Below are positions 1-64,000 of a DNA stretch of 64,000 nucleotides, one piece after another. Position 1 is the stretch's first letter. Each line of letters begins with the position of its first letter. The translations under genes and the position numbers were made by a program. Origin of the DNA: Bacteroidales bacterium UBA5382 (lineage in GTDB: Bacteria; Bacteroidota; Bacteroidia; Bacteroidales; Dysgonomonadaceae). The notes under the pieces are model-generated. The model was not told the origin of the DNA and did no database searches. It saw nothing but the letters and a program-made list of their open reading frames with translations. The stretch lies in assembly GCA_002409745.1 (NCBI GenBank), contig DHOU01000039.1, positions 1-64,000 of the forward strand, written 5' to 3'.

Positions 1-1107
1 ATCGAGATTATTGTTTCGGGAAACGATTTGGAATCGATTCGCGCCGCGGCTTCCGATTTCGAAGAGAAGATGAAGGCCGAAGGATCGTTCGCCAATGTAT
101 CGAGTACGGTTGATGAGGGAAAAATTGAAGTCCACATACTGGTCGATAAGGATAAAGCCTCGCAACTGGCCTTGAATGCGGCGATGATCGGCTCACAGGT
201 GCGGCAGAATCTTTACGGATCGGAGTCGGGCGATTTTACCGAAGGCGGGGAAGATTACGGCATTGTGATCCGCTACGCTCCCGAATACCGCAGGGAGGTC
301 TCTGGATTGCGCGATATGCAGATCACCAACCTGCTGGGGCAATCGATTCCTTTGTCGGCTGTTGCCGATATTGTGGAAAAAAGCGGTCCGGTGGAAATTC
401 AACGCCGCTCGCAGCAACGATATGTGAAGGCGACGGCCGGCTTAAACGGCGTTTCGTTGGGAGAAGCTTTCGAAACGGCGCAGCGTCTGGTGGATGAAGC
501 CAACCTCCCCGAAGGAGTGAACGCCGAAGTGGCGGGTCAGGTAGACGATCAGACATCGGCTTTCAGATCTCTCAAGTTGGTCTTTTTGTTGGGAATTGCG
601 CTGGTGTTCATGGTTCTGTCGGCAGAATTCGAATCTTTCAAAGATCCTTTTATCATTTTGTTCTCGCTTCCGTTCATGCTGGTAGGCGTTATCCTGGCAT
701 TTTTTGTTACAGGCACCACTTTGAGCGTGATAACGTTTATCGGGCTGATCATGCTGGTGGGCATTGTGGTTCGCAACGGCATTATATTGGTCGATTATAC
801 CAATATGCTGCGCAAGCGGGGCTATTTGCTGCGCGATGCGGTGATGGAAGGCGGCCGCTCGCGCCTGCGTCCGGTGGTGATGACCTCGTTGACGATGATA
901 CTGGGGATGCTGCCTATGGCGCTCAGTAGCGGAATGGGGCATGAATTGTTCGCTCCGCTGGGAATCACCATCATCGGAGGATTACTGATTTCTCTGTTGA
1001 CCACCCTGATTATTGTGCCCGCCATGTATACGGCGCTCAATCACCGTGTCTTGATAAGAGAACGCGCAGAAGTCCGCCGTACAAGAGGACAATCCGATGA
1101 AAAATAA
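1..1107 (+). CDS. RND multidrug efflux permease (HAE1/AcrB family), C-terminal part
   Basis: Inner-membrane proton-driven efflux pump subunit of a tripartite RND system. The frame is open from base 1, so the start lies left of the window; 368 residues are visible. They cover the last part of the periplasmic docking/porter region and then the C-terminal transmembrane block: a hydrophobic helix LVFLLGIALVFMVLSAEF, two further helices, the typical RND stretch GIVVRNGIILVDY, then EGGRSRLRPVVMTSLT and a GMLPMAL turn, ending in a charged tail. These are classic AcrB-type C-terminal features. The adaptor and outer-membrane channel genes are not in view. It is followed 40 bp later by a small PII-like protein, probably the same operon. 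Identity of the family is sure; substrate is unknown. Confidence 0.95.
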   Translation: MEIIVSGNDLESIRAAASDFEEKMKAEGSFANVSSTVDEGKIEVHILVDKDKASQLALNAAMIGSQVRQNLYGSESGDFTEGGEDYGIVIRYAPEYRREVSGLRDMQITNLLGQSIPLSAVADIVEKSGPVEIQRRSQQRYVKATAGLNGVSLGEAFETAQRLVDEANLPEGVNAEVAGQVDDQTSAFRSLKLVFLLGIALVFMVLSAEFESFKDPFIILFSLPFMLVGVILAFFVTGTTLSVITFIGLIMLVGIVVRNGIILVDYTNMLRKRGYLLRDAVMEGGRSRLRPVVMTSLTMILGMLPMALSSGMGHELFAPLGITIIGGLLISLLTTLIIVPAMYTALNHRVLIRERAEVRRTRGQSDEK

Positions 1108-1146
1108 CCGTTCGCCGTTCGTTGAACGCTAAAACAGACAGTAAAA

Positions 1147-1452
1147 ATGAAATTGATATACATTACGTGCAATGCGAGTATGCTGGAACCCGTTACCTCG
1201 TTGATCGACGAGATGGAGTTTGCCGATTACCAGGTTATCGAAAAGGTAACCTCCAAGAGCCGGAGCAGCCAGCCGAGGCAAAATACGGCGATCTGGCCGG
1301 GTTATAATTCGGCGGTGTTCATACAAGAGGACGATGCCGGAAAAGCCGCCGCCTTGTTCGCCGAGATCGACCGGCTCAATGCCGGCGCGTTCAACAGCAA
1401 CGAGCAATTGTCGGCCTTTATGTGGGAAGCGGAAAAGAGTGCCGGTCGATAA
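1147..1452 (+). CDS. Small PII-like/ferredoxin-fold protein downstream of RND pump
   Basis: A 101-residue soluble protein with no signal peptide or membrane segment. It begins MKLIYITCNASMLEPVTSLI, a beta strand followed by a helix typical of the PII/CutA-like alpha-beta ferredoxin folds, and has a second strand near NSAVFIQEDDAG. Small proteins of this kind often sit directly behind RND pump genes in Bacteroidetes, and the 40-bp spacing here suggests cotranscription with the pump. The ATG at 1147 was chosen over an out-of-frame ORF at 1122 because it gives the conserved-looking N-terminus. Function is not known; a ligand-sensing role for the pump is only inference. Confidence 0.7.
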   Translation: MKLIYITCNASMLEPVTSLIDEMEFADYQVIEKVTSKSRSSQPRQNTAIWPGYNSAVFIQEDDAGKAAALFAEIDRLNAGAFNSNEQLSAFMWEAEKSAGR

Positions 1453-1639
1453 GCCCCGCACCCGTCTCCTTGTCACCCATCCCTTGCCTTGTCCTTCCAC
1501 AAAATCTCCTCGATATCGCTTTTGTCATAATCATCCTACACGGATTCTTTTTTTAGGGTGCACGTATCGGCCGGTCGTTGCGTTTTTTTCTTAATGATTC
1601 CTTCTTCTGTTGCATCGACAGAAGGCATTTGACCGTCAA

Positions 1640-1998
1640 GAGATGGCTTCGGAGCATCGCAAAATAGTTCTTAACGACCCCGAGATGGTATTTGATGATC
1701 CCGAGATGCCATTTGATGACCCAGAGATGCCATTTGATGACCCGAAAATGACATTATGGCATCCCGAGATACCATTTGATGACCCGGAGATGCCATTGTG
1801 GCATTCAGAGAAAGCATCCGATGACCCGGAGATGCCATTATGGCACTCAGAGAAAGCGTCCGATGACTCCGAGATGCCATTATGGCACTCGGAGAGAGCA
1901 TCCGATGACTCCGAGAGAGCATTTGACGACTCGGAGATAGCATCCGATGACTCGGAGATGATATTATGGCATTCGCAGATGGTCGCAGATGGTCGTTG
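1640..1998. repeat. 21-bp degenerate tandem repeat array
   Basis: From about 1679 to 1972 there are 14 consecutive units of exactly 21 bp, with weaker units on both sides. Typical unit parts are CCCGAGATGCC, ATTTGATGAC, ATTATGGCAC and TCAGAGAAAGC; alternating unit types give a partial 42-bp super-period. Because 21 is a multiple of three and the units contain no stops, long ORFs appear on both strands (heptads such as DDPEMPF), but these look like by-products. The array shares the core ATGACTCGGAGA with the array at 56.8 kb. The rest of the 1453-2086 gap shows nothing I can name. Confidence 0.9.
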
Positions 1999-2086
1999 AC
2001 GGCCTGAAGAGGGCCGTATGATCTATCGACTTTCGTCTTCTCCCTTTTATCTGTCGAAAACAATGGCTGTTTCGCGTTTTTTTATG

Positions 2087-2094
2087 TATTTTTG
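2087..2094 (+). promoter_or_regulatory. Bacteroidetes -7 element for argS
   Basis: TATTTTTG fits the TAnnTTTG -7 consensus of Bacteroidetes primary sigma promoters and lies 26 bp before the argS ATG. There is no clear TTTG -33 box at the expected distance, so support is the -7 element and position only. Confidence 0.6.
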
Positions 2095-2120
2095 CGCTTT
2101 CACTCAGACAAACGACAACT

Positions 2121-3914
2121 ATGCACGTAGAAAACGATATACAACAAGCCATCATCAAGGCGATAAAGGATTTATATTCCTCCGATGCCGATCCGGCAGG
2201 CATCACGCTGCAAAAAACAAAGAAAGAGTTCAAGGGGCATTTGACATTCGTCACTTTTCCGCTGCTGAAACTATCGAGAAAAAACCCGCAGCAGACCGCA
2301 CAGGAGATCGGAGACTATTTGTTAGCAAATACCGATTTAATCAGCGACTTCAATGTCATCAACGGATTCCTGAACTTGTCGGTATCCTCCGCCGCCTGGA
2401 TCGAAACGCTTGCGTTTATCGCCCGCCGGCCCGATTACGGCTTTACGCCGGTCACGGACCAATCGCCGCTCTATATGGTGGAGTATTCTTCGCCCAACAC
2501 CAATAAACCGCTCCATCTGGGACATGTACGCAACAACCTGCTGGGGCATTCGCTGAGCGAAGTGTTGAAGGCCAATGGTAAAAAGGTGGTAAAGACGAAT
2601 ATTGTCAACGACCGGGGCATCCATATCTGCAAATCGATGCTCGCCTGGCAAAAATGGGGCAACGGCGAAACGCCCGGGTCGTCGGGCAAGAAAGGCGATC
2701 ATCTCATCGGCGATTACTATGTGCTGTTCGACAAGAAATACAAGTCCGAAGTGGCCGGAGGCATCTCGCGAGGCTTATCGAAAGACGAGGCCGAAGAGCA
2801 ATCGCCCCTTATGGCTGAGGCGCGCGAAATGTTGCGCCGTTGGGAAGCGGGCGACGAAGAGGTGGTAAGCCTGTGGAAGCGGATGAACGGATGGGTATAT
2901 GCCGGCTTCGACGAGACTTACCGCAAGCTGGGCGTGTCGTTCGACAAGATCTATTACGAATCGGACACGTACCTCGTGGGCAAGGAGGTGGTATTGCGCG
3001 GACTGAAAGAGGGCGTCTTCTACCGTAAGGACGACGGATCGGTGTGGGCCGACCTGACGGACTGCGGGCTGGATCACAAGTTGCTGCTCCGCTCCGACGG
3101 CACATCGGTGTATATGACGCAGGATATCGGCACGGCCAAACTGCGGTTCGACGATTATCCCATCGACAAGATGATTTACGTGGTGGGGAACGAACAGAAT
3201 TATCATTTTCAGGTGCTTTCGGTATTGCTCGACCGGCTGGGATTTGAGTTCGGCAAGGGGCTGGTGCATTTTTCGTACGGCATGGTGGAGCTGCCCGAGG
3301 GCAAGATGAAGTCGCGTGAAGGTACGGTGGTCGATGCCGACGACCTCATCGAAGAGATGGTGGAGACGGCTCGCGCCACATCGGAAGAACTCGGCAAGCT
3401 CGACGATTGCACGCCGGAAGAAGCAAATGAAATCGTCCGCATGATCGGCCTCGGTGCGCTGAAATACTTTATCCTGAAAGTCGATCCGAAGAAAAACATG
3501 ACTTTTAACCCGAAGGAATCAATCGACTTCAACGGCAACACGGGGCCGTTCATTCAATATACCCACGCGCGGATCAAGTCGGTGTTGCGCAAGGCCGAAG
3601 AACAAGGTCTCGCGATTCCGGAAGCGGCCGATGCGCATCTCGAATTGTCGGAGAAAGAGGAAGGGCTGATACAACTGCTGGCCGATTTTGCCGATGTCGT
3701 CAAACAGGCCGGCGACGAATATAATGTGTCGCTCATCGGCAATTATGTATACGCTTTGGCGAAGGAATACAATCAGTTCTACCACGATTTTTCCATCTTG
3801 AAAGAGGAAAATGCTTCGCGGCGTGCTTTCCGGTTGCTCCTCTCAAAAAACGTCGCTCTCATTATCCAACGGGGCATGAAACTGTTCGGTATAGATGTGC
3901 CGGAGAGGATGTGA
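2121..3914 (+). CDS. argS: Arginyl-tRNA synthetase
   Basis: Class I aminoacyl-tRNA synthetase that charges tRNA-Arg with arginine, cytosolic and essential. The 597 residues match the family length. An N-terminal Add1-like domain occupies roughly residues 1-110; the HIGH-type signature is HLGHVRNN in SSPNTNKPLHLGHVRNN near residue 130; the KMSK-type loop is GKMKSREGTVV near residue 400; the C-terminal DALR anticodon-binding domain ends the protein with the HDFSILKEE stretch. The replacement of a canonical KMSK by KMKSRE is common in ArgRS. Start at 2121 follows a TAnnTTTG promoter by 26 bp. It is not in an obvious operon: a repeat array lies before it and an 8-bp repeat tract after it. Confidence 0.98.
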   Translation: MHVENDIQQAIIKAIKDLYSSDADPAGITLQKTKKEFKGHLTFVTFPLLKLSRKNPQQTAQEIGDYLLANTDLISDFNVINGFLNLSVSSAAWIETLAFIARRPDYGFTPVTDQSPLYMVEYSSPNTNKPLHLGHVRNNLLGHSLSEVLKANGKKVVKTNIVNDRGIHICKSMLAWQKWGNGETPGSSGKKGDHLIGDYYVLFDKKYKSEVAGGISRGLSKDEAEEQSPLMAEAREMLRRWEAGDEEVVSLWKRMNGWVYAGFDETYRKLGVSFDKIYYESDTYLVGKEVVLRGLKEGVFYRKDDGSVWADLTDCGLDHKLLLRSDGTSVYMTQDIGTAKLRFDDYPIDKMIYVVGNEQNYHFQVLSVLLDRLGFEFGKGLVHFSYGMVELPEGKMKSREGTVVDADDLIEEMVETARATSEELGKLDDCTPEEANEIVRMIGLGALKYFILKVDPKKNMTFNPKESIDFNGNTGPFIQYTHARIKSVLRKAEEQGLAIPEAADAHLELSEKEEGLIQLLADFADVVKQAGDEYNVSLIGNYVYALAKEYNQFYHDFSILKEENASRRAFRLLLSKNVALIIQRGMKLFGIDVPERM

Positions 3915-3916
3915 AA

Positions 3917-4030
3917 ATTAGCAAATTAGCAAATTAATAAATTAGCAGATTAGCAGATTAGCGGATTAGCAAATTAGCAGATTAGCAAATTAGCGGATTG
4001 GCGGATTGGCGGATTGGCAGATTAGTAAAT
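3917..4030. repeat. 8-bp tandem repeat tract (ATTAGCAR/ATTGGCGG)
   Basis: Immediately after the argS stop the sequence is a run of about 14 eight-base units, mostly AATTAGCA or GATTAGCA, changing to GATTGGCG units. It ends just before the next gene. Likely to vary in copy number by slippage. It fills the whole spacer, so any promoter for the next gene would have to lie in or around it. Confidence 0.9.
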
Positions 4031-4036
4031 TGAAGG

Positions 4037-5284
4037 ATGAAGATAGGAGATGCTCTTTGGTGGAAAAAAACAGTGTTCATTTTCATGGCGGTCTGGCTAT
4101 GGGGAGTCGTGGGCTTTTCGCAGACCTCAACCGTCGATTCTTTGCGCCATTCGGGACGGGCGCTGCACCGTATCGGCATGGAAGTACGCCCGGGCTATGT
4201 TTTTCCTACAAATCCTTTCGTAAAAGGTGAAAACGCCAAAGCGACGCCGATCGACCATTTACTCTCCGCCCATGTGCGATATGCTTTCGAATTCGATCCG
4301 GTATCGCCCGTGAGCCGTATTTACCGGAATGTGTATCAAGGCATCGGCTTCGCGTATTATTCTTTCGATAACCGGCAGGAACTCGGTGAACCGCTGGCGC
4401 TCTATTTCTTCCAGGGAGCGACGTTGGGACGCTTGGGAAAACGGCTTGCGTTGAACTACGAATGGAATTTCGGGATTTCCGGCGCTTGGAAGACTTACGA
4501 CGAAGAAACGAATCCTTATAATGGAATGATGGGCTCGGAACTAAACGCGTACATGAACGTGAACTTCTATTTAAAGTACGCCCTTTCGCGCCGCATCGAC
4601 CTTGTCACCGGTTTTACATTGACCCACTTTTCCAACGGGAATACCAAATTTCCCAATGCGGGGCTCAATGCGGTCGATTTGAAAGCGGGTCTCGCTTATC
4701 ACTTCAATCGCGACGCATTATTTCCCCGGCGACACCTCTCCTCGAGTATCCCTGCATTTCCCCGGCATGTCAGTTATGATGTCGTACTGTTCGGATCCTG
4801 GCGGCGTAAGGGAGTTATCTTCAATGAGCAACCGCTGGCGTCGCCCGACACATATTCCGTATTCGGATTCAATTTCAGTCCGATGTATAACTTGGGATAC
4901 AGCCTGCGTCTGGGCGCCTCGCTCGACGGTGTTTACGACACCAGCGCCAATATTTATACGGAAGATTATATATACACCGACGACGTGAATCCCGGTTATA
5001 CCTTTTACCGTCCGGGTTTCGACAAGCAATGGGCATTGGGACTCTCGGCGCGGGCCGAATATGTCATGCCTTACTTTACGGTCGGCGCGGGTATCGGCGC
5101 AAACGTGCTGCATGGCGGCGGCGACCTGAAAGGGTTTTATCAAATTCTGGCTCTGAAAATAAAGACTTCCCGCCACTCATTTATCCATATCGGCTACAAC
5201 CTTCAGAATTTCGAGACTCCTAATTACCTTATGCTGGGCATCGGTTATCGGTTTCACGATAAATCTCCTTTTTTCTACCGTTAA
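4037..5284 (+). CDS. Acyloxyacyl hydrolase / PagL-like lipid A 3-O-deacylase
   Basis: Outer-membrane beta-barrel enzyme predicted to remove an ester-linked acyl chain from lipid A. The 415-residue protein has an N-terminal hydrophobic signal (VFIFMAVWLWGVVGFSQ, cut near residue 31) and then beta-barrel-like alternation. The stretch LTHFSNGNTKFPNAGLN near residues 193-209 carries the His-Ser-Asn arrangement (HFSN) that holds the PagL active site, and the following gly-rich strands fit an 8-strand barrel. It is longer than PagL itself (about 150-170 residues after the signal); longer versions are common in Bacteroidetes, where the extra strands have no assigned role. Alone between two repeat tracts. 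The family call is good; the exact deacylation site is inference. Confidence 0.8.
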   Translation: MKIGDALWWKKTVFIFMAVWLWGVVGFSQTSTVDSLRHSGRALHRIGMEVRPGYVFPTNPFVKGENAKATPIDHLLSAHVRYAFEFDPVSPVSRIYRNVYQGIGFAYYSFDNRQELGEPLALYFFQGATLGRLGKRLALNYEWNFGISGAWKTYDEETNPYNGMMGSELNAYMNVNFYLKYALSRRIDLVTGFTLTHFSNGNTKFPNAGLNAVDLKAGLAYHFNRDALFPRRHLSSSIPAFPRHVSYDVVLFGSWRRKGVIFNEQPLASPDTYSVFGFNFSPMYNLGYSLRLGASLDGVYDTSANIYTEDYIYTDDVNPGYTFYRPGFDKQWALGLSARAEYVMPYFTVGAGIGANVLHGGGDLKGFYQILALKIKTSRHSFIHIGYNLQNFETPNYLMLGIGYRFHDKSPFFYR

Positions 5285-5309
5285 ATTAGCGTCCGTCTCA
5301 TTAGTCTAA

Positions 5310-5450
5310 AGTCTAATGTCTCCAATCTCCAGTCACCGGTCTTTAGACCTCATTTGTCATTCGTCATTCGTCATTCGTCATTCGTAATTTGTCATTTGTA
5401 ATTTGTCATTCGTAATTATCTAATGTCTCCAGTCTCCAGCCGAATGTCTT
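5310..5450. repeat. Mosaic of short repeats, including 8-bp GTCATTCG tract
   Basis: The left part holds the words GTCTAAAGTCTAATGTCTCC, ATCTCCAGTCACCGG and GTCTTTAGAC. The middle (about 5346-5415) is an 8-bp tract of GTCATTCG and GTAATTTG units. At 5421 the word TAATGTCTCCAGTCTCCAGC returns, now inside the 3' end of truA, whose stop codon lies in this block. The same words occur in reverse orientation at 34555-34640, and the 8-bp unit occurs inverted on the other side of truA. Confidence 0.85.
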
Positions 5451-6183
5451 CGGGATAATCGACTTGCTCGAGGAAGAGCGCGTGCGCGGGTACCGAATCG
5501 CCGGCGACATTTCGGTTGCGGGCCTCGATAATGCGTCGGAAGCCGCGCTCGTCGAGTCGTCCGCGTCCGGCTTCGAGTAAGGTGCCGACGATGGCGCGCA
5601 CCATGTTCCGGAGGAAGCGGTCAGCCTTAATGGTGAATATGTAGTCGTTGCCTTGTTGTACCCATTGTGCGGCGTGGATGCGGCAGAGGTTGGTTTTGAC
5701 GTCCGTATGCAATTTACTGAAGCTGGTAAAGTCGTCATACTGCATCAGTACGGGGCAAAGGGCGTTCATGGCGTCGATATCGGGACGGAAGAAGACACGG
5801 TACTTGTAATCGTGCAGGAAAGCGTCTTTAGCGGTGGTTACGTGGTAGGAATAAGTACGCGCCACGGCCGAGAAGCGGGCATGCGCATCGGGACGGACCT
5901 CTTTTATATCGAAGAGGACGATATCTTTGGGCAGAAAGCTGTTGAGTTTGGCCGTCAAGGCCTCGGTGTCGAACGGCGCGCCGTCCCAATCGAAATGTGC
6001 CGTCATGCAGCGGGCATGTACTCCCGCATCGGTGCGTCCGGCGCCGACCGCCTGGACGGAAGCGCGCAGAATGACGGACAACGCTTCCTGCAACGTCTGC
6101 TGTATGCTGGGGCCGTTGGGCTGTATTTGCCAGCCTGCATAGTTCTTTCCGTTATATGCCAGGGAGATGAAAAAACGCTTCAT
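5416..6183 (-). CDS. truA: tRNA pseudouridine(38-40) synthase TruA
   Basis: Converts uridines 38, 39 and 40 of the tRNA anticodon arm to pseudouridine; cytosolic. From the chosen ATG at 6183 the protein is 255 residues. The N-terminus MKRFFISLAYNGKNYAGWQI is the usual TruA start, which is why the upstream in-frame ATG at 6201 was rejected. The catalytic motif GRTDAGVHA carries the nucleophile Asp52, and RNMVRAIVGTLLEAGRG near residue 195 is the conserved C-terminal motif. The last residues, RLETGDIR, and the stop are encoded by an intergenic repeat word, so the C-terminus seems to have been lengthened or replaced by repeat sequence. Short repeat tracts flank the gene on both sides. Confidence 0.96.
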   Translation of the reverse strand: MKRFFISLAYNGKNYAGWQIQPNGPSIQQTLQEALSVILRASVQAVGAGRTDAGVHARCMTAHFDWDGAPFDTEALTAKLNSFLPKDIVLFDIKEVRPDAHARFSAVARTYSYHVTTAKDAFLHDYKYRVFFRPDIDAMNALCPVLMQYDDFTSFSKLHTDVKTNLCRIHAAQWVQQGNDYIFTIKADRFLRNMVRAIVGTLLEAGRGRLDERGFRRIIEARNRNVAGDSVPAHALFLEQVDYPEDIRLETGDIR

Positions 6184-6204
6184 AATCCGGGTGTTGACCA
6201 TTCT

Positions 6205-6275
6205 GGTATAAATTACAAATTACCGATTACTAATTGCAAATTACAAATTACAAATTGTCAATTATCAATTAATTA
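6205..6275. repeat. 8-9-bp tract of CAAATTAC units
   Basis: Between truA and the next gene the sequence is nearly all ACAAATTAC, TGCAAATTAC and TCAATTATC-like units. It is the reverse complement of the GTAATTTG units found on the other side of truA, so truA is bracketed by inverted versions of one short repeat. Confidence 0.8.
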
Positions 6276-6316
6276 GTTCTGATGGTTCGGCGAAAGGGTT
6301 GTACGACATCGGCCAT

Positions 6317-7006
6317 TCAGCGTACGGTGATGTGAAAGCAGGCTTGTTTGCGCTCATGCTTTACATAACAACGCTCCTGCTTTTTCAAGTCGAACAATAC
6401 CTGCGCCAGTACGAGTTTCAGCCGTTCGGGCGGAATAGCCTGTAACGTGTCGGCATCGACCTGTTCGAAACGTTTCCACGACAAGTCGAACGTCGTTCCA
6501 TAGCGGTGCGCCGAATTGTCGGTCGCATTGGCATTCCTTTTCGTAAGCTTCTCGATATCTTCGTCGGTGCGGGTCACGCTGGTCAGATACAGGCGGTACA
6601 GCGGGAGCTCTTTGCTATAGAGCGAATCCCGGAAGTTCTGCCCGATATCCATCAGCAACTTCGCCGCCGAAGGCACCAGGAACGGAATAGAGTGCGTCAA
6701 TTCGTCCGTTTTATACAGTTCCAACTCATCGGGGATGCGCACCAATTCGCCTTTCAGGGTAAGGGTGTCGTCGCGGGAAGCCATCGGGGTGATACCGTTG
6801 TTGACTGCAGCGACGATTTGCAGTTCGTGCAAGTCGTTAAATTCGCGCGAGTAGTTTCCCGTGAAGCGCGCCTTTCTTTCGGTTTCCGCACCCGGCGGAG
6901 CGGCATCGGCCGGAACCGTTTCGGCCTTGCTTTTTCCGCACGCCGACAGTCCGAAGCAGAGCAGCAACGCGGCGATTCCCGCCAGTTCTTTTATCTTCGC
7001 TGTCAT
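6317..7006 (-). CDS. DUF5715 lipoprotein with M15-peptidase-like motif
   Basis: A 229-residue exported protein with a lipobox (FGLSAC, acylated Cys23), so probably anchored to the outer or inner membrane facing the periplasm. The sequence resembles Bacteroidetes DUF5715 proteins. NSAHRYGTTFDLSW at residues 164-177 fits the SxHxxGxxxD pattern that carries two zinc ligands in M15/VanY D-Ala-D-Ala peptidases (His167, Asp174), an Arg sits upstream in LTSVTRT, and the C-terminus has HE(217-218) and a final CFHITV with His225 where M15 enzymes have their third zinc-ligand His. That suggests a peptidoglycan peptidase; this is inference from motif spacing. Its start is 7 bp from the stop of the exonuclease gene upstream, so dnaN-exonuclease-DUF5715 is probably one operon. 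Confidence 0.75.
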   Translation of the reverse strand: MTAKIKELAGIAALLLCFGLSACGKSKAETVPADAAPPGAETERKARFTGNYSREFNDLHELQIVAAVNNGITPMASRDDTLTLKGELVRIPDELELYKTDELTHSIPFLVPSAAKLLMDIGQNFRDSLYSKELPLYRLYLTSVTRTDEDIEKLTKRNANATDNSAHRYGTTFDLSWKRFEQVDADTLQAIPPERLKLVLAQVLFDLKKQERCYVKHERKQACFHITVR

Positions 7007-7012
7007 AAGCGT

Positions 7013-7783
7013 TTAACCGTTTAGTTCCTTAAGCCGTATTTTTGTAAGTGACTGTTTGGTGTTGAGCGGAAAATCGCCCTCCATCATCCAAGCATAATAG
7101 CTGGGTTCGTTTTTTAGCACTTCGACGACCGGTTTCCCTTTATGTTTCCCGAAGTTAAACACTTCCACGCCTTTGTCGTTCTTGACGATGCGGCCGGCAA
7201 AATCGACATTGTTATTAAAGCTCGAATATTCTTTCGACAATGCTTCGACGTCGTTGATAAGGTCGGGATAGCGTTGCAATTGCGATTTCAACACTTCGTA
7301 TGTGGCCTTGGTGTCGGCTTCGGCCGAATGTGCATTGGTGAGTTCTTTGTTACAATAGAAGCGATAAGCGGCTTCGAGGGTGCGTTGTTCCTTCTTGTGG
7401 AAAATGATTTGCACGTCCACGAATTTGCGTTTGCTCATGTCGAAGTCGACTCCTGCCCGCAGGAATTCCTCGGCCAACATCGGTACATCGAAACGGCTCG
7501 AATTGAATCCCGCCAGGTCGCATCCTTCCAACTGGTCGGCGAGCGAGCGGGCCACCTGCTTAAAGGTCGGGCAATCCTTTACGTCGTCGTCCGTAATGCC
7601 GTGAATGGCCGTAGCCTGCGGAGGAATCGGTATTTCGGGATTGATACGCCGCGATTTGACTTCTTCTTTCCCGTTAGGAAAAACTTTCAAGAAAGAAATT
7701 TCGACAATTCGATCGTGAGTAATATTTATTCCGGTAGTTTCCAGATCGAAGAATACCAACGGATTTTTTAAGTTAAGTTCCAT
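7013..7783 (-). CDS. DnaQ-like 3'-5' exonuclease (DEDDh)
   Basis: Predicted 3'-5' exonuclease related to the proofreading epsilon subunit of DNA polymerase III. The 256-residue protein opens with VFFDLETTGI, the ExoI motif with the DxE metal ligands, followed by the ExoII region FNSSRFDVPML and an ExoIII-type HSAEADTKATYEVL with the His of the DEDDh class. The C-terminal 70 residues (after VDFAGRIVKND) form an additional conserved tail seen in the Bacteroidetes family. It starts 5 bp after the dnaN stop and ends 6 bp before the DUF5715 start, so it is translationally tied to dnaN, which fits a role in replication or repair. Whether it is the true epsilon subunit or a separate trimming exonuclease is not decided by sequence. 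Confidence 0.9.
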   Translation of the reverse strand: MELNLKNPLVFFDLETTGINITHDRIVEISFLKVFPNGKEEVKSRRINPEIPIPPQATAIHGITDDDVKDCPTFKQVARSLADQLEGCDLAGFNSSRFDVPMLAEEFLRAGVDFDMSKRKFVDVQIIFHKKEQRTLEAAYRFYCNKELTNAHSAEADTKATYEVLKSQLQRYPDLINDVEALSKEYSSFNNNVDFAGRIVKNDKGVEVFNFGKHKGKPVVEVLKNEPSYYAWMMEGDFPLNTKQSLTKIRLKELNG

Positions 7784-7788
7784 CTATA

Positions 7789-8913
7789 TCAATCGTTCAG
7801 CATCATCGGCATTAAGAGCATCAGTAAATCTTCCTCCTCTTCTTTTTCGGTCGGGACGATAATGCCGGCCCGAGAGGGATCGGACAATTCGAGGCGTATA
7901 TCGGCCGAAGGAATATTGTTGAGAATATCGATGAGGAATACCGCTTTGAAGCCGATACTCATGACGGTGCCCTGATAAGCGCAGGGGACGACCTCTTCGG
8001 CTGCCGTGAGGAAATCGATATCTTGCGCCGAAACCACCATCTTGTCTTCCGACAGTTGTAGTTTGACCAAGCTGCTGGCCGGATTCGAGAACACGGCCAC
8101 GCGCTTCAGCGCATTGAGCAGCGCCAGGCGGTCGATGGTCAGGCTGTTGGGATTATTTTGCGGAATCACCGAGTTATAATTGGGATAACGCCCTTCCACA
8201 AAACGGCACACCATGGTGTAGTTGGCGAGCGTGATGTAGGCGTTGTTTTCGTCAAATTTAATGGTGACCGGTTGCGTTTCCTTCGGCAACAAACCCTTTA
8301 GCAGGGTGGCCGGTTTTTTGGGAAGGATGAAGGACGCGCGTCCTTCGCCTTTGGCCGCCGTAGAGGTCATGCGCACCAGTTTATGCCCGTCGGAAGCGAC
8401 AAAAATGATATTGTCGGCGGTGATATCGAAATAGATCCCATTCATGACAGGGCGCAACTCGTCGTCGGCCGTAGCGAACAGCGTGCGGTTGATGCCTTCC
8501 GAAAACGTGTCGGCCGGCAGTACGAGCGACATCGCCGAATCTTTGAGTTCCTTCGGTTGGGGGTATTCATCGCCTTTAAGCCCCACAAAGTTGTACTTCC
8601 CGTTGTGATAATAAATATACACTTCGAGCGTTTCGTCATTAATGTCGAACGTCAAGGGCTGGTCGGGCAGTTCTCTTAACGGATCGAGCAGGTTTTTGGC
8701 GTTGATCGCCAAGCGTCCGTTACCATCGGCATTCGTCACCTCCACCCACGTTTCGAAGCGAGTTTCGTTGTCGGCTGCCGTTAACGATAACGTATTCTCT
8801 TTCAAATCAAGCAGAAAGCAATCCAATATGGGTAAGGTATTTTTCGAGTTGATTACCCTGCTTATGGCCTGTAAATGGTTCAGCAAAGAGGCACTTGATA
8901 CTACAAATTTCAT
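7789..8913 (-). CDS. dnaN: DNA polymerase III subunit beta (sliding clamp)
   Basis: Ring-shaped processivity clamp that tethers DNA polymerase III and other partners to DNA. The 374 residues hold the three repeated clamp domains. Typical segments are MKFVVSSASLLNHLQAISRVI at the N-terminus, SEGINRTLFATADDELRPVMNGI in domain 2 and an MLLMPMMLND C-terminal tail forming the peptide-binding pocket edge. First gene of a likely dnaN-exonuclease-DUF5715 operon, and not next to dnaA as in many bacteria. A -7 element lies 50 bp upstream. Confidence 0.98.
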   Translation of the reverse strand: MKFVVSSASLLNHLQAISRVINSKNTLPILDCFLLDLKENTLSLTAADNETRFETWVEVTNADGNGRLAINAKNLLDPLRELPDQPLTFDINDETLEVYIYYHNGKYNFVGLKGDEYPQPKELKDSAMSLVLPADTFSEGINRTLFATADDELRPVMNGIYFDITADNIIFVASDGHKLVRMTSTAAKGEGRASFILPKKPATLLKGLLPKETQPVTIKFDENNAYITLANYTMVCRFVEGRYPNYNSVIPQNNPNSLTIDRLALLNALKRVAVFSNPASSLVKLQLSEDKMVVSAQDIDFLTAAEEVVPCAYQGTVMSIGFKAVFLIDILNNIPSADIRLELSDPSRAGIIVPTEKEEEEDLLMLLMPMMLND

Positions 8914-8962
8914 AATGATATGTATTTTTTACGATGTTGTTTCCTACAATTACTTTAATCGA

Positions 8963-8970
8963 CAAATATA
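8963..8970 (-). promoter_or_regulatory. -7 promoter element for dnaN operon
   Basis: On the minus strand this reads TATATTTG, fitting TAnnTTTG, about 50 bp before the dnaN start codon. Confidence 0.6.
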
Positions 8971-8987
8971 TAAAATTTTTTTGAGGG

Positions 8988-9095
8988 ATGAATGATGAAT
9001 GATGAATTATGAGCGATGAGGGATGAATTATGAACGATGAATGATGAACGATGAGCGATGAGGGATGAATTATGAACGATGAGGGATGTAGGGAA
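8988..9095. repeat. Tandem repeats of ATGATGAAC/GATGAATT type
   Basis: A run of 7-10-bp units (GATGAAT, GATGAAC, GAGCGATGAGG, GGATGAATTATGAAC) fills most of the spacer between dnaN and the recombinase gene. Its second half (to about 9180) is AT-rich with TCTCCCATATATCTCCCATC repeats. No gene seen in the 8914-9180 gap. Confidence 0.8.
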
Positions 9096-9180
9096 TAATT
9101 ATTGTCTCGACAATCTCCCATATATCTCCCATCTATCTTATCTCCTGTCAATTTTTCATCAATCATTTATCAATCTTTCT

Positions 9181-10101
9181 TCAATCCCTCTTGTTTCTCG
9201 GATGATGCTCGATAATCTCCTGGCGAAGAAACGTGCGGTCGATGTGAGTGTAAATCTCCGTCGTGGTAATCTTCTCATGCCCCAGCATCTCCTGAATCGC
9301 CCGGATGTTAGCGCCCCGTTCCAGCAGATGTGTGGCAAACGAGTGACGGAAAACGTGCGGACTGATCTTTTTTTGCAGCCCCACCGCTTCGGCATATTGC
9401 TTGATGTAATAGAACACCGTGATGCGCGAAATGGCTTTCCCCCTTGCGCTGAGAAACACAAAATCTTCTTGTCCTTTTTGCACATTGAGTTGTCGGCGGT
9501 AGGGCAGGTAGTCATTGATTCTTGTGATCGCCGTTTCCGAAATAGGGACGAGCCGCTGTTTACTGCCCTTGCCTTGCACCCGTATGAACCCTTCGTCGAA
9601 GTATAAATCGGAAAAGCGCAGGTGGGTAAGTTCCGAAATGCGAAGGCCGCAACTGTAAAGCGTTTCGATAATCGCGTAATTGCGCGTACCCTCTGACGTC
9701 GATACATCGATAACGCTCAGGATACGGTCTATTTCTTCGAGGGTGAGCACTATCGGCAACTTCATGCCGATCTGTGGCGAATCGAGCAGTTCGCTCGGAT
9801 CGTCTTCCAGGTATTCGTCGAGGACAAGAAAGCGGAAAAACGATTTCACGCCCGAGATGATGCGAGCGATGGATCGGGGTGAGATTTGCTCGTCATACAA
9901 CTGGGCCAGAAATGCTTCGAGAGTATCCGTGGTGATTTCTTTCACCGGAATGTTTTGCTCCTGGATAAATACGATGAGCTTGGCGAGATCCGTCATGTAC
10001 GCCTCGATGGTGTTTTTCGAGAGCCCTCTCTCCAGTAATAGAAAACGTTTATATTTCTCGACTACCGGATAGCTTTTCTTTTCTTTTGATAAAACGTTCA
10101 T
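9181..10101 (-). CDS. xerD: Site-specific tyrosine recombinase, XerC/XerD type
   Basis: Resolves chromosome dimers at dif with its Xer partner, acting with FtsK. From the ATG at 10101 the protein has 306 residues. An N-terminal core-binding SAM-like domain (FLLLERGLSKNTIEAYMTDL) precedes the catalytic domain with the tyrosine-recombinase residues: Arg in LYSCGLRISELTHL, Lys in GKGSKQRLVPI, His and Arg in HVFRHSFATHLL, His in LGHEKITTT and the nucleophile Tyr in EIYTH. An in-frame ATG at 10158 would add residues including KGTKG, but these are encoded by the intergenic repeat CCCTTTGTCCCTTT, so it was rejected. It lies downstream of the hybrid kinase on the same strand. XerC versus XerD cannot be settled here. 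Confidence 0.9.
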   Translation of the reverse strand: MNVLSKEKKSYPVVEKYKRFLLLERGLSKNTIEAYMTDLAKLIVFIQEQNIPVKEITTDTLEAFLAQLYDEQISPRSIARIISGVKSFFRFLVLDEYLEDDPSELLDSPQIGMKLPIVLTLEEIDRILSVIDVSTSEGTRNYAIIETLYSCGLRISELTHLRFSDLYFDEGFIRVQGKGSKQRLVPISETAITRINDYLPYRRQLNVQKGQEDFVFLSARGKAISRITVFYYIKQYAEAVGLQKKISPHVFRHSFATHLLERGANIRAIQEMLGHEKITTTEIYTHIDRTFLRQEIIEHHPRNKRD

Positions 10102-10173
10102 ATTGTTTCTTAATCCCTTTGTCCCTTTGCTCCGCCTGCAATTATCGACGTCAGCCATTATCGGGCGCAGCCC

Positions 10174-12720
10174 CTATCGCGAAGCGTTATCCCCTTTCTT
10201 TCCGCTGTCTTTATTTAGTTTCGCCGTCAACTTCTCCGCCTCCCGGATGTGGCCTCGGATAGAATCGATGACCTGTCTCTGTTCCGGAGAGGAAAGGTCG
10301 TCTTTGTTTTCAAGCTTGCGGAGCAAAGAAGTGAGCGTTTTATCTCCCGTCATTTCAAAAACCGGAAGCATTTTATGCGCCAGTTCCCCCGCAACCGACA
10401 GGTTGTTTTCTTTCAGGGCGCTCTCCAACCGGGGAATAGCGGCGGTTGTCTCCGAAATAAACGTCCCGAGGATCTCCTTCGACGTGGCAGGATCATCCTT
10501 TACAAAGTCGATGAGAGCGGCAGCGCCTTTTGTCGCCGGCGGTTGCGGCGTTTCCGTCTCTATCGCCGTCGCATCGCCGCCCTTTACGTAGGTGTGGATG
10601 ATGCCGTATAATTGCGAAGATGTAAACGGCTTCATCAGGAAGTCGGTAAATCCGGAGTCCGCCAGGTCTTTTTGCGAAAGCCCCGACTTGGCCGAGAGGC
10701 CTATGATCGGTGTCTGGACATCTTTTCCGGCCCTTTGGGCTCTTATTTGTTCTGCAAGCTTGAAGCCGTTTATCTGCGGCATTTGGATATCGACAAAGAG
10801 GATGTCGAACGATTGCCGTTGCAGGATGGCGAGTGCGTTTTCGGGACGCGACTCGGCAATGACCGTCATATTCTTCCTCCGCAGCATTTCGGCGGTCATG
10901 GAAAGCTGGATGTGGTCGTCGTCGATCAATAACACCGATACGCCTTCGAGCGAGTAGTGGGTAGGGGAGGGTACCGGCACCTCGGTGGGCTGATCGGGCT
11001 GTTCGGGTTGTAAAGGCAGGATTACGAAAAACTCCGATCCCTTTCCTCTTTCCGACTCCAAGCCTATTTTCCCGTCCATCATCTCCACCAACCTTTTCGT
11101 GATAGCCAGTCCCAAGCCGCTGCCCTCGCTTCTTCCGTGGCGAGGATCGTCGGAGTCGAGTTGCTTGAACTCTTCGAAGATCACCGCTTGGTCTTTTTTA
11201 TCGATACCGGCGCCTGTATCTTTCACCTTAAATAGAAGCTCCCGGTTGCCTTTTTCCTCCGAAATAACGGCGGAAACCGCGACCGTTCCTTCCTGCGTGT
11301 ATTTAATCGCATTCGAAATGATATTCCCCATAATTTGGCGGATGACGTAAGCATCCCCGTAGCATGTAAGATCCTTCGGCAGCCGAATGTCCGGCACGAA
11401 ACGGAGTTTTTTCGAGTCGGCAATGGGCTTGAAGCTGGCAGTCGTTTCATCTATCAGGTCGAACAGGTTGAAGTTGGTTTCTTTAACTACCCACGTTCCC
11501 GATTCCAGCTTTTGAAAATCCAGCAGATTCGTAGCCAGTTGCAGGATGTGCCGGCCGGAGAGCTTCATGTTCTGCAATTCCCGTTGATTATTGCCCGAAT
11601 CCCGCTTCGAATCCATCAATTCGATGTATCCGAGAATAGAACTCATGGGCGCCTTGATGTCGTGTGATACGGCCAGCATCAACTCTTCACGCGAAGCGAG
11701 TAACTTGCGGATATGTTCGTTCGACCGTTCGAGTTGTTTCTTGTAGCGTTGGCTTTTGTTGAAGTCGATCAGAAACAGAATGCCGAAAAACAAGGCAATG
11801 AGTATTGCCAACCACGACACGCCGTAGACCGTTTTGAACGACGACGATACCGCGGCGTCTTTTTCTTCGAGAAGGCGGATCGACTTTTCCAGTTCTTCTT
11901 TTTCGATACCTTTCAACAGTTGATCAATGCGGGCCGTCAGCATCGTATTGGTCAGGTACATCTGCGATTGGCGGTCAAGCAACGCATATTCGAATTTTTT
12001 GCGGTTTTGCAAATCCAGCCTTTCGGAATACCGCACCATGTTGACAACAGTGTCGATGGCCAGTTTGAAGTCCTCTTGGGAAATGACGGTTTTCTTATCG
12101 ACCAATACCGTTGAATCGGATCGGGCGACAAATACGTCACGGATGCGGTCGGCGAGTCTCCGCCGCCGTCCGTAGACGACCGACGTATCGCTTTTGGCTT
12201 CTTCCTCCGGAAGTAAATTTTTTGTATTCAGATAGTCCCTGATTTGTTCATTCAGTGCGTTGGGGACATACGTGTATTGCGTTTCGCGGATAATTCGGGG
12301 GCTTTTACGCAAGGAGTCGAGTAATTCGGCTATTTGTTCGAGGTTTTCATGCTTCTCTTCCACCAACACCCCGATGGTGTCGAGGGTTGCCGTTCGTAGC
12401 GTGTCTTGAGACAACGACCTCAGCGAGTCTAGATTCGTTTTAATTTCGGGTAGGAGTGTTTGGTATTTTTCGAAATAAGCTTCCGTTCCCTCCTTACTAA
12501 AGAAGCCTTGTACGCTTTCTATTTCATAGAGTTTGGAAAGGGTGTTGCCTACGATTAGCAGTTCGGAGAGGTCTTCGCCGCGTATTTTCTTCTCGGAAAA
12601 CGACACCAACTTATTGTACACCAAGAAAAGCCCGGCAATCATGATGACTACGACCAGCACATATCCTGTAATGACAAGATAGCGTATATGAGAACCGGAA
12701 ACAGATGATTTTATTGCCAT
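10174..12720 (-). CDS. Hybrid sensor histidine kinase with receiver and HPt domains
   Basis: Membrane-bound phosphorelay kinase of 848 residues. Domain order: TM1 (about 13-36), a periplasmic helical sensor of about 260 residues with no recognised fold, TM2 (about 301-320), HisKA with phospho-acceptor His353 in LAVSHDIKAPMSSIL, HATPase (NAIKYTQEG, DTGAGIDKKD, GSGLGLAI), a receiver domain (LLIDDDHIQ, phospho-Asp in ILFVDIQMP, Lys in FLMKPF) and a C-terminal HPt domain with the His in GELAHKMLP. It thus holds a complete His-Asp-His relay and is likely to pass phosphate to the regulator gene immediately upstream, whose stop is 20 bp away. This pair is conserved in Bacteroidales (Rag/RprXY-unrelated); the signal is unknown. 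Confidence 0.93.
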   Translation of the reverse strand: MAIKSSVSGSHIRYLVITGYVLVVVIMIAGLFLVYNKLVSFSEKKIRGEDLSELLIVGNTLSKLYEIESVQGFFSKEGTEAYFEKYQTLLPEIKTNLDSLRSLSQDTLRTATLDTIGVLVEEKHENLEQIAELLDSLRKSPRIIRETQYTYVPNALNEQIRDYLNTKNLLPEEEAKSDTSVVYGRRRRLADRIRDVFVARSDSTVLVDKKTVISQEDFKLAIDTVVNMVRYSERLDLQNRKKFEYALLDRQSQMYLTNTMLTARIDQLLKGIEKEELEKSIRLLEEKDAAVSSSFKTVYGVSWLAILIALFFGILFLIDFNKSQRYKKQLERSNEHIRKLLASREELMLAVSHDIKAPMSSILGYIELMDSKRDSGNNQRELQNMKLSGRHILQLATNLLDFQKLESGTWVVKETNFNLFDLIDETTASFKPIADSKKLRFVPDIRLPKDLTCYGDAYVIRQIMGNIISNAIKYTQEGTVAVSAVISEEKGNRELLFKVKDTGAGIDKKDQAVIFEEFKQLDSDDPRHGRSEGSGLGLAITKRLVEMMDGKIGLESERGKGSEFFVILPLQPEQPDQPTEVPVPSPTHYSLEGVSVLLIDDDHIQLSMTAEMLRRKNMTVIAESRPENALAILQRQSFDILFVDIQMPQINGFKLAEQIRAQRAGKDVQTPIIGLSAKSGLSQKDLADSGFTDFLMKPFTSSQLYGIIHTYVKGGDATAIETETPQPPATKGAAALIDFVKDDPATSKEILGTFISETTAAIPRLESALKENNLSVAGELAHKMLPVFEMTGDKTLTSLLRKLENKDDLSSPEQRQVIDSIRGHIREAEKLTAKLNKDSGKKGDNASR

Positions 12721-12740
12721 GGAATATAATGCTATATCGT

Positions 12741-14060
12741 TTAAAACGTTGTGTTTACGTTGTACAACTTTATTTTGTTGTATAGCGTTTTCCGGTCGAT
12801 ATTTAAAATAGATGCCGCCATGGTTTTATTCCCCTTAGCCAAAGTCAACGCTTCTTCGATTTTTTCTTTTTCGTAACGTTCTTTTCGTAATCCTTTTACC
12901 GATGTCCCTTTCGGGTGATCAACCGGTTCCTTTTGGGCGGCTTTAAACAATAACCGGCCTACTTCTTCGGAAATGCAATTACTTTCGGTAAGTAACGCAG
13001 CCTTTATGATGGTGTTTTTGACTTCCTGAATGTTGCCGGGCCAATCGTAATCGAGTAAAAGTTGTTGCACGGCGGGCATAATCTTCTCGATCTTCTTGTT
13101 TAACACCTCATTCGCAACCTTCAGGAAGTAATGGGCGAAGAATGGGATGCTCTCTTTGTTTTCTTTCAGCGCCGGCAGAAGAATGTGGTGCTTTTGGAGG
13201 GTCGTCAGAAGTTTGGGAATCCATATGGCGGAAAGTTCGGATATCGTTTTATCGGTACTGACGATAACTTGGGTGAAGTTTTCGTTTTTCGGCTGTTTCG
13301 TGAGGAAGTCCTGCAATTGTAACTGCCCCGTTTTATCGAGAAGCTGTGCATTTTTGACGAATAACAACCCGCCTTTTGCTTCGGCGAATTTGCGACTTAT
13401 CCAAGAATTTTCCTGTTGAAAAGAATAGGAAGTTGCGCCTGCATCCGAGCCGTTTTTAGAAAATCGATCGTAATCGGCTGTGACGAAAGGGAACGATTTA
13501 TGAACTCCTTTTTCATAAATATATTTTGCCGCGGAAGCTTTTCCCGTACCCCTGTCGCCGGTGATCAGAAGGTGTGTATTGTCGACTACCGCTTTGTCGA
13601 GACGCTTGAATAACTCCGTGTAGGCTCTCCCTTCGGGTTTAATGAAAGCATTGATGAATTGTTTACTTTTCTTTTGATTCTGACGGATCTTGAGGGCATC
13701 TTCTATTTTCTTGAATAGAAGTTCGGGTTCAATGGGTTTCGAAATGTAGTCCACGGCTCCTGATTTCATGGAGGCGACCGCCGACTCGATGTCCGCGTAA
13801 CCGGTCATCATAATCACCAGCACGTCGGAATCGTATTTTTGTATCCACGATAAAAAAGAAAATCCGTCCATATCCGGCATGCGGATATCCGATAACACCA
13901 GATCGAAAGCGACCTCTCTTATCAACTTTTTGGCATCGTCTACATTCGTGGCTGTTTCCACTTCATAAAGCCTCTTCACGAGCCACGACTTGAGCATCAA
14001 ACAGATTGTTAAATTATCATCCAGTACCAAAATCTTTTTCATTGCCGTACGTCTATTCAT
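12741..14060 (-). CDS. NtrC-like response regulator with degenerate AAA+ domain
   Basis: A 439-residue regulator: receiver domain with phospho-Asp58 (LVLSDIRMPDMDG), AAA+ domain, and a Fis-type HTH at the C-terminus (GNKTMAASILNIDRKTLYNK). The AAA+ core is unusual. Walker A is present (GDRGTGKAS) but the Walker B site reads GGLLFVKNAQLL, lacking the D-E pair, and the GAFTGA loop that contacts sigma-54 is missing; the segment there is GATSYSFQQENSW. So it probably does not open sigma-54 promoters by ATP hydrolysis and may act as a plain DNA-binding regulator. First gene of a regulator-kinase operon with the downstream hybrid kinase. Starts at 14060 or at the in-frame ATG 14042 (MKKILVLDDN), which cannot be separated. 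Confidence 0.9.
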   Translation of the reverse strand: MNRRTAMKKILVLDDNLTICLMLKSWLVKRLYEVETATNVDDAKKLIREVAFDLVLSDIRMPDMDGFSFLSWIQKYDSDVLVIMMTGYADIESAVASMKSGAVDYISKPIEPELLFKKIEDALKIRQNQKKSKQFINAFIKPEGRAYTELFKRLDKAVVDNTHLLITGDRGTGKASAAKYIYEKGVHKSFPFVTADYDRFSKNGSDAGATSYSFQQENSWISRKFAEAKGGLLFVKNAQLLDKTGQLQLQDFLTKQPKNENFTQVIVSTDKTISELSAIWIPKLLTTLQKHHILLPALKENKESIPFFAHYFLKVANEVLNKKIEKIMPAVQQLLLDYDWPGNIQEVKNTIIKAALLTESNCISEEVGRLLFKAAQKEPVDHPKGTSVKGLRKERYEKEKIEEALTLAKGNKTMAASILNIDRKTLYNKIKLYNVNTTF

Positions 14061-14118
14061 TTATCATCGTTGCAATAACCGGATCGACTCTTCATTGTTT
14101 TTGCCACGGAAGTCTCCA

Positions 14119-14469
14119 TCACTTTTGTTTGTTTTCTTCTTCGAAGATTTTCGGTAAAAGGATGGAGGCATACAGGAAAAACACGGCTGCAGCCGACATT
14201 ACCAGTATCCACTCGTTTCGTTGGCGGAACATAAGATATGTAGCCACCGCCATCAGTACGCAGCCGAGAACCTGAAAATTAAACAAACGTTTCCCCCGAA
14301 GGCTCTTGCCGGGATAAGGCCTGCTTGCCAGGATTGCCGCGAATGCGCCTACGGCAAAAGCCATGATCCACGGAGCCACCGCCGGAACAAAAAAATAACC
14401 GATTGCTGAAAACAAAATAAGTACTCCGGAAAGCTGAAATATTCTATCTTTTTTTTTATCCATAATCAT
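14119..14469 (-). CDS. Small four-helix membrane protein
   Basis: A 116-residue integral membrane protein with charged ends (MDKKKDR at the start, EEENKQK at the end) and four hydrophobic stretches: LSGVLILFSAIGYFFVP, PWIMAFAVGAFAAILAS, NFQVLGCVLMAVATYLMF and WILVMSAAAVFFLYASILL. No catalytic motif is visible. Similar short membrane proteins are common as uncharacterised genes in Bacteroidales. It sits downstream of ftsB on the same strand, across a 40-bp gap with an 8-bp-stem hairpin, and upstream of the NtrC-like regulator. Function not known. Confidence 0.7.
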   Translation of the reverse strand: MIMDKKKDRIFQLSGVLILFSAIGYFFVPAVAPWIMAFAVGAFAAILASRPYPGKSLRGKRLFNFQVLGCVLMAVATYLMFRQRNEWILVMSAAAVFFLYASILLPKIFEEENKQK

Positions 14470-14475
14470 TACTTT

Positions 14476-14508
14476 ACCGAGGGTGCAGCTCGAAGCGAGG
14501 CCCTCGGT
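14476..14508. repeat. Hairpin in dispersed CCGAGGGTG repeat word
   Basis: ACCGAGGG (14476-14483) and CCCTCGGT (14501-14508) are perfect inverted repeats around a 17-nt loop. No T-run follows, so it is not a standard terminator. The word ACCGAGGGTG recurs at 22721 and a relative at 45805-45900. Confidence 0.6.
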
Positions 14509-14512
14509 CGGC

Positions 14513-14824
14513 TCACTCGATGAGGAAGAGATCTTCGTTCTCTTTTTTCATCAAATAATTTTCACGGGCAAACTTCTCGAGATTCTCTTTGTTCGAGTAC
14601 AGTTCGTTCAGTTTGGCTTTGTCTGTTTCGGTTTGATGACGATAGAACTCTATCTGCGCTTCCAGATCTTGAATCTCCATTTCGTATTTGACCCGTTTCG
14701 TGATACTGCTGTCGCTGAAAAAAAATAACATGGCGATCAACACCAACAGAATGGCAATTTGATAAACTGTCAGTCCTAAAATTCTTCTCGACTTGTATCT
14801 CATCGCATCCTTATTCAAATACAT
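14513..14824 (-). CDS. FtsB/DivIC-family septum formation protein
   Basis: Bitopic cell-division protein that, with FtsL and FtsQ counterparts, links early and late divisome parts. From ATG 14824 it has 103 residues: a short basic cytoplasmic end (RYKSRR), one TM (YQIAILLVLIAMLFFFSD) and a periplasmic coiled coil (EMEIQDLEAQIEFYRHQTETD) ending in the family motif region LEKFARENYLMKKENEDLFLIE. The upstream in-frame ATG at 14860 lies before the -7 promoter element (14849-14856) and so cannot be the start of this transcript; 14824 or 14803 are the real candidates. Divergent from the C69 dipeptidase gene. Confidence 0.88.
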   Translation of the reverse strand: MYLNKDAMRYKSRRILGLTVYQIAILLVLIAMLFFFSDSSITKRVKYEMEIQDLEAQIEFYRHQTETDKAKLNELYSNKENLEKFARENYLMKKENEDLFLIE

Positions 14825-14848
14825 ACAGATTTTAAGTGATTTACCGGA

Positions 14849-14856
14849 CAAAAATA
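14849..14856 (-). promoter_or_regulatory. -7 promoter element for ftsB-like gene
   Basis: Reads TATTTTTG on the minus strand. It decides the start codon of the division gene, since the longest ORF would begin upstream of it. Confidence 0.6.
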
Positions 14857-14905
14857 ACACTTTTTTTTCTAATTCGTCTTATTGCGCGGGACAATTAAAC
14901 GAAAA

Positions 14906-14913
14906 TATCTTTG
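14906..14913 (+). promoter_or_regulatory. -7 promoter element for C69 dipeptidase
   Basis: TATCTTTG matches TAnnTTTG; a second, weaker TATCTTTA lies at about 14944. Either could drive the peptidase gene. Confidence 0.5.
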
Positions 14914-14993
14914 CAAGGCGAAGACTATTTAAACAAAATAAAGTATCTTTACGCTTTAGTTGACAACATGCTTAACGATATCGAATAAAAAGA

Positions 14994-16634
14994 ATGAAGA
15001 AAACGATTTTAACCGCCATTTTACTTTTTGCGGCTGTAATACTCGCGCTTCCGTGTACGAATCTTATCGTTGGAAAGAAGGCTTCTGTAGATGGATCCAC
15101 GCTCATTTCATATGCTGCCGATTCGTATGCTTTATACGGAGAATTATATCATTGGCCGGCCAGAAAATACAATCCCGGAGAAATGCTGAACATCTATGAA
15201 TGGGATAGTGGAAAATATTTAGGACAAATTCCGCAGGTATTGCAGACCTATAATGTCATCGGCAATATGAACGAGCATCAATTGGCTATTGGGGAGACTA
15301 CTTTCGGAGGACGTCCGGAATTGGTCGATTCAACCGGCATCATGGATTACGGCAGCCTTATTTATGTGACGTTGCAACGTGCCAAAAATGCAAGAGAGGC
15401 GATACGCGTGATGACGGAACTGGTGGCTGAATATGGATATTATAGTTCGGGCGAATCGTTTTCGATAGCCGATCCCGACGAAGTTTGGATTCTTGAACTG
15501 ATTGGAAAAGGTCCCGGGCGCAAAGGAGCCGTATGGGTGGCCGCCCGCATTCCCGACGATTGTGTGTCGGCGCATGCCAATCAGGCCCGTATCCGTCAGT
15601 TTCCGCTCAATGACCCCGACAATTACTTGTATTCCGGCGATGTGATCGACTTTGCCCGTGAAAAAGGATATTTCAAAGGAAAAGAGGCCGATTTTAGTTT
15701 TGCCGACGCTTATGCGCCGCTTGATTTCGGCGCTCTTCGCTTTTGCGAAGCCCGTGTGTGGTCGTTTTTCAACCGGGTGAATAAGGATATGGCGAAATAT
15801 GTAACCTATGCACAAGGAAAGAGTACCGACCCGATGCCGCTGTACGTGAAACCCGATAAAAAGCTCAGCGCTCAGGATATCCAGCAGATGATGCGGGACC
15901 ACTATGAAGGGACGGAACTCGACTGGCGTTTCGATGTGGGCGCCGGGCCGTTCGAATCGCCTTACCGGTGGTCGCCGCTCACCTATACGGTCGATTCGGT
16001 CGAGTACTGCAACGAGCGCCCAATCGCTACGCAGCAGACCGGCTTTTCGTTTGTGGCGCAACTCCGTTCGTGGTTACCCGATGCGATTGGGGGAATTCTT
16101 TGGTTCGGTGTGGATGACGCCGCCCAAACGGTTTATTATCCGGTTTATTGTGCCCATGATCAAGTCCCTCCAGAAATGGCGCCCGGTAACGGCGACTTGC
16201 TCACTTTCTCGTGGTCTTCGGCGTTTTGGATCCATAACTGGGTATCGAATATGGTCTATACCCGCTATAACGATATGAGTAAAGATATGAAAAAAGTGCA
16301 GGAAAGTCTTGAGAGCCGTTTTCTAACTTCCCAACCCGATGTGGAAAAACAAGCCCTCGCCTTATACGAACAAACTCCTTCCGATGGGGTTCGTTTCCTG
16401 ACCGACTACACCAATAACTTAGTGGAAGAAGGGGTTGGCGAATGGAAGAAACTGGGAGAATACCTGATGGTGAAATATGTAGATGGAGTGATCAAAAAAG
16501 AACAGAACGGCCGATTTATGCGCAACCCATACGGACAACCCGAATTCCCCTCGCGGCCGGGTTATTCCGAAGAGTTCTACGAAAAGGTGGTTCGACAAAC
16601 AGGGGATAAATATAAAGTACGATCTGTTGAATAA
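14994..16634 (+). CDS. C69 family dipeptidase (PepD-type)
   Basis: N-terminal-nucleophile dipeptidase, exported. The 546-residue precursor has a signal sequence (ILTAILLFAAVILALP) ending just before Cys21 in LPCTNLIVGKKAS; in this family that Cys becomes the N-terminal nucleophile after removal of the leader, so the predicted mature enzyme starts CTNLIVG. The segment DGSTLISYAADSYALYGE and the EYGYYSSGESFSIADPDEVWILE block are family hallmarks. Fits the peptide-feeding lifestyle suggested by the S46 peptidase 4 kb away. It overlaps or abuts the phosphohexomutase reading frame, whose preferred start is 22 bp after its stop, so the two may be cotranscribed. Confidence 0.92.
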   Translation: MKKTILTAILLFAAVILALPCTNLIVGKKASVDGSTLISYAADSYALYGELYHWPARKYNPGEMLNIYEWDSGKYLGQIPQVLQTYNVIGNMNEHQLAIGETTFGGRPELVDSTGIMDYGSLIYVTLQRAKNAREAIRVMTELVAEYGYYSSGESFSIADPDEVWILELIGKGPGRKGAVWVAARIPDDCVSAHANQARIRQFPLNDPDNYLYSGDVIDFAREKGYFKGKEADFSFADAYAPLDFGALRFCEARVWSFFNRVNKDMAKYVTYAQGKSTDPMPLYVKPDKKLSAQDIQQMMRDHYEGTELDWRFDVGAGPFESPYRWSPLTYTVDSVEYCNERPIATQQTGFSFVAQLRSWLPDAIGGILWFGVDDAAQTVYYPVYCAHDQVPPEMAPGNGDLLTFSWSSAFWIHNWVSNMVYTRYNDMSKDMKKVQESLESRFLTSQPDVEKQALALYEQTPSDGVRFLTDYTNNLVEEGVGEWKKLGEYLMVKYVDGVIKKEQNGRFMRNPYGQPEFPSRPGYSEEFYEKVVRQTGDKYKVRSVE

Positions 16635-16656
16635 CATAAAATATAATAAGTTGCAA

Positions 16657-18408
16657 ATGATGGAAAATGAAACTTTATTAGCACAGGTTACCGACAAAGC
16701 TCATGTATGGCTGCAAGGAAACTACAATGCTGAAATGAAAGAAGAGGTGCAGCGAATGCTCGAGAACGAGGATAAAACGGCTCTCATCGATGCTTTTTAT
16801 AAAGATTTGGAATTCGGTACCGGCGGATTACGCGGCATCATGGGGGCGGGAAGCAACCGGATGAACATATACACCGTAGGAGCTGCGACACAAGGCTTAT
16901 CCAACTACTTGTTGAAGGAATTTGCCAATGTCGATCAAATAAAAGTGGTTATCGGGCATGATTGCCGCAACAATAGCCGTACATTCGCCGAAATATCGGC
17001 CGATATTTTCAGTGCCAACGGCATAAAGGTGTATCTTTTCGAAAGCCTGCGCCCCACACCCGAAGTATCGTATGCCATCCGCAAGTTGGGTTGCCAGAGC
17101 GGTATCATGATAACCGCTTCGCACAATCCGAAGGAATACAATGGTTATAAGGCGTATTGGAACGATGGCGCGCAAGTGCTTGCCCCGCATGATAAAAACA
17201 TTATTGCGGAAGTAAACCGCATCGCCTCGCCCGATGATATCCGTTTCGAACGGAATGAAAAGCTGATTGAAATCATCGGTAAAGATATGGACAACGCGTT
17301 TATCGATGAAGTGAAGCGTCTTGTCCTTTCCCCCGAAGCCATCGAACGGCAGAAGGATCTGAAGATGGTGTATACGCCGATTCACGGAACGGGCATCACG
17401 TTGGTTCCCGATGCCTTGGAGGCGATTGGCTTTACAAACGTTATCCACGTGCCCGAACAGGATGTCATCAGCGGCGATTTCCCCACCGTGGTATCGCCTA
17501 ATCCCGAAGAACCGGCTGCGTTGAAGATGGCCGTAGAAAGAGCCAAGGAAACAGGCGCCGAAATCGTGATGGCGAGCGACCCTGATGCCGACCGTATCGG
17601 AACGGCTATCCGCGACGACAATGACGAGTTTATATTGGTCAATGGTAACCAAACGTTACTCATCTTCTTGTATTACCTGATGACCAAGCGCAAACAATTG
17701 AACTTGCTCACCGGAAAAGAGTATGTGGTGAAGACGATTGTTACCACCGAATTGGTGAACATGATCGCTCAACGCAACGGCATCGAACTGTACGATTGTT
17801 ACACCGGCTTCAAATGGATTGCCGATGTCATTCGCAAGTACGAAGGACAGAAGAAATACATCGGCGGCGGTGAAGAAAGCTATGGCTTCCTGGCCGGCGA
17901 TTTTGTGCGCGATAAAGACTCCGTGTCGGCCTGTGCGCTGTTTGCCGAGATTGCTGCTTGGGCAAAAGATAACGGTAAAACGATGTATCAGCTTCTGCAA
18001 GATATTTATGTGGAATACGGCTATTCGAAAGAGGTGGGTATATCGCTTGTGAGAAAAGGAAAAGAAGGTGCCGACGAAATAGAGAATATGATGCGTAACT
18101 TCCGCTCGAACCCGGCCGAATCGCTTGCCGGTTCGCCCGTCACCCTGATAAAGGATTTTGTTAAACTCGAAGCGGTCGATTACATTCGTGACGAAAAGGT
18201 GGCGCTCGAAATGCCCACCACTTCGAACGTATTGCAGTACTTCACCGAAGACGGCACTAAACTTTCGATACGTCCTTCGGGCACGGAACCCAAGATCAAG
18301 TTTTATATCGAAACACACGGTTCGGTGAAATCGCGTGAAGAGATTCCCGCTGCCGAAGAAGCCGCTCAGGCAAAGATCGATCAGATACGAAAGGATTTAG
18401 GTATTTAA
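16657..18408 (+). CDS. Phosphohexomutase (phosphoglucomutase/phosphomannomutase)
   Basis: Interconverts hexose 1- and 6-phosphates (alpha-D-phosphohexomutase superfamily), cytosolic. From ATG 16657 it has 583 residues. The active-site phosphoserine loop is TASHNPKEYNGYK, the Mg-binding loop is DPDADRIG, the sugar-binding loop GGEESYGF and the phosphate-binding loop RPSGTEPKIKFY; all four are intact and in order. The length and the long DKNIIAEVNRI insert are typical of the large PGM/PMM form of Bacteroidetes and Firmicutes. An ATG at 16627 overlaps the upstream stop and gives an AT-rich, unlikely N-terminus. Followed after 15 bp by mgsA, so carbon-flow genes are grouped. Confidence 0.94.
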   Translation: MMENETLLAQVTDKAHVWLQGNYNAEMKEEVQRMLENEDKTALIDAFYKDLEFGTGGLRGIMGAGSNRMNIYTVGAATQGLSNYLLKEFANVDQIKVVIGHDCRNNSRTFAEISADIFSANGIKVYLFESLRPTPEVSYAIRKLGCQSGIMITASHNPKEYNGYKAYWNDGAQVLAPHDKNIIAEVNRIASPDDIRFERNEKLIEIIGKDMDNAFIDEVKRLVLSPEAIERQKDLKMVYTPIHGTGITLVPDALEAIGFTNVIHVPEQDVISGDFPTVVSPNPEEPAALKMAVERAKETGAEIVMASDPDADRIGTAIRDDNDEFILVNGNQTLLIFLYYLMTKRKQLNLLTGKEYVVKTIVTTELVNMIAQRNGIELYDCYTGFKWIADVIRKYEGQKKYIGGGEESYGFLAGDFVRDKDSVSACALFAEIAAWAKDNGKTMYQLLQDIYVEYGYSKEVGISLVRKGKEGADEIENMMRNFRSNPAESLAGSPVTLIKDFVKLEAVDYIRDEKVALEMPTTSNVLQYFTEDGTKLSIRPSGTEPKIKFYIETHGSVKSREEIPAAEEAAQAKIDQIRKDLGI

Positions 18409-18423
18409 TGAAAGGCGTTTGAT

Positions 18424-18882
18424 ATGAAAAGAAGACTAACCATCGCTTTAGTGGCGCACGACCAACGCAAGGCGGATATGGTCGATTGGGTGATTTTTAA
18501 TTCTGATTTTCTTTCTCAGCATCACTTGGTTTGTACGGGTACGACCGGTACGCTGGTCAGGCAAGCCTTGGATCGCCGGGGGGTAAATGCCGATGTCGAG
18601 TGCATGAATTCCGGACCGATGGGTGGCGATGCCGAAATTGCCGCCATGGTGGTTCGCAAAGAAGTCGATCTGGCGGTGTTCCTTATCGACGACCTGAATG
18701 CGCAGCCGCACGAAGCCGACATCATGATGTTGTTGCGCCAATGCCGCGTACACAATATACCGATTGCGTGCAACCGGTATAGCGCAGACCTGATGATCAC
18801 CAGTACGCTATGGGACGACGACACGTATGTGCCCATGCCGCCCCGCTACGAAAAGTTCGACCGGGACGAGTCCGGGCTTTAA
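18424..18882 (+). CDS. mgsA: Methylglyoxal synthase
   Basis: Converts dihydroxyacetone phosphate to methylglyoxal and phosphate, a bypass used when sugar phosphates pile up. The 152 residues match the family. Motifs: ALVAHDQRKADMVDW at the N-terminus, the phosphate-binding TGTTGTLV, and NSGPMGGDAEIAAMV containing the catalytic Asp; NRYSADLMITS near the C-terminus is the equivalent of the usual NxATADFxI segment. It follows the phosphohexomutase by 15 bp and is closed by a strong hairpin terminator. Confidence 0.96.
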   Translation: MKRRLTIALVAHDQRKADMVDWVIFNSDFLSQHHLVCTGTTGTLVRQALDRRGVNADVECMNSGPMGGDAEIAAMVVRKEVDLAVFLIDDLNAQPHEADIMMLLRQCRVHNIPIACNRYSADLMITSTLWDDDTYVPMPPRYEKFDRDESGL

Positions 18883-18928
18883 GGGAAAGATACGCTTTGC
18901 GATAAGGCTTCCGGCGATAGATATTGCG

Positions 18929-18972
18929 AACGCATGCCTCTTCTACGAAAGAATGGGGCATGCGTTTTAATT
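18929..18972. terminator. Bidirectional intrinsic terminator between mgsA and the S46 peptidase gene
   Basis: AACGCATGCC and GGCATGCGTT form a 10-bp stem around a loop of about 18 nt, followed by TTAATTT. Genes on both sides converge here. Confidence 0.8.
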
Positions 18973-18996
18973 TAACGGCTTACCGGTCGATAGTTG

Positions 18997-21123
18997 TTAT
19001 CGCGGAATTTGCAGTTCACGGATGATATGCGGAGCCTTCATCACTTTGTCTATCATAAAGAGTACATAACGGATATCCACACTAATGGTGCGTTGCACTT
19101 CCGGTTCGAAGATAAGGTCGCCGCTCAAAGCTTCCCAGTTGCCGTCGAATGCCAGACCGATCAGTTCGGCCTTGCCGTTAAAGACAGGACTGCCCGAGTT
19201 TCCACCCGTAATATCGTTGTTCGATAAGAAGTTCACATGCAGCAACCCGTCGGGAGCGGCATAACGTCCGTAGTCGCGGCTGCGCAAAGCGTCCAGGATA
19301 TACGGTTGTACATGGAATTCGGGATCGTTCTCTTTATATTTTTCAAATACCCCTTGCGCCGTGGTATAGTAATCGTACCAAACGGCATCGCGCGGTTGAT
19401 AACCTTTCACCGATCCGTAACTCAGGCGTTGCGTAAACGTCGCATCGGGATAGAAATTCTTATCGGGCGACATTTCCATCAGCGCAGCCATGAACTCCCG
19501 TTCCCCTTGCAAGATCTTATCGTAAGTAGGCATTAACTGTCCCGATAACTTATAGCCGGCTTCGGTTGCCGAAAGCGCCAGTTCCATCGCCGGATCTTTC
19601 ATCAGGCTGTCGGTATTGTTCGTTTTCAGCAGCGATAACAGGTTATCCAGATTCGTAAATTGGGAATGCGTAAACAACCATTCGCCGTAACGATCGTAGT
19701 CCCCGCCGAATTCCTCTTTGATTTTCGTATAGATGCCGGGATGATATTCTTCGGGAACACGTTCGGCATAAAGCTTCAATAAAGCCGAGAGCACTTTTTT
19801 ATCGAGCGCCGGCTCATAGTCCTTATACGATTCGATGATGCGTTCGTTGATAAACGCCTGCTTGTCCTCTTCCGACGTTTTTGTGTCGAAATGAAGGATG
19901 GTATTGGCAAAGCGAATCAATTCGATACCGTTATTAAATGTTTCGAGAAAGTACGTAGAATAGGCCGCGGGGGCGTTGGTGCTCGTGTAGGCATCGCGCA
20001 GCGTCGCGAGGGTGTTGCCGTATTTGGCTTTCCGGGCGGGATTACCGTCGATCCATTGCTGTAAACGGCTCTCGATGGTTTCTTTCTCCTGCAATACGTT
20101 GCGGTTGAGGATGGCCTCGTTCATGCCGATGGAGTTTTTCCAATAGTTGGAACTGCCGGCGAACTTGTTCGCATATTTAATGCGAATCGTATCGTTGGCG
20201 TTCATAGCTTCACGCCAGATGGCCTGCTTGGCGTCGCGCACATCGATGCGGGGTTTGTTTTCCGATTCCATGCGTTGGCGGATTCCCCATGAAGAGAGAT
20301 ACCGCTCGGTGCTGCCCGGATAGCCGATGGTCATGGCGTAGTCGTTATCCTTTACTCCGGCAAGCGATACGGGTACCACATATTTGGGGCGGTACGGCAC
20401 ATTGTCGGCGCTGTGCCGGGCGGGCTTGTTGTTCTTGTCGGCATATACTCTGAACACCGAAAAGTCGCCGGTGTGGCGCGGCCATATCCAGTTGTCGGTG
20501 TCGCCTCCGTATTTTCCCACGGAAGAAGGAGGCGTCACGGTCAGGCGCACATCGCGGAACACATCATACAATACCAAATAGTATTTATTGCGGGAATAAA
20601 AGGGAATGACTCGGGCACGGACGAAAGGATCGTTTTCGTACGACTTCACCAATTCGTCCGATAGCGAATCGATGGTGGCCTCGCGCTGCATTTCGCTCAA
20701 CACGGAGGGTACATTCGAAAGGATGCGGTCTGTAACATCCGACATCGAACGCAGGAAAGACACCGTCAGCCCGTCGGCATACAACTCTTCCGGTTGATTC
20801 GCCGCCGCAAAGCCGTCCTGCAGGTAATCGTGCTCCACCGAACTCAGCTTCTGAATGGCGCCGTAGCCGCAATGGTGATTGGTGAAGATGAGTCCCTGTT
20901 CCGATACCGCCACGCCGCTGCATCCTCCGCCGAAGATCACCACCGCATCTTTCAGCGACGGATTGTTCTCGTCGTACAGCTTGTTTATCGGAAATGTAAA
21001 GCCCAACTCCTTCATCCGGCTGACACTCTCCTTGTTCAATTCTCTCAAAAGCCACATTCCTTCGTCGGCTTTCGTTGCAAACGCCATGCATAGCATGACC
21101 ACTGATAGTAAAATTTTTCTCAT
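18997..21123 (-). CDS. S46 family dipeptidyl-peptidase, DPP7-like
   Basis: Periplasmic serine peptidase that releases dipeptides from peptide N-termini. The 708-residue precursor has a signal peptide (ILLSVVMLCMAFATKA). The catalytic His lies in IFTNHHCGYGAI near residue 84 and the Ser in DITGGNSGSPVF; the Asp is in the YGGDTDNWIWPRHTGDFSVF block. The S1-pocket segment reads GLAFDGNWEALSG: Gly at this place is typical of DPP7 (hydrophobic P1) whereas DPP11 (acidic P1) has Arg in FDR. So DPP7-type specificity is predicted. Such enzymes feed amino-acid fermenting Bacteroidales such as Porphyromonas. Lies downstream of the flippase gene (25 bp apart), though a functional link is not obvious. Confidence 0.93.
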   Translation of the reverse strand: MRKILLSVVMLCMAFATKADEGMWLLRELNKESVSRMKELGFTFPINKLYDENNPSLKDAVVIFGGGCSGVAVSEQGLIFTNHHCGYGAIQKLSSVEHDYLQDGFAAANQPEELYADGLTVSFLRSMSDVTDRILSNVPSVLSEMQREATIDSLSDELVKSYENDPFVRARVIPFYSRNKYYLVLYDVFRDVRLTVTPPSSVGKYGGDTDNWIWPRHTGDFSVFRVYADKNNKPARHSADNVPYRPKYVVPVSLAGVKDNDYAMTIGYPGSTERYLSSWGIRQRMESENKPRIDVRDAKQAIWREAMNANDTIRIKYANKFAGSSNYWKNSIGMNEAILNRNVLQEKETIESRLQQWIDGNPARKAKYGNTLATLRDAYTSTNAPAAYSTYFLETFNNGIELIRFANTILHFDTKTSEEDKQAFINERIIESYKDYEPALDKKVLSALLKLYAERVPEEYHPGIYTKIKEEFGGDYDRYGEWLFTHSQFTNLDNLLSLLKTNNTDSLMKDPAMELALSATEAGYKLSGQLMPTYDKILQGEREFMAALMEMSPDKNFYPDATFTQRLSYGSVKGYQPRDAVWYDYYTTAQGVFEKYKENDPEFHVQPYILDALRSRDYGRYAAPDGLLHVNFLSNNDITGGNSGSPVFNGKAELIGLAFDGNWEALSGDLIFEPEVQRTISVDIRYVLFMIDKVMKAPHIIRELQIPR

Positions 21124-21148
21124 CTAACTTTATTTATATAGGTAATTA

Positions 21149-22645
21149 TTATTTCTTGAAATGACGGCCGATGACGGGTAATTGGTGCAAAGGTAATTCC
21201 TTTTTTACAACCATCCATGCATAAAAGGCAATTAAAATCGTGCTGATGGACAGTCTCGCCCATATCGAGCCGACATATCGGTACGACAGGAGCATACCGG
21301 CGAAAAGGACGGCGGCCAACACGAAGAACAATGCGGCCGATCGCAGGTCGTAGGGGATGGGATAATTCTTTTGCCCCATATAATAAGATAGGAGCATCAT
21401 GATGAGGTTGGCAAAGAAGGTTGCCCAAGCGCAAGCCATATAACCGACAACCGGGATGAACAGGATATTGATAAGCAGCGTGACGGCAAAACCGATGAGC
21501 GACATATAGGCGCCCCATTTGGTTTGATCGGTGAGTTTGTACCATAACGACAGATTGAAATAGATGCCGAAGAACAATTCGCCGATCAATACGATGGGTA
21601 CCACTTTGAGGCCGATATGATACCTTTCCGGAATCAGGAATTTAATGATATCGATGTAACCCGTGGTCAGGAGAAAGATGAGCAGGCCGAGAAGAATGAA
21701 ATACTTCGTGGCGTCGGCATACGCTTGCCGGTTGCCGTCGCCTTCTTTGTTCCGTGCGAAAATAAAAGGTTCGAAGGCATAGCGGAAAGCTTGGGTGAAC
21801 ATCACCATAATGACGGCGATCTTGAAGTTTTGTCCGTAAATGCCCAACTGGGTGTAAGCCTCGGCCTTGTCGGGATATACCCAAGGGAAAATGATTTTAT
21901 CGACGGTCTGATTCAGGATGCCAGCCACGCCCAGCACGAGCAACGGCAGCGAGTACCGCAGCATACGTCGCAGCAGCGCCTTGTCGAAGGTGAACTTCAT
22001 CCGCATTTCGGGCGTCAGCAACAGGAACTGAACGATGGATGCCAGCAGGTTGGCGGTCAAAATATAATCGATGCCGTTCCGGATGTCGAACCATCCGAAG
22101 GTCTCGGGGAAAAGCGTTTTCAGCCACGGGCACAGCAGGAAAAAGAACAGGTTGATGGCTATCGTCAACACGATATTGATCATTTTGATGGAGACGAAGC
22201 GAATGGGACGTTTCTTAAAACGAAGATTGGCAAAGGGGATGGCGCTCAACACGTCGAAGCATAAGATAACGACCAGCAACAGCAGGTAATGCGGCTTCAT
22301 CTCCGTTCCCCCCAATTCGAAGGCGAGGGGCTTGAGGAAAATCGCCGTCAGGAGCAGAAACAGGAAGGTGGTCGAGCAAATGCTGAGAAACGTGGTGGAA
22401 AAAACCCGTGCGGGATTATCCTCTTTATTGGCAAAGCGGAAAAAGCCGGTTTCCATGCCGTATGTCAGGATGACCTGCAACAGGGCCACCCAGGCATAAA
22501 AGTTGGTGAGCACGCCGATGTCGGCGATGCGGGGCAAGGCAAAAGCCCAATAAAGCCCCAAAAACCAGTTCAGCAGTTTCGGGAGGACGCTGCCGACACC
22601 GTAAATGACCGTTTCCTTTGCCAGCGATTTCATTCCGTTTGCCAT
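21149..22645 (-). CDS. Wzx-like polysaccharide flippase (MOP superfamily)
   Basis: Multi-pass inner-membrane protein of 498 residues from ATG 22645, predicted to flip lipid-linked oligosaccharides to the periplasm. It opens MANGMKSLAKETVIYGVGSV, a standard start for this family, with about 14 hydrophobic segments; the internal LLRRMLRYSLPLLVLGVAGILNQ is the usual mid-protein cytoplasmic loop and helix 7. The upstream in-frame ATG (22711) precedes the -7 promoter element and is rejected. No glycosyltransferases are nearby, so the polysaccharide is not known. Confidence 0.88.
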   Translation of the reverse strand: MANGMKSLAKETVIYGVGSVLPKLLNWFLGLYWAFALPRIADIGVLTNFYAWVALLQVILTYGMETGFFRFANKEDNPARVFSTTFLSICSTTFLFLLLTAIFLKPLAFELGGTEMKPHYLLLLVVILCFDVLSAIPFANLRFKKRPIRFVSIKMINIVLTIAINLFFFLLCPWLKTLFPETFGWFDIRNGIDYILTANLLASIVQFLLLTPEMRMKFTFDKALLRRMLRYSLPLLVLGVAGILNQTVDKIIFPWVYPDKAEAYTQLGIYGQNFKIAVIMVMFTQAFRYAFEPFIFARNKEGDGNRQAYADATKYFILLGLLIFLLTTGYIDIIKFLIPERYHIGLKVVPIVLIGELFFGIYFNLSLWYKLTDQTKWGAYMSLIGFAVTLLINILFIPVVGYMACAWATFFANLIMMLLSYYMGQKNYPIPYDLRSAALFFVLAAVLFAGMLLSYRYVGSIWARLSISTILIAFYAWMVVKKELPLHQLPVIGRHFKK

Positions 22646-22676
22646 ATCGAATACCTGTTTTGTGTGATTTACGATG

Positions 22677-22684
22677 CAAAAATA
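22677..22684 (-). promoter_or_regulatory. -7 promoter element for flippase gene
   Basis: Reads TATTTTTG on the minus strand, 32 bp before the flippase ATG at 22645; it sets the start downstream of the longest ORF. Confidence 0.6.
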
Positions 22685-22798
22685 ACATTTAATCTCCGGT
22701 TTGCGCGACAATTGAGGGCGTTTATTACCGAGGGTGTCGCTTGGAGCAACATCCCCGGCAAAAGAACGAACGACCTCTTCGGTTAAGATAAAAATATG

Positions 22799-22806
22799 TA
22801 CATTTG
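22799..22806 (+). promoter_or_regulatory. -7 promoter element for sigma-54 activator gene
   Basis: TACATTTG matches TAnnTTTG, 20 and 35 bp before the ATGs at 22827 and 22842. Confidence 0.55.
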
Positions 22807-22841
22807 CACTGGTTTTTCAACGGATTATGAACGGGGAAGCG

Positions 22842-24191
22842 ATGAATACGGTACTTATTGTAGATGACGAGGCGCAGATACTGAAACTGTTGTCGAGGAT
22901 TATCGGTTTGGAAGGATATCAGGTGGCGACCGCTTCCGACTGTCGATCGGCTTTGAAACAGATCAGCCGCCAGTCCCCGCAGGTGGTGCTGTGCGACGTT
23001 TTTTTGCCCGACGGCAACGGCGTCGATCTGATAAAGGAAATAAAAAAAAGATCCCCTCATACCGAAATCATTTTGCTCACGGCCCACGGCAATATCCCCG
23101 ACGGCGTACAAGCCATTAAAAACGGTGCGTTCGACTATATTACCAAAGGAGACGATAACAATCGAATCATCCCTTTACTGGCCCGGGCGATGGAGAAGGC
23201 GCGTATGAACGCTTCACCCGCCGCGACCGAAGCGAAGCCCGGCTCGCGTTATTCGTTCGATTCGATTATCGGCCGTTCGGCAGCCATTGAACAAGCCGAA
23301 GCATTAGCCCGGAAAGTGGCCGCGACCGATGTACCCGTATTGCTTACCGGCGAGACCGGCACAGGAAAGGAGGTCTTCGCGCAGGCGATCCATCATGCGA
23401 GCGGCCGGGCTAAAAACCGTTTCGTCGCAGTGAATTGTTCCGCGTTGAGCCATGAATTACTCGAAAGCGAACTCTTCGGACACAAAGCCGGCGCTTTCAC
23501 CGGAGCACTGAAAGATAAGAAAGGACTTTTTGAAGAAGCTGACAAGGGAACGATCTTTTTGGATGAAATCGGAGAGATGGCGGTCGATTTGCAGTCCAAA
23601 CTATTGCGTGTGCTGGAAAACGGCGAATATATGAAGGTGGGCGATACCAAGCCGGCGAAGGCCGATGTACGCCTCGTGGCGGCGACGAACCGCAACCTGA
23701 AAGAAGAAATAGCGGAAGGTCGTTTCCGCGAAGACCTGTTTTACCGCATCTCGGTGTTTCAGATCCATTTGCCTCCGTTGCGCGAACGGGCAGGCGATAT
23801 TCCGCTGTTAGCGCAGTATTTTGTCGGTATATTATCGAAAAAGCAGGCCCGTCCTTCGCCTATTGTTACTCCCGCATTTATGGATATGCTTGCCGGACAG
23901 CCTTGGAAGGGAAACATACGCGAGTTGCGGAATGTCATCGAGCGGAGCCTGATCGTGCGCGAAGGCGATACGTTGGATGTGCAGGACCTTCCCTTGGAAC
24001 TGCAACTCAACGGCCATACCGTTACCGAAACCGATGAGGCGGCCGGCCTCGAACTCGCGGCGATGGAGAAACGCCATATCATCCGCATTCTGGAATATAC
24101 GAAGGGCAATAAGACGGAAGCCGCCCGCCTCCTGAAAATCGGATTGACAACGCTTTATCGTAAAATCGACGAGTATAAGATATCCCTTTAA
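22842..24191 (+). CDS. Sigma-54-dependent response regulator (NtrC family)
   Basis: 449-residue transcription activator. Receiver domain with phospho-Asp52 (VVLCDVFLPDGNG); AAA+ domain with Walker A GETGTGKE, an intact GAFTGA loop (HKAGAFTGALKDKKG) and Walker B GTIFLDEIGEM; C-terminal Fis HTH (GNKTEAARLLKIGLTTLYRK). All features needed for ATP-driven activation of sigma-54 polymerase are present, unlike the regulator at 12.7-14.1 kb. The start is taken at 22842 (MNTVLIVDDEA), after a -7 element; ATG 22827 is possible. Followed by kimA and a sensor kinase on the same strand, so it probably controls potassium uptake with that kinase. Confidence 0.94.
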   Translation: MNTVLIVDDEAQILKLLSRIIGLEGYQVATASDCRSALKQISRQSPQVVLCDVFLPDGNGVDLIKEIKKRSPHTEIILLTAHGNIPDGVQAIKNGAFDYITKGDDNNRIIPLLARAMEKARMNASPAATEAKPGSRYSFDSIIGRSAAIEQAEALARKVAATDVPVLLTGETGTGKEVFAQAIHHASGRAKNRFVAVNCSALSHELLESELFGHKAGAFTGALKDKKGLFEEADKGTIFLDEIGEMAVDLQSKLLRVLENGEYMKVGDTKPAKADVRLVAATNRNLKEEIAEGRFREDLFYRISVFQIHLPPLRERAGDIPLLAQYFVGILSKKQARPSPIVTPAFMDMLAGQPWKGNIRELRNVIERSLIVREGDTLDVQDLPLELQLNGHTVTETDEAAGLELAAMEKRHIIRILEYTKGNKTEAARLLKIGLTTLYRKIDEYKISL

Positions 24192-24197
24192 CCGTGA

Positions 24198-24214
24198 AAC
24201 CGCTTGAAGCGGTT
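24198..24214. promoter_or_regulatory. Palindrome upstream of kimA, possible activator site
   Basis: AACCGCT-TGA-AGCGGTT is a perfect 7-bp inverted repeat about 280 bp before kimA, with no T-run after it. NtrC-type activators often bind such palindromes at enhancer distance. Role is inference. Confidence 0.35.
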
Positions 24215-24377
24215 ACACCGACCGCAATCCTACCAAAACGGAAATCTTTTTTCAAAATGAAAAGGCAGGATAAGCGCCCTTTATCCCTACCCGAAATTTA
24301 TCGTACTATCATTCAATCCCCTATCCGCAAAACCTGCTTTCAGGCATATTCTTTGACCGTATCCGGCACGTAGTCTG

Positions 24378-24475
24378 AGAAACTGTTTAAATTTCTTACG
24401 AAAGGCGGAAATGAAAGTATTCTTCGCCTTCAAAAAGTTTCTTTTTGAATCACGAAACAAATTTAAACAGATTCC
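24378..24475. mobile_element. MITE-like inverted-repeat element
   Basis: AGAAACTGTTTAAATTT at the left end and AAATTTAAACAG plus a poorer ATTC at the right end form terminal inverted repeats (12 bp perfect). Span 98 bp, with an inner pair GAAAGGCGG / TTCGCCTTC. The end AGAAACTGTTT is shared with the element at 26389 and the lone end at 50810. No transposase. Confidence 0.6.
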
Positions 24476-24496
24476 GAATGATAAAGAATTTATTTT

Positions 24497-26350
24497 ATGG
24501 TAAGAGTGTTTGCTAATTTAGAAAGGTTGTTAATCGGCAAAAGCTTAAAGACAAATGAATTGAAATCCGAAAAATTCAATGTCTTCTGGGGATTTCCCGT
24601 TCTGTCGAGCGATGCCATCTCATCGGTGGCGTATGCAGGTGAAGAAATACTGTGGGTGCTCGTTCCCGTTTTGGGGCTTCTTTCGTACGGCTCCATGTTT
24701 TATGTCGCCCTAAGTATTGTCTTTTTGATGATTTTGGTGGCGTTTTCATATCGTCAAACCATCGATGCCTATCCTCAGGGCGGGGGATCGTATATCGTGG
24801 CGAAAGATAATTTGGGGGTTATTCCGGGATTGATAGCCGGCGCCTCGTTGTTGATCGGATATGTGTTGACGGTGGCCGTGAGCATGTCGGCGGGCACGGC
24901 AGCCATCGTTTCCGCTATTCCGTCGTTATTGCCCTACAAGGTTCCCATTACGTTAGTCTTTATTTTTATTCTGACCGTCGGCAATTTGCGAGGCATCCGG
25001 GAATCGGCGAAGGCGTTCGGCCTGCCCGCCTATTTGTTTATACTCGTCATCCTGGTGATGATTGTTGTCGGGATTTTCAAGGTGAAAGTGATGAAGTACG
25101 AGCCGGAACCCCTTTATGAAATTCCGACGATGGTGTCCGACATCACACTGGTTTTGTTCTTACGGGCGTTCTCGTCGGGTTGTACGGCGCTTACCGGAAT
25201 AGAAGCGGTGAGTAACGGCATCCCGAACTTCCGGTCCCCTTCGCAGACAAATGCCAAAAGGGTGTTGGAACTGATGTCGTTGGCCATGCTGGTTATCTTC
25301 GGCGGCATAGCCTATCTGGCCACGCTTTACCATGCCGTTCCCAATCCCGATATGACCGTCGTGGCTCAAATCGCTTATCAGGTGTTTGGAGGCAACGCGC
25401 TGTTTTATCTGGTTCAGGTCATGACGGCCATTATCCTGATCATGGCCAGTAATACCGCTTTTGCCGACCTGCCTTTACTGCTGTCGATTATTGCAAGGGA
25501 CGGATATGCTCCCCGTCAATTTACCAAACGGGGAAAGCGGTTGGGATATTCCAACGGGATTATCGCCCTCGGCATCATTTCCGCCATTTTGGTCATCCTG
25601 TTCAAAGGCGATGTTCATAGCCTGATACCCATGTATGCGGTAGGCGTTTTCATTTCTTTTATGTTGTCGCAGGCGGGGATGTTTATGAAATGGATACGGG
25701 AAAGGAGCCGTGGATGGTTTTACAAAGCTGCCGTTAACGGCCTCGGAACCGTCATCACGTGCGTCACGGCGGCCATTATCGGCATTACCAAATTCACGTC
25801 CGGGGCATGGGCGGTGTTCGTCATAACGCCGGTATTGGTATATGTGATGTTTAGTATCAAACGGCATTATAATGAAGTCGCCCGCCAACTGAGCCTTTCC
25901 CTCGACGAGCGTCCGAAGGAGAAAATCGATTTTATGAAACAGAAACGGTATGTCATCGTGCCCATCGACTCGGTAAACAAGTCGTTTTTGAAAGCGCTGA
26001 ATTATGCGCGCTCCATCTCGGAGAATATCGTCATTTTTCATGTGTCGGTCGATGATGCGGCTACCGATGCGCTTTTGAAAAAGTGGCGCGAATATAATGT
26101 GGGTATCCCGATGGTGGTGAAAAAATCCCCGTACCGTAGTATCCGGTCCCCGCTATTGCAATTTATCGAATCGGATGAATACGGCGCCGGCCCGAAAGAT
26201 ACCGTTACGGTGGTGATGCCTCAACTGGTCATCAACAAATGGTGGGCCAACTTGCTTCATAATCAGACGTCGTTGTTTATCCGGACACGGCTGCTGACAA
26301 AACGCAATATCGCCATTGTGACCATCCCTTATCTTATTTTCGAAGATTGA
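24497..26350 (+). CDS. kimA: KimA-type potassium importer (APC/KUP-like)
   Basis: Multi-pass importer of 617 residues resembling Bacillus subtilis KimA (YdaO), a K+/H+ symporter of the KUP branch. Shared features along its whole length: LLIGKSLKTNE at the N-terminus, SSDAISSVAYAGEEIL, SYRQTIDAYPQGGGSYIVAK, SSGCTALTGIEAVSN, SNGIIALGII, and a cytosolic C-terminal domain (from about 480) ending in NKWWANLLHNQTSLFIR and TIPYLIF; KimA has the same arrangement (a soluble domain that responds to c-di-AMP in Bacillus). It lies between a full sigma-54 activator and a HAMP/PAS kinase, much as kdp genes do in other Bacteroidetes. cdaA, which makes c-di-AMP, is 11 kb away. Family call from remembered sequence features, not an alignment. 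Confidence 0.85.
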   Translation: MVRVFANLERLLIGKSLKTNELKSEKFNVFWGFPVLSSDAISSVAYAGEEILWVLVPVLGLLSYGSMFYVALSIVFLMILVAFSYRQTIDAYPQGGGSYIVAKDNLGVIPGLIAGASLLIGYVLTVAVSMSAGTAAIVSAIPSLLPYKVPITLVFIFILTVGNLRGIRESAKAFGLPAYLFILVILVMIVVGIFKVKVMKYEPEPLYEIPTMVSDITLVLFLRAFSSGCTALTGIEAVSNGIPNFRSPSQTNAKRVLELMSLAMLVIFGGIAYLATLYHAVPNPDMTVVAQIAYQVFGGNALFYLVQVMTAIILIMASNTAFADLPLLLSIIARDGYAPRQFTKRGKRLGYSNGIIALGIISAILVILFKGDVHSLIPMYAVGVFISFMLSQAGMFMKWIRERSRGWFYKAAVNGLGTVITCVTAAIIGITKFTSGAWAVFVITPVLVYVMFSIKRHYNEVARQLSLSLDERPKEKIDFMKQKRYVIVPIDSVNKSFLKALNYARSISENIVIFHVSVDDAATDALLKKWREYNVGIPMVVKKSPYRSIRSPLLQFIESDEYGAGPKDTVTVVMPQLVINKWWANLLHNQTSLFIRTRLLTKRNIAIVTIPYLIFED

Positions 26351-26388
26351 CTTGCGTGCGCGGCAGATTGTTTATCTTTGGCATTCTT

Positions 26389-26529
26389 AGAAACTGTTTT
26401 GAATTTTCGTTTCGCATCGAATAGCGGGCTATTTGAAAGAAAGGAAAGTTCAAAGGCGCAAAAAAAGGCAAAAAACAGCATAAAAGAATAAACAAAATTA
26501 GATCATTCGAAAAATTCAAAACAGTTTCT
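26389..26529. mobile_element. MITE-like element with 20-bp terminal inverted repeats
   Basis: AGAAACTGTTTTGAATTTTC at 26389 and GAAAAATTCAAAACAGTTTC ending near 26528 form near-perfect inverted ends (one extra A). Length 141 bp, AT-rich, no transposase. A minus-strand ORF over it is taken as chance. It separates kimA from the kinase gene. Confidence 0.75.
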
Positions 26530-26549
26530 TAATTAAATTGATTGGCGAT

Positions 26550-27992
26550 ATGAACATTAAAACAAAATTAGTACTCGGGCTTGGCATACTGGCCGGGATG
26601 ATTGTCCTGCTGGTGGCGTTATCGATATTTAATTTACAAATACTGACCGAAGTGGAGCCTGCCAGTCCCAACGCGCCCGTTTACCTGGAACGCGCCCTTT
26701 TGTGGATATCCGTCATCGGAGTGGTGTGCATCGTCACCGGCGTGGCGCTGCTGTTGTGGTTGCCGTCTTCCATCAACAAAACCATCCGTAAACTGACCGA
26801 CGGCATCGTGGAAATAGCGAACCATAACTATGGCAAACGGCTCGACACGAAACCCAACGAAGAGTTTTACGGCGTGTCGGAAAGCTTCAACCGTATGGCG
26901 GAACGACTTACGGAGTACCGCGAAAGCATATTGACGGACATTCTCGCCGCCAAACGTTTTCTCGAAGCTATCGTGAACAGCATCAACGACCCCATCATCG
27001 GGTTGAATAACGAAAAAGAGATTCTTTTTATCAATGATGAAGCGCTCACTATTTTAAATCTGAAGAGGGAAGAGGTGATCCGTAAGTCGGCCGAAGAATT
27101 GGCTCTCCAGAACGACTTGCTCCGGAGGCTGGTACGTGAGTTGATGACTCCTGCCGGCAATAAGGAGCCGTTGAAAATCTATGCCGATAACAAAGAGAGT
27201 TATTTCCGCACGTCCTACATCCCCATCCAATACAAGGACGAGGACAAAAGCGCCGTCACGAACCTGGGGAATATTATCATGCTCAAGAATATCACGGAAT
27301 TCAAGGAACTCGACACGGCCAAAACCACCTTTATCTCTACGATTTCGCATGAGTTGAAAACGCCTATTTCGGCCATTATGATGAGCCTGAAGTTGTTGGA
27401 AGATGCGCGTATCGGCGGATTGAACGCCGAACAGCAGCAATTGTCGGCCAGCATCGAGGAAAATGCCAAACGGCTGCTCGACATCACGTCGGAATTGCTC
27501 AACATCACGCAAATCGAAAACGGACGCTTGCAGCTACGCCCGCGCATCACCAAACCGATCGAATTGATACAATACGCCATTAAGGCCAATCAGGTGCAAG
27601 CCGATAAATTTAATATACAAATAGAGGTCGATTATCCTGAGGAGGGAAAAATCGGCAAGTTGTTTGTCGATAGCGAAAAAATAGCCTGGGTGCTGACCAA
27701 CCTGCTTAGCAACGCCATTCGTTATTCGAAGGAAAACAGCCGCGTGATCATCGGCGCCCGGCAGGAAGGGGACGGTATCGAAATGTATGTGCGCGATTTC
27801 GGCAAAGGCATCGACCCGCATTATCATCAAAGCATTTTCGACCGCTACTTCCGCGTGCCGGGAACGAAAATACAGGGCAGCGGACTGGGACTTTCCATCT
27901 CGAAGGATTTTGTGGAGGCGCATAACGGCTCGCTTACCGTGGAAAGCGAACTCGGCAAGGGCAGTACGTTTATCATCCGCCTGAAAAAATAG
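26550..27992 (+). CDS. HAMP/PAS sensor histidine kinase next to kimA
   Basis: Inner-membrane kinase of 480 residues from ATG 26550. Order: TM1 (about 7-29), a very short periplasmic loop, TM2 (47-70), HAMP (71-125), PAS (about 135-250), HisKA with His267 in ISTISHELKTPISAIM, HATPase with NLLSNAIRYSKEN, DFGKGIDP and GSGLGLSIS. The tiny external loop suggests it senses something in the membrane or cytosol rather than a periplasmic ligand. Kinases of this build accompany sigma-54 regulators in Bacteroidetes kdp loci; here the partner would be the activator at 22842. A MITE-like element lies just upstream. The alternative start 26538 adds four residues. Confidence 0.93.
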   Translation: MNIKTKLVLGLGILAGMIVLLVALSIFNLQILTEVEPASPNAPVYLERALLWISVIGVVCIVTGVALLLWLPSSINKTIRKLTDGIVEIANHNYGKRLDTKPNEEFYGVSESFNRMAERLTEYRESILTDILAAKRFLEAIVNSINDPIIGLNNEKEILFINDEALTILNLKREEVIRKSAEELALQNDLLRRLVRELMTPAGNKEPLKIYADNKESYFRTSYIPIQYKDEDKSAVTNLGNIIMLKNITEFKELDTAKTTFISTISHELKTPISAIMMSLKLLEDARIGGLNAEQQQLSASIEENAKRLLDITSELLNITQIENGRLQLRPRITKPIELIQYAIKANQVQADKFNIQIEVDYPEEGKIGKLFVDSEKIAWVLTNLLSNAIRYSKENSRVIIGARQEGDGIEMYVRDFGKGIDPHYHQSIFDRYFRVPGTKIQGSGLGLSISKDFVEAHNGSLTVESELGKGSTFIIRLKK

Positions 27993-28226
27993 TTTGAAGG
28001 CCAACCTTTCCTCTCCGGAAGGCCTTAAAAGTTGTTGAATAGGCAAACCTTCATCGAAGGAAGCGTAAAAAGTATGTTGGATGATGAAACTTCCGTAAAA
28101 AGTTGGCCGAAAAGTTTGTTGGACGACGAAACTTCCGTAAATAGTCGACCGAAAAGTTTGTTGAATGGTCAAACCTTTGTCGGAGAATGCCTGTAAAGTT
28201 TGTTGGACGGTCAACCCTACATTTTA
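27991..28226. repeat. 42-bp degenerate tandem repeat array
   Basis: About five units with a 42-bp period between the kinase and the DUF3267 gene, built around AAAAGTTTGTTGGACGACG and AACTTCCGTAAATAGTCG; each half is about 21 bp. ORFs with 14-residue repeats result on the minus strand but no start or conserved gene is apparent. The two central units (28072-28155) differ at few positions, so they are the youngest copies. Confidence 0.85.
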
Positions 28227-28825
28227 GGATGACTGTCAAACAGGTTGGATCTTCTTCTATACACAAAACAACCGGCTTCCGATGGATGATCGAGCGCATA
28301 ATCATCGGCTTTTTCGTCTTTTAGCAGGTGGATGACCATAAAATCGCCGATGGCAGCCGTGATAAAAAAAATCCCGAAGAGGGTGATGCGGTATTCTCCC
28401 GCCGCCACTCCCGCCACGGCGGGAATCAATCCGAGTAATAGCGCCGGCATCAAGGCTCCCAGCCGGTAATGTTTGATTTTGAGCGGTTCGGTGCAATGGC
28501 AATAAGGCGTGAGGTACTTCCACAATACTCCGAAGCGGATGGAACGGAATCCCCCCGGGGCGAACAAAGCCCACGTCACCCCGTGGATGCATTCGTGAAG
28601 AACGATTCCTATAAAAAACGCCGCCAGAAACACGGCCCCGTCCCGCAGGTAAGTCATCGGGTCGGAGGCGGTGCGAAAATAAGCCAGCATTGCCTCCCCA
28701 TGCAGCAAAACATGCGGGATGGTGAAAAGAAGAAATACCGGAAGGATGATTTTAAGTCCCACTTGGTTCGCCTTTTCGATGGAGATGGTCTTTAAAACCT
28801 TATCGTATTGCCTTTCATCAAACAT
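28217..28825 (-). CDS. DUF3267 membrane protein with HExxH motif
   Basis: A 202-residue integral membrane protein. A first TM covers LKIILPVFLLFTIPHVLL, a second VFLAAFFIGIVLHECIHGVTW; HECIH (residues 77-81) in that helix is a zinc-binding HExxH, and more hydrophobic segments follow (LGALMPALLLGLIPAVAG, LFGIFFITAAIGDFMVI). This matches DUF3267, a family of putative intramembrane or membrane-associated zincins whose substrates are not known. The C-terminal tail is polar. No operon partner; converges on the 42-bp repeat array. Confidence 0.8.
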   Translation of the reverse strand: MFDERQYDKVLKTISIEKANQVGLKIILPVFLLFTIPHVLLHGEAMLAYFRTASDPMTYLRDGAVFLAAFFIGIVLHECIHGVTWALFAPGGFRSIRFGVLWKYLTPYCHCTEPLKIKHYRLGALMPALLLGLIPAVAGVAAGEYRITLFGIFFITAAIGDFMVIHLLKDEKADDYALDHPSEAGCFVYRRRSNLFDSHPKM

Positions 28826-28944
28826 TCCTGTATATTTTGTTAGTTGCGTTCAGAGATAGGGGCTGCCGCCGATGATACTTCGCGGATAGAGGGCTTCGGC
28901 CGATAGGCGACCACCCTGAAACATACCGGCGAAAGTCGGGTGAT

Positions 28945-28985
28945 AAAAAAACGCAGCGATTGCAAGAGAACCGCTGCGTTTTTAT
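28945..28985 (-). terminator. rho transcription terminator
   Basis: AACGCAGCG and CGCTGCGTT form a 9-bp stem with a loop of about 12 nt; on the minus strand the stem is followed by TTTTTT. It lies 24 bp after the rho stop, so rho itself ends at an intrinsic terminator. Confidence 0.85.
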
Positions 28986-29008
28986 TAAGATGCGTTCAAA
29001 AAACGCCG

Positions 29009-30928
29009 TTAATCGTTCATCGAAATCAAAAATTCTTCGTTGTTCGCGGTTCTGCGCAAGCGGTTCAGCAAGAATTCCATAGCTTCCACCGAATTCATAT
29101 CGGAGAGGTAGTTACGCAGCACCCACATGCGGTTGAGCGTTTCGGCCGACAGCAGCAGGTCGTCGCGGCGCGTGCTCGAAGCGATAATGTCGATAGAAGG
29201 GAAGACCCGTTTGTTCGATAGCTTGCGGTCGAGTTGCAGTTCCATGTTACCCGTGCCCTTGAATTCTTCGAAGATCACGTCGTCCATCTTGGAACCCGTA
29301 TCGGTCAGCGCCGTGGCGATGATCGTCAGCGAGCCGCCGAACTCGATGTTACGCGCCGCACCGAAAAAGCGTTTCGGCTTATGCAAGGCATTGGCGTCCA
29401 CACCGCCCGAAAGCACCTTTCCCGAAGCCGGTTGCACGGTGTTGTAGGCGCGCGCCAGGCGGGTGATCGAATCGAGTAAAATCACCACATCGTGCCCGCA
29501 CTCCACCAGTCTTTTGGCTTTATTGAGAACGATTTCGGCGATCTTCACGTGGCGGTCGGCCGGCTCGTCGAAGGTCGAAGCGATTACTTCGGCATTCACG
29601 CTGCGTTCCATGTCGGTTACCTCTTCGGGACGTTCATCTATCAACAAGATGATCATATATACTTCCGGATGGTTATCGGCGATAGCGTTGGCGATATCTT
29701 TCAGTAACATCGTTTTACCGGTCTTCGGTTGTGCCACGATCAATCCGCGTTGCCCCTTTCCTATGGGCGAAAACATATCCACGACCCGGCACGACAAATT
29801 ATCTTTGTGTCCTTTGGTGAGATTGAATTTCTCGTTCGGGAATAAAGGTTTCAGATGATCGAACGGCACCCGGTCGCGCACTTCGTCGGGTTTGCGTCCG
29901 TTTATTTTGTCGACTTTCACCAAGGGAAAGAACTTCTCGCCTTCTTTGGGCGGGCGAATGGGGCCTTCCACCACATCGCCGGTTTTCAATCCGAAAAGGC
30001 GTATTTGTGATTGCGACACATAAATATCGTCCGGCGACGACATATAGTTATAATCGGATGAACGTAAGAAGCCGTATCCGTCCGAAATAATTTCCAATAC
30101 TCCCGAAGCGGTAAGGATACCGTCGAAGTCGTAAACAGGCTCTTTTTCTTTGTGGGGTTGATTGTTCTGATTATTTTGATTCTCTGCTTTTTTAGGGGCA
30201 GGTTGAGGTTTCGGCTGAATAGGGGTTGGAGTGATAAGGTCTCGGATAGAGGGTTTTTCAATAACCACCGGCGTTTCGGCTTCAACTTCCGCATCGCCTT
30301 CTGTTTCTTCGGCTACTACGGGAGGCAACGTAACGGGAGGCGGCGTTGTTTTTTTCTCTTCATTCCGGTGTTTGGAAGAACGGAAAACGAGTTGAATCGG
30401 TTTGCCCGGAACCGGTTTCTGCTCGGCCGCGGGGCTCTCTGTTTTCTTTTCGGTTTCGGGTTCTGCTTTAACCGCGGTTTCCGCCGGAGTCTCTTTTTTC
30501 TCGACACTCACTTTGGGTTCTTCCTTCTTCTGTTCCGGAAGAACGTGCGCAGGTTCCTTTGTTTCTCTTTTTGGGGAAGCCGCCGGTGGCGCTACATTTG
30601 TGTTGACCGGCTGCACTTTTTTCTCAGCCGGCAATTCGGCAACTACTTTATCCGCAGGCGGTTTCGGAGCTTCTTTTTTCGAAAGAACAGGCGCTTCCTG
30701 TTTCTTTTTCGTCGTTTTTTGAACAGGCGCCTTTTTGACGTTAGGGGTAGGTTTGGTATCGTCGATAGCACTCAGTTTTTTGGTGCCGGCGATGGCCTGT
30801 TCGTCAAGAATCTTATAAATCAATTCTTCTTTTTTGTATGCATCAGGACGTCTGATGCCTAATTCTTTGGCAAGAACTCGTAATTCTGTCGTGAGCTTTT
30901 CGTTAAGCTCAATAATGTTATAAGCCAT
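29009..30928 (-). CDS. rho: Transcription termination factor Rho with long disordered insert
   Basis: Hexameric RNA-dependent ATPase that ends transcription. At 639 residues it is about 220 longer than E. coli Rho. Residues 1-45 form the N-terminal helical domain; residues about 48-262 are a low-complexity Lys/Pro/Glu/Ala-rich insert with a QNNQNNQ stretch; the cold-shock RNA-binding domain ([20 protein letters not shown]) starts near 275; Walker A is PKTGKT (401-406), followed by the Q- and R-loop regions of the motor. Inserts like this are typical of Bacteroidetes, and for Bacteroides thetaiotaomicron Rho the insert has been reported to drive phase separation. A candidate promoter 280 bp upstream implies a long leader. 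Confidence 0.97.
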
Positions 30929-31213
30929 GTAAATTGTATTGAAATCCTATATGGTTCTTAAATAAATGTTTGTTATTGTAATAAAGATCGTTTTGATCGA
31001 TAATATCATATTTAATCCCTTAAATCAATAAAGAGAAATATGATAAAATTAAAATTGAAATGTTTGCCTTTATATGGAATACAGAACGGACTACGATCGG
31101 GACCTTCTATAATTATGGGACCCTCTCTATTAAAATCAATCCTGGATTTGAAATTCCTTTGAAAAACAGTAGTACGTGTTCATTTACTGTTGGAGATTCA
31201 CGGGGCAAAGGTA
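30929..31213 (-). promoter_or_regulatory. rho promoter and long 5' leader
   Basis: CAAAGGTA at 31206-31213 reads TACCTTTG on the minus strand (TAnnTTTG), so the transcript would begin near 31200 and run about 270 nt before the rho ATG. The leader contains an exact 10-bp inverted repeat, AAATATGATA (31036-31045) and TATCATATTT (31004-31013). A long leader fits autoregulation of rho; no -33 TTTG is clear. An ORF on the plus strand here has no support. Nothing else seen in this gap. Confidence 0.5.
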
Positions 31214-31284
31214 GTCTTTTTTTTGAAAACTACATCACTTCCCGCCAATTTTTTGTTATTTCTTCTTTAATTGCGATTTTCTTC

Positions 31285-32334
31285 TTAGTTGACCTGCATG
31301 TTCAACTGATTGGAATTATCACGGCGTCTGTCGATTTCTCTCTTATATATCTGTACCCTTTTTCGGTCTAAGGAATCGGGGCGTGTCGCTTTTAGAAACA
31401 ATTGTTCCGACTTGCCGATCCATTCGGAAGCGAGTTGCATATCGTCGAGCATCTCGTAGGCCAAGGCGATATTACTGGCTGCTTTTGCTTTCTTGAGCTC
31501 ATTTGTTTCTTTCTCATAAAATGCCTCCCACTTGCTTACCGCATTCACCCAGTCTTTATTCTGTGCAAACGTTTCCCCTTCACGCATCAGGGCGTTGGGT
31601 AAGGTGTAAAACCACCGGTCCTGCATAACCCAATGAGGAGAGAATACCGATGTCATTTTTTCCGCGGCGTATACGGCGGCTTCTTTCATTGCTTCTTCGT
31701 GGGAGGGAAGGATCTCTTCGGCATATAAATAGCCGTTTTGCCTCTCGAATCCCTGCCAGTTCAGGCTATCGGTAAAATGAACGGCGGGTATTTGTCCTGT
31801 CATAGAAGGAAGATAAACCCGCACAATCGATTGGATATTGGCTTTCATAGCCGCCCATGAATATCCTTGTTGCCTGAAATGTTCATTCTTATGCGTTTCA
31901 ATAAGCAGTTTGTCAAGAGAAATGATGGCGTCGACATGATGTTCCGTTCGCAACTCGTTCATTTTGTCGGGACTAATGGGCTGTTCCGTGAAGAAATCGT
32001 GATCGCTGCGCAGGGGTTCTTGCCGGTAAAGTACGGCATCGAAAAAAGCCTCTTCGTTTAAAAACTGCGATAGAGCCTCGGTGTAGAATACAGATATGCT
32101 ATCGGAAGAAACATTGGTCCGTTGTGCCCCGGAGCGTCCTAATAATTGATTCGTGTGGCCGATGTCATTGGGTTGCTGAACCACATTGTTCGCCACGAGG
32201 ATCGTCCGCACATTTCCGGGAAGCGTAACCTGAGCCGGTTCGAGCGTTTCGATTGTCAAGTATTTTATTCCCGAGCAACCGGTGAAAAACAACCCTAAAA
32301 CGATAGAACTTAAAATAAAAAACAAATTTTTCAT
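31285..32334 (-). CDS. DUF6340 family lipoprotein
   Basis: A 349-residue lipoprotein: MKNLFFILSSIVLGLFFTGC gives a lipobox with Cys20. The body holds two regions, an N-terminal alpha-beta part (VRTILVANNVVQQ through IISLDKLLIET, a fold seen in DUF6340 proteins) and a C-terminal helical part rich in Ala, Lys and Glu (NAVSKWEAFYEKETNELKK, ASNIALAYEMLDDMQLASEW) that looks TPR-like. Bacteroidetes genomes often have several such lipoproteins with unknown function. It stands alone upstream of rho, with its own promoter. Confidence 0.8.
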   Translation of the reverse strand: MKNLFFILSSIVLGLFFTGCSGIKYLTIETLEPAQVTLPGNVRTILVANNVVQQPNDIGHTNQLLGRSGAQRTNVSSDSISVFYTEALSQFLNEEAFFDAVLYRQEPLRSDHDFFTEQPISPDKMNELRTEHHVDAIISLDKLLIETHKNEHFRQQGYSWAAMKANIQSIVRVYLPSMTGQIPAVHFTDSLNWQGFERQNGYLYAEEILPSHEEAMKEAAVYAAEKMTSVFSPHWVMQDRWFYTLPNALMREGETFAQNKDWVNAVSKWEAFYEKETNELKKAKAASNIALAYEMLDDMQLASEWIGKSEQLFLKATRPDSLDRKRVQIYKREIDRRRDNSNQLNMQVN

Positions 32335-32368
32335 AGATTTTCCGTATGCATTACTCTTCTACAATAAA

Positions 32369-32376
32369 CAAATGTA
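32369..32376 (-). promoter_or_regulatory. -7 promoter element for DUF6340 gene
   Basis: CAAATGTA reads TACATTTG on the minus strand, 35 bp before the DUF6340 start codon. Confidence 0.55.
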
Positions 32377-32508
32377 CTCTAATAACACTTTTGCGTATTT
32401 AAATGTTTTGTTGAAATGAATCGGTCGGATGAATATATCCTCCTTGTTCGTTAAGTTAAAATTAATCTTATTCGTAATACCTTTCAACGAGGATCTATGT
32501 TTCGCAGA

Positions 32509-32600
32509 AGAAAAAAAGGCCACCTCGATGGAGATGGCCTCTTTCCTCTTTGGTTAATATAGATACTAGCGTCAAGATAAAAAAGATTGTTTTAGGTTAT
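32509..32600 (-). ncRNA. Candidate small RNA, about 90 nt, with own promoter and terminator
   Basis: On the minus strand a full Bacteroidetes promoter is present: TTTG (32634-32637), exactly 20 bp, then TATCTTTG (32606-32613). Transcription from near 32600 would run to a hairpin of GGCCATCTC and GAGGTGGCC (32518-32539) followed by seven U (32511-32517). The stem has a U-G wobble on the minus strand but an A-C mismatch on the plus strand, which supports this direction. There is no ORF inside. The element lies downstream of the rpsO terminator. Function unknown. The rest of the 32335-32795 gap shows nothing I can name. Confidence 0.55.
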
Positions 32601-32605
32601 CGATG

Positions 32606-32637
32606 CAAAGATACGGCAGCCGGAACAATTAGCCAAA
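32606..32637 (-). promoter_or_regulatory. Promoter of candidate small RNA
   Basis: -33 TTTG and -7 TATCTTTG with 20-bp spacing, the best promoter match noted in the window. Confidence 0.6.
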
Positions 32638-32740
32638 TAAAAAAACATGTTATAAAACATAGTTATATAATATGTTTTTGACGCAGTTACGCCGTTTCAT
32701 TACGTCAAATAATTGGTTACAATAATGTTAAGTTGTGAGT

Positions 32741-32777
32741 AAAAAAAAGAGTAAACCGAAAAATCAGTCTACTCTTT
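32741..32777 (-). terminator. rpsO terminator
   Basis: On the minus strand AGAGTAGACT pairs with GGTTTACTCT (two G-U pairs) around an 8-nt loop, then a run of T. About 20 bp after the rpsO stop. Confidence 0.75.
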
Positions 32778-32795
32778 TAATTCTTTTTTTGAGAA

Positions 32796-33065
32796 TTATT
32801 TTCTGATGCCTAATTCTTTAATGATGGCGCGATATCTCTCGATATCTTTTTCAATTAAATAATCGAGCAAACGACGGCGTTTACCGACTAAAATTCTCAA
32901 AGAACGTTCCGTGTTATAATCTTTTTTGTTTGACTTTAAATGGTCAGTCAAATGCGAAATACGGTATGAAAACAATGCTATCTGCGCTTCAGGAGAGCCA
33001 GTATCAGTGTTAGACTTTCCGTATTTTGCAAAGATTTCTGTCTTTTTTTCAGAGTCTAAATACAT
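32796..33065 (-). CDS. rpsO: 30S ribosomal protein S15
   Basis: Primary 16S rRNA-binding protein of the small subunit platform. 89 residues, the normal length. Family segments present: GSPEAQIALFSYRISHLTDHL and the RSLRILVGKRRRLLDYL rRNA-contact helix. It is a single-gene unit with its own promoter and terminator; pnp, its frequent neighbour elsewhere, is not here. Confidence 0.98.
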   Translation of the reverse strand: MYLDSEKKTEIFAKYGKSNTDTGSPEAQIALFSYRISHLTDHLKSNKKDYNTERSLRILVGKRRRLLDYLIEKDIERYRAIIKELGIRK

Positions 33066-33108
33066 AATTGTTTGTAAAAAATACGATTAAATAAATTTTT
33101 TCGGACGA

Positions 33109-33138
33109 CAAAGATACGATTTAAATATGAAAACCAAA
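33109..33138 (-). promoter_or_regulatory. rpsO promoter
   Basis: Minus-strand TATCTTTG (33109-33116) with TTTG 18 bp upstream (33135-33138), 43 bp before the start codon. Confidence 0.6.
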
Positions 33139-33152
33139 ATAGATTCGGCAAT

Positions 33153-34424
33153 TTATTCGTTGCGTCGCCGCAATTTTTCACTCAAGCGGCTAATGGCGTT
33201 GGTTATTTCCGCATCGGGCTCAATGACATTGTATTCGCCCCAGAAGTCGGGATTTTGAAAATAGTCCACCCGCTCGGCAATGACGTCTGTAGAACGGATG
33301 CGCTCTTTGCGTGGAAATTTTACAATATCATCCGTATATCGGTCGGTAACGGCAATCTCCGACCCGATGGTGTACGTGGTTGCAAACAAGCCGAAGAACC
33401 GGTTGGTCCAGCGTACGCGGAAAGCGACTTCGGTCCGGCTATGGTTGAAATACCATTTCCCGTTGTCTTCTATAAAATCGACGACATAGAGGGCGTGATC
33501 GACCTGCGCTTTCATCTTCGGCGGTTTTCGTTTGATAAAAATGGCTACGGCATCGTCTCTTTTCTCCACGTTCATGTTGAATTCCATACGGGCAAAGGCG
33601 AGCGAAGCGGCATCGAGATATATTTTTCCGCGAAAAAGGATGTCGGGTATTCCGGGACGCGGAAGGAAGGAGATAACGTAATGCGGCTTATTGTTTATAG
33701 GTGTCATGTTTTCGATATGGAACACATAATCGTCGGCGTTGGCGCCAAAAACAATTTCGGGATTTTTGGCGATATCCAATAACAGGGCGCCGTTTATCCC
33801 TCCCTGGAACCGTAATAAGAGGGTGTCGCGCACACTCATGTCGGAGGCTTTGCGCCCGATGTAGATTTTGGCGAGATCGTCTGCGAAGGAGGTATACGGT
33901 GCTTTGTAAATGTCCAATACCGCTTCGGACAAAGAAATATATTGGGAGCGTTTTTTAATCGACTCCCGGTAAAAAGCCACCATCATATTGGGGCCGGCGG
34001 GGTAGTTGCGGGGAATGCGGCGAAGGGCCTCCCGCACCAATTCCGTACCGTCGCCCGAAACGACGAGCAATTCCTGTAAGGAAACGGTCGAAAGCGACAT
34101 CCCGATTTGTGTATCCGGGCGGTTTATCAACGTGATGAGAGGTACGGTTTTGTTATGATAACCCAAATGTCGGATGAGGATGCGGGTATTTTTTGCCGAC
34201 TCCGGCACACGTAAAGTGAAATATCCCTCTTGGTTTGTCACGCTCGAAATGCTTGAGTGTTCAACCATGATGCTTGCATTCATTAAGGGCTGGCGCGTAT
34301 CGATATCGAATACCCGTCCCCGTAAAACGAATGTCGAGTCCTGTTGCTGTTCTACATTTTCAGGATAAACTTGACGGATAGACAGCGAGCATAAAAATAA
34401 AAGTATGATAACTAGGCTTTTCAT
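33153..34424 (-). CDS. CarboxypepD_reg-like domain protein (DUF5686-like), exported
   Basis: From ATG 34424 the protein has 423 residues with a signal peptide (SLVIILLFLCSLSIRQVYP). Residues about 33-115 form a carboxypeptidase-regulatory-like beta sandwich (FVLRGRVFDIDTRQPLMNAS, TNQEGYFTLRVP), as in TonB-linked proteins; the following region (ELLVVSGDGTELVREALRRIPRNYP, MMVAFYRESIKKRSQYI) resembles the start of DUF5686 proteins, but the large C-terminal barrel of that family is absent. So it may be a periplasmic or surface relative of those. The longer ORF to 34607 reads through AT-rich intergenic sequence and was rejected. Function unknown. Confidence 0.75.
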   Translation of the reverse strand: MKSLVIILLFLCSLSIRQVYPENVEQQQDSTFVLRGRVFDIDTRQPLMNASIMVEHSSISSVTNQEGYFTLRVPESAKNTRILIRHLGYHNKTVPLITLINRPDTQIGMSLSTVSLQELLVVSGDGTELVREALRRIPRNYPAGPNMMVAFYRESIKKRSQYISLSEAVLDIYKAPYTSFADDLAKIYIGRKASDMSVRDTLLLRFQGGINGALLLDIAKNPEIVFGANADDYVFHIENMTPINNKPHYVISFLPRPGIPDILFRGKIYLDAASLAFARMEFNMNVEKRDDAVAIFIKRKPPKMKAQVDHALYVVDFIEDNGKWYFNHSRTEVAFRVRWTNRFFGLFATTYTIGSEIAVTDRYTDDIVKFPRKERIRSTDVIAERVDYFQNPDFWGEYNVIEPDAEITNAISRLSEKLRRRNE

Positions 34425-34534
34425 AGGATATACAGTAAAAAAATACAGAATAAAAAAGAGTTGAATAATGATGAGACAAAGAAAGAACTTTTTTTGAAAA
34501 TAGCAAGTTAAATGTTGATATTTAACATTATGAT

Positions 34535-34640
34535 GACTGATGAGATGATGTGTTGATGGGGTGATGGAGACTGGTGGCTGGTGACTGGAGATATTGGACA
34601 ATGACAAATTACGAATGAAGTCTAAAGACTGAAGACCGTC
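34535..34640. repeat. Inverted copy of the 5.3-kb repeat mosaic
   Basis: Contains TGATGAGATGATGTGTTGAT repeats, then GGTGACTGGAGAT, ATGACAAATTACGAATGAAG and GTCTAAAGAC. The reverse complement of the last words (GTCTTTAGAC, CATTCGTAATTTGTCAT, ATCTCCAGTCACC) matches 5310-5420. No gene in the 34425-34745 gap. Confidence 0.7.
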
Positions 34641-34706
34641 GACCGGTGATTGAACGAATCATTCAAAATAAATAACCCGGAATAGAAATAACCCCCGATA
34701 TTTCAC

Positions 34707-34714
34707 TAAATTTG
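34707..34714 (+). promoter_or_regulatory. -7 promoter element for the nadB operon
   Basis: TAAATTTG fits TAnnTTTG, 31 bp before the nadB start. It would drive the nadB-folP-cdaA-recF-DUF721 run. Confidence 0.55.
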
Positions 34715-34745
34715 TGATTTAAAAATAACAGGTATTCTATAAAAC

Positions 34746-36326
34746 ATGGTTTATACATATGATTTTCTGGTCATAGGATCCGGTATTGCGGGGATGAGTT
34801 ATGCGTTGAAAGTTGCCGCTCATGGAAAAGTCGCCGTCATTGCGAAAAATTCGCTGGAAGATGCCAATACGTTTTATGCGCAAGGCGGAATCGCTTCCGT
34901 TACCAATCCTTGGGACAATTTCGAAAAACATATTGCCGATACGCTCGACGCGGGCGCCGGCTTGTGCGATAAAACGGTAGTTGAAAAGGTCATCCGGGAA
35001 GCCCCTGCGCAAATTAAAGAGTTGATCAGTTGGGGCGTCGATTTCGACAAAGATGATAAGGGCAATTTCGATCTTCATCGCGAAGGGGGGCATTCGGAGT
35101 TCCGCATCCTTCATCATAAAGATAATACAGGCGCCGAGATACAGATGAGCTTGATCGATACGGTGCGCAATCATCCCAATATCGATGTCTTCGATCAGCA
35201 TTTCGCCATCGAAATACTCACGCAGCATCATTTGGGGCAGGTTGTCACCCGCCACACGCCCGGCATTGAATGTTACGGCGCTTATATCCTGAATCAGGAG
35301 ACGAACGAAATCGACACGTTCCTTTCGCGGGTAACCATGATGGCTACCGGCGGCATCGGTTGTATATATCAAACAACCACCAATCCGCTGGTGGCGACCG
35401 GCGACGGCATTGCGATGGTGGCCCGCGCCAAAGGCGAAATAAAAGGAATGGAATTCGTGCAATTTCATCCCACGGCTTTTTTCCATCCGAGCGAACGGCC
35501 TTCGTTTTTGATCAGCGAGGCGATGAGAGGCTATGGGGGCGTGTTGAAGACGTGCGACGGACAGGAGTTTATGCAGAAGTACGATGCGCGTAAATCGCTT
35601 GCGCCCCGCGATATCGTGGCCCGGGCGATCGATACGGAAATGAAAAACCGTGGAGACGACCATGTGTTCCTCGATGTCAGGCACAAAAATGCGGAAGAGA
35701 CTAAAAAGCATTTCCCGACCATTTACGAAAAATGCCTTTCGTATGGCATCGATATCACTCAAGACATGATTCCGGTGGCGCCCGCCGCGCATTACCTGTG
35801 CGGCGGCATTAAAGTCGACCTCGACGGACAAACGAGTATCAGCCGTTTGTATGCCAACGGCGAATGCGCCTGCACCGGGCTTCACGGCGCCAACCGGCTG
35901 GCATCGAATTCGCTCATCGAGGCAGTGGTGTTTGCCGACGCTGCGGCAAAACATTCCATACCGCGCTTCCACGACTACTCGCTGCGGGAGGACATTCCGC
36001 ACTGGAACGCCGAAGGGACGTCGCTGCCCGAAGAAATGGTGCTTGTCACGCAAAGCTATAAGGAAGTGGGACAAATCATGTCGTCATATGTGGGCATCGT
36101 TCGTTCCGACCTGCGCCTGCAACGGGCGATGGACCGGCTCAACATCCTGTTCCGCGAAACGGAAGATTTCTTCCACCGCTCCGTGGTGTCGAGGGATATC
36201 TGCGAATTGCGGAATATCATCAAGGTGGGATATATGGTCATTAAGCAGGCCACGGCGAGAAAAGAAAGCCGGGGATTGCATTACACGATCGATTATCCGG
36301 GCAAGGATCCGCTCTCTATATTATAA
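34746..36326 (+). CDS. nadB: L-aspartate oxidase
   Basis: FAD enzyme that oxidises L-aspartate to iminoaspartate, the first step of de novo NAD synthesis; in anaerobes fumarate can serve as electron acceptor. 526 residues. The FAD-binding motif GSGIAGMSYAL is at the N-terminus; HREGGHSEFRILHH, the active-site region TGGIGCIYQTTTNPLVATGDG, and HPTAFFHP follow; GLHGANRLASNSLIEA and a C-terminal helical domain close the protein. nadA and nadC are not in view. Head of a closely spaced five-gene run; folP starts 6 bp after its stop. Confidence 0.95.
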   Translation: MVYTYDFLVIGSGIAGMSYALKVAAHGKVAVIAKNSLEDANTFYAQGGIASVTNPWDNFEKHIADTLDAGAGLCDKTVVEKVIREAPAQIKELISWGVDFDKDDKGNFDLHREGGHSEFRILHHKDNTGAEIQMSLIDTVRNHPNIDVFDQHFAIEILTQHHLGQVVTRHTPGIECYGAYILNQETNEIDTFLSRVTMMATGGIGCIYQTTTNPLVATGDGIAMVARAKGEIKGMEFVQFHPTAFFHPSERPSFLISEAMRGYGGVLKTCDGQEFMQKYDARKSLAPRDIVARAIDTEMKNRGDDHVFLDVRHKNAEETKKHFPTIYEKCLSYGIDITQDMIPVAPAAHYLCGGIKVDLDGQTSISRLYANGECACTGLHGANRLASNSLIEAVVFADAAAKHSIPRFHDYSLREDIPHWNAEGTSLPEEMVLVTQSYKEVGQIMSSYVGIVRSDLRLQRAMDRLNILFRETEDFFHRSVVSRDICELRNIIKVGYMVIKQATARKESRGLHYTIDYPGKDPLSIL

Positions 36327-36332
36327 TAAGGT

Positions 36333-37178
36333 ATGCCGACGAAGTCAATTTGCATAAAGGGGAAGCTTGTGGAATTATCCGCGCCGCTGGTGATGGGGAT
36401 TGTAAACGTCACGCCCGATTCGTTTTTCGAGGGGAGCCGGAAGCAAACCGAAGAGGAAATCGTGCAGCGCTGCCGGCAGATTGTGGAAGAAGGCGGAGCC
36501 ATCATCGATGTGGGCGCCCAGTCGACCAATCCGCATTCGGAATGGTTAACGGCTCCGCAAGAGGCTGCCCGGCTGATGCCTGCACTGCGGCTCATCCGGA
36601 AAGAGTTTCCCGATGCGGTATTGTCGGTGGATACGTTTTATGCCGATGTCGCCCGGCAGGCCGTGGAGGAATACGGGGCGGATATCATCAACGATGTGTC
36701 GGGCGGACAGATCGATGCGGATATGTTCGCCACGGCGGCGGCGCTCAACGTGCCTTACATCCTGATGCACATGCGGGGCGTGCCGCAAACCATGCAACAG
36801 CACACCGATTACGAGCATTTTATTCAGGAATTGATTTATTATTTCTCGGAAAAGAAAGCGCAGCTTGACCAGTTGGGTGTGAACGATATCATTATCGATC
36901 CGGGATTCGGCTTCAGCAAAACGCTGAATCAGAACTACGAATTGATGGCTTATCTAAAATATTTTAATATCTTTGATGCACCGGTGTTGGTGGGCATTTC
37001 GCGGAAATCGATGATCTCTCGTCTGTTGGATGTGTCGCCCGAAGAGAGTCTCAACGGTACTTCCGTGTTGCATACCTACTCGCTGTTGTGCGGGGCCGAT
37101 ATCCTGCGGGTACACGACGTGAAGGAAGCCGTGGAATGTGTACGGATTATCTCGAAAATAAAAGAATTTACAAAATAA
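36333..37178 (+). CDS. folP: Dihydropteroate synthase
   Basis: Joins p-aminobenzoate to dihydropterin pyrophosphate in folate synthesis; target of sulfonamides. 281 residues. Motifs: MGIVNVTPDSFFEGSR (pterin/Mg site), GGAIIDVGAQSTNPHSE, NDVSGGQID, LMHMRGVPQTMQ, DPGFGFSKTLNQNYEL, and a C-terminal HTYSLLCGADILRVHDV. In the second motif STNP replaces the more usual STRP, a variation at a pABA/sulfonamide loop also seen in other Bacteroidetes. Between nadB (6 bp) and cdaA (7 bp), in one operon. Confidence 0.95.
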   Translation: MPTKSICIKGKLVELSAPLVMGIVNVTPDSFFEGSRKQTEEEIVQRCRQIVEEGGAIIDVGAQSTNPHSEWLTAPQEAARLMPALRLIRKEFPDAVLSVDTFYADVARQAVEEYGADIINDVSGGQIDADMFATAAALNVPYILMHMRGVPQTMQQHTDYEHFIQELIYYFSEKKAQLDQLGVNDIIIDPGFGFSKTLNQNYELMAYLKYFNIFDAPVLVGISRKSMISRLLDVSPEESLNGTSVLHTYSLLCGADILRVHDVKEAVECVRIISKIKEFTK

Positions 37179-37185
37179 TACGCTT

Positions 37186-37947
37186 ATGTTTAGTCATTTC
37201 GGATTTAAAGACCTCGTCGATGTCATCTTAGTGGGCATGTTGCTCTATTACCTGTTTTTGCAGGTAAAGATATCGGGTTTGCGTCCGCTGTTTGCCGGCA
37301 TTCTCATCTTTTTGGTGATCTGGGTGTTGGTGTCGCAGGTATTCGATATGATGTTGCTCGGATCGATTCTCGATCAGTTTGTGAGCGTGGGTTTGTTTCT
37401 ATTGGTCATCCTGTTTCAGGACGAAATCCGGCGGTTCCTCATGTCGCTCGGATCCAAGCGCGGGTGGAACATTATCTCGAAACTGTTCTTTCCCGCCGAT
37501 AAACAGAAAAAAGACCGGTCGTATTATACGGCGCTTGTACTGGCGTGCATGAATATGTCGAAAACCAATACCGGCGCCCTTATCGTGGTGCAAGGCGATA
37601 TCCAGTTGGGGCTCTATGAGCAGACGGGCGAAATCATCAACGCCGACATTTCGTCGCGCCTCATCGAAAATATCTTCTTCAAAAACAGTCCCCTTCACGA
37701 CGGGGCGATGATTGTGGTGGGAAAGAAGATCAAGGCGGCGGGATGCATCTTGCCCGTATCGCAGAATCCGAATATCCCGAAGCATTTGGGATTGAGGCAC
37801 CGCGCCGGACTGGGTATCTCGCAGGAAACCGATGCCAAGGTGATTATTGTGTCGGAAGAGCGCGGAAAGATATCGTTCGCATCGGAAGGCCGGTTGAAAC
37901 TGAATATTACGCCGGAAGATTTGCAACAATTACTTCTTGAAGAATAG
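37186..37947 (+). CDS. cdaA: Diadenylate cyclase CdaA
   Basis: Membrane-bound enzyme joining two ATP to c-di-AMP, a second messenger for potassium, osmotic and cell-wall control. 253 residues: three N-terminal TM helices (about 11-85, e.g. LFAGILIFLVIWVLVSQVF), then the DAC domain with DGA at 172-174 (SPLHDGAMIVV) and RHR at 204-206 (LGLRHRAGLGI), both needed for catalysis. The absence of a cdaR/ybbR neighbour, found with cdaA in Firmicutes, is noted; folP next to cdaA is a regular arrangement in Bacteroidetes. A likely target is the KimA importer 11 kb upstream. Confidence 0.95.
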   Translation: MFSHFGFKDLVDVILVGMLLYYLFLQVKISGLRPLFAGILIFLVIWVLVSQVFDMMLLGSILDQFVSVGLFLLVILFQDEIRRFLMSLGSKRGWNIISKLFFPADKQKKDRSYYTALVLACMNMSKTNTGALIVVQGDIQLGLYEQTGEIINADISSRLIENIFFKNSPLHDGAMIVVGKKIKAAGCILPVSQNPNIPKHLGLRHRAGLGISQETDAKVIIVSEERGKISFASEGRLKLNITPEDLQQLLLEE

Positions 37948-37965
37948 AAAGGGCTGTCAACAGGA

Positions 37966-39072
37966 ATGATTCTCACAAAACTATCCATCATCAATTATAA
38001 AAATCTGGAGCAGGCGGAACTCGAGTTGTCGCCCAAAATCAATTGTTTTATCGGCAACAACGGAATGGGTAAAACCAATCTGCTCGACGCCGTATATTAC
38101 CTGTCGTTTTGCAAAAGTTTTACGAATCCGATTGATTCGCAAATTATCCGCCACGAAGCGGAGGTGTGCATGCTTCAGGGAAAGTATACGTTTGAAGATG
38201 GAGCGAGTGAAGAGATTTACTGCGCCTTGCGCCGGCGGCAGAAAAAGCAGTTCAAACGCAATAAGAAGGAATATGACCGCCTTTCGGACCATATCGGATT
38301 TATTCCTTTGGTGATGATTTCGCCGGCCGATAACGAGTTGATTCTCGGAGGAAGCGACGAGCGGCGCCGGTTTATGGATATGGCCGTTTCGCAGTTCGAC
38401 AAGGAGTACCTGAATGCGTTGGTGCGTTACAACAAGGCGTTGCAACAGCGCAACGTGCTGCTGAAAGAGCCGGAGGAGCGCATCGATGCCACATTGCTCG
38501 ACCTGTGGGAAGACCAAATGGCCGGCGATGGCGTGCTGATCCATCGCAAACGGCGCGATTTTATTGAAGACCTGACGCCCATATTCAACGAATTTTATAC
38601 CCGCATCAGTCGCTCGAACGAAAAGGTATCGTTCGATTATATTTCGCAACTCACCGGTAACGATTTCCGCAGTATCCTGCGTGGCAACCGCTATCGCGAT
38701 ATGGCGATGGGGCACACCACGGCGGGCGTGCATCGCGACGAGCTGGAGATGCTGCTCGACGGCTTCCCCATTAAAAAGGTGGGCTCGCAAGGGCAAAACA
38801 AAACGTACTTCGTGTCGTTGCGCCTCGCGCAGTTTCGTTTCCTGATGCAGACTCGGAAAGAAACGCCCATCTTGTTGCTCGACGATGTGTTCGACCGCCT
38901 CGACGCCCAACGCGTGGAAGAGATCGTCAAGTTGGTGTCGGAAGAGCAGTTCGGGCAAATTTTCATTTCGGACACCAACCGCGAGTCGTTGGATAAAATT
39001 CTGGACGGGTTACAAAACAACCATGCTGTTTTCTCCGTAAAAGACGGGGAGATTCAACGTCTTAACGAGTAA
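37966..39072 (+). CDS. recF: DNA replication/repair protein RecF
   Basis: SMC-like ATPase that helps load RecA at gaps. 368 residues; Walker A GNNGMGKTNLLDAVYYL near residue 33, the family FVSLRLAQFRFL (signature-like) and Walker B TPILLLDDVFDRLD near 305, then IFISDTNRESL. Unusually it is not beside dnaN or gyrB; it follows cdaA by 18 bp and precedes the DUF721 gene by 4 bp, the recF-DUF721 pair being common across bacteria. Confidence 0.96.
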   Translation: MILTKLSIINYKNLEQAELELSPKINCFIGNNGMGKTNLLDAVYYLSFCKSFTNPIDSQIIRHEAEVCMLQGKYTFEDGASEEIYCALRRRQKKQFKRNKKEYDRLSDHIGFIPLVMISPADNELILGGSDERRRFMDMAVSQFDKEYLNALVRYNKALQQRNVLLKEPEERIDATLLDLWEDQMAGDGVLIHRKRRDFIEDLTPIFNEFYTRISRSNEKVSFDYISQLTGNDFRSILRGNRYRDMAMGHTTAGVHRDELEMLLDGFPIKKVGSQGQNKTYFVSLRLAQFRFLMQTRKETPILLLDDVFDRLDAQRVEEIVKLVSEEQFGQIFISDTNRESLDKILDGLQNNHAVFSVKDGEIQRLNE

Positions 39073-39076
39073 ACAT

Positions 39077-39370
39077 ATGTTCAAGAAAAACGCGCAGTCA
39101 TTGGGAGAAGTTTTGGCCGACTTTTTTGAAAAAAATCCGGGTATCAAAACGAAATTGGCCGAGCACAAGGCGGTCGACGGGTGGCATGAAGTGCTTGGAG
39201 AGGGGGTAGCACATTATACGAAAAACGTATATATGAAACGTGGTACGCTTTATGTACAGTTGGCTTCGTCGGTGTTGCGCGCCGAATTACTCATGAACAA
39301 ACCGGCGTTGATAAAGAAACTCAACGAACATGCGGGCATGACGGTGGTGCGCGATATCGTACTGCGCTGA
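39077..39370 (+). CDS. DUF721 domain protein
   Basis: 97-residue cytosolic protein of the DUF721 (DciA-like) superfamily: AVDGWHEVLGEGVAHYTKNVYMKRGTLYV and VLRAELLMNKPALIKKLNEH are the family core, a KH-like fold. DciA members load the replicative helicase in many bacteria; this short form lies directly after recF as it often does, which fits a replication role by association. Whether it is the true DciA is inference. Confidence 0.85.
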   Translation: MFKKNAQSLGEVLADFFEKNPGIKTKLAEHKAVDGWHEVLGEGVAHYTKNVYMKRGTLYVQLASSVLRAELLMNKPALIKKLNEHAGMTVVRDIVLR

Positions 39371-39384
39371 ATTTCCCTCCAAAC

Positions 39385-39540
39385 GTATCGTTTTAGGGCT
39401 TTTCAATCTTCAATTTTCTTTCAGAACACCGTTTTGGAACTTTCTATCATTCTTCTTTCTTCCAAATCAACCTTTTGGGAACCTTCCCGGGTATGTTTTT
39501 CCTTCCGAAGCCTTTTTTCGGGGCGACCGTGTTCCCCTGA
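39385..39540. repeat. 41-bp degenerate tandem repeat
   Basis: Three to four units start GTTTTAGGG, GTTTTGGAAC, CTTTTGGGAAC and CTTTTTTCGGGG at 41, 41 and 40 bp spacing. T/C-rich in between. It fills the gap between two convergent genes. Confidence 0.65.
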
Positions 39541-39570
39541 ATCGTTGAAAACGGGCGTATGGGTATAACA

Positions 39571-40206
39571 TCAGAAAAAAGCCGATATGCCGACGAAGAA
39601 TCCCGAGGGATAAGGCGAGTTGACATGCTGTATCAGGTCGTAGTTGAGCGTGATGTGCGAGGAACCTACCCGCAGTCCGCCGCCGACAACCAACGAAGGC
39701 ACCCATCCCTGCGAACGGCTTCTCTCGCCGGTCGCTTCATCGGTGTAACCCGCCCACAGGTAATTGATTTCGGGTTGGGCGAAGAGGGTGAGGAATCGTA
39801 CGGGATATACATAGCCGAAGATATTCGCTCCGAGCAAATGATTTTTATAAAGATAGGAGGATTGGTAAGAGTATCCGCGCGTTTTCATATAATAATATTT
39901 CATGCCGGCGCCGGCCATGAAATAATGGTTGAACTGATAACCCACCTGCGGGCCGATATTGAACACCGAGTAATTGCGGCTGAAGGAGAGTCCCAGCGTG
40001 GCGCCGATGCGCAAGTTTCCCCTGGGCTCTTCCGACTCGTCGTCGGGGGCAGGCTCTTCCGGGCGGTTAGCCGTTGCGATGCGATCTTTGCGCAGATGGA
40101 TGTTGCGCTCGTCGTCGGCCGCCACGCGGATGGTGTCGTAGGTGATTACCTGCGCCGCAAGGGAGAAGGGTGCGATAAGGAGAAAAAGACCGATTATTTT
40201 GTTCAT
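39571..40206 (-). CDS. Outer-membrane beta-barrel protein
   Basis: 211 residues from ATG 40206 (MNKIIGLFLLIAPFSLAAQV is a signal peptide). After an acidic linker (EEPAPDDESEEP) come alternating hydrophobic strands, e.g. RIGATLGLSFSRNYSVFNIG, YFMAGAGMKYYYMKTRGY, LVVGGGLRVGSSHITLNY, ending with the aromatic FFVGISAFF expected of a BAM-inserted barrel. It resembles the OprF/porin-like beta-barrel proteins of Bacteroidetes in general form only. The longer ORF start (40296) reads through repeat sequence and is rejected. Function unknown. Confidence 0.75.
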   Translation of the reverse strand: MNKIIGLFLLIAPFSLAAQVITYDTIRVAADDERNIHLRKDRIATANRPEEPAPDDESEEPRGNLRIGATLGLSFSRNYSVFNIGPQVGYQFNHYFMAGAGMKYYYMKTRGYSYQSSYLYKNHLLGANIFGYVYPVRFLTLFAQPEINYLWAGYTDEATGERSRSQGWVPSLVVGGGLRVGSSHITLNYDLIQHVNSPYPSGFFVGISAFF

Positions 40207-40289
40207 TCCGTTGGATAAATGGGTTTGTATGACTGCAAAAATAGTAAAAAAAGTTGATACACGGAGGATGCCGGAAGTTTCACAGTTAC

Positions 40290-40380
40290 CCGTCACCTAT
40301 TGTCTCTTTATCTCCCTGTCTCCCTGTCCCTTTGTCCCTTTGTCTCCCTCTTTGTCCCTTAAGGGTCCCTCAAGTCCCCC
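40290..40380. repeat. GTCTCCCT / GTCCCTTT short tandem repeat
   Basis: Eight-base units GTCTCCCT and GTCCCTTT repeated about eight times between two minus-strand genes. The mnmD C-terminus (QGDLRDP) is encoded by its right margin, and the same CCCTTTGTCCCTTT word lies before xerD at about 10113. Confidence 0.75.
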
Positions 40381-41051
40381 TGTTCCCGTCTCCACCCCCG
40401 CAACATCTCGCGTTTACCGGGCGGTCCGGGCAAGCGTTCCACGGCAAAACCGGCCGCTTGCAGCATGCGCCGGACACTTCCTTTGGCGCAATAAGTGGTG
40501 ATGACGGCGCCTCCGGCACAAGCCTCATAAATTTTGTCGAACAGCGCTTGTGTCCAAACCCCGGGCTGCTTGTCGGGGGCGAAAGCATCAAAATACACCA
40601 CGTCGAACAGTCCGTCGAAACAGAAACTGTCGGGTTTACTGAAGTCCCATTGCCGCTTTTCGAGGACAAACGCGGGAGTGATCGCTTGTGCGCGATCCCA
40701 AGGCAAGGCGTGCAACTGTAGAAAATGATCGTTTCTATCGGGAGCGATTAATGAGGCAAAATTCAGTTTTCGGGCATCCTGTAACGAAAGCGGATACAAT
40801 TCGAGCGAAGTGTAATGCGCCGTCTGCTGTCTTTTTTCCGTTTCGAGTAAGGTCAGGAAGGCATTGAGTCCCGTTCCGAAGCCCACTTCCAATATCCGTA
40901 CATGCGGCTTTTGGCACCGATGTAACGCGGCGTCGATATATACATGCCGGGCTTCCTGTAGGGCGCCGTGCGTGGAGTGATAGTGCTCGTCCAATGCCGG
41001 AACGTATAATGTATGCGAGCCGTCTTCCGTTATCTCAAAATCGAATTTCAT
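40359..41051 (-). CDS. mnmD: tRNA 5-methylaminomethyl-2-thiouridine methyltransferase MnmD
   Basis: SAM-dependent methyltransferase completing the mnm5s2U modification at the tRNA wobble base; equals the N-terminal half of E. coli MnmC. 230 residues. SAM site ILEVGFGTGLNAFLTLLE, then YFDAFAPDKQPGVWT (the DAFxPxxxPxxW motif of the family) and YCAKGSVRRMLQAAGF with the GPPGKREMLRG end. No oxidase half is fused, so it is the stand-alone MnmD form. The last residues lie in repeat sequence. Confidence 0.92.
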   Translation of the reverse strand: MKFDFEITEDGSHTLYVPALDEHYHSTHGALQEARHVYIDAALHRCQKPHVRILEVGFGTGLNAFLTLLETEKRQQTAHYTSLELYPLSLQDARKLNFASLIAPDRNDHFLQLHALPWDRAQAITPAFVLEKRQWDFSKPDSFCFDGLFDVVYFDAFAPDKQPGVWTQALFDKIYEACAGGAVITTYCAKGSVRRMLQAAGFAVERLPGPPGKREMLRGWRREQGDLRDP

Positions 41052-41305
41052 TTGATTAAAATACGAAGGAATTGTGAAGAAATAAACGATTTATTCTGAG
41101 TTATTCTTTTTCCATTTTCCTTCGTCCTGAATCTCGTCGATAGGGCCGCTATAAACATCGATTTACGTCTTGAAAAATAAAAAAATAACTTCGTCATTTC
41201 TGAAAACTTTATTTATTGAAAATACCTAAACGAAACAAAAGTATCAAATCTTTGTTTACTATTTTATCGAACGCTAAAAATTCTTACCTTCGCTTTAAAA
41301 AATAA

Positions 41306-42217
41306 ATGAAGAAGACTACTTATATTCTTGTTATCGTTGTTTTGTTGTTGTCCGCCGGGTGCCGGCCGGGATCAAAAGCCGGGCAACACTCCTCCGGGGA
41401 GCGTGTCCTTACCGTGACCATCGAGCCGCAACGGTTTTTTCTGGAAAAGATTGTGGGGGATCGGTTTACCGTAAATACATTGATTCCCCCCGGCGCTAAT
41501 CACGAAACCTATGAGCCGGCGCCTTCGGTGATGACCGATTTGGGCAAGAGTTCCATTTACTTTAAAGTGGGAGCATTGGGTTTCGAGAACGCTTGGTCGG
41601 AGCGTTTGGGTAAAAATAATCCGGATGTAGTGGTGGTCAATTGCAGCGAAGGCATCGAGGCGATAGAAGATGCGCATAGCGATCATGCTCATCATTCGCA
41701 CGAAGGACATACCCATTCGCATAGTGAAGGCATCGATCCGCACGTGTGGACATCACCGTCGGCTGTGCGCATATTTACAGCCAATATGTATAAGGCGGTG
41801 GTCGAGGCGGATCCCGAAAACGAAGCCTTTTATAAAGCGAACTTCGACTCGCTGACCCGGCGTATAGACCGTACCGACAGCCTTATCCGAGACTTGTTGC
41901 AGGACATTCCTTCACGCGGATTTGTCATTTATCATCCCGCGCTCGGTTATTTTGCCCGAGACTACGGGTTACATCAATACAGCATTGAGTTCGAAGGCAA
42001 AAACCCGTCGCCTCGTCAACTCAAAGAACTGGTCGACATCGCTCACGCCGAAAACATCCATATCGTGTTTATCGAAAAGGGATACGATACGAAGAACGCC
42101 GAAGTGATGGCGAAGGAAATCGGAGCGCGCACGTATACCATCGATCCGTTGGCGTATGACTGGGACGGCGAGTTGCTGCGCATTGCCCGTATTTTAGCCG
42201 GAAAAAACAATGAATAA
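41306..42217 (+). CDS. znuA: Zinc ABC transporter substrate-binding lipoprotein ZnuA
   Basis: Cluster A-I metal-binding protein that captures Zn(II) (or Mn) in the periplasm. 303 residues, lipobox LSAGC with Cys19. The first metal His is in PPGANHETYEP; a flexible His/Asp/Glu-rich loop (HSDHAHHSHEGHTHSHSE) at about 123-141 is typical of zinc rather than manganese proteins; HVWTSPSAVR holds the second His, and FVIYHPALGYFARDYGL the third; the final Asp is in TYTIDPL. Overlaps znuC by 8 bp. No znuB permease follows, which is unusual. Confidence 0.93.
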   Translation: MKKTTYILVIVVLLLSAGCRPGSKAGQHSSGERVLTVTIEPQRFFLEKIVGDRFTVNTLIPPGANHETYEPAPSVMTDLGKSSIYFKVGALGFENAWSERLGKNNPDVVVVNCSEGIEAIEDAHSDHAHHSHEGHTHSHSEGIDPHVWTSPSAVRIFTANMYKAVVEADPENEAFYKANFDSLTRRIDRTDSLIRDLLQDIPSRGFVIYHPALGYFARDYGLHQYSIEFEGKNPSPRQLKELVDIAHAENIHIVFIEKGYDTKNAEVMAKEIGARTYTIDPLAYDWDGELLRIARILAGKNNE

Positions 42218-42995
42218 ATTACTCGAAATACAAAACCTGACGGTTGGATACGACGCTAAGCCCGAAGTCTTGAAGGGGGTGTCGCTGTCGGTGTACGAAC
42301 GCGATTTCCTCGGCATTATCGGTCCGAACGGCGGCGGTAAAACGACCTTGCTCAAAACGATTCTCGGATTGATTAAACCGTCGGTCGGAACCATTACCTT
42401 TTTCGACGAAGGCAGGTCCGTCCCCGACATCAATATCGGGTATCTGCCGCAGATAAACCAAATCGATAAAAAGTTTCCCATATCGGTTTCCCAAGTCATC
42501 CTTTCGGGACTTACCCCGTCGGGCAGGCTTTTCAAACGCTATACCCTCGCAGATCGGGAGCAGGTAAAGCGGGTGGCCGGGCAACTCGGCATCGAACCCT
42601 TGCTCGACAAGCCGATAGGAGAACTCTCGGGCGGGCAATTGCAACGGGTGCTGCTGGGTCGGGCTATTATCGACAATCCGAAATTGATTATCCTCGACGA
42701 GCCGAGTTCGTATGTCGACAAGCTCTTCGAAACCAACTTCTACAAACTGCTCGGCGAGCTTAATAAAGAGATTGCCATTATTCTTGTTTCGCACGATGTG
42801 GGCACGGTGCTTTCGATGGTAAAGAATATCGCCTGCGTCAATGAGGGCTTGCATTATCACTCCGGCGCCGGTATTTCCAACGAATGGTTGCTGGCGGCTT
42901 ACGATTCGTGCCCCGTTGAGATTCTCGGGCACGGCTCGCTTCCGCACCGGGTGGTGCTGGATCATACCGTAGATGCGAACTCTAAAAAAGCATGA
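42210..42995 (+). CDS. znuC: Zinc ABC transporter ATP-binding protein ZnuC
   Basis: Cytoplasmic ATPase of the metal importer. 261 residues: Walker A GPNGGGKTT, Q-loop GYLPQINQID, signature LSGGQLQRVLL, Walker B LIILDEPSSYVD, and switch His in VSHDVGTVL. The ATG lies within the last codons of znuA (8-bp overlap), so translation is coupled. The next gene is DUF456, not a znuB permease; the partner permease must be coded elsewhere or the pair uses a different one. Confidence 0.93.
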   Translation: MNKLLEIQNLTVGYDAKPEVLKGVSLSVYERDFLGIIGPNGGGKTTLLKTILGLIKPSVGTITFFDEGRSVPDINIGYLPQINQIDKKFPISVSQVILSGLTPSGRLFKRYTLADREQVKRVAGQLGIEPLLDKPIGELSGGQLQRVLLGRAIIDNPKLIILDEPSSYVDKLFETNFYKLLGELNKEIAIILVSHDVGTVLSMVKNIACVNEGLHYHSGAGISNEWLLAAYDSCPVEILGHGSLPHRVVLDHTVDANSKKA

Positions 42996-43002
42996 CGATA
43001 CG

Positions 43003-43485
43003 ATGGCGGATGTAGTGTGGATTATTTTGGCGGCAGTTTTAGTGATTATCGGTTCGGTGGGCACCGTGGCGCCCGTATTGCCGGGGGTGCCGGTGTCGTG
43101 GTTGGGATTGTTGCTGCTTAAGTTTGCACCGTCGGTGAAAGACGAACTGTCGTGGACGACGATCGTTGTATTAGGCATCGTGACACTCATTGTGAGTTTG
43201 CTTGATAACTACTTGCCGGTGTGGGGAACGCAGAAGATGGGCGGAAACAAACAGGTCGTTTGGGGCACGGCGGCGGGGTTGCTGATCGGCTTCTTTTTCG
43301 GCCCTCTCGGAATCATTCTGGGCCCTTTTGTCGGCGCCTTGGCAGGGAGCCTTTTGTCGGGTAATAAGATAAAAGCGGCTTTCAAACAAGCTTCCGGCGC
43401 ATTTGTCGGCTATATCCTCGGACTGATAGCGAAACTGGTTACCGCCGGATTCATTATTTTCTTTTTTATAAAAGCGTTGATGTAA
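43003..43485 (+). CDS. DUF456 membrane protein
   Basis: 160-residue integral membrane protein from ATG 43003 (the longer frame starting at 42973 overlaps znuC and is less likely). Hydrophobic helices: WIILAAVLVIIGSVGTVAP, TIVVLGIVTLIVSLLDNYL, and two Gly-rich segments (GTAAGLLIGFFFGPLGIILG, FVGALAGSLLSG) with the repeated small-residue motif of DUF456 (PVLPGVPVSWLGLLL). The role of the family is unknown. It follows znuC by 7 bp; cotranscription with a metal importer may be chance. Confidence 0.85.
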   Translation: MADVVWIILAAVLVIIGSVGTVAPVLPGVPVSWLGLLLLKFAPSVKDELSWTTIVVLGIVTLIVSLLDNYLPVWGTQKMGGNKQVVWGTAAGLLIGFFFGPLGIILGPFVGALAGSLLSGNKIKAAFKQASGAFVGYILGLIAKLVTAGFIIFFFIKALM

Positions 43486-43532
43486 TAGAAAGCGTATGTA
43501 GCTGTGTTACTTTATGGGATTCTTTTTAAGTT

Positions 43533-43829
43533 TTAGAGTCTGTCAATACTTGTTTTTGGATTTCTTTTGGAGTGAAGTACTGCGTGGATGAAAATCGTTT
43601 GTTCTTCAATGGTGTAATAAATGTCGTAAGGGAACTTACGGGTAAAAGCAACTCTTGCTTCGCCATATCTTTTTTGATATTGTAATGGATGCTCTTCAAT
43701 GGATGTCAAACAATCTTCGATACTTTCGGTTAATTCTTCCGCTAATTGAAGAGTATGCTCTGCATACCATTCGATCGCTTCGGTGATATCTTGTTCGGCT
43801 AAAGATTTTACAATCACTTCATATACCAT
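43533..43829 (-). CDS. RelE/ParE superfamily toxin
   Basis: 98-residue protein with the RelE/ParE fold pattern: YEVIVKSLAEQDITEAIEWYAEH at the N-terminus, a helix pair LAEELTESIEDCLTSIEEHPLQY, then strands FPYDIYYTIEEQTIFIHAVLHSKRNP. Type II toxins of this kind cut mRNA at the ribosome (RelE) or poison gyrase (ParE); the sequence is closer to the ParE/YoeB-like plasmid-stabilisation group but the target cannot be told. Its start overlaps the upstream antitoxin stop by 11 bp, the normal antitoxin-first order. Confidence 0.85.
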   Translation of the reverse strand: MVYEVIVKSLAEQDITEAIEWYAEHTLQLAEELTESIEDCLTSIEEHPLQYQKRYGEARVAFTRKFPYDIYYTIEEQTIFIHAVLHSKRNPKTSIDRL

Positions 43830-44064
43830 ACCTATCTTTTAAGGTTGTTTTTATTTCCTGCCAGCTTTTTCCGTCGGAGGGATTCTCCTTATGGTATTCT
43901 AACCGTTGGCTCAATATTTTTTCGTAATCCGAATCCGGTTCATTTATATCGTTTTCATCCGGATCATAACTATCGGCGAGTGCATTCATCATACGTAACA
44001 ACCGATGATCTGCCGATCCGATTCGTTTAATGAGATGTTTTCTTAATTCTGCGGTTGTTCTCAT
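43819..44064 (-). CDS. Antitoxin of RelE/ParE-type module
   Basis: 81-residue acidic protein encoded directly upstream of the toxin. N-terminal MRTTAELRKHLIKRIGSADHRLLRMMNALADSY is helical; the middle (DENDINEPDSDYEKIL) is acidic and likely disordered; the C-terminus HKENPSDGKSWQEIKTTLKDRYGI resembles the toxin-binding tail of addiction-module antitoxins of this class in Bacteroidetes. Order, overlap and size identify it. A MITE-like element lies upstream of its start. Confidence 0.8.
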   Translation of the reverse strand: MRTTAELRKHLIKRIGSADHRLLRMMNALADSYDPDENDINEPDSDYEKILSQRLEYHKENPSDGKSWQEIKTTLKDRYGI

Positions 44065-44101
44065 CTTTTTTCCATTAAAATAGTTGTGAAATTATTTTGA
44101 A

Positions 44102-44200
44102 AAGAGGCTGTCTCAAAAGTAAAAATAGGGAATATTCTTTTTAATTTACAATCCGTTACTTTCACTCTTTTAATAATAACAATTTTTGAGACAGCCTCTT
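44102..44200. mobile_element. MITE-like element with 17-bp perfect inverted ends
   Basis: AAGAGGCTGTCTCAAAA (44102-44118) and its exact reverse complement TTTTGAGACAGCCTCTT (44184-44200) enclose 65 bp of AT-rich sequence; 99 bp in all. It sits between fumC and the toxin-antitoxin pair, 11 bp from the fumC stop, and may also serve as a terminator. No transposase. Confidence 0.75.
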
Positions 44201-44210
44201 CTCTATGAAA

Positions 44211-45608
44211 TCAATCCAAGGATTTGGTCATATCTTCCGGACGTACCCATTTGTCGAAATCTTCCGCCGAAACATATCCCAATCGGACGGCTTCTTCTTT
44301 CAGCGTGGTTCCGTTTTTGTGAGCCGCATTGGCGATCTCGGCCGCTTTGTAATAGCCGATCTTCGGATTCAACGCCGTCACCAACATCAATGAGTTATTC
44401 ACCAATTCCTTGATGCGTGGCTTGTTGGGCTCGATGCCCGATACGCAGTGAATGTCGAACGATACGGCTGCATCACCCAGCAGTTGGGCGCTTTGCAGGA
44501 AGTTTGCCGCCATAACCGGTTTGAAGACATTCAATTCAAAATGTCCCTGCATACCCCCTACGGCAATCGCTACGTCGTTTCCGACGACTTGCGCGCAGAC
44601 CATGGTTAATGCTTCGCATTGGGTCGGATTCACCTTTCCCGGCATGATCGAAGAGCCCGGTTCGTTGGCGGGGATAATGATTTCGCCGATGCCGCTACGC
44701 GGGCCGGAAGCCAGCAAGCGGATGTCGTTGGCTATTTTGTTGAGCGAAACGGCCACTTGTTTCAACGCTCCGTGCGTTTCCACGATAGCGTCGTGAGCAG
44801 CCAACGCCTCGAATTTGTTTTTTGCCGTCACAAAAGGAAGGCCGGTAAATTCGGCGATATGTTTAGCGACCACCACATCATAGTTTTTCGGCGTATTCAA
44901 GCCGGTTCCTACGGCCGTACCTCCAAGAGCCAGTTCGGCAAGATGCGGCAACGTATTCTCGATCGCCTTGATGCCATGTTCCACTTGAGCGGCATATCCG
45001 CTGAATTCCTGACCCAACGTCAGAGGAGTTGCGTCCATCAGGTGCGTGCGGCCGATTTTCACTACATCCTTCATTTCTTCCGATTTCGCGGCGAGCGCTT
45101 TATGCAATTGGCGCAATCCCGCGAGGGTTACTTCCACCACTTTTTTATAGCAGGCAATGTGCATGCCGGTGGGGAACGTGTCGTTTGACGATTGAGATTT
45201 GTTCACGTCATCGTTGGGCTGCAAGGTCTTTTCGCCTTCGCCGATTTTTTTTCCGGCGAGTTGATGAGCGCGGTTGGCGATCACTTCGTTCACGTTCATG
45301 TTGCTTTGCGTTCCCGATCCGGTTTGCCAGATAACCAACGGAAATTGCTCATCGAGTTTACCTTCGAGAATTTCATCGCATACCCGGGCGATGAGGTCGC
45401 GTTTTTCTTGCGATAATACCCCCAGTTCGTGGTTGGCATACGCCGCGCCCTTTTTCAGATACGCAAATCCGTAAATGATTTCAATCGGCATGGAAGCCGG
45501 AGCCCCGATCTTGAAATTGTTGCGTGAACGTTCGGTTTGCGCCCCCCAAAGCTTGTCGGCGGGAACCTTCACTTCACCCATCGTGTCTTTTTCGATTCTG
45601 TACGTCAT
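44211..45608 (-). CDS. fumC: Fumarate hydratase, class II
   Basis: Iron-independent fumarase interconverting fumarate and malate. 465 residues, family length. Hallmarks: [15 protein letters not shown] at the N-terminus, the [17 protein letters not shown] segment, [25 protein letters not shown], and the fumarase signature [13 protein letters not shown] with the catalytic Ser loop. C-terminal domain intact ([18 protein letters not shown]). Single gene with a promoter about 120 bp upstream. Confidence 0.97.
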
Positions 45609-45733
45609 AATCCGTTATTTTTAAATATGTTGAAATTTTTTGTGTACGCTACTCTTTTGCGTCCGTTGTTCAAAAATGGTGTTCCGGAGATCGAAATCCA
45701 TTATTTTTCCTTTACGCGATACCGGAACGCTCA

Positions 45734-45741
45734 CAAAAATA
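45734..45741 (-). promoter_or_regulatory. -7 promoter element for fumC
   Basis: TATTTTTG on the minus strand, about 126 bp before the fumC start codon; implies a leader of about 120 nt. Confidence 0.4.
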
Positions 45742-45799
45742 CAAAGAAAAAGCCTGATCGGGAAACACACGGTAATAAAAACTTGAAAGAATATCGTAC

Positions 45800-45900
45800 A
45801 ATCGAGGGCGTCGCCCGGAGACTTTGCCGAGGGTATCGCTCGTTCTTTTACTGAGGGCCTTGCCTGGAGCCGCATCTTCGTTCGGCAACGTCCCCGGAGA
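45800..45900. repeat. Dispersed GAGGGYVTYGC repeat words
   Basis: GAGGGCGTCGCCCGGAG, GAGGGTATCGCTCGTTC and GAGGGCCTTGCCTGGAGC follow each other at 24-25-bp spacing. Related words occur at 14476 (CCGAGGGTGCAGCTCG) and 22722 (CCGAGGGTGTCGCTTGGAGC). No gene seen in the 45609-46015 gap. Confidence 0.6.
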
Positions 45901-45973
45901 AGATATAAAGACGTAATTTAAAATGAGTATAAATAATGCGGGAGGAAAAGATGCTTTTCACACCAAAAAATAC

Positions 45974-45981
45974 TACCTTTG
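45974..45981 (+). promoter_or_regulatory. -7 promoter element for feoAB
   Basis: TACCTTTG, an exact TAnnTTTG, 34 bp before the feoAB ATG. No Fur-box was recognised. Confidence 0.6.
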
Positions 45982-46015
45982 CAGTTTGCATATCAAAAAT
46001 TGATTTTGAAAATTC

Positions 46016-48508
46016 ATGCGCCTTTCAGAACTACAAACAGGACAAAGAGCATATATCACTAAAATAAACGGTAGCGGAGCTTTCCGTAAACGTATTCTTG
46101 AGATGGGATTTGTGCGCGGGCAGGAAGTGAAATCGATCCTCAACGCGCCGTTGAAAGATCCGATAAAGTACGGCATTATGGATTATGAGGTGTCGTTGCG
46201 CCGAAGTGAAGCCGTATTGGTGGAGATTTCTTACTTGAAGGAAGACACGCTTCGCTCCGAGTCCGATTTGCCCGAAGACGACAATAAGCCGCCTTTACCG
46301 GATGTAAGTCATGCAACCCCCCGCCATGCGGTTCCTTTGCGGAAAACCGATCCTAAAACCATTCACGTGGCGCTTGTCGGCAATCCGAATGCGGGAAAAA
46401 CGTCTATTTTCAATCTGGCCTCCGGAAGCCATGAACATGTGGGGAATTACGGCGGAGTGACGGTCGATTTGAAAGAAGGAACCCTTAAACATAAGGGATA
46501 TACTTTCCGGCTGATCGATTTGCCGGGCACGTATTCTTTGTCGGCTTATTCCCCCGAAGAATTGTATGTGCGGAAATATATCTTCGAAGAAAAGCCCGAT
46601 GTGATTATCAATGTCGTTTCCGCTTCGGCCGTGGAACGGAATTTATATCTCACCACGGAATTGATCGAGTTGGAGACGCCGATGGTGGTCGCGCTGAATA
46701 TGTTTGACGAGCTCGAAAAAAGCGGGCGCAAGTTCGACTATAAAAAGCTTTCGGCGATGCTCAATGTACCCATGATTCCCACTGTCGGGACAAAAGGCGT
46801 GGGTATTCCGCAGTTGCTTGAGGCGGTTATCGACCTGCATCAATCCGAAAAAAACGTTCCCCGGGAGAGTGTGAAGGTTCCCTACGGGAGAGTCTTGGAA
46901 AAATCTATCGGCGTTATGGAGCGGGAATTGCAGGAGGTCGATTTGGAACAGTTACACATGCCCAAGCGATATACGTGCGTCAAGTTATTGGAGGGAGACA
47001 AAGATGTAGAACAGGCGATCGCTGATTTGCCGAAATATGCCGATATCGTTTCCCGGAGAGATAAGGAACGTAGTTACATCGAAAAACTGTTGAAAGAGGA
47101 TCCCGAATCGGCGTTCACCAATGCGCGTTACGGATTTATTGCGGGGGCGTTGAAAGAGACGTTGGGCGCCCGGATTCATTTTTCGCTTACAACGACGAAA
47201 CTCGATGCGATATTTGCCCATAAGTATTTGGGGTTGCCGTTGTTTTTCCTGTTTTTGTGGATTACTTTTGAAGCGACATTCCGTTTGGGACAGTACCCGA
47301 TGGACTGGATTGAATGGCTGGTTGCTCAATTGGGGAATCTGCTTCGCAACGGGATGGCCGATGGGCCGTTGAAAGATTTGTTGGTCGACGGCATCATCGG
47401 TGGTGTGGGGAGTGTGATTGTTTTTCTGCCCAATATCATTATCCTCTATGCGTTTATCTCTTTTATGGAGGATTCGGGATACATGGCCCGAGCGGCTTTC
47501 ATTATGGATAAACTCATGCATGCCATTGGGTTGCACGGGAAGTCTTTCATCCCGATGATCATGGGCTTCGGGTGCAATGTGCCGGCCATCATGGCGACAC
47601 GAACCATAGAAAGCCGCAATAGCCGGATGATTACGATGTTGATTGTGCCGTTTATGTCGTGTAGCGCACGGTTACCGGTATATATTTTATTCGTCAGCGC
47701 TTTCTTTCCGCGAAACGGCAGCTTTATTTTATTGGGATTGTATGCGGCCGGCATCTTAGTAGCCGTCCTTACGGCATTGCTGCTGCGGAAAAAAATATTT
47801 ACGGAAGAAGATACGCCGTTTGTCATGGAGCTTCCTCCTTATCGCAAGCCGACGTTCAAATCGGTTATTATTCACATGTGGGACCGCTCGAAGCATTACC
47901 TGCAAAAGATGGGAGGCCCGATATTGATTGCTTCCGTCATTATTTGGTTCTTAGGCTATTTTCCTCAGAATGAAAATCGCGATAAGGCGTTTGATCAGCA
48001 AATCGAGCAGATCGAATCTCGGGTTGGGCAAGGGCAAATCGATGAGGGGGAGAGAGAGAGTCTGGTTTCCGATATTGAGTACGTGCGCAATATGGAGCAT
48101 CAGGAAAATTCGTATATCGGCAAGATTGGCAAGGCCATCGAACCGGTGATGCGTCCGCTCGGATTCGATTGGAAGATATCGGTGAGTTTGCTTTCGGGCA
48201 TGGCGGCCAAAGAGATTGTCATCAGCACCATGGGAGTATTGTACACGGGCGATAGTGAAAATCAGGAGTCGTTGCAGACACGGCTTTCCTCGGAAAGATA
48301 TGCCGATGGCTCGCCGGTGTTTACGCCGTTGGTGGTCGCCGGATTTTTATTGTTCGTACTGATTTATTTTCCTTGTATTGCGACGGTCGTGGCCATCAAG
48401 GAGGAAGCGCATTCATGGAAATGGGCGTTGTTCAGCGTGATTTATTCCACCGGTTTGGCGTGGTTGGTTGCTTTTGCCGTATTTCAAATAGGGCAGTTTT
48501 TTATGTAA
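46016..48508 (+). CDS. feoB: FeoA-FeoB fusion ferrous iron transporter
   Basis: Inner-membrane Fe(II) importer with fused FeoA. 830 residues: FeoA SH3-like domain at 1-75 (MRLSELQTGQRAYITKI, GFVRGQEV), a linker with a PPLP stretch, then the G domain with G1 GNPNAGKTS at 122-130, G3 DLPGTYSL, and G4 NMFDE in place of the usual NKxD-like NMxD; a helical GDI domain follows; the membrane part has two Gate motifs (CSARLPVY near 535 and GMAAKEIV near 720). FeoA-FeoB fusions are usual in Bacteroidetes. A small Cys-rich membrane gene follows. Confidence 0.96.
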   Translation: MRLSELQTGQRAYITKINGSGAFRKRILEMGFVRGQEVKSILNAPLKDPIKYGIMDYEVSLRRSEAVLVEISYLKEDTLRSESDLPEDDNKPPLPDVSHATPRHAVPLRKTDPKTIHVALVGNPNAGKTSIFNLASGSHEHVGNYGGVTVDLKEGTLKHKGYTFRLIDLPGTYSLSAYSPEELYVRKYIFEEKPDVIINVVSASAVERNLYLTTELIELETPMVVALNMFDELEKSGRKFDYKKLSAMLNVPMIPTVGTKGVGIPQLLEAVIDLHQSEKNVPRESVKVPYGRVLEKSIGVMERELQEVDLEQLHMPKRYTCVKLLEGDKDVEQAIADLPKYADIVSRRDKERSYIEKLLKEDPESAFTNARYGFIAGALKETLGARIHFSLTTTKLDAIFAHKYLGLPLFFLFLWITFEATFRLGQYPMDWIEWLVAQLGNLLRNGMADGPLKDLLVDGIIGGVGSVIVFLPNIIILYAFISFMEDSGYMARAAFIMDKLMHAIGLHGKSFIPMIMGFGCNVPAIMATRTIESRNSRMITMLIVPFMSCSARLPVYILFVSAFFPRNGSFILLGLYAAGILVAVLTALLLRKKIFTEEDTPFVMELPPYRKPTFKSVIIHMWDRSKHYLQKMGGPILIASVIIWFLGYFPQNENRDKAFDQQIEQIESRVGQGQIDEGERESLVSDIEYVRNMEHQENSYIGKIGKAIEPVMRPLGFDWKISVSLLSGMAAKEIVISTMGVLYTGDSENQESLQTRLSSERYADGSPVFTPLVVAGFLLFVLIYFPCIATVVAIKEEAHSWKWALFSVIYSTGLAWLVAFAVFQIGQFFM

Positions 48509-48545
48509 AAGAAGAACATTTATCCTTTTAACGTGTTTTGAAAAT

Positions 48546-48725
48546 ATGAATATACAATGGATAGTGGTTGGCCTGATTGGCCTCGCAGTCGTGGCTAAGG
48601 TCGGATACGAAATTTATAAGTTTTTCTTTGTCAAGAGGGATGACTCTTCTTATTGCGGCGGATGCCCCAGTTGCGGAGAGGTGAAGAAAGAGTTACGCTC
48701 ACCGGCACATCATGAAAGCAGGTGA
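48546..48725 (+). CDS. FeoB-associated Cys-rich membrane protein
   Basis: 59 residues, too short for standard ORF calling. One TM helix at the N-terminus (MNIQWIVVGLIGLAVVAKV), an aromatic stretch (YEIYKFFFV), then a Cys cluster YCGGCPSCGE with a Cys-x2-Cys-x2-Cys spacing and a basic tail. Matches the small FeoB-associated Cys-rich protein found behind feoB in Bacteroidetes and some Firmicutes, thought to take the place of FeoC; the Cys cluster might bind iron or an Fe-S cluster. It starts 37 bp after feoB and its end overlaps the convergent response-regulator gene by 16 bp. Confidence 0.85.
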   Translation: MNIQWIVVGLIGLAVVAKVGYEIYKFFFVKRDDSSYCGGCPSCGEVKKELRSPAHHESR

Positions 48726-49423
48726 ATGCTCAATTTATAACCATTTCCTTTTTGCAGTGTGATTTTCAGATTTGTATTTTCAGCCAGTAAAACCCGTAGG
48801 CGGCGGATGTAATTATTCAGGCTGTTTTCGTTGTATGATTCGGTGTTGCCTTCCCATGCCGCATAAAATAATTCTTCACGGGAAACAACCCGATCAAGGT
48901 TCGCCGTCAGTTTTTTCAATAACACATAGTCCATCGGGCGTAATTCTTTGATTATCCCATCTTCGGTTATAATAGCCCTGTTCCGGTTGTCCAGTAACAT
49001 ATTGCCGATACGTTCCGGCGCCCCGTCGTCTTCCTTATATCTGCCGTCTCGTTGGCGGGCAAACCGGTCGATATGCGCTGCCAGGAGTCTTACGGATAGC
49101 GGTTTATCGAGATAAGCCACCCCTCCTGCGTGTAATCCTTTTTCTTTCAGAGGTTCTTCGTGGTACGACGATATAAAAATAATAGGTAATGTGGGAAAAA
49201 TCTCATACAGGTTGCGGCCCATCTCGATGCCGTTTTGCTTTCCGAGCATGACATCCAGTACCAATACATCCGGCTGCAAGCTACGGATGTTTTCGGTGAT
49301 TCTTTCAACCGACGGGAAATAGCGGGTCTCATAGCCGCGTTCATTCAATTCTCTTACAAGTTGAGCGCCCAGCATCTTATCATCGTCTATAAGCAGTACA
49401 TTTATTTTTGGCTTCGTCTTCAT
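48710..49423 (-). CDS. OmpR-family response regulator
   Basis: 237 residues: receiver domain with the acidic LLIDDDKML, phospho-Asp in DVLVLDVMLGKQNG near residue 56 and Lys in VAYLDKPLS; C-terminal winged helix (LRPMDYVLLKKLTANLDRVVSREELFYAAWEG, NNYIRRLRVLLAENTN). Resembles the RprY-type regulators of Bacteroides. The adjacent kinase gene ends 20 bp upstream of its start, so they form an operon. It borders the peptide region on its right and may regulate it; that is inference from position. Confidence 0.92.
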   Translation of the reverse strand: MKTKPKINVLLIDDDKMLGAQLVRELNERGYETRYFPSVERITENIRSLQPDVLVLDVMLGKQNGIEMGRNLYEIFPTLPIIFISSYHEEPLKEKGLHAGGVAYLDKPLSVRLLAAHIDRFARQRDGRYKEDDGAPERIGNMLLDNRNRAIITEDGIIKELRPMDYVLLKKLTANLDRVVSREELFYAAWEGNTESYNENSLNNYIRRLRVLLAENTNLKITLQKGNGYKLSIHLLS

Positions 49424-49443
49424 CGTTCGATTTGTTTAAATCT

Positions 49444-50781
49444 TTATTCAGGAAGGGCAATGGTAAACAACGAGCCTTTGCCCGGTTCACTTTCCGCCAC
49501 AAGCGTACCGCCGTGCGCTTTGATAATATGAAAAGCATAATAGATTCCGATTCCGTTACCCTCTTTTTTGTCGGTGGTATAATAAGGATAGAAAAGATGC
49601 TTCAACTGTCGGCCCGTCATACCTGTACCGTTATCGGCGACCGTGATTTTTATGCGGTTATTATCCTTAAACGCGTGAAGGGTTACAATGGGACGGTCAT
49701 CATTGTATTTCGCCGCATTCTCTATGAGCGTACGCAAAGCCGCCTCAAACAAGTCCGGTGAAACCCGTATGGCGAGTTCGCTGTCTGCTTGATTTTTAAA
49801 CGTGATCTTTTTTTCGGGAAAAACCGCCCGCATTTCAGTTTCAATCTGTTCCAGCAGATCGTACACATATACCTCTTCTTTTTGATTATCCCGGATTTTT
49901 TGGATAGTTCGTCCCGATTGCAACATCCGTTTTATTTTATCAGACAAAAAAATCACGCGGTCGGCGCTAAGCGAGAGCGCTCCCCTCTTGGTAGCATCTG
50001 TTTCTTTTTCTTCCATGGACGTAAGCGTCAGGTACACGTATGCCAGCGGCGATTTCAAGTCGTGAATAGCGCCGCGGAACGATCGTTCCATGTTCGTCAT
50101 CTCCCCCTGCCAGCGTTTCAACTTCGCCAGGAGAATAAGGAGCACACCGATAATAATTACAGAAGCGCAAAGGGATATAAGTGTCGCTATACCCATATTC
50201 CGCAAAGGGCCTTGTTCTGCGATACCATATTCGGCGCGCAGTATGTAGCGTGCTCCGGGATAGGCGATTATCCTTTCTGCCGTGTAGCGCGCCGATAATG
50301 CTTTTTCGACGATAGGCAATGAGTAGGAAATGCTGTCGATCACCACATCTTCGTTGGAATAAAGCAGAAGGCTTCCCGACACCGTTTTGCCCATTTCTTC
50401 GGTGTGAGCGCGCAGTAAAGAATCCATGCGTGCCAGAGAAAATTTACCCGATCGTATCTGCATCAGGATAAACGCATTTTCTATCAATATCGGGGCGTTA
50501 CTGTAACTGTTTATTTTTCCCAGGTCTATGATTTTCTCAGGATGGGTTTTATATCTTCCGGGAATGGAATCGAGACGGGCTGCATGGACATAAGGTTGCG
50601 ACGACCGAAGAGAGAATGCAGAAGAAGAAACCGATTGGTTGAACGCCTTTTCAAATTCCTCCTTTTTATTTTCTTTCTTTTGATGAACGGCATTACCTAT
50701 CCATATCGCCTGTGAGCCTATTAAAACCGCCAAGGCGAGTGCAGAAGCAAAAATATAAGGTGTTATTCTCCGTTTCATCAT
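49444..50781 (-). CDS. Sensor histidine kinase paired with OmpR-type regulator
   Basis: 445 residues from ATG 50781 (50778 is equally possible). TM1 is PYIFASALALAVLIGSQAIWI, then a periplasmic sensor of about 150 residues without recognisable fold, TM2 (IATLISLCASVIIIGVLLILL), HisKA-like helix with the acceptor His in RGAIHDLKSPLAYV, and HATPase (ENAAKYNDD, DNGTGMTG, GNGIGIYYAF). The ORF could start at 50823 but that adds KKKK-rich residues overlapping an inverted-repeat end. RprX-like layout. Divergent from the double-glycine peptide gene, 297 bp away. Confidence 0.9.
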   Translation of the reverse strand: MMKRRITPYIFASALALAVLIGSQAIWIGNAVHQKKENKKEEFEKAFNQSVSSSAFSLRSSQPYVHAARLDSIPGRYKTHPEKIIDLGKINSYSNAPILIENAFILMQIRSGKFSLARMDSLLRAHTEEMGKTVSGSLLLYSNEDVVIDSISYSLPIVEKALSARYTAERIIAYPGARYILRAEYGIAEQGPLRNMGIATLISLCASVIIIGVLLILLAKLKRWQGEMTNMERSFRGAIHDLKSPLAYVYLTLTSMEEKETDATKRGALSLSADRVIFLSDKIKRMLQSGRTIQKIRDNQKEEVYVYDLLEQIETEMRAVFPEKKITFKNQADSELAIRVSPDLFEAALRTLIENAAKYNDDRPIVTLHAFKDNNRIKITVADNGTGMTGRQLKHLFYPYYTTDKKEGNGIGIYYAFHIIKAHGGTLVAESEPGKGSLFTIALPE

Positions 50782-50809
50782 AATAAATTTTTTCTTCTTA
50801 TTTCTCCTC

Positions 50810-50833
50810 CGAAAAAAAATCAAAACAGTTTCT
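50810..50833. mobile_element. Lone MITE end
   Basis: CGAAAAAAAATCAAAACAGTTTCT matches the right end of the 26389 element except for internal A/T changes (AAATCAAAACAGTTTCT is the shared part). No partner end within 200 bp either side. It lies just upstream of the kinase start. Confidence 0.5.
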
Positions 50834-50947
50834 AAGCAAAAGTAGCAAAATTGTGCTGATGTAAAAAAGTATTCTTCAATAAAATAGCAATTGAAAATCC
50901 TTTGCGAAAATTTCCTCTAATGTAGGCAGCTTCCCTTTAGCTTTACA

Positions 50948-50975
50948 ATATATAGATTTTGCCTATACTATATAT
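50948..50975. promoter_or_regulatory. Inverted repeat between kinase and peptide gene
   Basis: ATATATAG (50948-50955) and CTATATAT (50968-50975) flank a 12-nt spacer. It lies 100 bp before the peptide ATG in the intergenic region shared with the two-component system, so an operator is possible. AT-rich, so chance is also possible. Confidence 0.3.
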
Positions 50976-51077
50976 CGATTCTTTCGATGAAGAGATTATG
51001 TTGCGATTATATAACGTTCCGAAAACTCTTCCTAATATTGCAGCGTATACTATTATTCACAATTAATAATCAAAACA

Positions 51078-51233
51078 ATGGAAGTATTCAATGCACAACA
51101 ACTGAATTCGGTAAAAGGCGGTTCTTCAGGAACTGAAAAAGAAGATGAAGATAATTCGATTATTGTCATTATCGATGGAGTACCCTATATTGTTACCCCG
51201 CATGGATTGAAGCCGGTAGTGGTACTAAAGTAA
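51078..51233 (+). CDS. Double-glycine leader peptide, acidic core, no cysteine
   Basis: 51 residues. MEVFNAQQLNSVKGG has the shape of a double-glycine leader: a short helix with Leu/Val at conserved spacing ending in Lys-Gly-Gly. The predicted product after cleavage at GG is SSGTEKEDEDNSIIVIIDGV followed by PYIVTPHGLKPVVVLK, acidic then hydrophobic with a His and no Cys. GG leaders direct C39 peptidase-ABC export in bacteriocin and signal-peptide systems. It follows a short AT-rich region with ATAATCAAAACA before ATG. Not in standard gene calls because of size. Role (bacteriocin, pheromone, structural peptide) is not determined. Confidence 0.65.
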   Translation: MEVFNAQQLNSVKGGSSGTEKEDEDNSIIVIIDGVPYIVTPHGLKPVVVLK

Positions 51234-51343
51234 TCCTCAATTTTGGAGAGATTCCGCTAAACGGCTCAAAACCGTTTGACGGATAAAATAATAATTCATG
51301 AAGTGCGAATAATTACGCCAAAAGGCAAAAAAACAAAACGATT

Positions 51344-51814
51344 ATGGATTTAAATCTGATCTCTGCAACGCTCTCTGGTGAAGATGCGGAAGAAGTTCGC
51401 AAGGCTTTTGCGACGATCAACACGAAGTTGCCGTTCCTTTCCACGATGCAAAGCGCGGAAGTGAGCGGGGTATTTAAAGTGGGAAACAACTACCAGCCGT
51501 TCCTCGAATTGGCCAAGGAAGTAGTCGATACCCACCCCGAAATTCTGCCGGCAGTGTTTAATGCCGCGGAGTTCGATAAGGATTATTCGCTTTACAAAAC
51601 ACTTCAACCCGTTTCCCTCCAAGCCGAAGAGATCAGCGAAGGGTTGAAAAAGTCGGTGATGGCCGTCGGTGGCGACACCATCAATGCCGCGTTCGAGGTG
51701 TACACGGCCGTCAAGCAGCACAAGGACAAGGTGCCGGGGCTAAGCGTGTTTTACGAAGCGATGTTCGCATTCTTCAAAAGAACCCGGAGCAAAAAGGATG
51801 AGACGAGAAAATAA
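51344..51814 (+). CDS. Hypothetical helical protein, copy A of cassette
   Basis: 156 residues, soluble, no signal peptide, no Cys. It is predicted to be nearly all helical (SGEDAEEVRKAFATINTKL, ELAKEVVDTHPEILPAVF, AEEISEGLKKSVMAVGGDT, EVYTAVKQHKDK) with a basic C-terminus (FFKRTRSKKDE). A copy with about 93% identical residues is encoded at 56294. I do not recognise a named family. Small helical proteins next to GG-leader peptides are sometimes immunity proteins, but nothing here proves that. Start is the ATG where the two copies begin to match. Confidence 0.7.
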   Translation: MDLNLISATLSGEDAEEVRKAFATINTKLPFLSTMQSAEVSGVFKVGNNYQPFLELAKEVVDTHPEILPAVFNAAEFDKDYSLYKTLQPVSLQAEEISEGLKKSVMAVGGDTINAAFEVYTAVKQHKDKVPGLSVFYEAMFAFFKRTRSKKDETRK

Positions 51815-51933
51815 GGCTTTTTTGCGCTTCTATGTGCGGTGATAACACAAGCGGCAGGATAGTACAGAGTGTTCTCAAGCCACTTTCGAGCGGAATGCCG
51901 TTTTTTGATACATTAAATTACAGGGATATACGG

Positions 51934-52266
51934 ATGAAGATGAAAACAAAAATAAGAATACTAAGGGAGAAAATAACCGGATGCCTGAGGCAAATGCTAC
52001 ATTTCTTTCCGTTACGGGAAATCCTGTTTGGTTTCCCGTCGGAAAAGGTTTACTGTCCCGTTAAGGATAGAATGCCGTTTCTTTTGCCGGAATTTCGCTT
52101 AGAGAAAAACATCGCTTCGGGAAATTTCTTCTTTTGTCATTCGTTGAAGCGTAACACATTCTTATGCCTGATCGGCAAAAACAACCTGGACACATCCGGC
52201 TGCAGCCGTTTTTCTCAATTCCGGCGGTTGCAGCCGATTAGGAAAAACAGGATTTTTCCTGTTTAG
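51934..52266 (+). CDS. Hypothetical Cys-containing protein, copy A
   Basis: 110 residues, basic, starting MKMKTKIRILREKITGCLRQ. A relative at 57136 shares the start and the blocks FFPLREIL, VYCPV and LIGKNNLDTSGCS with substitutions spread over the length but no frameshift, which supports a real coding sequence, though the amino-acid composition (Phe/Leu/Arg/Cys) is odd. No domain recognised. It follows the helical-protein gene by 119 bp. Could be a degraded or non-coding part of the cassette. Confidence 0.45.
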   Translation: MKMKTKIRILREKITGCLRQMLHFFPLREILFGFPSEKVYCPVKDRMPFLLPEFRLEKNIASGNFFFCHSLKRNTFLCLIGKNNLDTSGCSRFSQFRRLQPIRKNRIFPV

Positions 52267-52308
52267 AAATTGAGAGACAAGCGGAAAATCTGTATTTATA
52301 CAAATTGT

Positions 52309-52352
52309 CCGCAAGTCGCTGAAGCGAAGATAAAAATAGTAGGCGGCGCAGC
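52309..52352. repeat. 44-bp block identical to 57512-57555
   Basis: The block begins CCGCAAGTCGCTGAAGCG and ends AGGCGGCGCAGC; it is identical at both places and marks the right end of the duplicated cassette. In one frame it reads PQVAEAKIKIVGGA, leader-like in having GG, but no start codon is shared. Confidence 0.85.
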
Positions 52353-52449
52353 AATCCCAACCGGTGTGTTGCCGGGAAACTGTATCAAAATGGGCGCGAA
52401 TATTTCGAAAAGCGTGAAGAGTAGAAATAATATCCAAATAAATAAATTT

Positions 52450-52623
52450 ATGAGAAAGAAATTAATCATTACTTTTGCTGCATTATGTATTACTTTAGCA
52501 TCTTTCGCTTCTTTTAATTTTACAGCGAGTTGCGGTGCTCAGACGCAGACAGATTTTGGGAATCTATCCCCCGAACAGTACCAAAGCTATCTCCTGGAAT
52601 TGGATGATATCCTTTGCAGTTAA
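52450..52623 (+). CDS. Small secreted peptide with two mature cysteines
   Basis: 57 residues. Basic MRKK followed by a hydrophobic stretch LIITFAALCITLASFASF forms a Sec-type signal peptide; the predicted mature part, about NFTASCGAQTQTDFGNLSPE then QYQSYLLELDDILCS, is acidic with Cys28 and Cys56 able to form one disulfide. Bacteroidetes encode many such short secreted peptides (NVEALA-like) near transport genes; this one has no NVEALA motif. A TTG start at 52270 would make a longer frame but is unlikely. Followed by a MITE-like element. Confidence 0.55.
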   Translation: MRKKLIITFAALCITLASFASFNFTASCGAQTQTDFGNLSPEQYQSYLLELDDILCS

Positions 52624-52638
52624 TGAAATTATAAAATA

Positions 52639-52736
52639 AGGGTGTGTCCAAAGTGTTTTTTATTGGACAAATAAAGACTTCTATATACGATACATATACA
52701 TGTCTATATTCTTAATCAACGTTTTTGACACACCCT
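52639..52736. mobile_element. MITE-like element (AGGGTGTGTC ends)
   Basis: AGGGTGTGTCCAAA at the left and TTTTTGACACACCCT at the right form inverted ends with 10 perfect bp and one mismatch inside; span 98 bp, AT-rich middle. Length and layout match the 44102 element, whose ends are GGCTGTCTCAAAA. It may act as a terminator for the small peptide. Confidence 0.6.
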
Positions 52737-52752
52737 ATAAATATAAAACAAA

Positions 52753-53622
52753 ATGAGTAAGTCATATCTGTTCGTAATACTTCTGTTATTTTGTGTTGTG
52801 GGGAGTCTTTTTTCCCAACAAATAACTTCTGCCTCTCCGGAAGTGATGCAGACGCTCATGACCGTTTCAAAAAGAATTAGGTTGGATACTTGTGTGCTTC
52901 AGGTCCAATACAGAATGCTGAGTGTAACCGATGCGAATAAGCCCGATAAAAAGAAAGACAATTTGATGCTCTTACAAATAGGGCTAAACATCTCAAAGTT
53001 TTCAGATTTTTTTGTGTTGCGAGGAGATTCCTTACGTGAGGTACATGCCGCCCAGAAAATAAACCTGGTGGAATCAACCAATAAATTGTTGCCTCTTTTA
53101 AAGGGAACTACTCCTTTGAATGTTTTTAAGAATTATCCGGCAGGAAAAATCACGGTTTTAGACAGAGTACCATTGAGTACTACCTATAAATATATTGAAG
53201 ATAGGGAAAAGCCTGAGTGGAAAATGGAGCCGGGTAATTTAACCGTATGCGGATATGAGTGTCGGAAAGCGACAACCTCTTTTCGCGGGCGCCATTACAC
53301 GGCTTGGTATGCTCCGGAAATAGCCGTCAGCGAAGGCCCGTGGAAGTTTTGGGGCTTGCCGGGATTGATACTCAAAGTGGAAGATGACCGGGGGCATTAC
53401 ACCTTTGAGGGAGTCGCCATAGAAAAAGCACGGGGAATCGTTCCTATATACATTTTAGACCAGACCTATATAAATACGACAAAAGCCCGCTTCAACAAAG
53501 CGCTAAAGAACTTTTACGATAATCCGGGCGGAACCATACAGGCATCTGGCGTTGTGCAAGGCGGTTTGCCGGATAACATTCAATCCCGCCCGTACAACCC
53601 GATAGAATTGACTGATGAATGA
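52753..53622 (+). CDS. GLPGLI family protein 1
   Basis: 289 residues with a signal peptide (YLFVILLLFCVVGSLFSQ). The diagnostic box is EGPWKFWGLPGLILKVED near residues 196-213; the preceding YECRKATTSFRGRHYTAWY contains the conserved Cys and Arg-Gly. The family (TIGR01200 type) is exported, of unknown role, and almost restricted to Bacteroidetes. The C-terminal part is longer than in its three relatives here and lacks their ending LLERDY. It overlaps the barrel-protein start by 4 bp (ATGA), so translation is coupled. Confidence 0.9.
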   Translation: MSKSYLFVILLLFCVVGSLFSQQITSASPEVMQTLMTVSKRIRLDTCVLQVQYRMLSVTDANKPDKKKDNLMLLQIGLNISKFSDFFVLRGDSLREVHAAQKINLVESTNKLLPLLKGTTPLNVFKNYPAGKITVLDRVPLSTTYKYIEDREKPEWKMEPGNLTVCGYECRKATTSFRGRHYTAWYAPEIAVSEGPWKFWGLPGLILKVEDDRGHYTFEGVAIEKARGIVPIYILDQTYINTTKARFNKALKNFYDNPGGTIQASGVVQGGLPDNIQSRPYNPIELTDE

Positions 53623-56231
53623 GTGGCCGGTATAGATTACTGTTTCCGTTGTTCTTTTTCCCGTTTATCGCCGTATCTCAAACGGCGATAAGAGGAAATA
53701 TATCGGATGCGGAAAGCAAAAATCCGGTGGAAGGCGCCGTTATCAGTATCGTGGACGAGAGTAACGAAGTACTGTCGTATGGTGTATCTGACCGTAAAGG
53801 GGACTTCATGCTATCGGTAAACAGCCAATCGAATACATTCCGGCTGGTATGCCGGATGTTAGGATATTCGGACTACTCTCTATCGATAGAGAATAAAACA
53901 CAGGAAGTACTTGTTGCATTAAATCCTTCCGCCATCGAACTGAAGGAAGTAACCATAAAAGCGACTCCCATAACCATCAAGGAAGACACCCTGGCCTACA
54001 GCGTGAGTGCGTTTAAAACAGCCGGAGACAGGACCATTGGCGATGTGCTGAAAAAGATGCCCGGCATCGAAGTGAAGCCAGGCGGGGGAATTGCATACCA
54101 GGGTGAACCGATTAATAAGTTTTATATTGAAGGGCTTGATTTATTGGAAAACAAATACGGAATTGCTACCAATAACGTTCCTGTCGATGCCGTCCTCAAT
54201 GTGGAGGTTATTGAAAACCACCAACCCGTACAGTCGATAAAAGGAATGATCAGCAGTGCCCAAGCAGCGATAAACCTGAAATTGAGGGATGACAAAAAGG
54301 CGCGTCCCGTGGGGGGCGTAAGAGCGGGGGGCGGAAAATCCGATGAATGGAATTGGTTGTTAGAAGTCTTTACCCTGCTTGCGACAAAAAAGCGGCAAAC
54401 CATAGCCATGTATAAGACAAACAATACGGGTTTGGACATAGGAATGGAATTGAATGAGCAAACGCTTTCCATGCAAGATTTGCAGGACCCCTCCTCCGGA
54501 TTAGAGAAAGACTTATTGCTTCCTTCCGAATCCGGTAATCCGCCAATAGAACAAGAGCGGTATTTATTCAATAAAACCCATCTTGCTTCGGTCAATAATT
54601 TATGGAAAACGGGGGCTGACCGCCAGTTCCGTATAAATATCAATTATTTGAACGATGTTCAGCATGAAAACAGCTCCCTGAGGAGCGAATATTTTCTGCC
54701 CGACAGCACGTTGATTGTGATCGAGGATAATGCATTAAAAAAGAAACAACAACTCTTTTCGGGAACGCTTACGTATACCGACAACAACTCTTCGTATTTT
54801 TTGGAAAACGCATTCAACTGGAAGATAAAACAATCGGAGAACCACTCGTCTGTTTTTACTTACAGCGACAGCGTAGAGCAGGATTTTCACACCCCTACGA
54901 CATCTTTCCGGAATGAATTGAAGTACTTGCGCAAGTGGGGCGACCGGCTTTGGAATATCAATTCCTATGTTTCCTTTACCAATCAACCCGAGGCGTTGAC
55001 AGTTTACAGGGATAATGCCATAAGCCGGCAGGATATTGATTTGTACGGCTTTTTCACCCGCAATAGCAGCTATTACTCGTGGTTTTGGGGCCGGTCGAGT
55101 ATCCGCTTAAATGCATTGATGGAGGCTTCGCTGAATACTGTCGGGACAGACCTCGTATCTTCACTCGTAACCGACAGCCTGGCTTCTGACTTCCAATCAA
55201 CCGCATTAATATTCGAATTGTCACCCGCATATACGTACAAAACTGAAAAAAGCAAGCTGGAACTTACCCTTCCTTTCCGTTATCAATCCATCGGTTATGA
55301 CAACAAAAGGAAAAGTGACGGTACCCAAACCACCCATTATTTTTTGTACAATGCGCGAATAAGTTATAGCCGGACTTTCCATCCTTTTTTCTCCTCCCGC
55401 ATAGCTTATCATTACCTGCAGAATACCGGCGATTATATGGATTATCTGGATAGTTACACTATGAAAAATTACCGTAATTACTTCATTTCATCGGGAGTAA
55501 TCAGTTTGCGTAAAAGCCATACCTTGTCGCTAAGCCTGAATTACAAGAATCCGCTGAATAATTTATTCATCAATGCTGCGGCAGCATATATCCCCTCGGA
55601 AAGTAATAAAACCGCAGCCCGTCGTTTTGTCGGTGAAGTGTATATAAACAGTGAGATCCTAAAAGACAATCGGACAAATATATGGATGGGACGGTTTTAT
55701 TTGGGCAAATATTTCAGCCATATCAAAACCAATATCGGATTAACGAGCGACTATCATTCTTCTCAACTATCCCGTTTCCAACAAGATGTTCTTTATCCGA
55801 TGGAGGTCAATACCTTAAGGACAACAATCAGTGGAAATACAAAACTTTCCGATTGGTTGACTTTCGTGTATCGGTGCAATTGGGTTGAAACTGCTTCGTT
55901 AATAAAAGGCTCCGGCACATCTTATCAGTCGAGTTTCACTCAAATTGGTCAACAATTCAAGACTTACGTTTCGCTTTCGAAAAAACTCAGTTTCAATTTA
56001 CAACTTGAACATACCTATAACGAAATAGGGAAAGATACGTCGGTTGATATATTTCTGGCAAATATAGCGGCGAGTTATAAACTGGAGAACGTCGATTTTG
56101 ACTTGTCGTGGAATAACCTGTTCAATAAAAAAGAATATGCCTATTCATTTTTTAACGGATTGGAAACCTATATGTACAGATACGCTATCAGGCCAATGTC
56201 GGTAATCTTGACAGCGAGTTTTAAATACTAA
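53619..56231 (+). CDS. CarboxypepD_reg-like/TonB-plug outer-membrane barrel 1
   Basis: 870 residues: signal peptide (LLFPLFFFPFIAVSQ), a carboxypeptidase-regulatory-like beta sandwich (about 22-105, AIRGNISDAESKNPVEGAVI), a plug-like domain (about 110-225: DTLAYSVSAFKTAGDRTIGD, MPGIEVKPGG, NKFYIEGLDLLENKYGIA), and a long barrel with aromatic strand ends to the terminal PMSVILTASFKY. These proteins resemble TonB-dependent receptors but have a shortened plug and no evident TonB box; in Bacteroidetes they are regularly encoded next to GLPGLI genes. A relative (62079) shares the plug motif. Coupled to GLPGLI 1. Confidence 0.9.
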   Translation: MSGRYRLLFPLFFFPFIAVSQTAIRGNISDAESKNPVEGAVISIVDESNEVLSYGVSDRKGDFMLSVNSQSNTFRLVCRMLGYSDYSLSIENKTQEVLVALNPSAIELKEVTIKATPITIKEDTLAYSVSAFKTAGDRTIGDVLKKMPGIEVKPGGGIAYQGEPINKFYIEGLDLLENKYGIATNNVPVDAVLNVEVIENHQPVQSIKGMISSAQAAINLKLRDDKKARPVGGVRAGGGKSDEWNWLLEVFTLLATKKRQTIAMYKTNNTGLDIGMELNEQTLSMQDLQDPSSGLEKDLLLPSESGNPPIEQERYLFNKTHLASVNNLWKTGADRQFRININYLNDVQHENSSLRSEYFLPDSTLIVIEDNALKKKQQLFSGTLTYTDNNSSYFLENAFNWKIKQSENHSSVFTYSDSVEQDFHTPTTSFRNELKYLRKWGDRLWNINSYVSFTNQPEALTVYRDNAISRQDIDLYGFFTRNSSYYSWFWGRSSIRLNALMEASLNTVGTDLVSSLVTDSLASDFQSTALIFELSPAYTYKTEKSKLELTLPFRYQSIGYDNKRKSDGTQTTHYFLYNARISYSRTFHPFFSSRIAYHYLQNTGDYMDYLDSYTMKNYRNYFISSGVISLRKSHTLSLSLNYKNPLNNLFINAAAAYIPSESNKTAARRFVGEVYINSEILKDNRTNIWMGRFYLGKYFSHIKTNIGLTSDYHSSQLSRFQQDVLYPMEVNTLRTTISGNTKLSDWLTFVYRCNWVETASLIKGSGTSYQSSFTQIGQQFKTYVSLSKKLSFNLQLEHTYNEIGKDTSVDIFLANIAASYKLENVDFDLSWNNLFNKKEYAYSFFNGLETYMYRYAIRPMSVILTASFKY

Positions 56232-56293
56232 GAATACAAATTAATTGGAAAAAATAATAACTTTATAAATACGTTAGAACAATTAGATTAAGT

Positions 56294-56764
56294 ATGGATT
56301 TGAATCTGATCTCTGCAACGCTCTCTGATGAAGATGCGCAAGTGGTTCGCGAAGCTTTTGCGACAATCAACACGAAGTTACCGTTCCTTTCCACGATGCA
56401 AAGCACGGAAGTGAGCGGGGTATTTAAAGTGGGAAACAACTACCAGCCGTTCCTCGAACTGGCCAAGGAAGTAGTCGACACCCACCCCGAAATTCTGCCG
56501 GCAGTGTTTAATGCAGCGGAGTTCGACAAGGATTATACGCTTTACAAAACGCTTCAACCCCTTTCCCTCCAAGCGGAAGAGATCAGCGAAGGATTGAAAA
56601 AGTCGGTGATGGCCGTCGGCGGCGACACCATCAATGCCGCGTTTGAAGTCTATACGGCCGTCAAGCAGCATAAGGACAAGGTGGCCGGGCTAAGCGTGTT
56701 TTACGAAGCGATGTTCGCATTCTTCAAAAGAACCCGGAGCAAGACGGCGGAAACGAAAAAATAG
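56294..56764 (+). CDS. Hypothetical helical protein, copy B of cassette
   Basis: 156 residues, near-identical to the protein at 51344: differences include SGEDAEE to SDEDAQV, YSLYKTLQPVS to YTLYKTLQPLS, VPGLSV to VAGLSV. DNA identity is also high and includes synonymous changes, so the duplication is recent and both copies seem intact. No known domain. It starts 62 bp after the barrel gene. Copy number two in an otherwise single-copy region suggests a beneficial or selfish cassette. Confidence 0.7.
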   Translation: MDLNLISATLSDEDAQVVREAFATINTKLPFLSTMQSTEVSGVFKVGNNYQPFLELAKEVVDTHPEILPAVFNAAEFDKDYTLYKTLQPLSLQAEEISEGLKKSVMAVGGDTINAAFEVYTAVKQHKDKVAGLSVFYEAMFAFFKRTRSKTAETKK

Positions 56765-56797
56765 GGCGTGCCGCCGTACCCGTGCGGGTAAATGACA

Positions 56798-57112
56798 CAG
56801 TCGAATGTCTCACACACATAATGGAGTGTCCCGGAGCCATTCAATAATGGCAATTTGCCATTCCGTTATGTCTCGCAGCCATTCCATAATGACTCGGACA
56901 CATAAAATTATGTCTCGAAGACATTCCGTAATGGCTCGAAGACATTCCATAATGACTCGGAGACATAAAATAATGTTCCGGAGACATAAAATAATGGCTG
57001 AAAGACATAACGGAATGTTCCCGAGACATAATCGAATGGCTGGAAAGCATTCCGTAGCAGTCGGAAGATAGAACAGAGTGAATGTAAAACGCAATAGAAT
57101 GAGTAAGAACCG
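56798..57112. repeat. 21-bp degenerate tandem array inside cassette copy B
   Basis: About 13-15 units of exactly 21 bp from 56798, sharing ATTCCATAATGACTCGGAGA-like cores; some units have ACATAAAATAATG instead of ATTCCGTAATG. Copy A has only about two recognisable units at the same place (51860-51905), so the array has expanded in copy B or shrunk in A. The core ATGACTCGGAGA also occurs in the array at 1.64-2.0 kb. ORFs across it are by-products. Confidence 0.9.
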
Positions 57113-57135
57113 AAAAAGAAAATGAAGGTTTACGA

Positions 57136-57501
57136 ATGAAGATGAAAGCAAAAATAAGGATACTGAGGGAGAAGATAACCGGATGCCTGAGGCGGATTCG
57201 GCATTTCTTCCCGTTACGGGAAATCCTCGCCGGTTTCCGGACTGAAGGCGTTTACTGTCCCGTTACGGATAAGATACGGTTCTTTTCGCCGGAATACCGC
57301 ATCGAGAAGAAACCTTTCCTTAGGAATTTCTTCCCCTGTTGTTCATTGAAACATAACCAATTCTTACGCCTGCTCGGCAAAAACAACCTGGACATATCTG
57401 GCTGCAGTTATTTTATCAATTTCGATAGCTGCAGCCTGCCAAAGAAAAACAGGATTTCTCCTGTTTGGAAATTAAACCAGCGGCAAACTCCGTTTTTATG
57501 A
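57136..57501 (+). CDS. Hypothetical Cys-containing protein, copy B
   Basis: 121 residues, MKMKAKIRILREKITGCLRR start; the relative of the ORF at 51934. Changes between the copies are more numerous than in the helical-protein pair, and the C-terminal 25 residues differ. Basic, with four to five Cys. No family recognised and coding status is uncertain; it may be remnant sequence carried by the cassette. Confidence 0.4.
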   Translation: MKMKAKIRILREKITGCLRRIRHFFPLREILAGFRTEGVYCPVTDKIRFFSPEYRIEKKPFLRNFFPCCSLKHNQFLRLLGKNNLDISGCSYFINFDSCSLPKKNRISPVWKLNQRQTPFL

Positions 57502-57511
57502 ATGGCGGTTA

Positions 57512-57555
57512 CCGCAAGTCGCTGAAGCGAAGATAAAAATAGTAGGCGGCGCAGC
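57512..57555. repeat. 44-bp block identical to 52309-52352
   Basis: Right end of cassette copy B; see the partner block. Sequences after it are unrelated in the two copies. Confidence 0.85.
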
Positions 57556-57646
57556 CGACGGACTGTATAGAATAAACGTAAAACAAATCAATAAATTATA
57601 AACCTTTCTTTCCGATTGATCGGAGAGAATCAATAACTTTACAACT

Positions 57647-57805
57647 ATGTTAGAAGAATTAAATTTACTAGAAATGAGTGAAGTCCTTGGTGGAGCTTAC
57701 GATTATTGCAATGGTTTACAAGAAATAGCAAATAAGTATGGTGATGGATGGTCTGATAGTGATTGGGATAAGTGGGCTGATTCTTATTTAGCTTCTTGTG
57801 GTTGA
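57647..57805 (+). CDS. Double-glycine leader peptide with two-Cys core
   Basis: 52 residues. MLEELNLLEMSEVLGG is a textbook double-glycine leader (acidic/hydrophobic helix ending Leu-Gly-Gly). The predicted 36-residue core begins AYDYCNGLQEIANKYGDGWS and ends WADSYLASCG: Cys21 and Cys51 lie near its two ends, so one disulfide would close almost the entire peptide into a ring; it is acidic and Trp/Tyr-rich (3 Trp, 4 Tyr). A perfect hairpin terminator follows at once, and beyond it lie GLPGLI genes and a C39-like/VKOR/thioredoxin fusion that could form the disulfide. Function (bacteriocin or signal) is inference. Confidence 0.75.
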   Translation: MLEELNLLEMSEVLGGAYDYCNGLQEIANKYGDGWSDSDWDKWADSYLASCG

Positions 57806-57814
57806 TAAAAATTT

Positions 57815-57848
57815 AATCCTCCAGAATTTTATTTTCTGGAGGATTTTA
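57815..57848 (+). terminator. Hairpin terminator/attenuator after peptide gene
   Basis: AATCCTCCAGAA (57815-57826) and TTCTGGAGGATT (57834-57845) form a 12-bp perfect stem with a 7-nt loop, then TTAATTC. It lies 9 bp after the peptide stop and 14 bp before the GLPGLI 2 gene, so most transcripts would carry only the peptide and read-through would supply the downstream genes. Confidence 0.8.
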
Positions 57849-57862
57849 ATTCAATATTTTAA

Positions 57863-58717
57863 ATGAAAAAAACAGGTTTATATTTATTGTTTTTTGTACA
57901 ATCATTTATGCTTCTTTCTCAAAAGCATGAAGTATTAGAGCCTGCTCTTTTGGAAGTCCGGTATAAACTGGTCATGCAACAGGATACCATTCATAAAAAC
58001 AATGGAATGGTTGACAGTATGATTCTGCGGATAGGAGACCGGGTAAGCCAGTTTTTCAGTTATCGTACATTCTATTATGATTCTATATGGACGGATCCTG
58101 AAGGCCGGAAAATAGCGGAAGAATTGACATTGGAAGCATTTCGGACAGGGAATCATTCCAAGAGACCGGAAGTCGGGTCTACTTATGAATATATGTACAA
58201 AAATTATCCTGAAAAAAAACTAACCGTAATGAGTAAACGGCTTGTGGCGGGATTTACCTATAAAGAGGAATATTTGCCTCAAAATTGGATCGTCTCGGAT
58301 TCCATCAAACAAATATTGGGACATGATTGCAGGGCTGCAAGCTGTGATTTTCGGGGAAGAACTTTTTTTGCATGGTTTGCACCGGATATCCCTGTTAAAG
58401 ACGGGCCCTGGAAATTAAACGGATTACCGGGGTTAATTCTGGAAGCGTATGATAAATCCGGGCATTATCATTTTTTGGCAACAAATATCCAGACGAAAGA
58501 ACTATCACCCCTAACGTTCTTCCGTTTCGAAGAATATCCATACATCGAAACGGATCGTAAGCTTTTTCTTAAATCTATAAAAATGTATTTGTCTGGTGAA
58601 AGGATTGAAGATATTGATCTGATTAAAGATGTAATATGGAAAGGGAAAAAACAACTGTATTTTCGTAAAACGAAAAAGACCCTTTTATATGATTTTTTAG
58701 AACGTGATTATGAATAA
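57863..58717 (+). CDS. GLPGLI family protein 2
   Basis: 284 residues; signal peptide LYLLFFVQSFMLLSQ. Box DGPWKLNGLPGLILEAYDKS near 188-205; the preceding HDCRAASCDFRGRTFFAWF carries two Cys (in CRAASC) where copies 3 and 4 also have Cys-x4-Cys. The C-terminus ends TLLYDFLERDYE, a motif shared with copies 3 and 4, hinting at a conserved tail. Codon use is more AT-rich than the core genes of the window. First of three tandem relatives; 5 bp before GLPGLI 3. Confidence 0.9.
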   Translation: MKKTGLYLLFFVQSFMLLSQKHEVLEPALLEVRYKLVMQQDTIHKNNGMVDSMILRIGDRVSQFFSYRTFYYDSIWTDPEGRKIAEELTLEAFRTGNHSKRPEVGSTYEYMYKNYPEKKLTVMSKRLVAGFTYKEEYLPQNWIVSDSIKQILGHDCRAASCDFRGRTFFAWFAPDIPVKDGPWKLNGLPGLILEAYDKSGHYHFLATNIQTKELSPLTFFRFEEYPYIETDRKLFLKSIKMYLSGERIEDIDLIKDVIWKGKKQLYFRKTKKTLLYDFLERDYE

Positions 58718-58722
58718 AAACA

Positions 58723-59565
58723 ATGAAACGAAAAATCCTGTTTATTTTATTAGCGAGTGCAACTTTGCTGTCACATACTTTCTCTCAGGAAAAAGTATTG
58801 GATAGCGCTTATTTGAAATGTCAATATAAATACATATATGTGAAGGACACGCTCGAGTTATCGACGTTTGAAGATTTACTATTACTTCAAATCGGTAAAA
58901 ATATTTCCAAATCATACAGCTACTATACTTTTCAATCAGATTCTCTTGCAAAAGAGCCGGAAGGGCAAAAAACACGGAGTGAAATCTTCAATCAAGCATT
59001 GGAAAAATTCAAAGTACATCGAGATAAGACATTATTTCTGAATAGTTTTCCTCGAAGAAGAGGAACTGCAATTGTATATAAAAATTATCCCGACGGAAAA
59101 ATAACGGTTACAGATAATGTTACCAGTGACTATGTTATGTATGAAGACGAGTTGAATACTCAAAACTGGAAGATTAGCGACAGTGCTAAAATTATTTTAG
59201 GCTATTCTTGTCAAAAAGCGGAATGCGACTATCGCGGACGACATTGGACGGCATGGTTTGCTCCGGATATTCCCGTGAGCGATGGGCCTTGGAAGTTAGG
59301 GGGCTTACCCGGTTTAATCATGGAGGTTTATGATCAAAAAAAACATTATGCCTTTACCCTTGCGGGCATAGAAAAAGTTTCCGATGAACCGATTGTCTTT
59401 AGTCAACCTATAGATAACAACAAATATAGGAAAATAGAGCGCAAAGAGTTTTTAAAAGCGCAGTGGAGGCATCTTTCAAATAATTTTATTTCTGCAGAGA
59501 CCGGCATGGCAATGGGTGTTGATAAACCTGTTTATCAAGATCTCATCGAACGCGATTATAGATAA
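58723..59565 (+). CDS. GLPGLI family protein 3
   Basis: 280 residues; signal peptide KILFILLASATLLSHTFSQ. Box DGPWKLGGLPGLIMEVYDQK; YSCQKAECDYRGRHWTAWF gives the Cys-x4-Cys pair and the FRGR-type segment; tail YQDLIERDY. Closest in sequence to GLPGLI 4, so the pair probably arose by tandem duplication. The KNYPDGKITVTDN stretch is shared with copies 1, 2 and 4 and is a second family signature. 16 bp before the next ATG. Confidence 0.9.
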   Translation: MKRKILFILLASATLLSHTFSQEKVLDSAYLKCQYKYIYVKDTLELSTFEDLLLLQIGKNISKSYSYYTFQSDSLAKEPEGQKTRSEIFNQALEKFKVHRDKTLFLNSFPRRRGTAIVYKNYPDGKITVTDNVTSDYVMYEDELNTQNWKISDSAKIILGYSCQKAECDYRGRHWTAWFAPDIPVSDGPWKLGGLPGLIMEVYDQKKHYAFTLAGIEKVSDEPIVFSQPIDNNKYRKIERKEFLKAQWRHLSNNFISAETGMAMGVDKPVYQDLIERDYR

Positions 59566-59581
59566 AATATCTTTCGGCAAA

Positions 59582-60412
59582 ATGAAAAGATCGATCATTA
59601 TTCTCTTATTAGTGCTTCCTCTGTTTTCTGCTTTTTCTCAAAAAGAATTAGACAAAACATTTTTGAAGTGTCAGTATAACTATATTTGGCAGAATGACAC
59701 ATTAGATTACAAAAAGAAGGAGGATTTATTGATTTTACAAATTGGTAAAAATATGTCCAAATGCTATAGCCATTATAGCAACCAGATAGATTCTTTAGAC
59801 TCTCTCACAGATGGATATAAGATCATTGGGAAAATGATTGATAATGCTATGAAAAATGGCGATTTTATGAAAGGGAATTATCCCCACAAACGAATGAAAG
59901 CATATATCTACAAAAACTATCCGCAAGGGAAAGTGACTGTTACGGACGGTCTTTCATTGCAAGATCATATTTATGAGGATGATTTAAATTCACAAGAGTG
60001 GCAGATACGCGATAGTACGAAAACCGTTTTGGAGTATTCGTGCCAAATGGCTGTGTGCGAATTTCGAGGCAGGCAATGGACAGCCTGGTTTGCTTCCGAA
60101 ATTCCGGTAAGTGACGGCCCCTGGAAATTCAGCGGCTTACCCGGTTTAATCATGGAAGTGTATGATCGGGGTTGGCAATATCATTTTACGATCGTCGGAT
60201 TGGAAAAAACAGAAGAGCCAATTATTTTCAGCAATACATACGTCGGAAGTAAAAAGTTTGAAAAGACAAACCGCCTTGATTTTCTAAAAGCAAAAAAGAA
60301 GTACCTGATGGATATGAGCGGCTTTATAGAGCTGGAAACAGGTATTGATTTAGGCAGTAATACTCCACAGAAAGTAATGCGGTATGATTTGCTTGAACGG
60401 GATTATAAATAA
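59582..60412 (+). CDS. GLPGLI family protein 4
   Basis: 276 residues from ATG 59582 (MKRSIIILLLVLPLFSAFSQ signal peptide). The longer ORF from 59516 would overlap the previous gene and lacks a signal, so was rejected. Box DGPWKFSGLPGLIMEVYDRG; YSCQMAVCEFRGRQWTAWF with Cys-x4-Cys; tail YDLLERDYK. Its TAA stop overlaps the ATG of the fusion protein by one base (TAATG), coupling the two. Confidence 0.9.
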   Translation: MKRSIIILLLVLPLFSAFSQKELDKTFLKCQYNYIWQNDTLDYKKKEDLLILQIGKNMSKCYSHYSNQIDSLDSLTDGYKIIGKMIDNAMKNGDFMKGNYPHKRMKAYIYKNYPQGKVTVTDGLSLQDHIYEDDLNSQEWQIRDSTKTVLEYSCQMAVCEFRGRQWTAWFASEIPVSDGPWKFSGLPGLIMEVYDRGWQYHFTIVGLEKTEEPIIFSNTYVGSKKFEKTNRLDFLKAKKKYLMDMSGFIELETGIDLGSNTPQKVMRYDLLERDYK

Positions 60413-62055
60413 TGGGTGAAAACGAAAACAAATATTTAGTCACTTTATTGATTCATTTCTTTAGGATGTGTCACATCCCTTACCGGGAAAAAGAAGTGGA
60501 ATTAGTGCTGCGCTCGTCGCCTTCATTTCCTTCGGTTTTGTCGATTGTACAGACGTGTCTGTATTTTGGGCTTGCAGCCAAGGCGTATAAGGCGGATTTT
60601 AACGGTCTTGAAAAAACCGAAATGCCTGCAATTGTTCATCTGAAAGGAAATGACACGGGGAAGTTTGTCCTGGTGAAAAAAATAATGAATGATAAAGTGA
60701 TGTATTTCGATGCGACTACTTATCAAACAAAAGAGGTCACGAAAGATGAATTTGGTACCAGTTGGAGTGGCGTGCTTATTTTATCTGAAAAAGGCTTGCC
60801 TCAACGTCAACGGAAAATAAATCAGTCAAAAATAACGAATAGATTGGGTGTCTATGGTTTAACCTTATTGGCGTTATCAAGCCTCTTTCTTTTCGAATTT
60901 CAGAATAATCGTTATGATTCCACGGAAATACTATATGCATTCAATCTCTGCGTACTGAAAATGGTGGGTATATGGCTGTCTATAAATCTGCTCAATCAGG
61001 AGTCCGGTAGCTTTTCCCCTTCCATAGACAGCTTTTGTCACAGCAAAGCATCCTTTGATTGCGATCAAGTACTTCATTCAAAAGCTTCGAAGATAGTAAA
61101 AAGCGTGACTTTAGCTGATGTGGGATTCGTTTATTTCTGCACGGGATTCATTTTACTGATAGTAAGTGTATATTCCGGACTCGTTGATAGTGTTATCACC
61201 TTTCTTTTTTGCTTATCTGTTTGCTGTATTCCTTTTATCTTCTTTTCTGTCGGTTATCAAGGATTTGTTGTCAAGAAATGGTGCCCTTTATGCCTCAGTG
61301 TAATGGGTGTGATTGTTCTGGAAGTTTTCTTGGTTCTTATATTCCCTTTAAAAATCACACTTACCGTTCCATTTATGACTATATTGTCCCTGCTGCTTTT
61401 TTCATTGGCCGTCAGCATTATGGTTTTACTTTCCTTTAAAGAGTTTCTCCGAGAGCATTCAACATATTTTACAGATAAAATCAATGCTCTGAGATTTAAA
61501 AGGAATCCATTTATTCTTGCCACATTATTCAAACATCAGGAGCGAACATTTTTTTCTAAAAATAAAGGAGTGATATCCATCGGAAAATCCGATTCGAAAA
61601 TCTGCATCACAACATTGCTCAGCCCCTTGTGTACTCCGTGTAAAAGACTGGTAACTGCACTTATGGATATGCGTGAAAAATTTCCCAATCACTTTTCATG
61701 GAATATACGTTTCGATGGCGTGAGAAGTCATGAATACAAAGAAATAAATCATATTCCCCTCTATTTAATAGAAGTATGCAGGAATATAAATTCCGATGAA
61801 AAGAAGTTAGCAGTTATAAGGGACTGGTACTCGGGACAATCCATAGAGAAATTTTCATCGATTTATCCATTACAAGGAATATCGGACGAAACGATTGCTG
61901 ATTTCTATTTCCAATGTGAAGAAAATAGTACCTTGAATATAAAAAAAGTTCCCGCCATTTGGATGAATCATTGCGAATTACCACAAGAGTATTTAGCTAT
62001 GGATATTCCGTTCTTAATGACGGACCTGGATTTATTACAGCAGCTTACCGTGTAA
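60412..62055 (+). CDS. C39-like / VKOR / thioredoxin fusion membrane protein
   Basis: 547 residues in three parts. Residues 1-125 have the C39-peptidase build (IHFFRMCHIPYREKEVELVL, MPAIVHLKGNDTGKFVLVKK, YFDATTYQTKEV) but Lys84 stands where the catalytic His of HFVVL would be, so cleavage seems lost while leader binding may remain. Residues about 145-345 hold five TMs with VKOR cysteines: Cys209 and Cys217 in a loop, then WCPLC (Cys291, Cys294) in a helix. Residues about 390-547 are thioredoxin-like with SPLCTPC (Cys407, Cys410) and a VPAIW cis-Pro site. Together this is a full relay for making disulfides in exported peptides, with quinone as probable acceptor. One-base overlap with GLPGLI 4. 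Confidence 0.85.
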   Translation: MGENENKYLVTLLIHFFRMCHIPYREKEVELVLRSSPSFPSVLSIVQTCLYFGLAAKAYKADFNGLEKTEMPAIVHLKGNDTGKFVLVKKIMNDKVMYFDATTYQTKEVTKDEFGTSWSGVLILSEKGLPQRQRKINQSKITNRLGVYGLTLLALSSLFLFEFQNNRYDSTEILYAFNLCVLKMVGIWLSINLLNQESGSFSPSIDSFCHSKASFDCDQVLHSKASKIVKSVTLADVGFVYFCTGFILLIVSVYSGLVDSVITFLFCLSVCCIPFIFFSVGYQGFVVKKWCPLCLSVMGVIVLEVFLVLIFPLKITLTVPFMTILSLLLFSLAVSIMVLLSFKEFLREHSTYFTDKINALRFKRNPFILATLFKHQERTFFSKNKGVISIGKSDSKICITTLLSPLCTPCKRLVTALMDMREKFPNHFSWNIRFDGVRSHEYKEINHIPLYLIEVCRNINSDEKKLAVIRDWYSGQSIEKFSSIYPLQGISDETIADFYFQCEENSTLNIKKVPAIWMNHCELPQEYLAMDIPFLMTDLDLLQQLTV

Positions 62056-62078
62056 TAGTGTAAAAAAGGAGAAAATAT

Positions 62079-64000
62079 ATGAGGAAATATGTCATCGGTA
62101 TAATCGTTTATCTCTTTACAATAGCAGTAAGTTACAGCCAGCCGGTTATGATTTCGGGCGTTGTAACCGAAAAGAGTTCGGGCGAACCATTGCCCGGTGT
62201 TCTGGTGACGATACGCTCGAAGGAAAACAAAATCGTTAAGTTTAACCGTACTTCCGTAGAGGGTCGCTACGAAATATCTTTCGAGTCCTTTCCCGCGGAG
62301 CATACCCTGCATTTCTCCCTGATGAATTTTGCCGCTCAAAGCGTAACGCTCGAAACGAATCGGCAGGTGTACGATGTGCAATTGAGCGAACAGGCGACGG
62401 AATTGAAAGAGGTGATCGTGAAAGCACCTGGCATCCATCAACGTGGCGATACGATACGTTATGTAGTCTCGAGTTTTGCGGATGCACGGGATAAATCCCT
62501 GGCAGATGTGTTGAAGAAAATGCCGGGTATTGAAGTGGAAAAGAGCGGCGAAATCAAATTCAACGGAGTGTCGATTAATAAATTCTATATCGAAGGAAAA
62601 GATTTGTTGGGCGGGCGTTATGGCTTGGCAACGCAAAACGTACAGCAACAGGATGTGGGCAGCGTGGAAGTGATGGAAAACCATCAACCGTTAAAGGCGT
62701 TGGAAGATATTTCGTTCTCTCAGAATCCGGCAATCAATATCCGCTTAAAAGAAGATGCCAAAGCCCGATGGGTGGGTACCGTCAAAGCCGGTGCTGGCTT
62801 AAGCCCGTTTCTCTGGAATATAGAACTGGCCCTTATGCGCTTCAAGAAAAATGCGCAAACGCTGAACACCTATAAAACGAATAATACCGGCGAGGACTTG
62901 ATACGCGAAACGCAGTCGTTTTCCATCGATGAAATACTCAGTCAATTCTCCAAGAATTACCGTCTCGCGGACAATGTCAATGTCTCCCCCGGCTCTCTTG
63001 CGGAGCTCGATGCCGAACGTACGCGCTTTAACAAGACCCACATGATGAGTACTAATAACCTCTGGTCGCTGGGGAAGAATTATGACCTTACTTCTCAAAT
63101 CACTTACACCAACACCCGGCTTACGTCCGATAATTCTTCGGTAACTGCTTATTTCTTGCAGGATTCAATACTGACGGAGGAGAAAACCGAACATGGATAT
63201 AACCGCCAAAACCGGTTGTCGGGCGACGTAACCCTTTCGGCAAACACCTCGTCTTATTATTTCAAAAATAAACTCTCTACCGATCTCCGGTGGAATGATA
63301 CGGATATCGACATTGCGGGAACCTATTCCAACCGGCAATCGGCTTCCCTTACATACCGTAGCATAGCCAATGATTTGGAACTGTTGAAGCGCACTGGGAA
63401 ACAGGCTTACACGATTCACTCATTCAATTTGTATCAAACCAAGCCACAGGATTTAACGGTGACAAGGGACGGAGAGGCACAGGAACAGCAGGTCTTGTCT
63501 TCGGCTTTTTACACGAATACGAATACCTCGCTGGCTTTTTACCTGAAGCCATTTACTGTTTCCCTGAAGCTGGGGATAATAGGAGTTGCGCGGTCTTTGG
63601 AAAGTACTCTTACCGGGGTGTCCGATACGATTGGCCGATTGGATAATGACTTGTCGGTGCGCTATCTGAATCTCTATGCATCGCCGGAGGTGGAATATAA
63701 AAACGGCGGATTCGAAGCGAAATTCGATATGCCTGTTTCCTTTCTCTCTTATCAATACCGGAATCGTCTCACGGAAGAAAAAGAACCGACTTCCCGTTTT
63801 TTACTCTCCCCCGGACTATATATGCGATATCATGTTACTTCGCGGTTGTCGGCCTCCGTTTCGGGACGTCTGTCACAGAGTCCCGTAGAAGAACAGTCCT
63901 TTTATGAAGGAGTAATCCTGCAAAATTACCGTAGTCTTGCACGGGGATTGATCGATTATGAAACGGGCACCCAAAAGTCCCTGACTTTAAGCACATCGTA
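62079..64000 (+). CDS. CarboxypepD_reg-like/TonB-plug outer-membrane barrel 2, partial
   Basis: The frame is open from ATG 62079 to the right edge (640 residues visible). Signal peptide VIGIIVYLFTIAVSYSQ, CarboxypepD_reg-like sandwich (MISGVVTEKSSGEPLPGVLV), then a plug with DTIRYVVSSFADARDKSLAD, KKMPGIEVEKSGEIKFNGVS and NKFYIEGKDLLGGRYGLATQ, matching the equivalent blocks of barrel 1, and the start of a barrel. GC content rises again relative to the GLPGLI 2-4 genes. 23 bp after the fusion gene, so it probably ends the same operon or continues it beyond the window. Confidence 0.9.
   Translation, partial: MRKYVIGIIVYLFTIAVSYSQPVMISGVVTEKSSGEPLPGVLVTIRSKENKIVKFNRTSVEGRYEISFESFPAEHTLHFSLMNFAAQSVTLETNRQVYDVQLSEQATELKEVIVKAPGIHQRGDTIRYVVSSFADARDKSLADVLKKMPGIEVEKSGEIKFNGVSINKFYIEGKDLLGGRYGLATQNVQQQDVGSVEVMENHQPLKALEDISFSQNPAINIRLKEDAKARWVGTVKAGAGLSPFLWNIELALMRFKKNAQTLNTYKTNNTGEDLIRETQSFSIDEILSQFSKNYRLADNVNVSPGSLAELDAERTRFNKTHMMSTNNLWSLGKNYDLTSQITYTNTRLTSDNSSVTAYFLQDSILTEEKTEHGYNRQNRLSGDVTLSANTSSYYFKNKLSTDLRWNDTDIDIAGTYSNRQSASLTYRSIANDLELLKRTGKQAYTIHSFNLYQTKPQDLTVTRDGEAQEQQVLSSAFYTNTNTSLAFYLKPFTVSLKLGIIGVARSLESTLTGVSDTIGRLDNDLSVRYLNLYASPEVEYKNGGFEAKFDMPVSFLSYQYRNRLTEEKEPTSRFLLSPGLYMRYHVTSRLSASVSGRLSQSPVEEQSFYEGVILQNYRSLARGLIDYETGTQKSLTLSTS

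Follow-up and report, generated by a model that had tools for sequence, protein, structure and literature searches.

A C39-like, VKOR and thioredoxin fusion as a probable leader-guided disulfide-forming enzyme for double-glycine cysteine peptides of Bacteroidota

Does a protein that joins a C39-like domain to VKOR and thioredoxin domains form disulfides in the double-glycine (GG) leader peptides encoded beside it and, if so, on which side of the membrane? The question is raised by a locus in the window analysed here, which spans bases 1 to 64,000 of a contig of 135,568 bases from a 3.43 Mb genome that is 99.75% complete. On the + strand, a gene for a GG-leader precursor peptide is followed by three GLPGLI genes, the fusion gene and a TonB-receptor-like gene. 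An earlier note had taken the peptide and the fusion for a dedicated disulfide maturation system, an idea supported by the genomic association, the cysteine counts and the conservation of the redox cysteines. With a probability that we put at about three in four, the fusion serves specifically to form disulfides in GG-leader cysteine peptides and is guided by their leaders: it would bind the leader and oxidise the core.

Domains and conservation of the fusion

The GG-leader peptide with two core cysteines that the earlier note had pointed out is present at 57647..57805 (+ strand; ORF and motif controls). Its 52 residues comprise a 16-aa leader ending in LNLLEMSEVLGG and a 36-aa acidic core with cysteines at core positions 5 and 35, and the leader agrees with the double-glycine rule for key leader positions at every one of them.

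The fusion (547 aa; 60412..62055, + strand; Pfam, PDB profile, AlphaFold2, VIA-align) has three domains supported by family profiles and by an AlphaFold2 model (pLDDT 89). Profile searches of the three regions recovered, as anticipated from the sequence alone, a non-catalytic C39-like domain (residues 1-128; 60412..60795, + strand; Pfam, homologue comparison, VIA-align), a VKOR core (about residues 173-316; 60928..61359, + strand; the same three methods) and a DsbA/ScsC-type thioredoxin domain (about residues 376-547; 61537..62052, + strand; PDB profile, AlphaFold2, VIA-align). Pfam and the model confirm the C39 fold of the first domain, which has Lys84 in place of the catalytic His, as the earlier note had it, and has lost the catalytic Cys motif as well. 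Among 175 fusion homologues (174 distinct sequences of one clade, and so not independent), the His is found in 8, the Cys motif in 1 and both in 0. The fusion of one locus (L055), for which an intact C39 had been considered and was rejected, keeps the Cys motif and has Val at the His position. Judged by its residues, the N-terminal domain is C39-like, with identity as a peptidase excluded.

The VKOR domain scores 43.2 bits against a curated PF07884 cut-off of 27.5 and carries both expected cysteine pairs, the loop pair 209/217 and CPLC at 291-294, in a helix bundle, while the thioredoxin domain combines CTPC at 407-410 with the conserved Pro514 and the DsbA-type fold. The VKOR pairs and the CTPC site, read earlier from the sequence, thus hold, and all six redox cysteines are invariant in 175/175 homologues. 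Thioredoxin folds are capable of either oxidation or reduction and isomerisation, and the matches to this domain include ScsC and DsbC/DsbG, as would be expected of an isomerase or reductase that reduces or reshuffles wrong disulfides instead of making new ones. We consider such a role improbable, given that the domain is fused to a VKOR with four invariant cysteines, that VKOR supplies oxidising and not reducing power, and that the source genome yielded no match for DsbB or a second VKOR, the fusion being its sole VKOR match.

Association with cysteine-rich double-glycine peptides

That the fusion is the only VKOR match of its genome would equally suit a general housekeeping disulfide oxidase lying near peptide genes merely by position, and VKOR-thioredoxin fusions do perform general oxidation in other bacteria. 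The distribution of the fusion makes this highly improbable: it was matched in only 41 of 395 sampled phylum genomes (E<=1e-10), it is present on 8 plasmid records, and it is linked to cysteine-rich GG peptides. Within the order it was matched in 13 of 247 genomes (E<=1e-10) and within the family in 23 of 101 (E<=1e-6); the three counts include the source genome, and some weak matches in these surveys are C39 domains alone or PCATs. Fusion-bearing organisms include Kordia, Aquimarina, Dokdonia, Flavobacterium johnsoniae, Chryseobacterium gleum, Sphingobacterium, Dysgonomonas and Parabacteroides.

The link to peptides was surveyed in two sets of loci. The first contained 61 wide loci (60 plus the window locus), 46 of them with a fusion of 480-640 aa, and both GG motifs were designed after inspection of these loci. 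The first motif, which required at least two core cysteines, was matched at 24 of the 46 loci on the fusion strand and at 3 on the opposite strand, against 1 of 20 control regions drawn from the same genomes. A refined motif was matched at 34/46 (87 peptides), with 1 match on the opposite strand and 0/20 in control regions; four of the 12 loci without a match (L053, L094, L114, L131) contain such a peptide by eye. A search of named sequences with the single fusion protein returned no matches and an alignment-based search succeeded; 80 of 152 relatives were used, and removal of 4 overlapping the first set and 3 not of full length left 73 loci, which are new sequence from the same protein family on which the motif was tuned. 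With the motif frozen, 61 of these 73 further named loci were matched (121 peptides), with 5 matches on the opposite strand, leaving 12/73 without a match; at 48 loci a peptide starts no more than 700 nt past the fusion stop. The neighbourhood survey that had been proposed as a check therefore finds GG-leader peptides that have two or more cysteines at 61/73 further loci versus 0/20 controls. Existing annotation shows a similar order: on Emticicia and Parabacteroides distasonis plasmids, a 'vitamin K epoxide reductase family protein' is followed by one or more small hypothetical proteins and, farther on, by a peptidase-domain ABC transporter, and three such hypothetical proteins that we examined are peptides with 6 cysteines each.

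Core cysteines of the 208 peptides, which include one 5-Cys peptide from a neighbouring radical-SAM cluster of the source genome, number 2 (4 peptides), 4 (52), 5 (4), 6 (107), 7 (17), 8 (21) or 10 (3). The number is thus even in 187/208, with 5 or 7 in the other 21 and no 3-Cys cores; three Dokdonia loci (L198, L202, L212) account for nine of the 21 odd-numbered peptides. Averaged over clusters of related fusions, the even fraction is 0.90 at 45% identity (46 clusters with peptides) and 0.84 at 35% identity (16 clusters). An excess of even cysteine numbers in exported proteins accompanies oxidative folding machinery, according to PMC12453122. When the cysteine filter was lifted, 203 of 216 GG peptides at fusion loci had at least four cysteines, in contrast to 1 of 19 at 20 PCAT loci of genomes in which no fusion had been matched, where the 19 come from 7/20 loci and a few resemble chance ORFs. 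This contrast indicates that the fusion associates with cysteine-rich GG peptides and not with GG peptides generally. The fusion gene could hence serve as a simple genomic marker for cysteine-rich peptides in Bacteroidota; for some of these, the annotation says no more than hypothetical protein.

A PCAT match covering the C39 and membrane domains occurs in 55/119 fusion loci, several of which lie on short contigs, and in 0/20 control regions. The Cys, His and Asp triad of the PCAT C39 is intact in 55/55, so the two C39 types are divided between two proteins: the dead one belongs to the oxidase, and the one with the triad to the PCAT, which, judging by its family, would cut and export the peptide.

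Membrane orientation and comparison with known systems

Six transmembrane helices are predicted in the fusion (138-164, 170-197, 234-255, 258-287, which is kinked, 292-310 and 321-363), and this number of long helices would mean that a single side of the membrane holds the C39-like domain, both VKOR cysteine pairs and the thioredoxin. Lys/Arg residues were counted in two active-site-side regions, one preceding the CxxC and one following the final helix, and in two opposite loops. The fusions average 5.42 on the active-site side versus 0.58 opposite, with the active-site side richer in 175/175, whereas 20 phylum VKORs without C39 average 1.05 versus 4.55 and show the fusion-like pattern in 1/20; the compared loops are longer in these other VKORs (9.3 and 18.1 residues versus 7.0 and 11.4 in fusions). 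The 20 were left from 30 loci, 22 of them recovered by profile and 2 of those themselves fusions, and the topology control rests on them because a fragment of another VKOR, searched against PDB sequences to obtain a control of known topology, gave no match. Under the positive-inside rule, the reversed charges point to inverted fusions whose working parts are cytoplasmic. All fusions form one clade separate from the 20 other VKORs (support 0.90), which suggests one ancestral charge change kept over deep divergence and not many; the conserved Lys/Arg may be functional rather than topological. From helix count and loop charges, we are inclined to predict that all catalytic parts face the cytoplasm and that oxidation precedes export. 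Such an orientation fits leader reading, because the leader exists only until the PCAT cut.

The same enzyme and substrates could instead operate in the ordinary VKOR orientation, with periplasmic active sites and thioredoxin oxidising the peptide after PCAT cutting and export. The C39-like domain would then be a dock to the PCAT, or would be cytoplasmic should TM1 fail to cross the membrane, and TM1 is indeed the least certain helix of the model (block pLDDT 67-78), although its region is hydrophobic in 174/175 homologues. A VKOR from Clostridia, and likewise a VKOR fused to DsbA from this group, rescues disulfide formation in the E. coli periplasm (PMC12453122), and the consulted portion of Coyne 2019 (PMC6671954) leaves the compartment of bacteroidetocin disulfide formation unstated; both are compatible with periplasmic oxidation. 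The loop charges, reversed without exception, argue against it, as do the intact PCAT triads, by which the leader would be removed before it could reach a C39-like domain in the periplasm, and we regard this orientation as unlikely, at a level that still deserves weight.

Under the cytoplasmic reading, the precursor would be made in the cytoplasm, its GG leader would be held by the non-cleaving C39-like domain, and the core cysteines would be oxidised in pairs by the thioredoxin CxxC. The VKOR (Cys209/217, Cys291/294) would re-oxidise the thioredoxin and hand electrons to quinone, and a separate PCAT with an intact C39 would finally cut after GG and export the peptide; leader binding, oxidation, the use of quinone and the order of steps are what we infer. 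It is an even bet that, across Bacteroidota, an inverted cytoplasmic VKOR-thioredoxin reads leaders and makes quinone-driven disulfides in leader-bearing precursors before export. Leader-guided disulfide formation before export would be an unusual maturation route for bacterial cysteine-rich peptides. If the topology is true, it would mean bacterial cytoplasmic disulfide formation directed by a tag to chosen substrates, and possibly a tool for producing disulfide-rich peptides; disulfide formation would become a leader-dependent RiPP modification in the reducing cytoplasm, and its substrates would be a large and scarcely described group of GG peptides, mostly with 4 to 8 cysteines.

Bacteroidetocin clusters contain a dedicated thiol oxidoreductase gene, deletion of which weakens toxin activity, and an ABC exporter with a double-glycine peptidase domain (Coyne 2019, PMC6671954). 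A 5-TM protein and killing through BamA also belong to that system. It shares with the fusion system Bacteroidetes hosts, a GG-leader cysteine peptide, an ABC exporter of this kind and a dedicated thiol oxidoreductase. The present locus has such a peptide with at least two cysteines and the oxidoreductase gene, and a working C39 ABC exporter seems to be missing from it in the source genome. A term search of PMC6671954 finds no mention of VKOR, thioredoxin or C39, and its available portion does not describe the architecture, topology or leader reading of the oxidoreductase. Compared with the Synechococcus VKOR-thioredoxin (4nv5/4nv2), the fusion has an added C39-like domain and an extra first helix, with model residues 169-318 pairing with chain residues 13-157. 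The Synechococcus protein has five transmembrane helices and a periplasmic active site. PCAT1 and the AMS/PCAT protease 6mpz have C39 domains that are cysteine proteases, and the fusion differs from both in lacking the catalytic Cys and His and an ATPase. HlyB, an ABC exporter of large RTX proteins that includes a C39-like domain (3zua), is not a redox enzyme. Aeropyrum pernix, an archaeal thermophile, has a VKOR that acts in general oxidation and is not known to carry a leader-reading domain. The title of Hibender 2017 names for this VKOR a topology promoting disulfides in two compartments, a seeming precedent for an inverted VKOR. The terms C39, peptidase, fusion and Bacteroidetes were all absent when the VKOR phylogeny paper PMC4555120 was searched for them, and among the matches listed from open-licence literature, no title or abstract links VKOR, C39 and GG peptides. 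In the literature searched, we found no description of a single polypeptide that both reads a leader and forms disulfides driven by quinone. A dedicated peptide disulfide enzyme is already known; a leader-reading, apparently inverted one is new as far as we have seen, its priority being uncertain.

Exporter remnants and local genes of the window locus

Besides the fusion, the source genome has two C39 matches. One is a remnant at 64703-64804, with 29 codons from Met to stop; the other is a PCAT (69821-71509) with a frame break in the ATPase part, where a stretch is presumably missing, to judge by the ABC motifs. Both PCAT copies look damaged, and an assembly error is possible. In L092, where the fusion is 46% identical, the gene order is fusion, receptor and PCAT, from which the remnant probably marks a lost exporter; the L092 PCAT frame likewise ends early. 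If the damage is real and not an artefact of assembly, it is doubtful that the source strain can export the peptide.

The window peptide is itself atypical, since two-Cys cores make up only 4/208 peptides. Neither Pfam nor NCBIfam models matched it at E<=1, including TIGR04149, the model of a GG leader of rSAM-modified RiPPs, whose cut-off is passed by 2/10 peptides taken from other loci. A protein database search returned only the peptide itself. Compared with 206 other cores, its best score (z 3.4, an L100 peptide, equalled by 3/500 shuffles) is unconvincing given the number of comparisons, and it shows no similarity to the Sec-type two-Cys peptide of a duplicated module.

The three GLPGLI genes placed by the earlier note between peptide and fusion are borne out by TIGR01200 matches of 181.6 bits (57863..58717), 212.3 bits (58723..59565) and 191.4 bits (59582..60412), all on the + strand. 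As a core part of the system the family was rejected, a tblastn search having found GLPGLI in 1/73 named loci; only part of the Bacteroidales loci (L052, L097, L100, L101, L102, L107) have it beside the fusion. The further GLPGLI gene of the source genome (contig C45) has no GG-Cys peptide in front, and 9/12 GLPGLI runs in the Bacteroidales loci and the window begin within 400 nt after one. The GLPGLI and TonB genes are a local add-on, which may act in peptide uptake, immunity or outer-membrane passage. The TonB-dependent-receptor-like protein (868 aa; 62079..64000, on to contig position 64685, + strand; family profiles) has a CarboxypepD_reg-like N-terminus and a Plug match under the cut-off, and a relative of its gene comes after the fusion in L092 and L093.

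Paralogous modules around the window peptide

Sequence comparison identifies two paralogous modules approximately 5 kb apart, an upstream copy at 51343–56231 and a downstream copy at 56293–64685, both of which contain a 156-aa ORF, a repeat block, a small peptide, GLPGLI and a TonB-receptor-like gene. Their repeat blocks share 81–100% identity, and an imperfect tandem repeat with a unit of approximately 21 nt (CATTCCATAATGACTCGAAGA) lies at 56859–57047, 5′ of the double-glycine-leader (GG) peptide at 57647–57805. The small peptide preceding GLPGLI in the upstream module (52450–52623) has two Cys at its mature end (CGAQ...DDILCS) and, with its signal judged by eye, looks Sec-type rather than GG-type. 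Read in this way, it and the GG peptide have the same types of neighbouring gene and differ in predicted export route.

A second RiPP cluster beyond the window

A GG-leader peptide without Cys (MEVFNAQQLNSVKGG...) occurs in two copies, at 51078–51233 and at 64942–65097 of contig C25, the contig that continues past the window. Immediately beyond the window, the gene set at contig C25 65805–72227 (L002:3806–10228) is a second RiPP cluster, comprising a Cys-rich GG peptide (GCGVGCGAGCGGGCSGC), a TonB receptor, a radical SAM/SPASM maturase, a short HlyD-like protein and a C39 peptidase-containing exporter (PCAT) with a damaged ATPase end.

Variation among related loci

The fusion at L055:8386–10044 (coordinates on the fusion strand as oriented for analysis) retains the C39 Cys motif (DCGPSCL) and has Val at the position of the catalytic His; it is possibly an intermediate on the way to losing peptidase activity. 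Degenerate C39-like proteins of 141–159 aa also stand alone in L057, L058, L059, L060 and L111, with a PCAT directly downstream in L057–L059, and the putative leader-binding part may also exist as a separate adaptor.

Odd Cys numbers were found in 21 of the 208 GG peptides (seven Cys in 17 of these), nine of them from three Dokdonia loci; such peptides perhaps form dimers or carry another modification. A Parabacteroides distasonis plasmid locus (L297:7983–15796) encodes a fusion, a PCAT, a LanC-like protein, two glycosyltransferase-type proteins and a 6-Cys GG peptide that, judging from its gene context, may carry further modifications.
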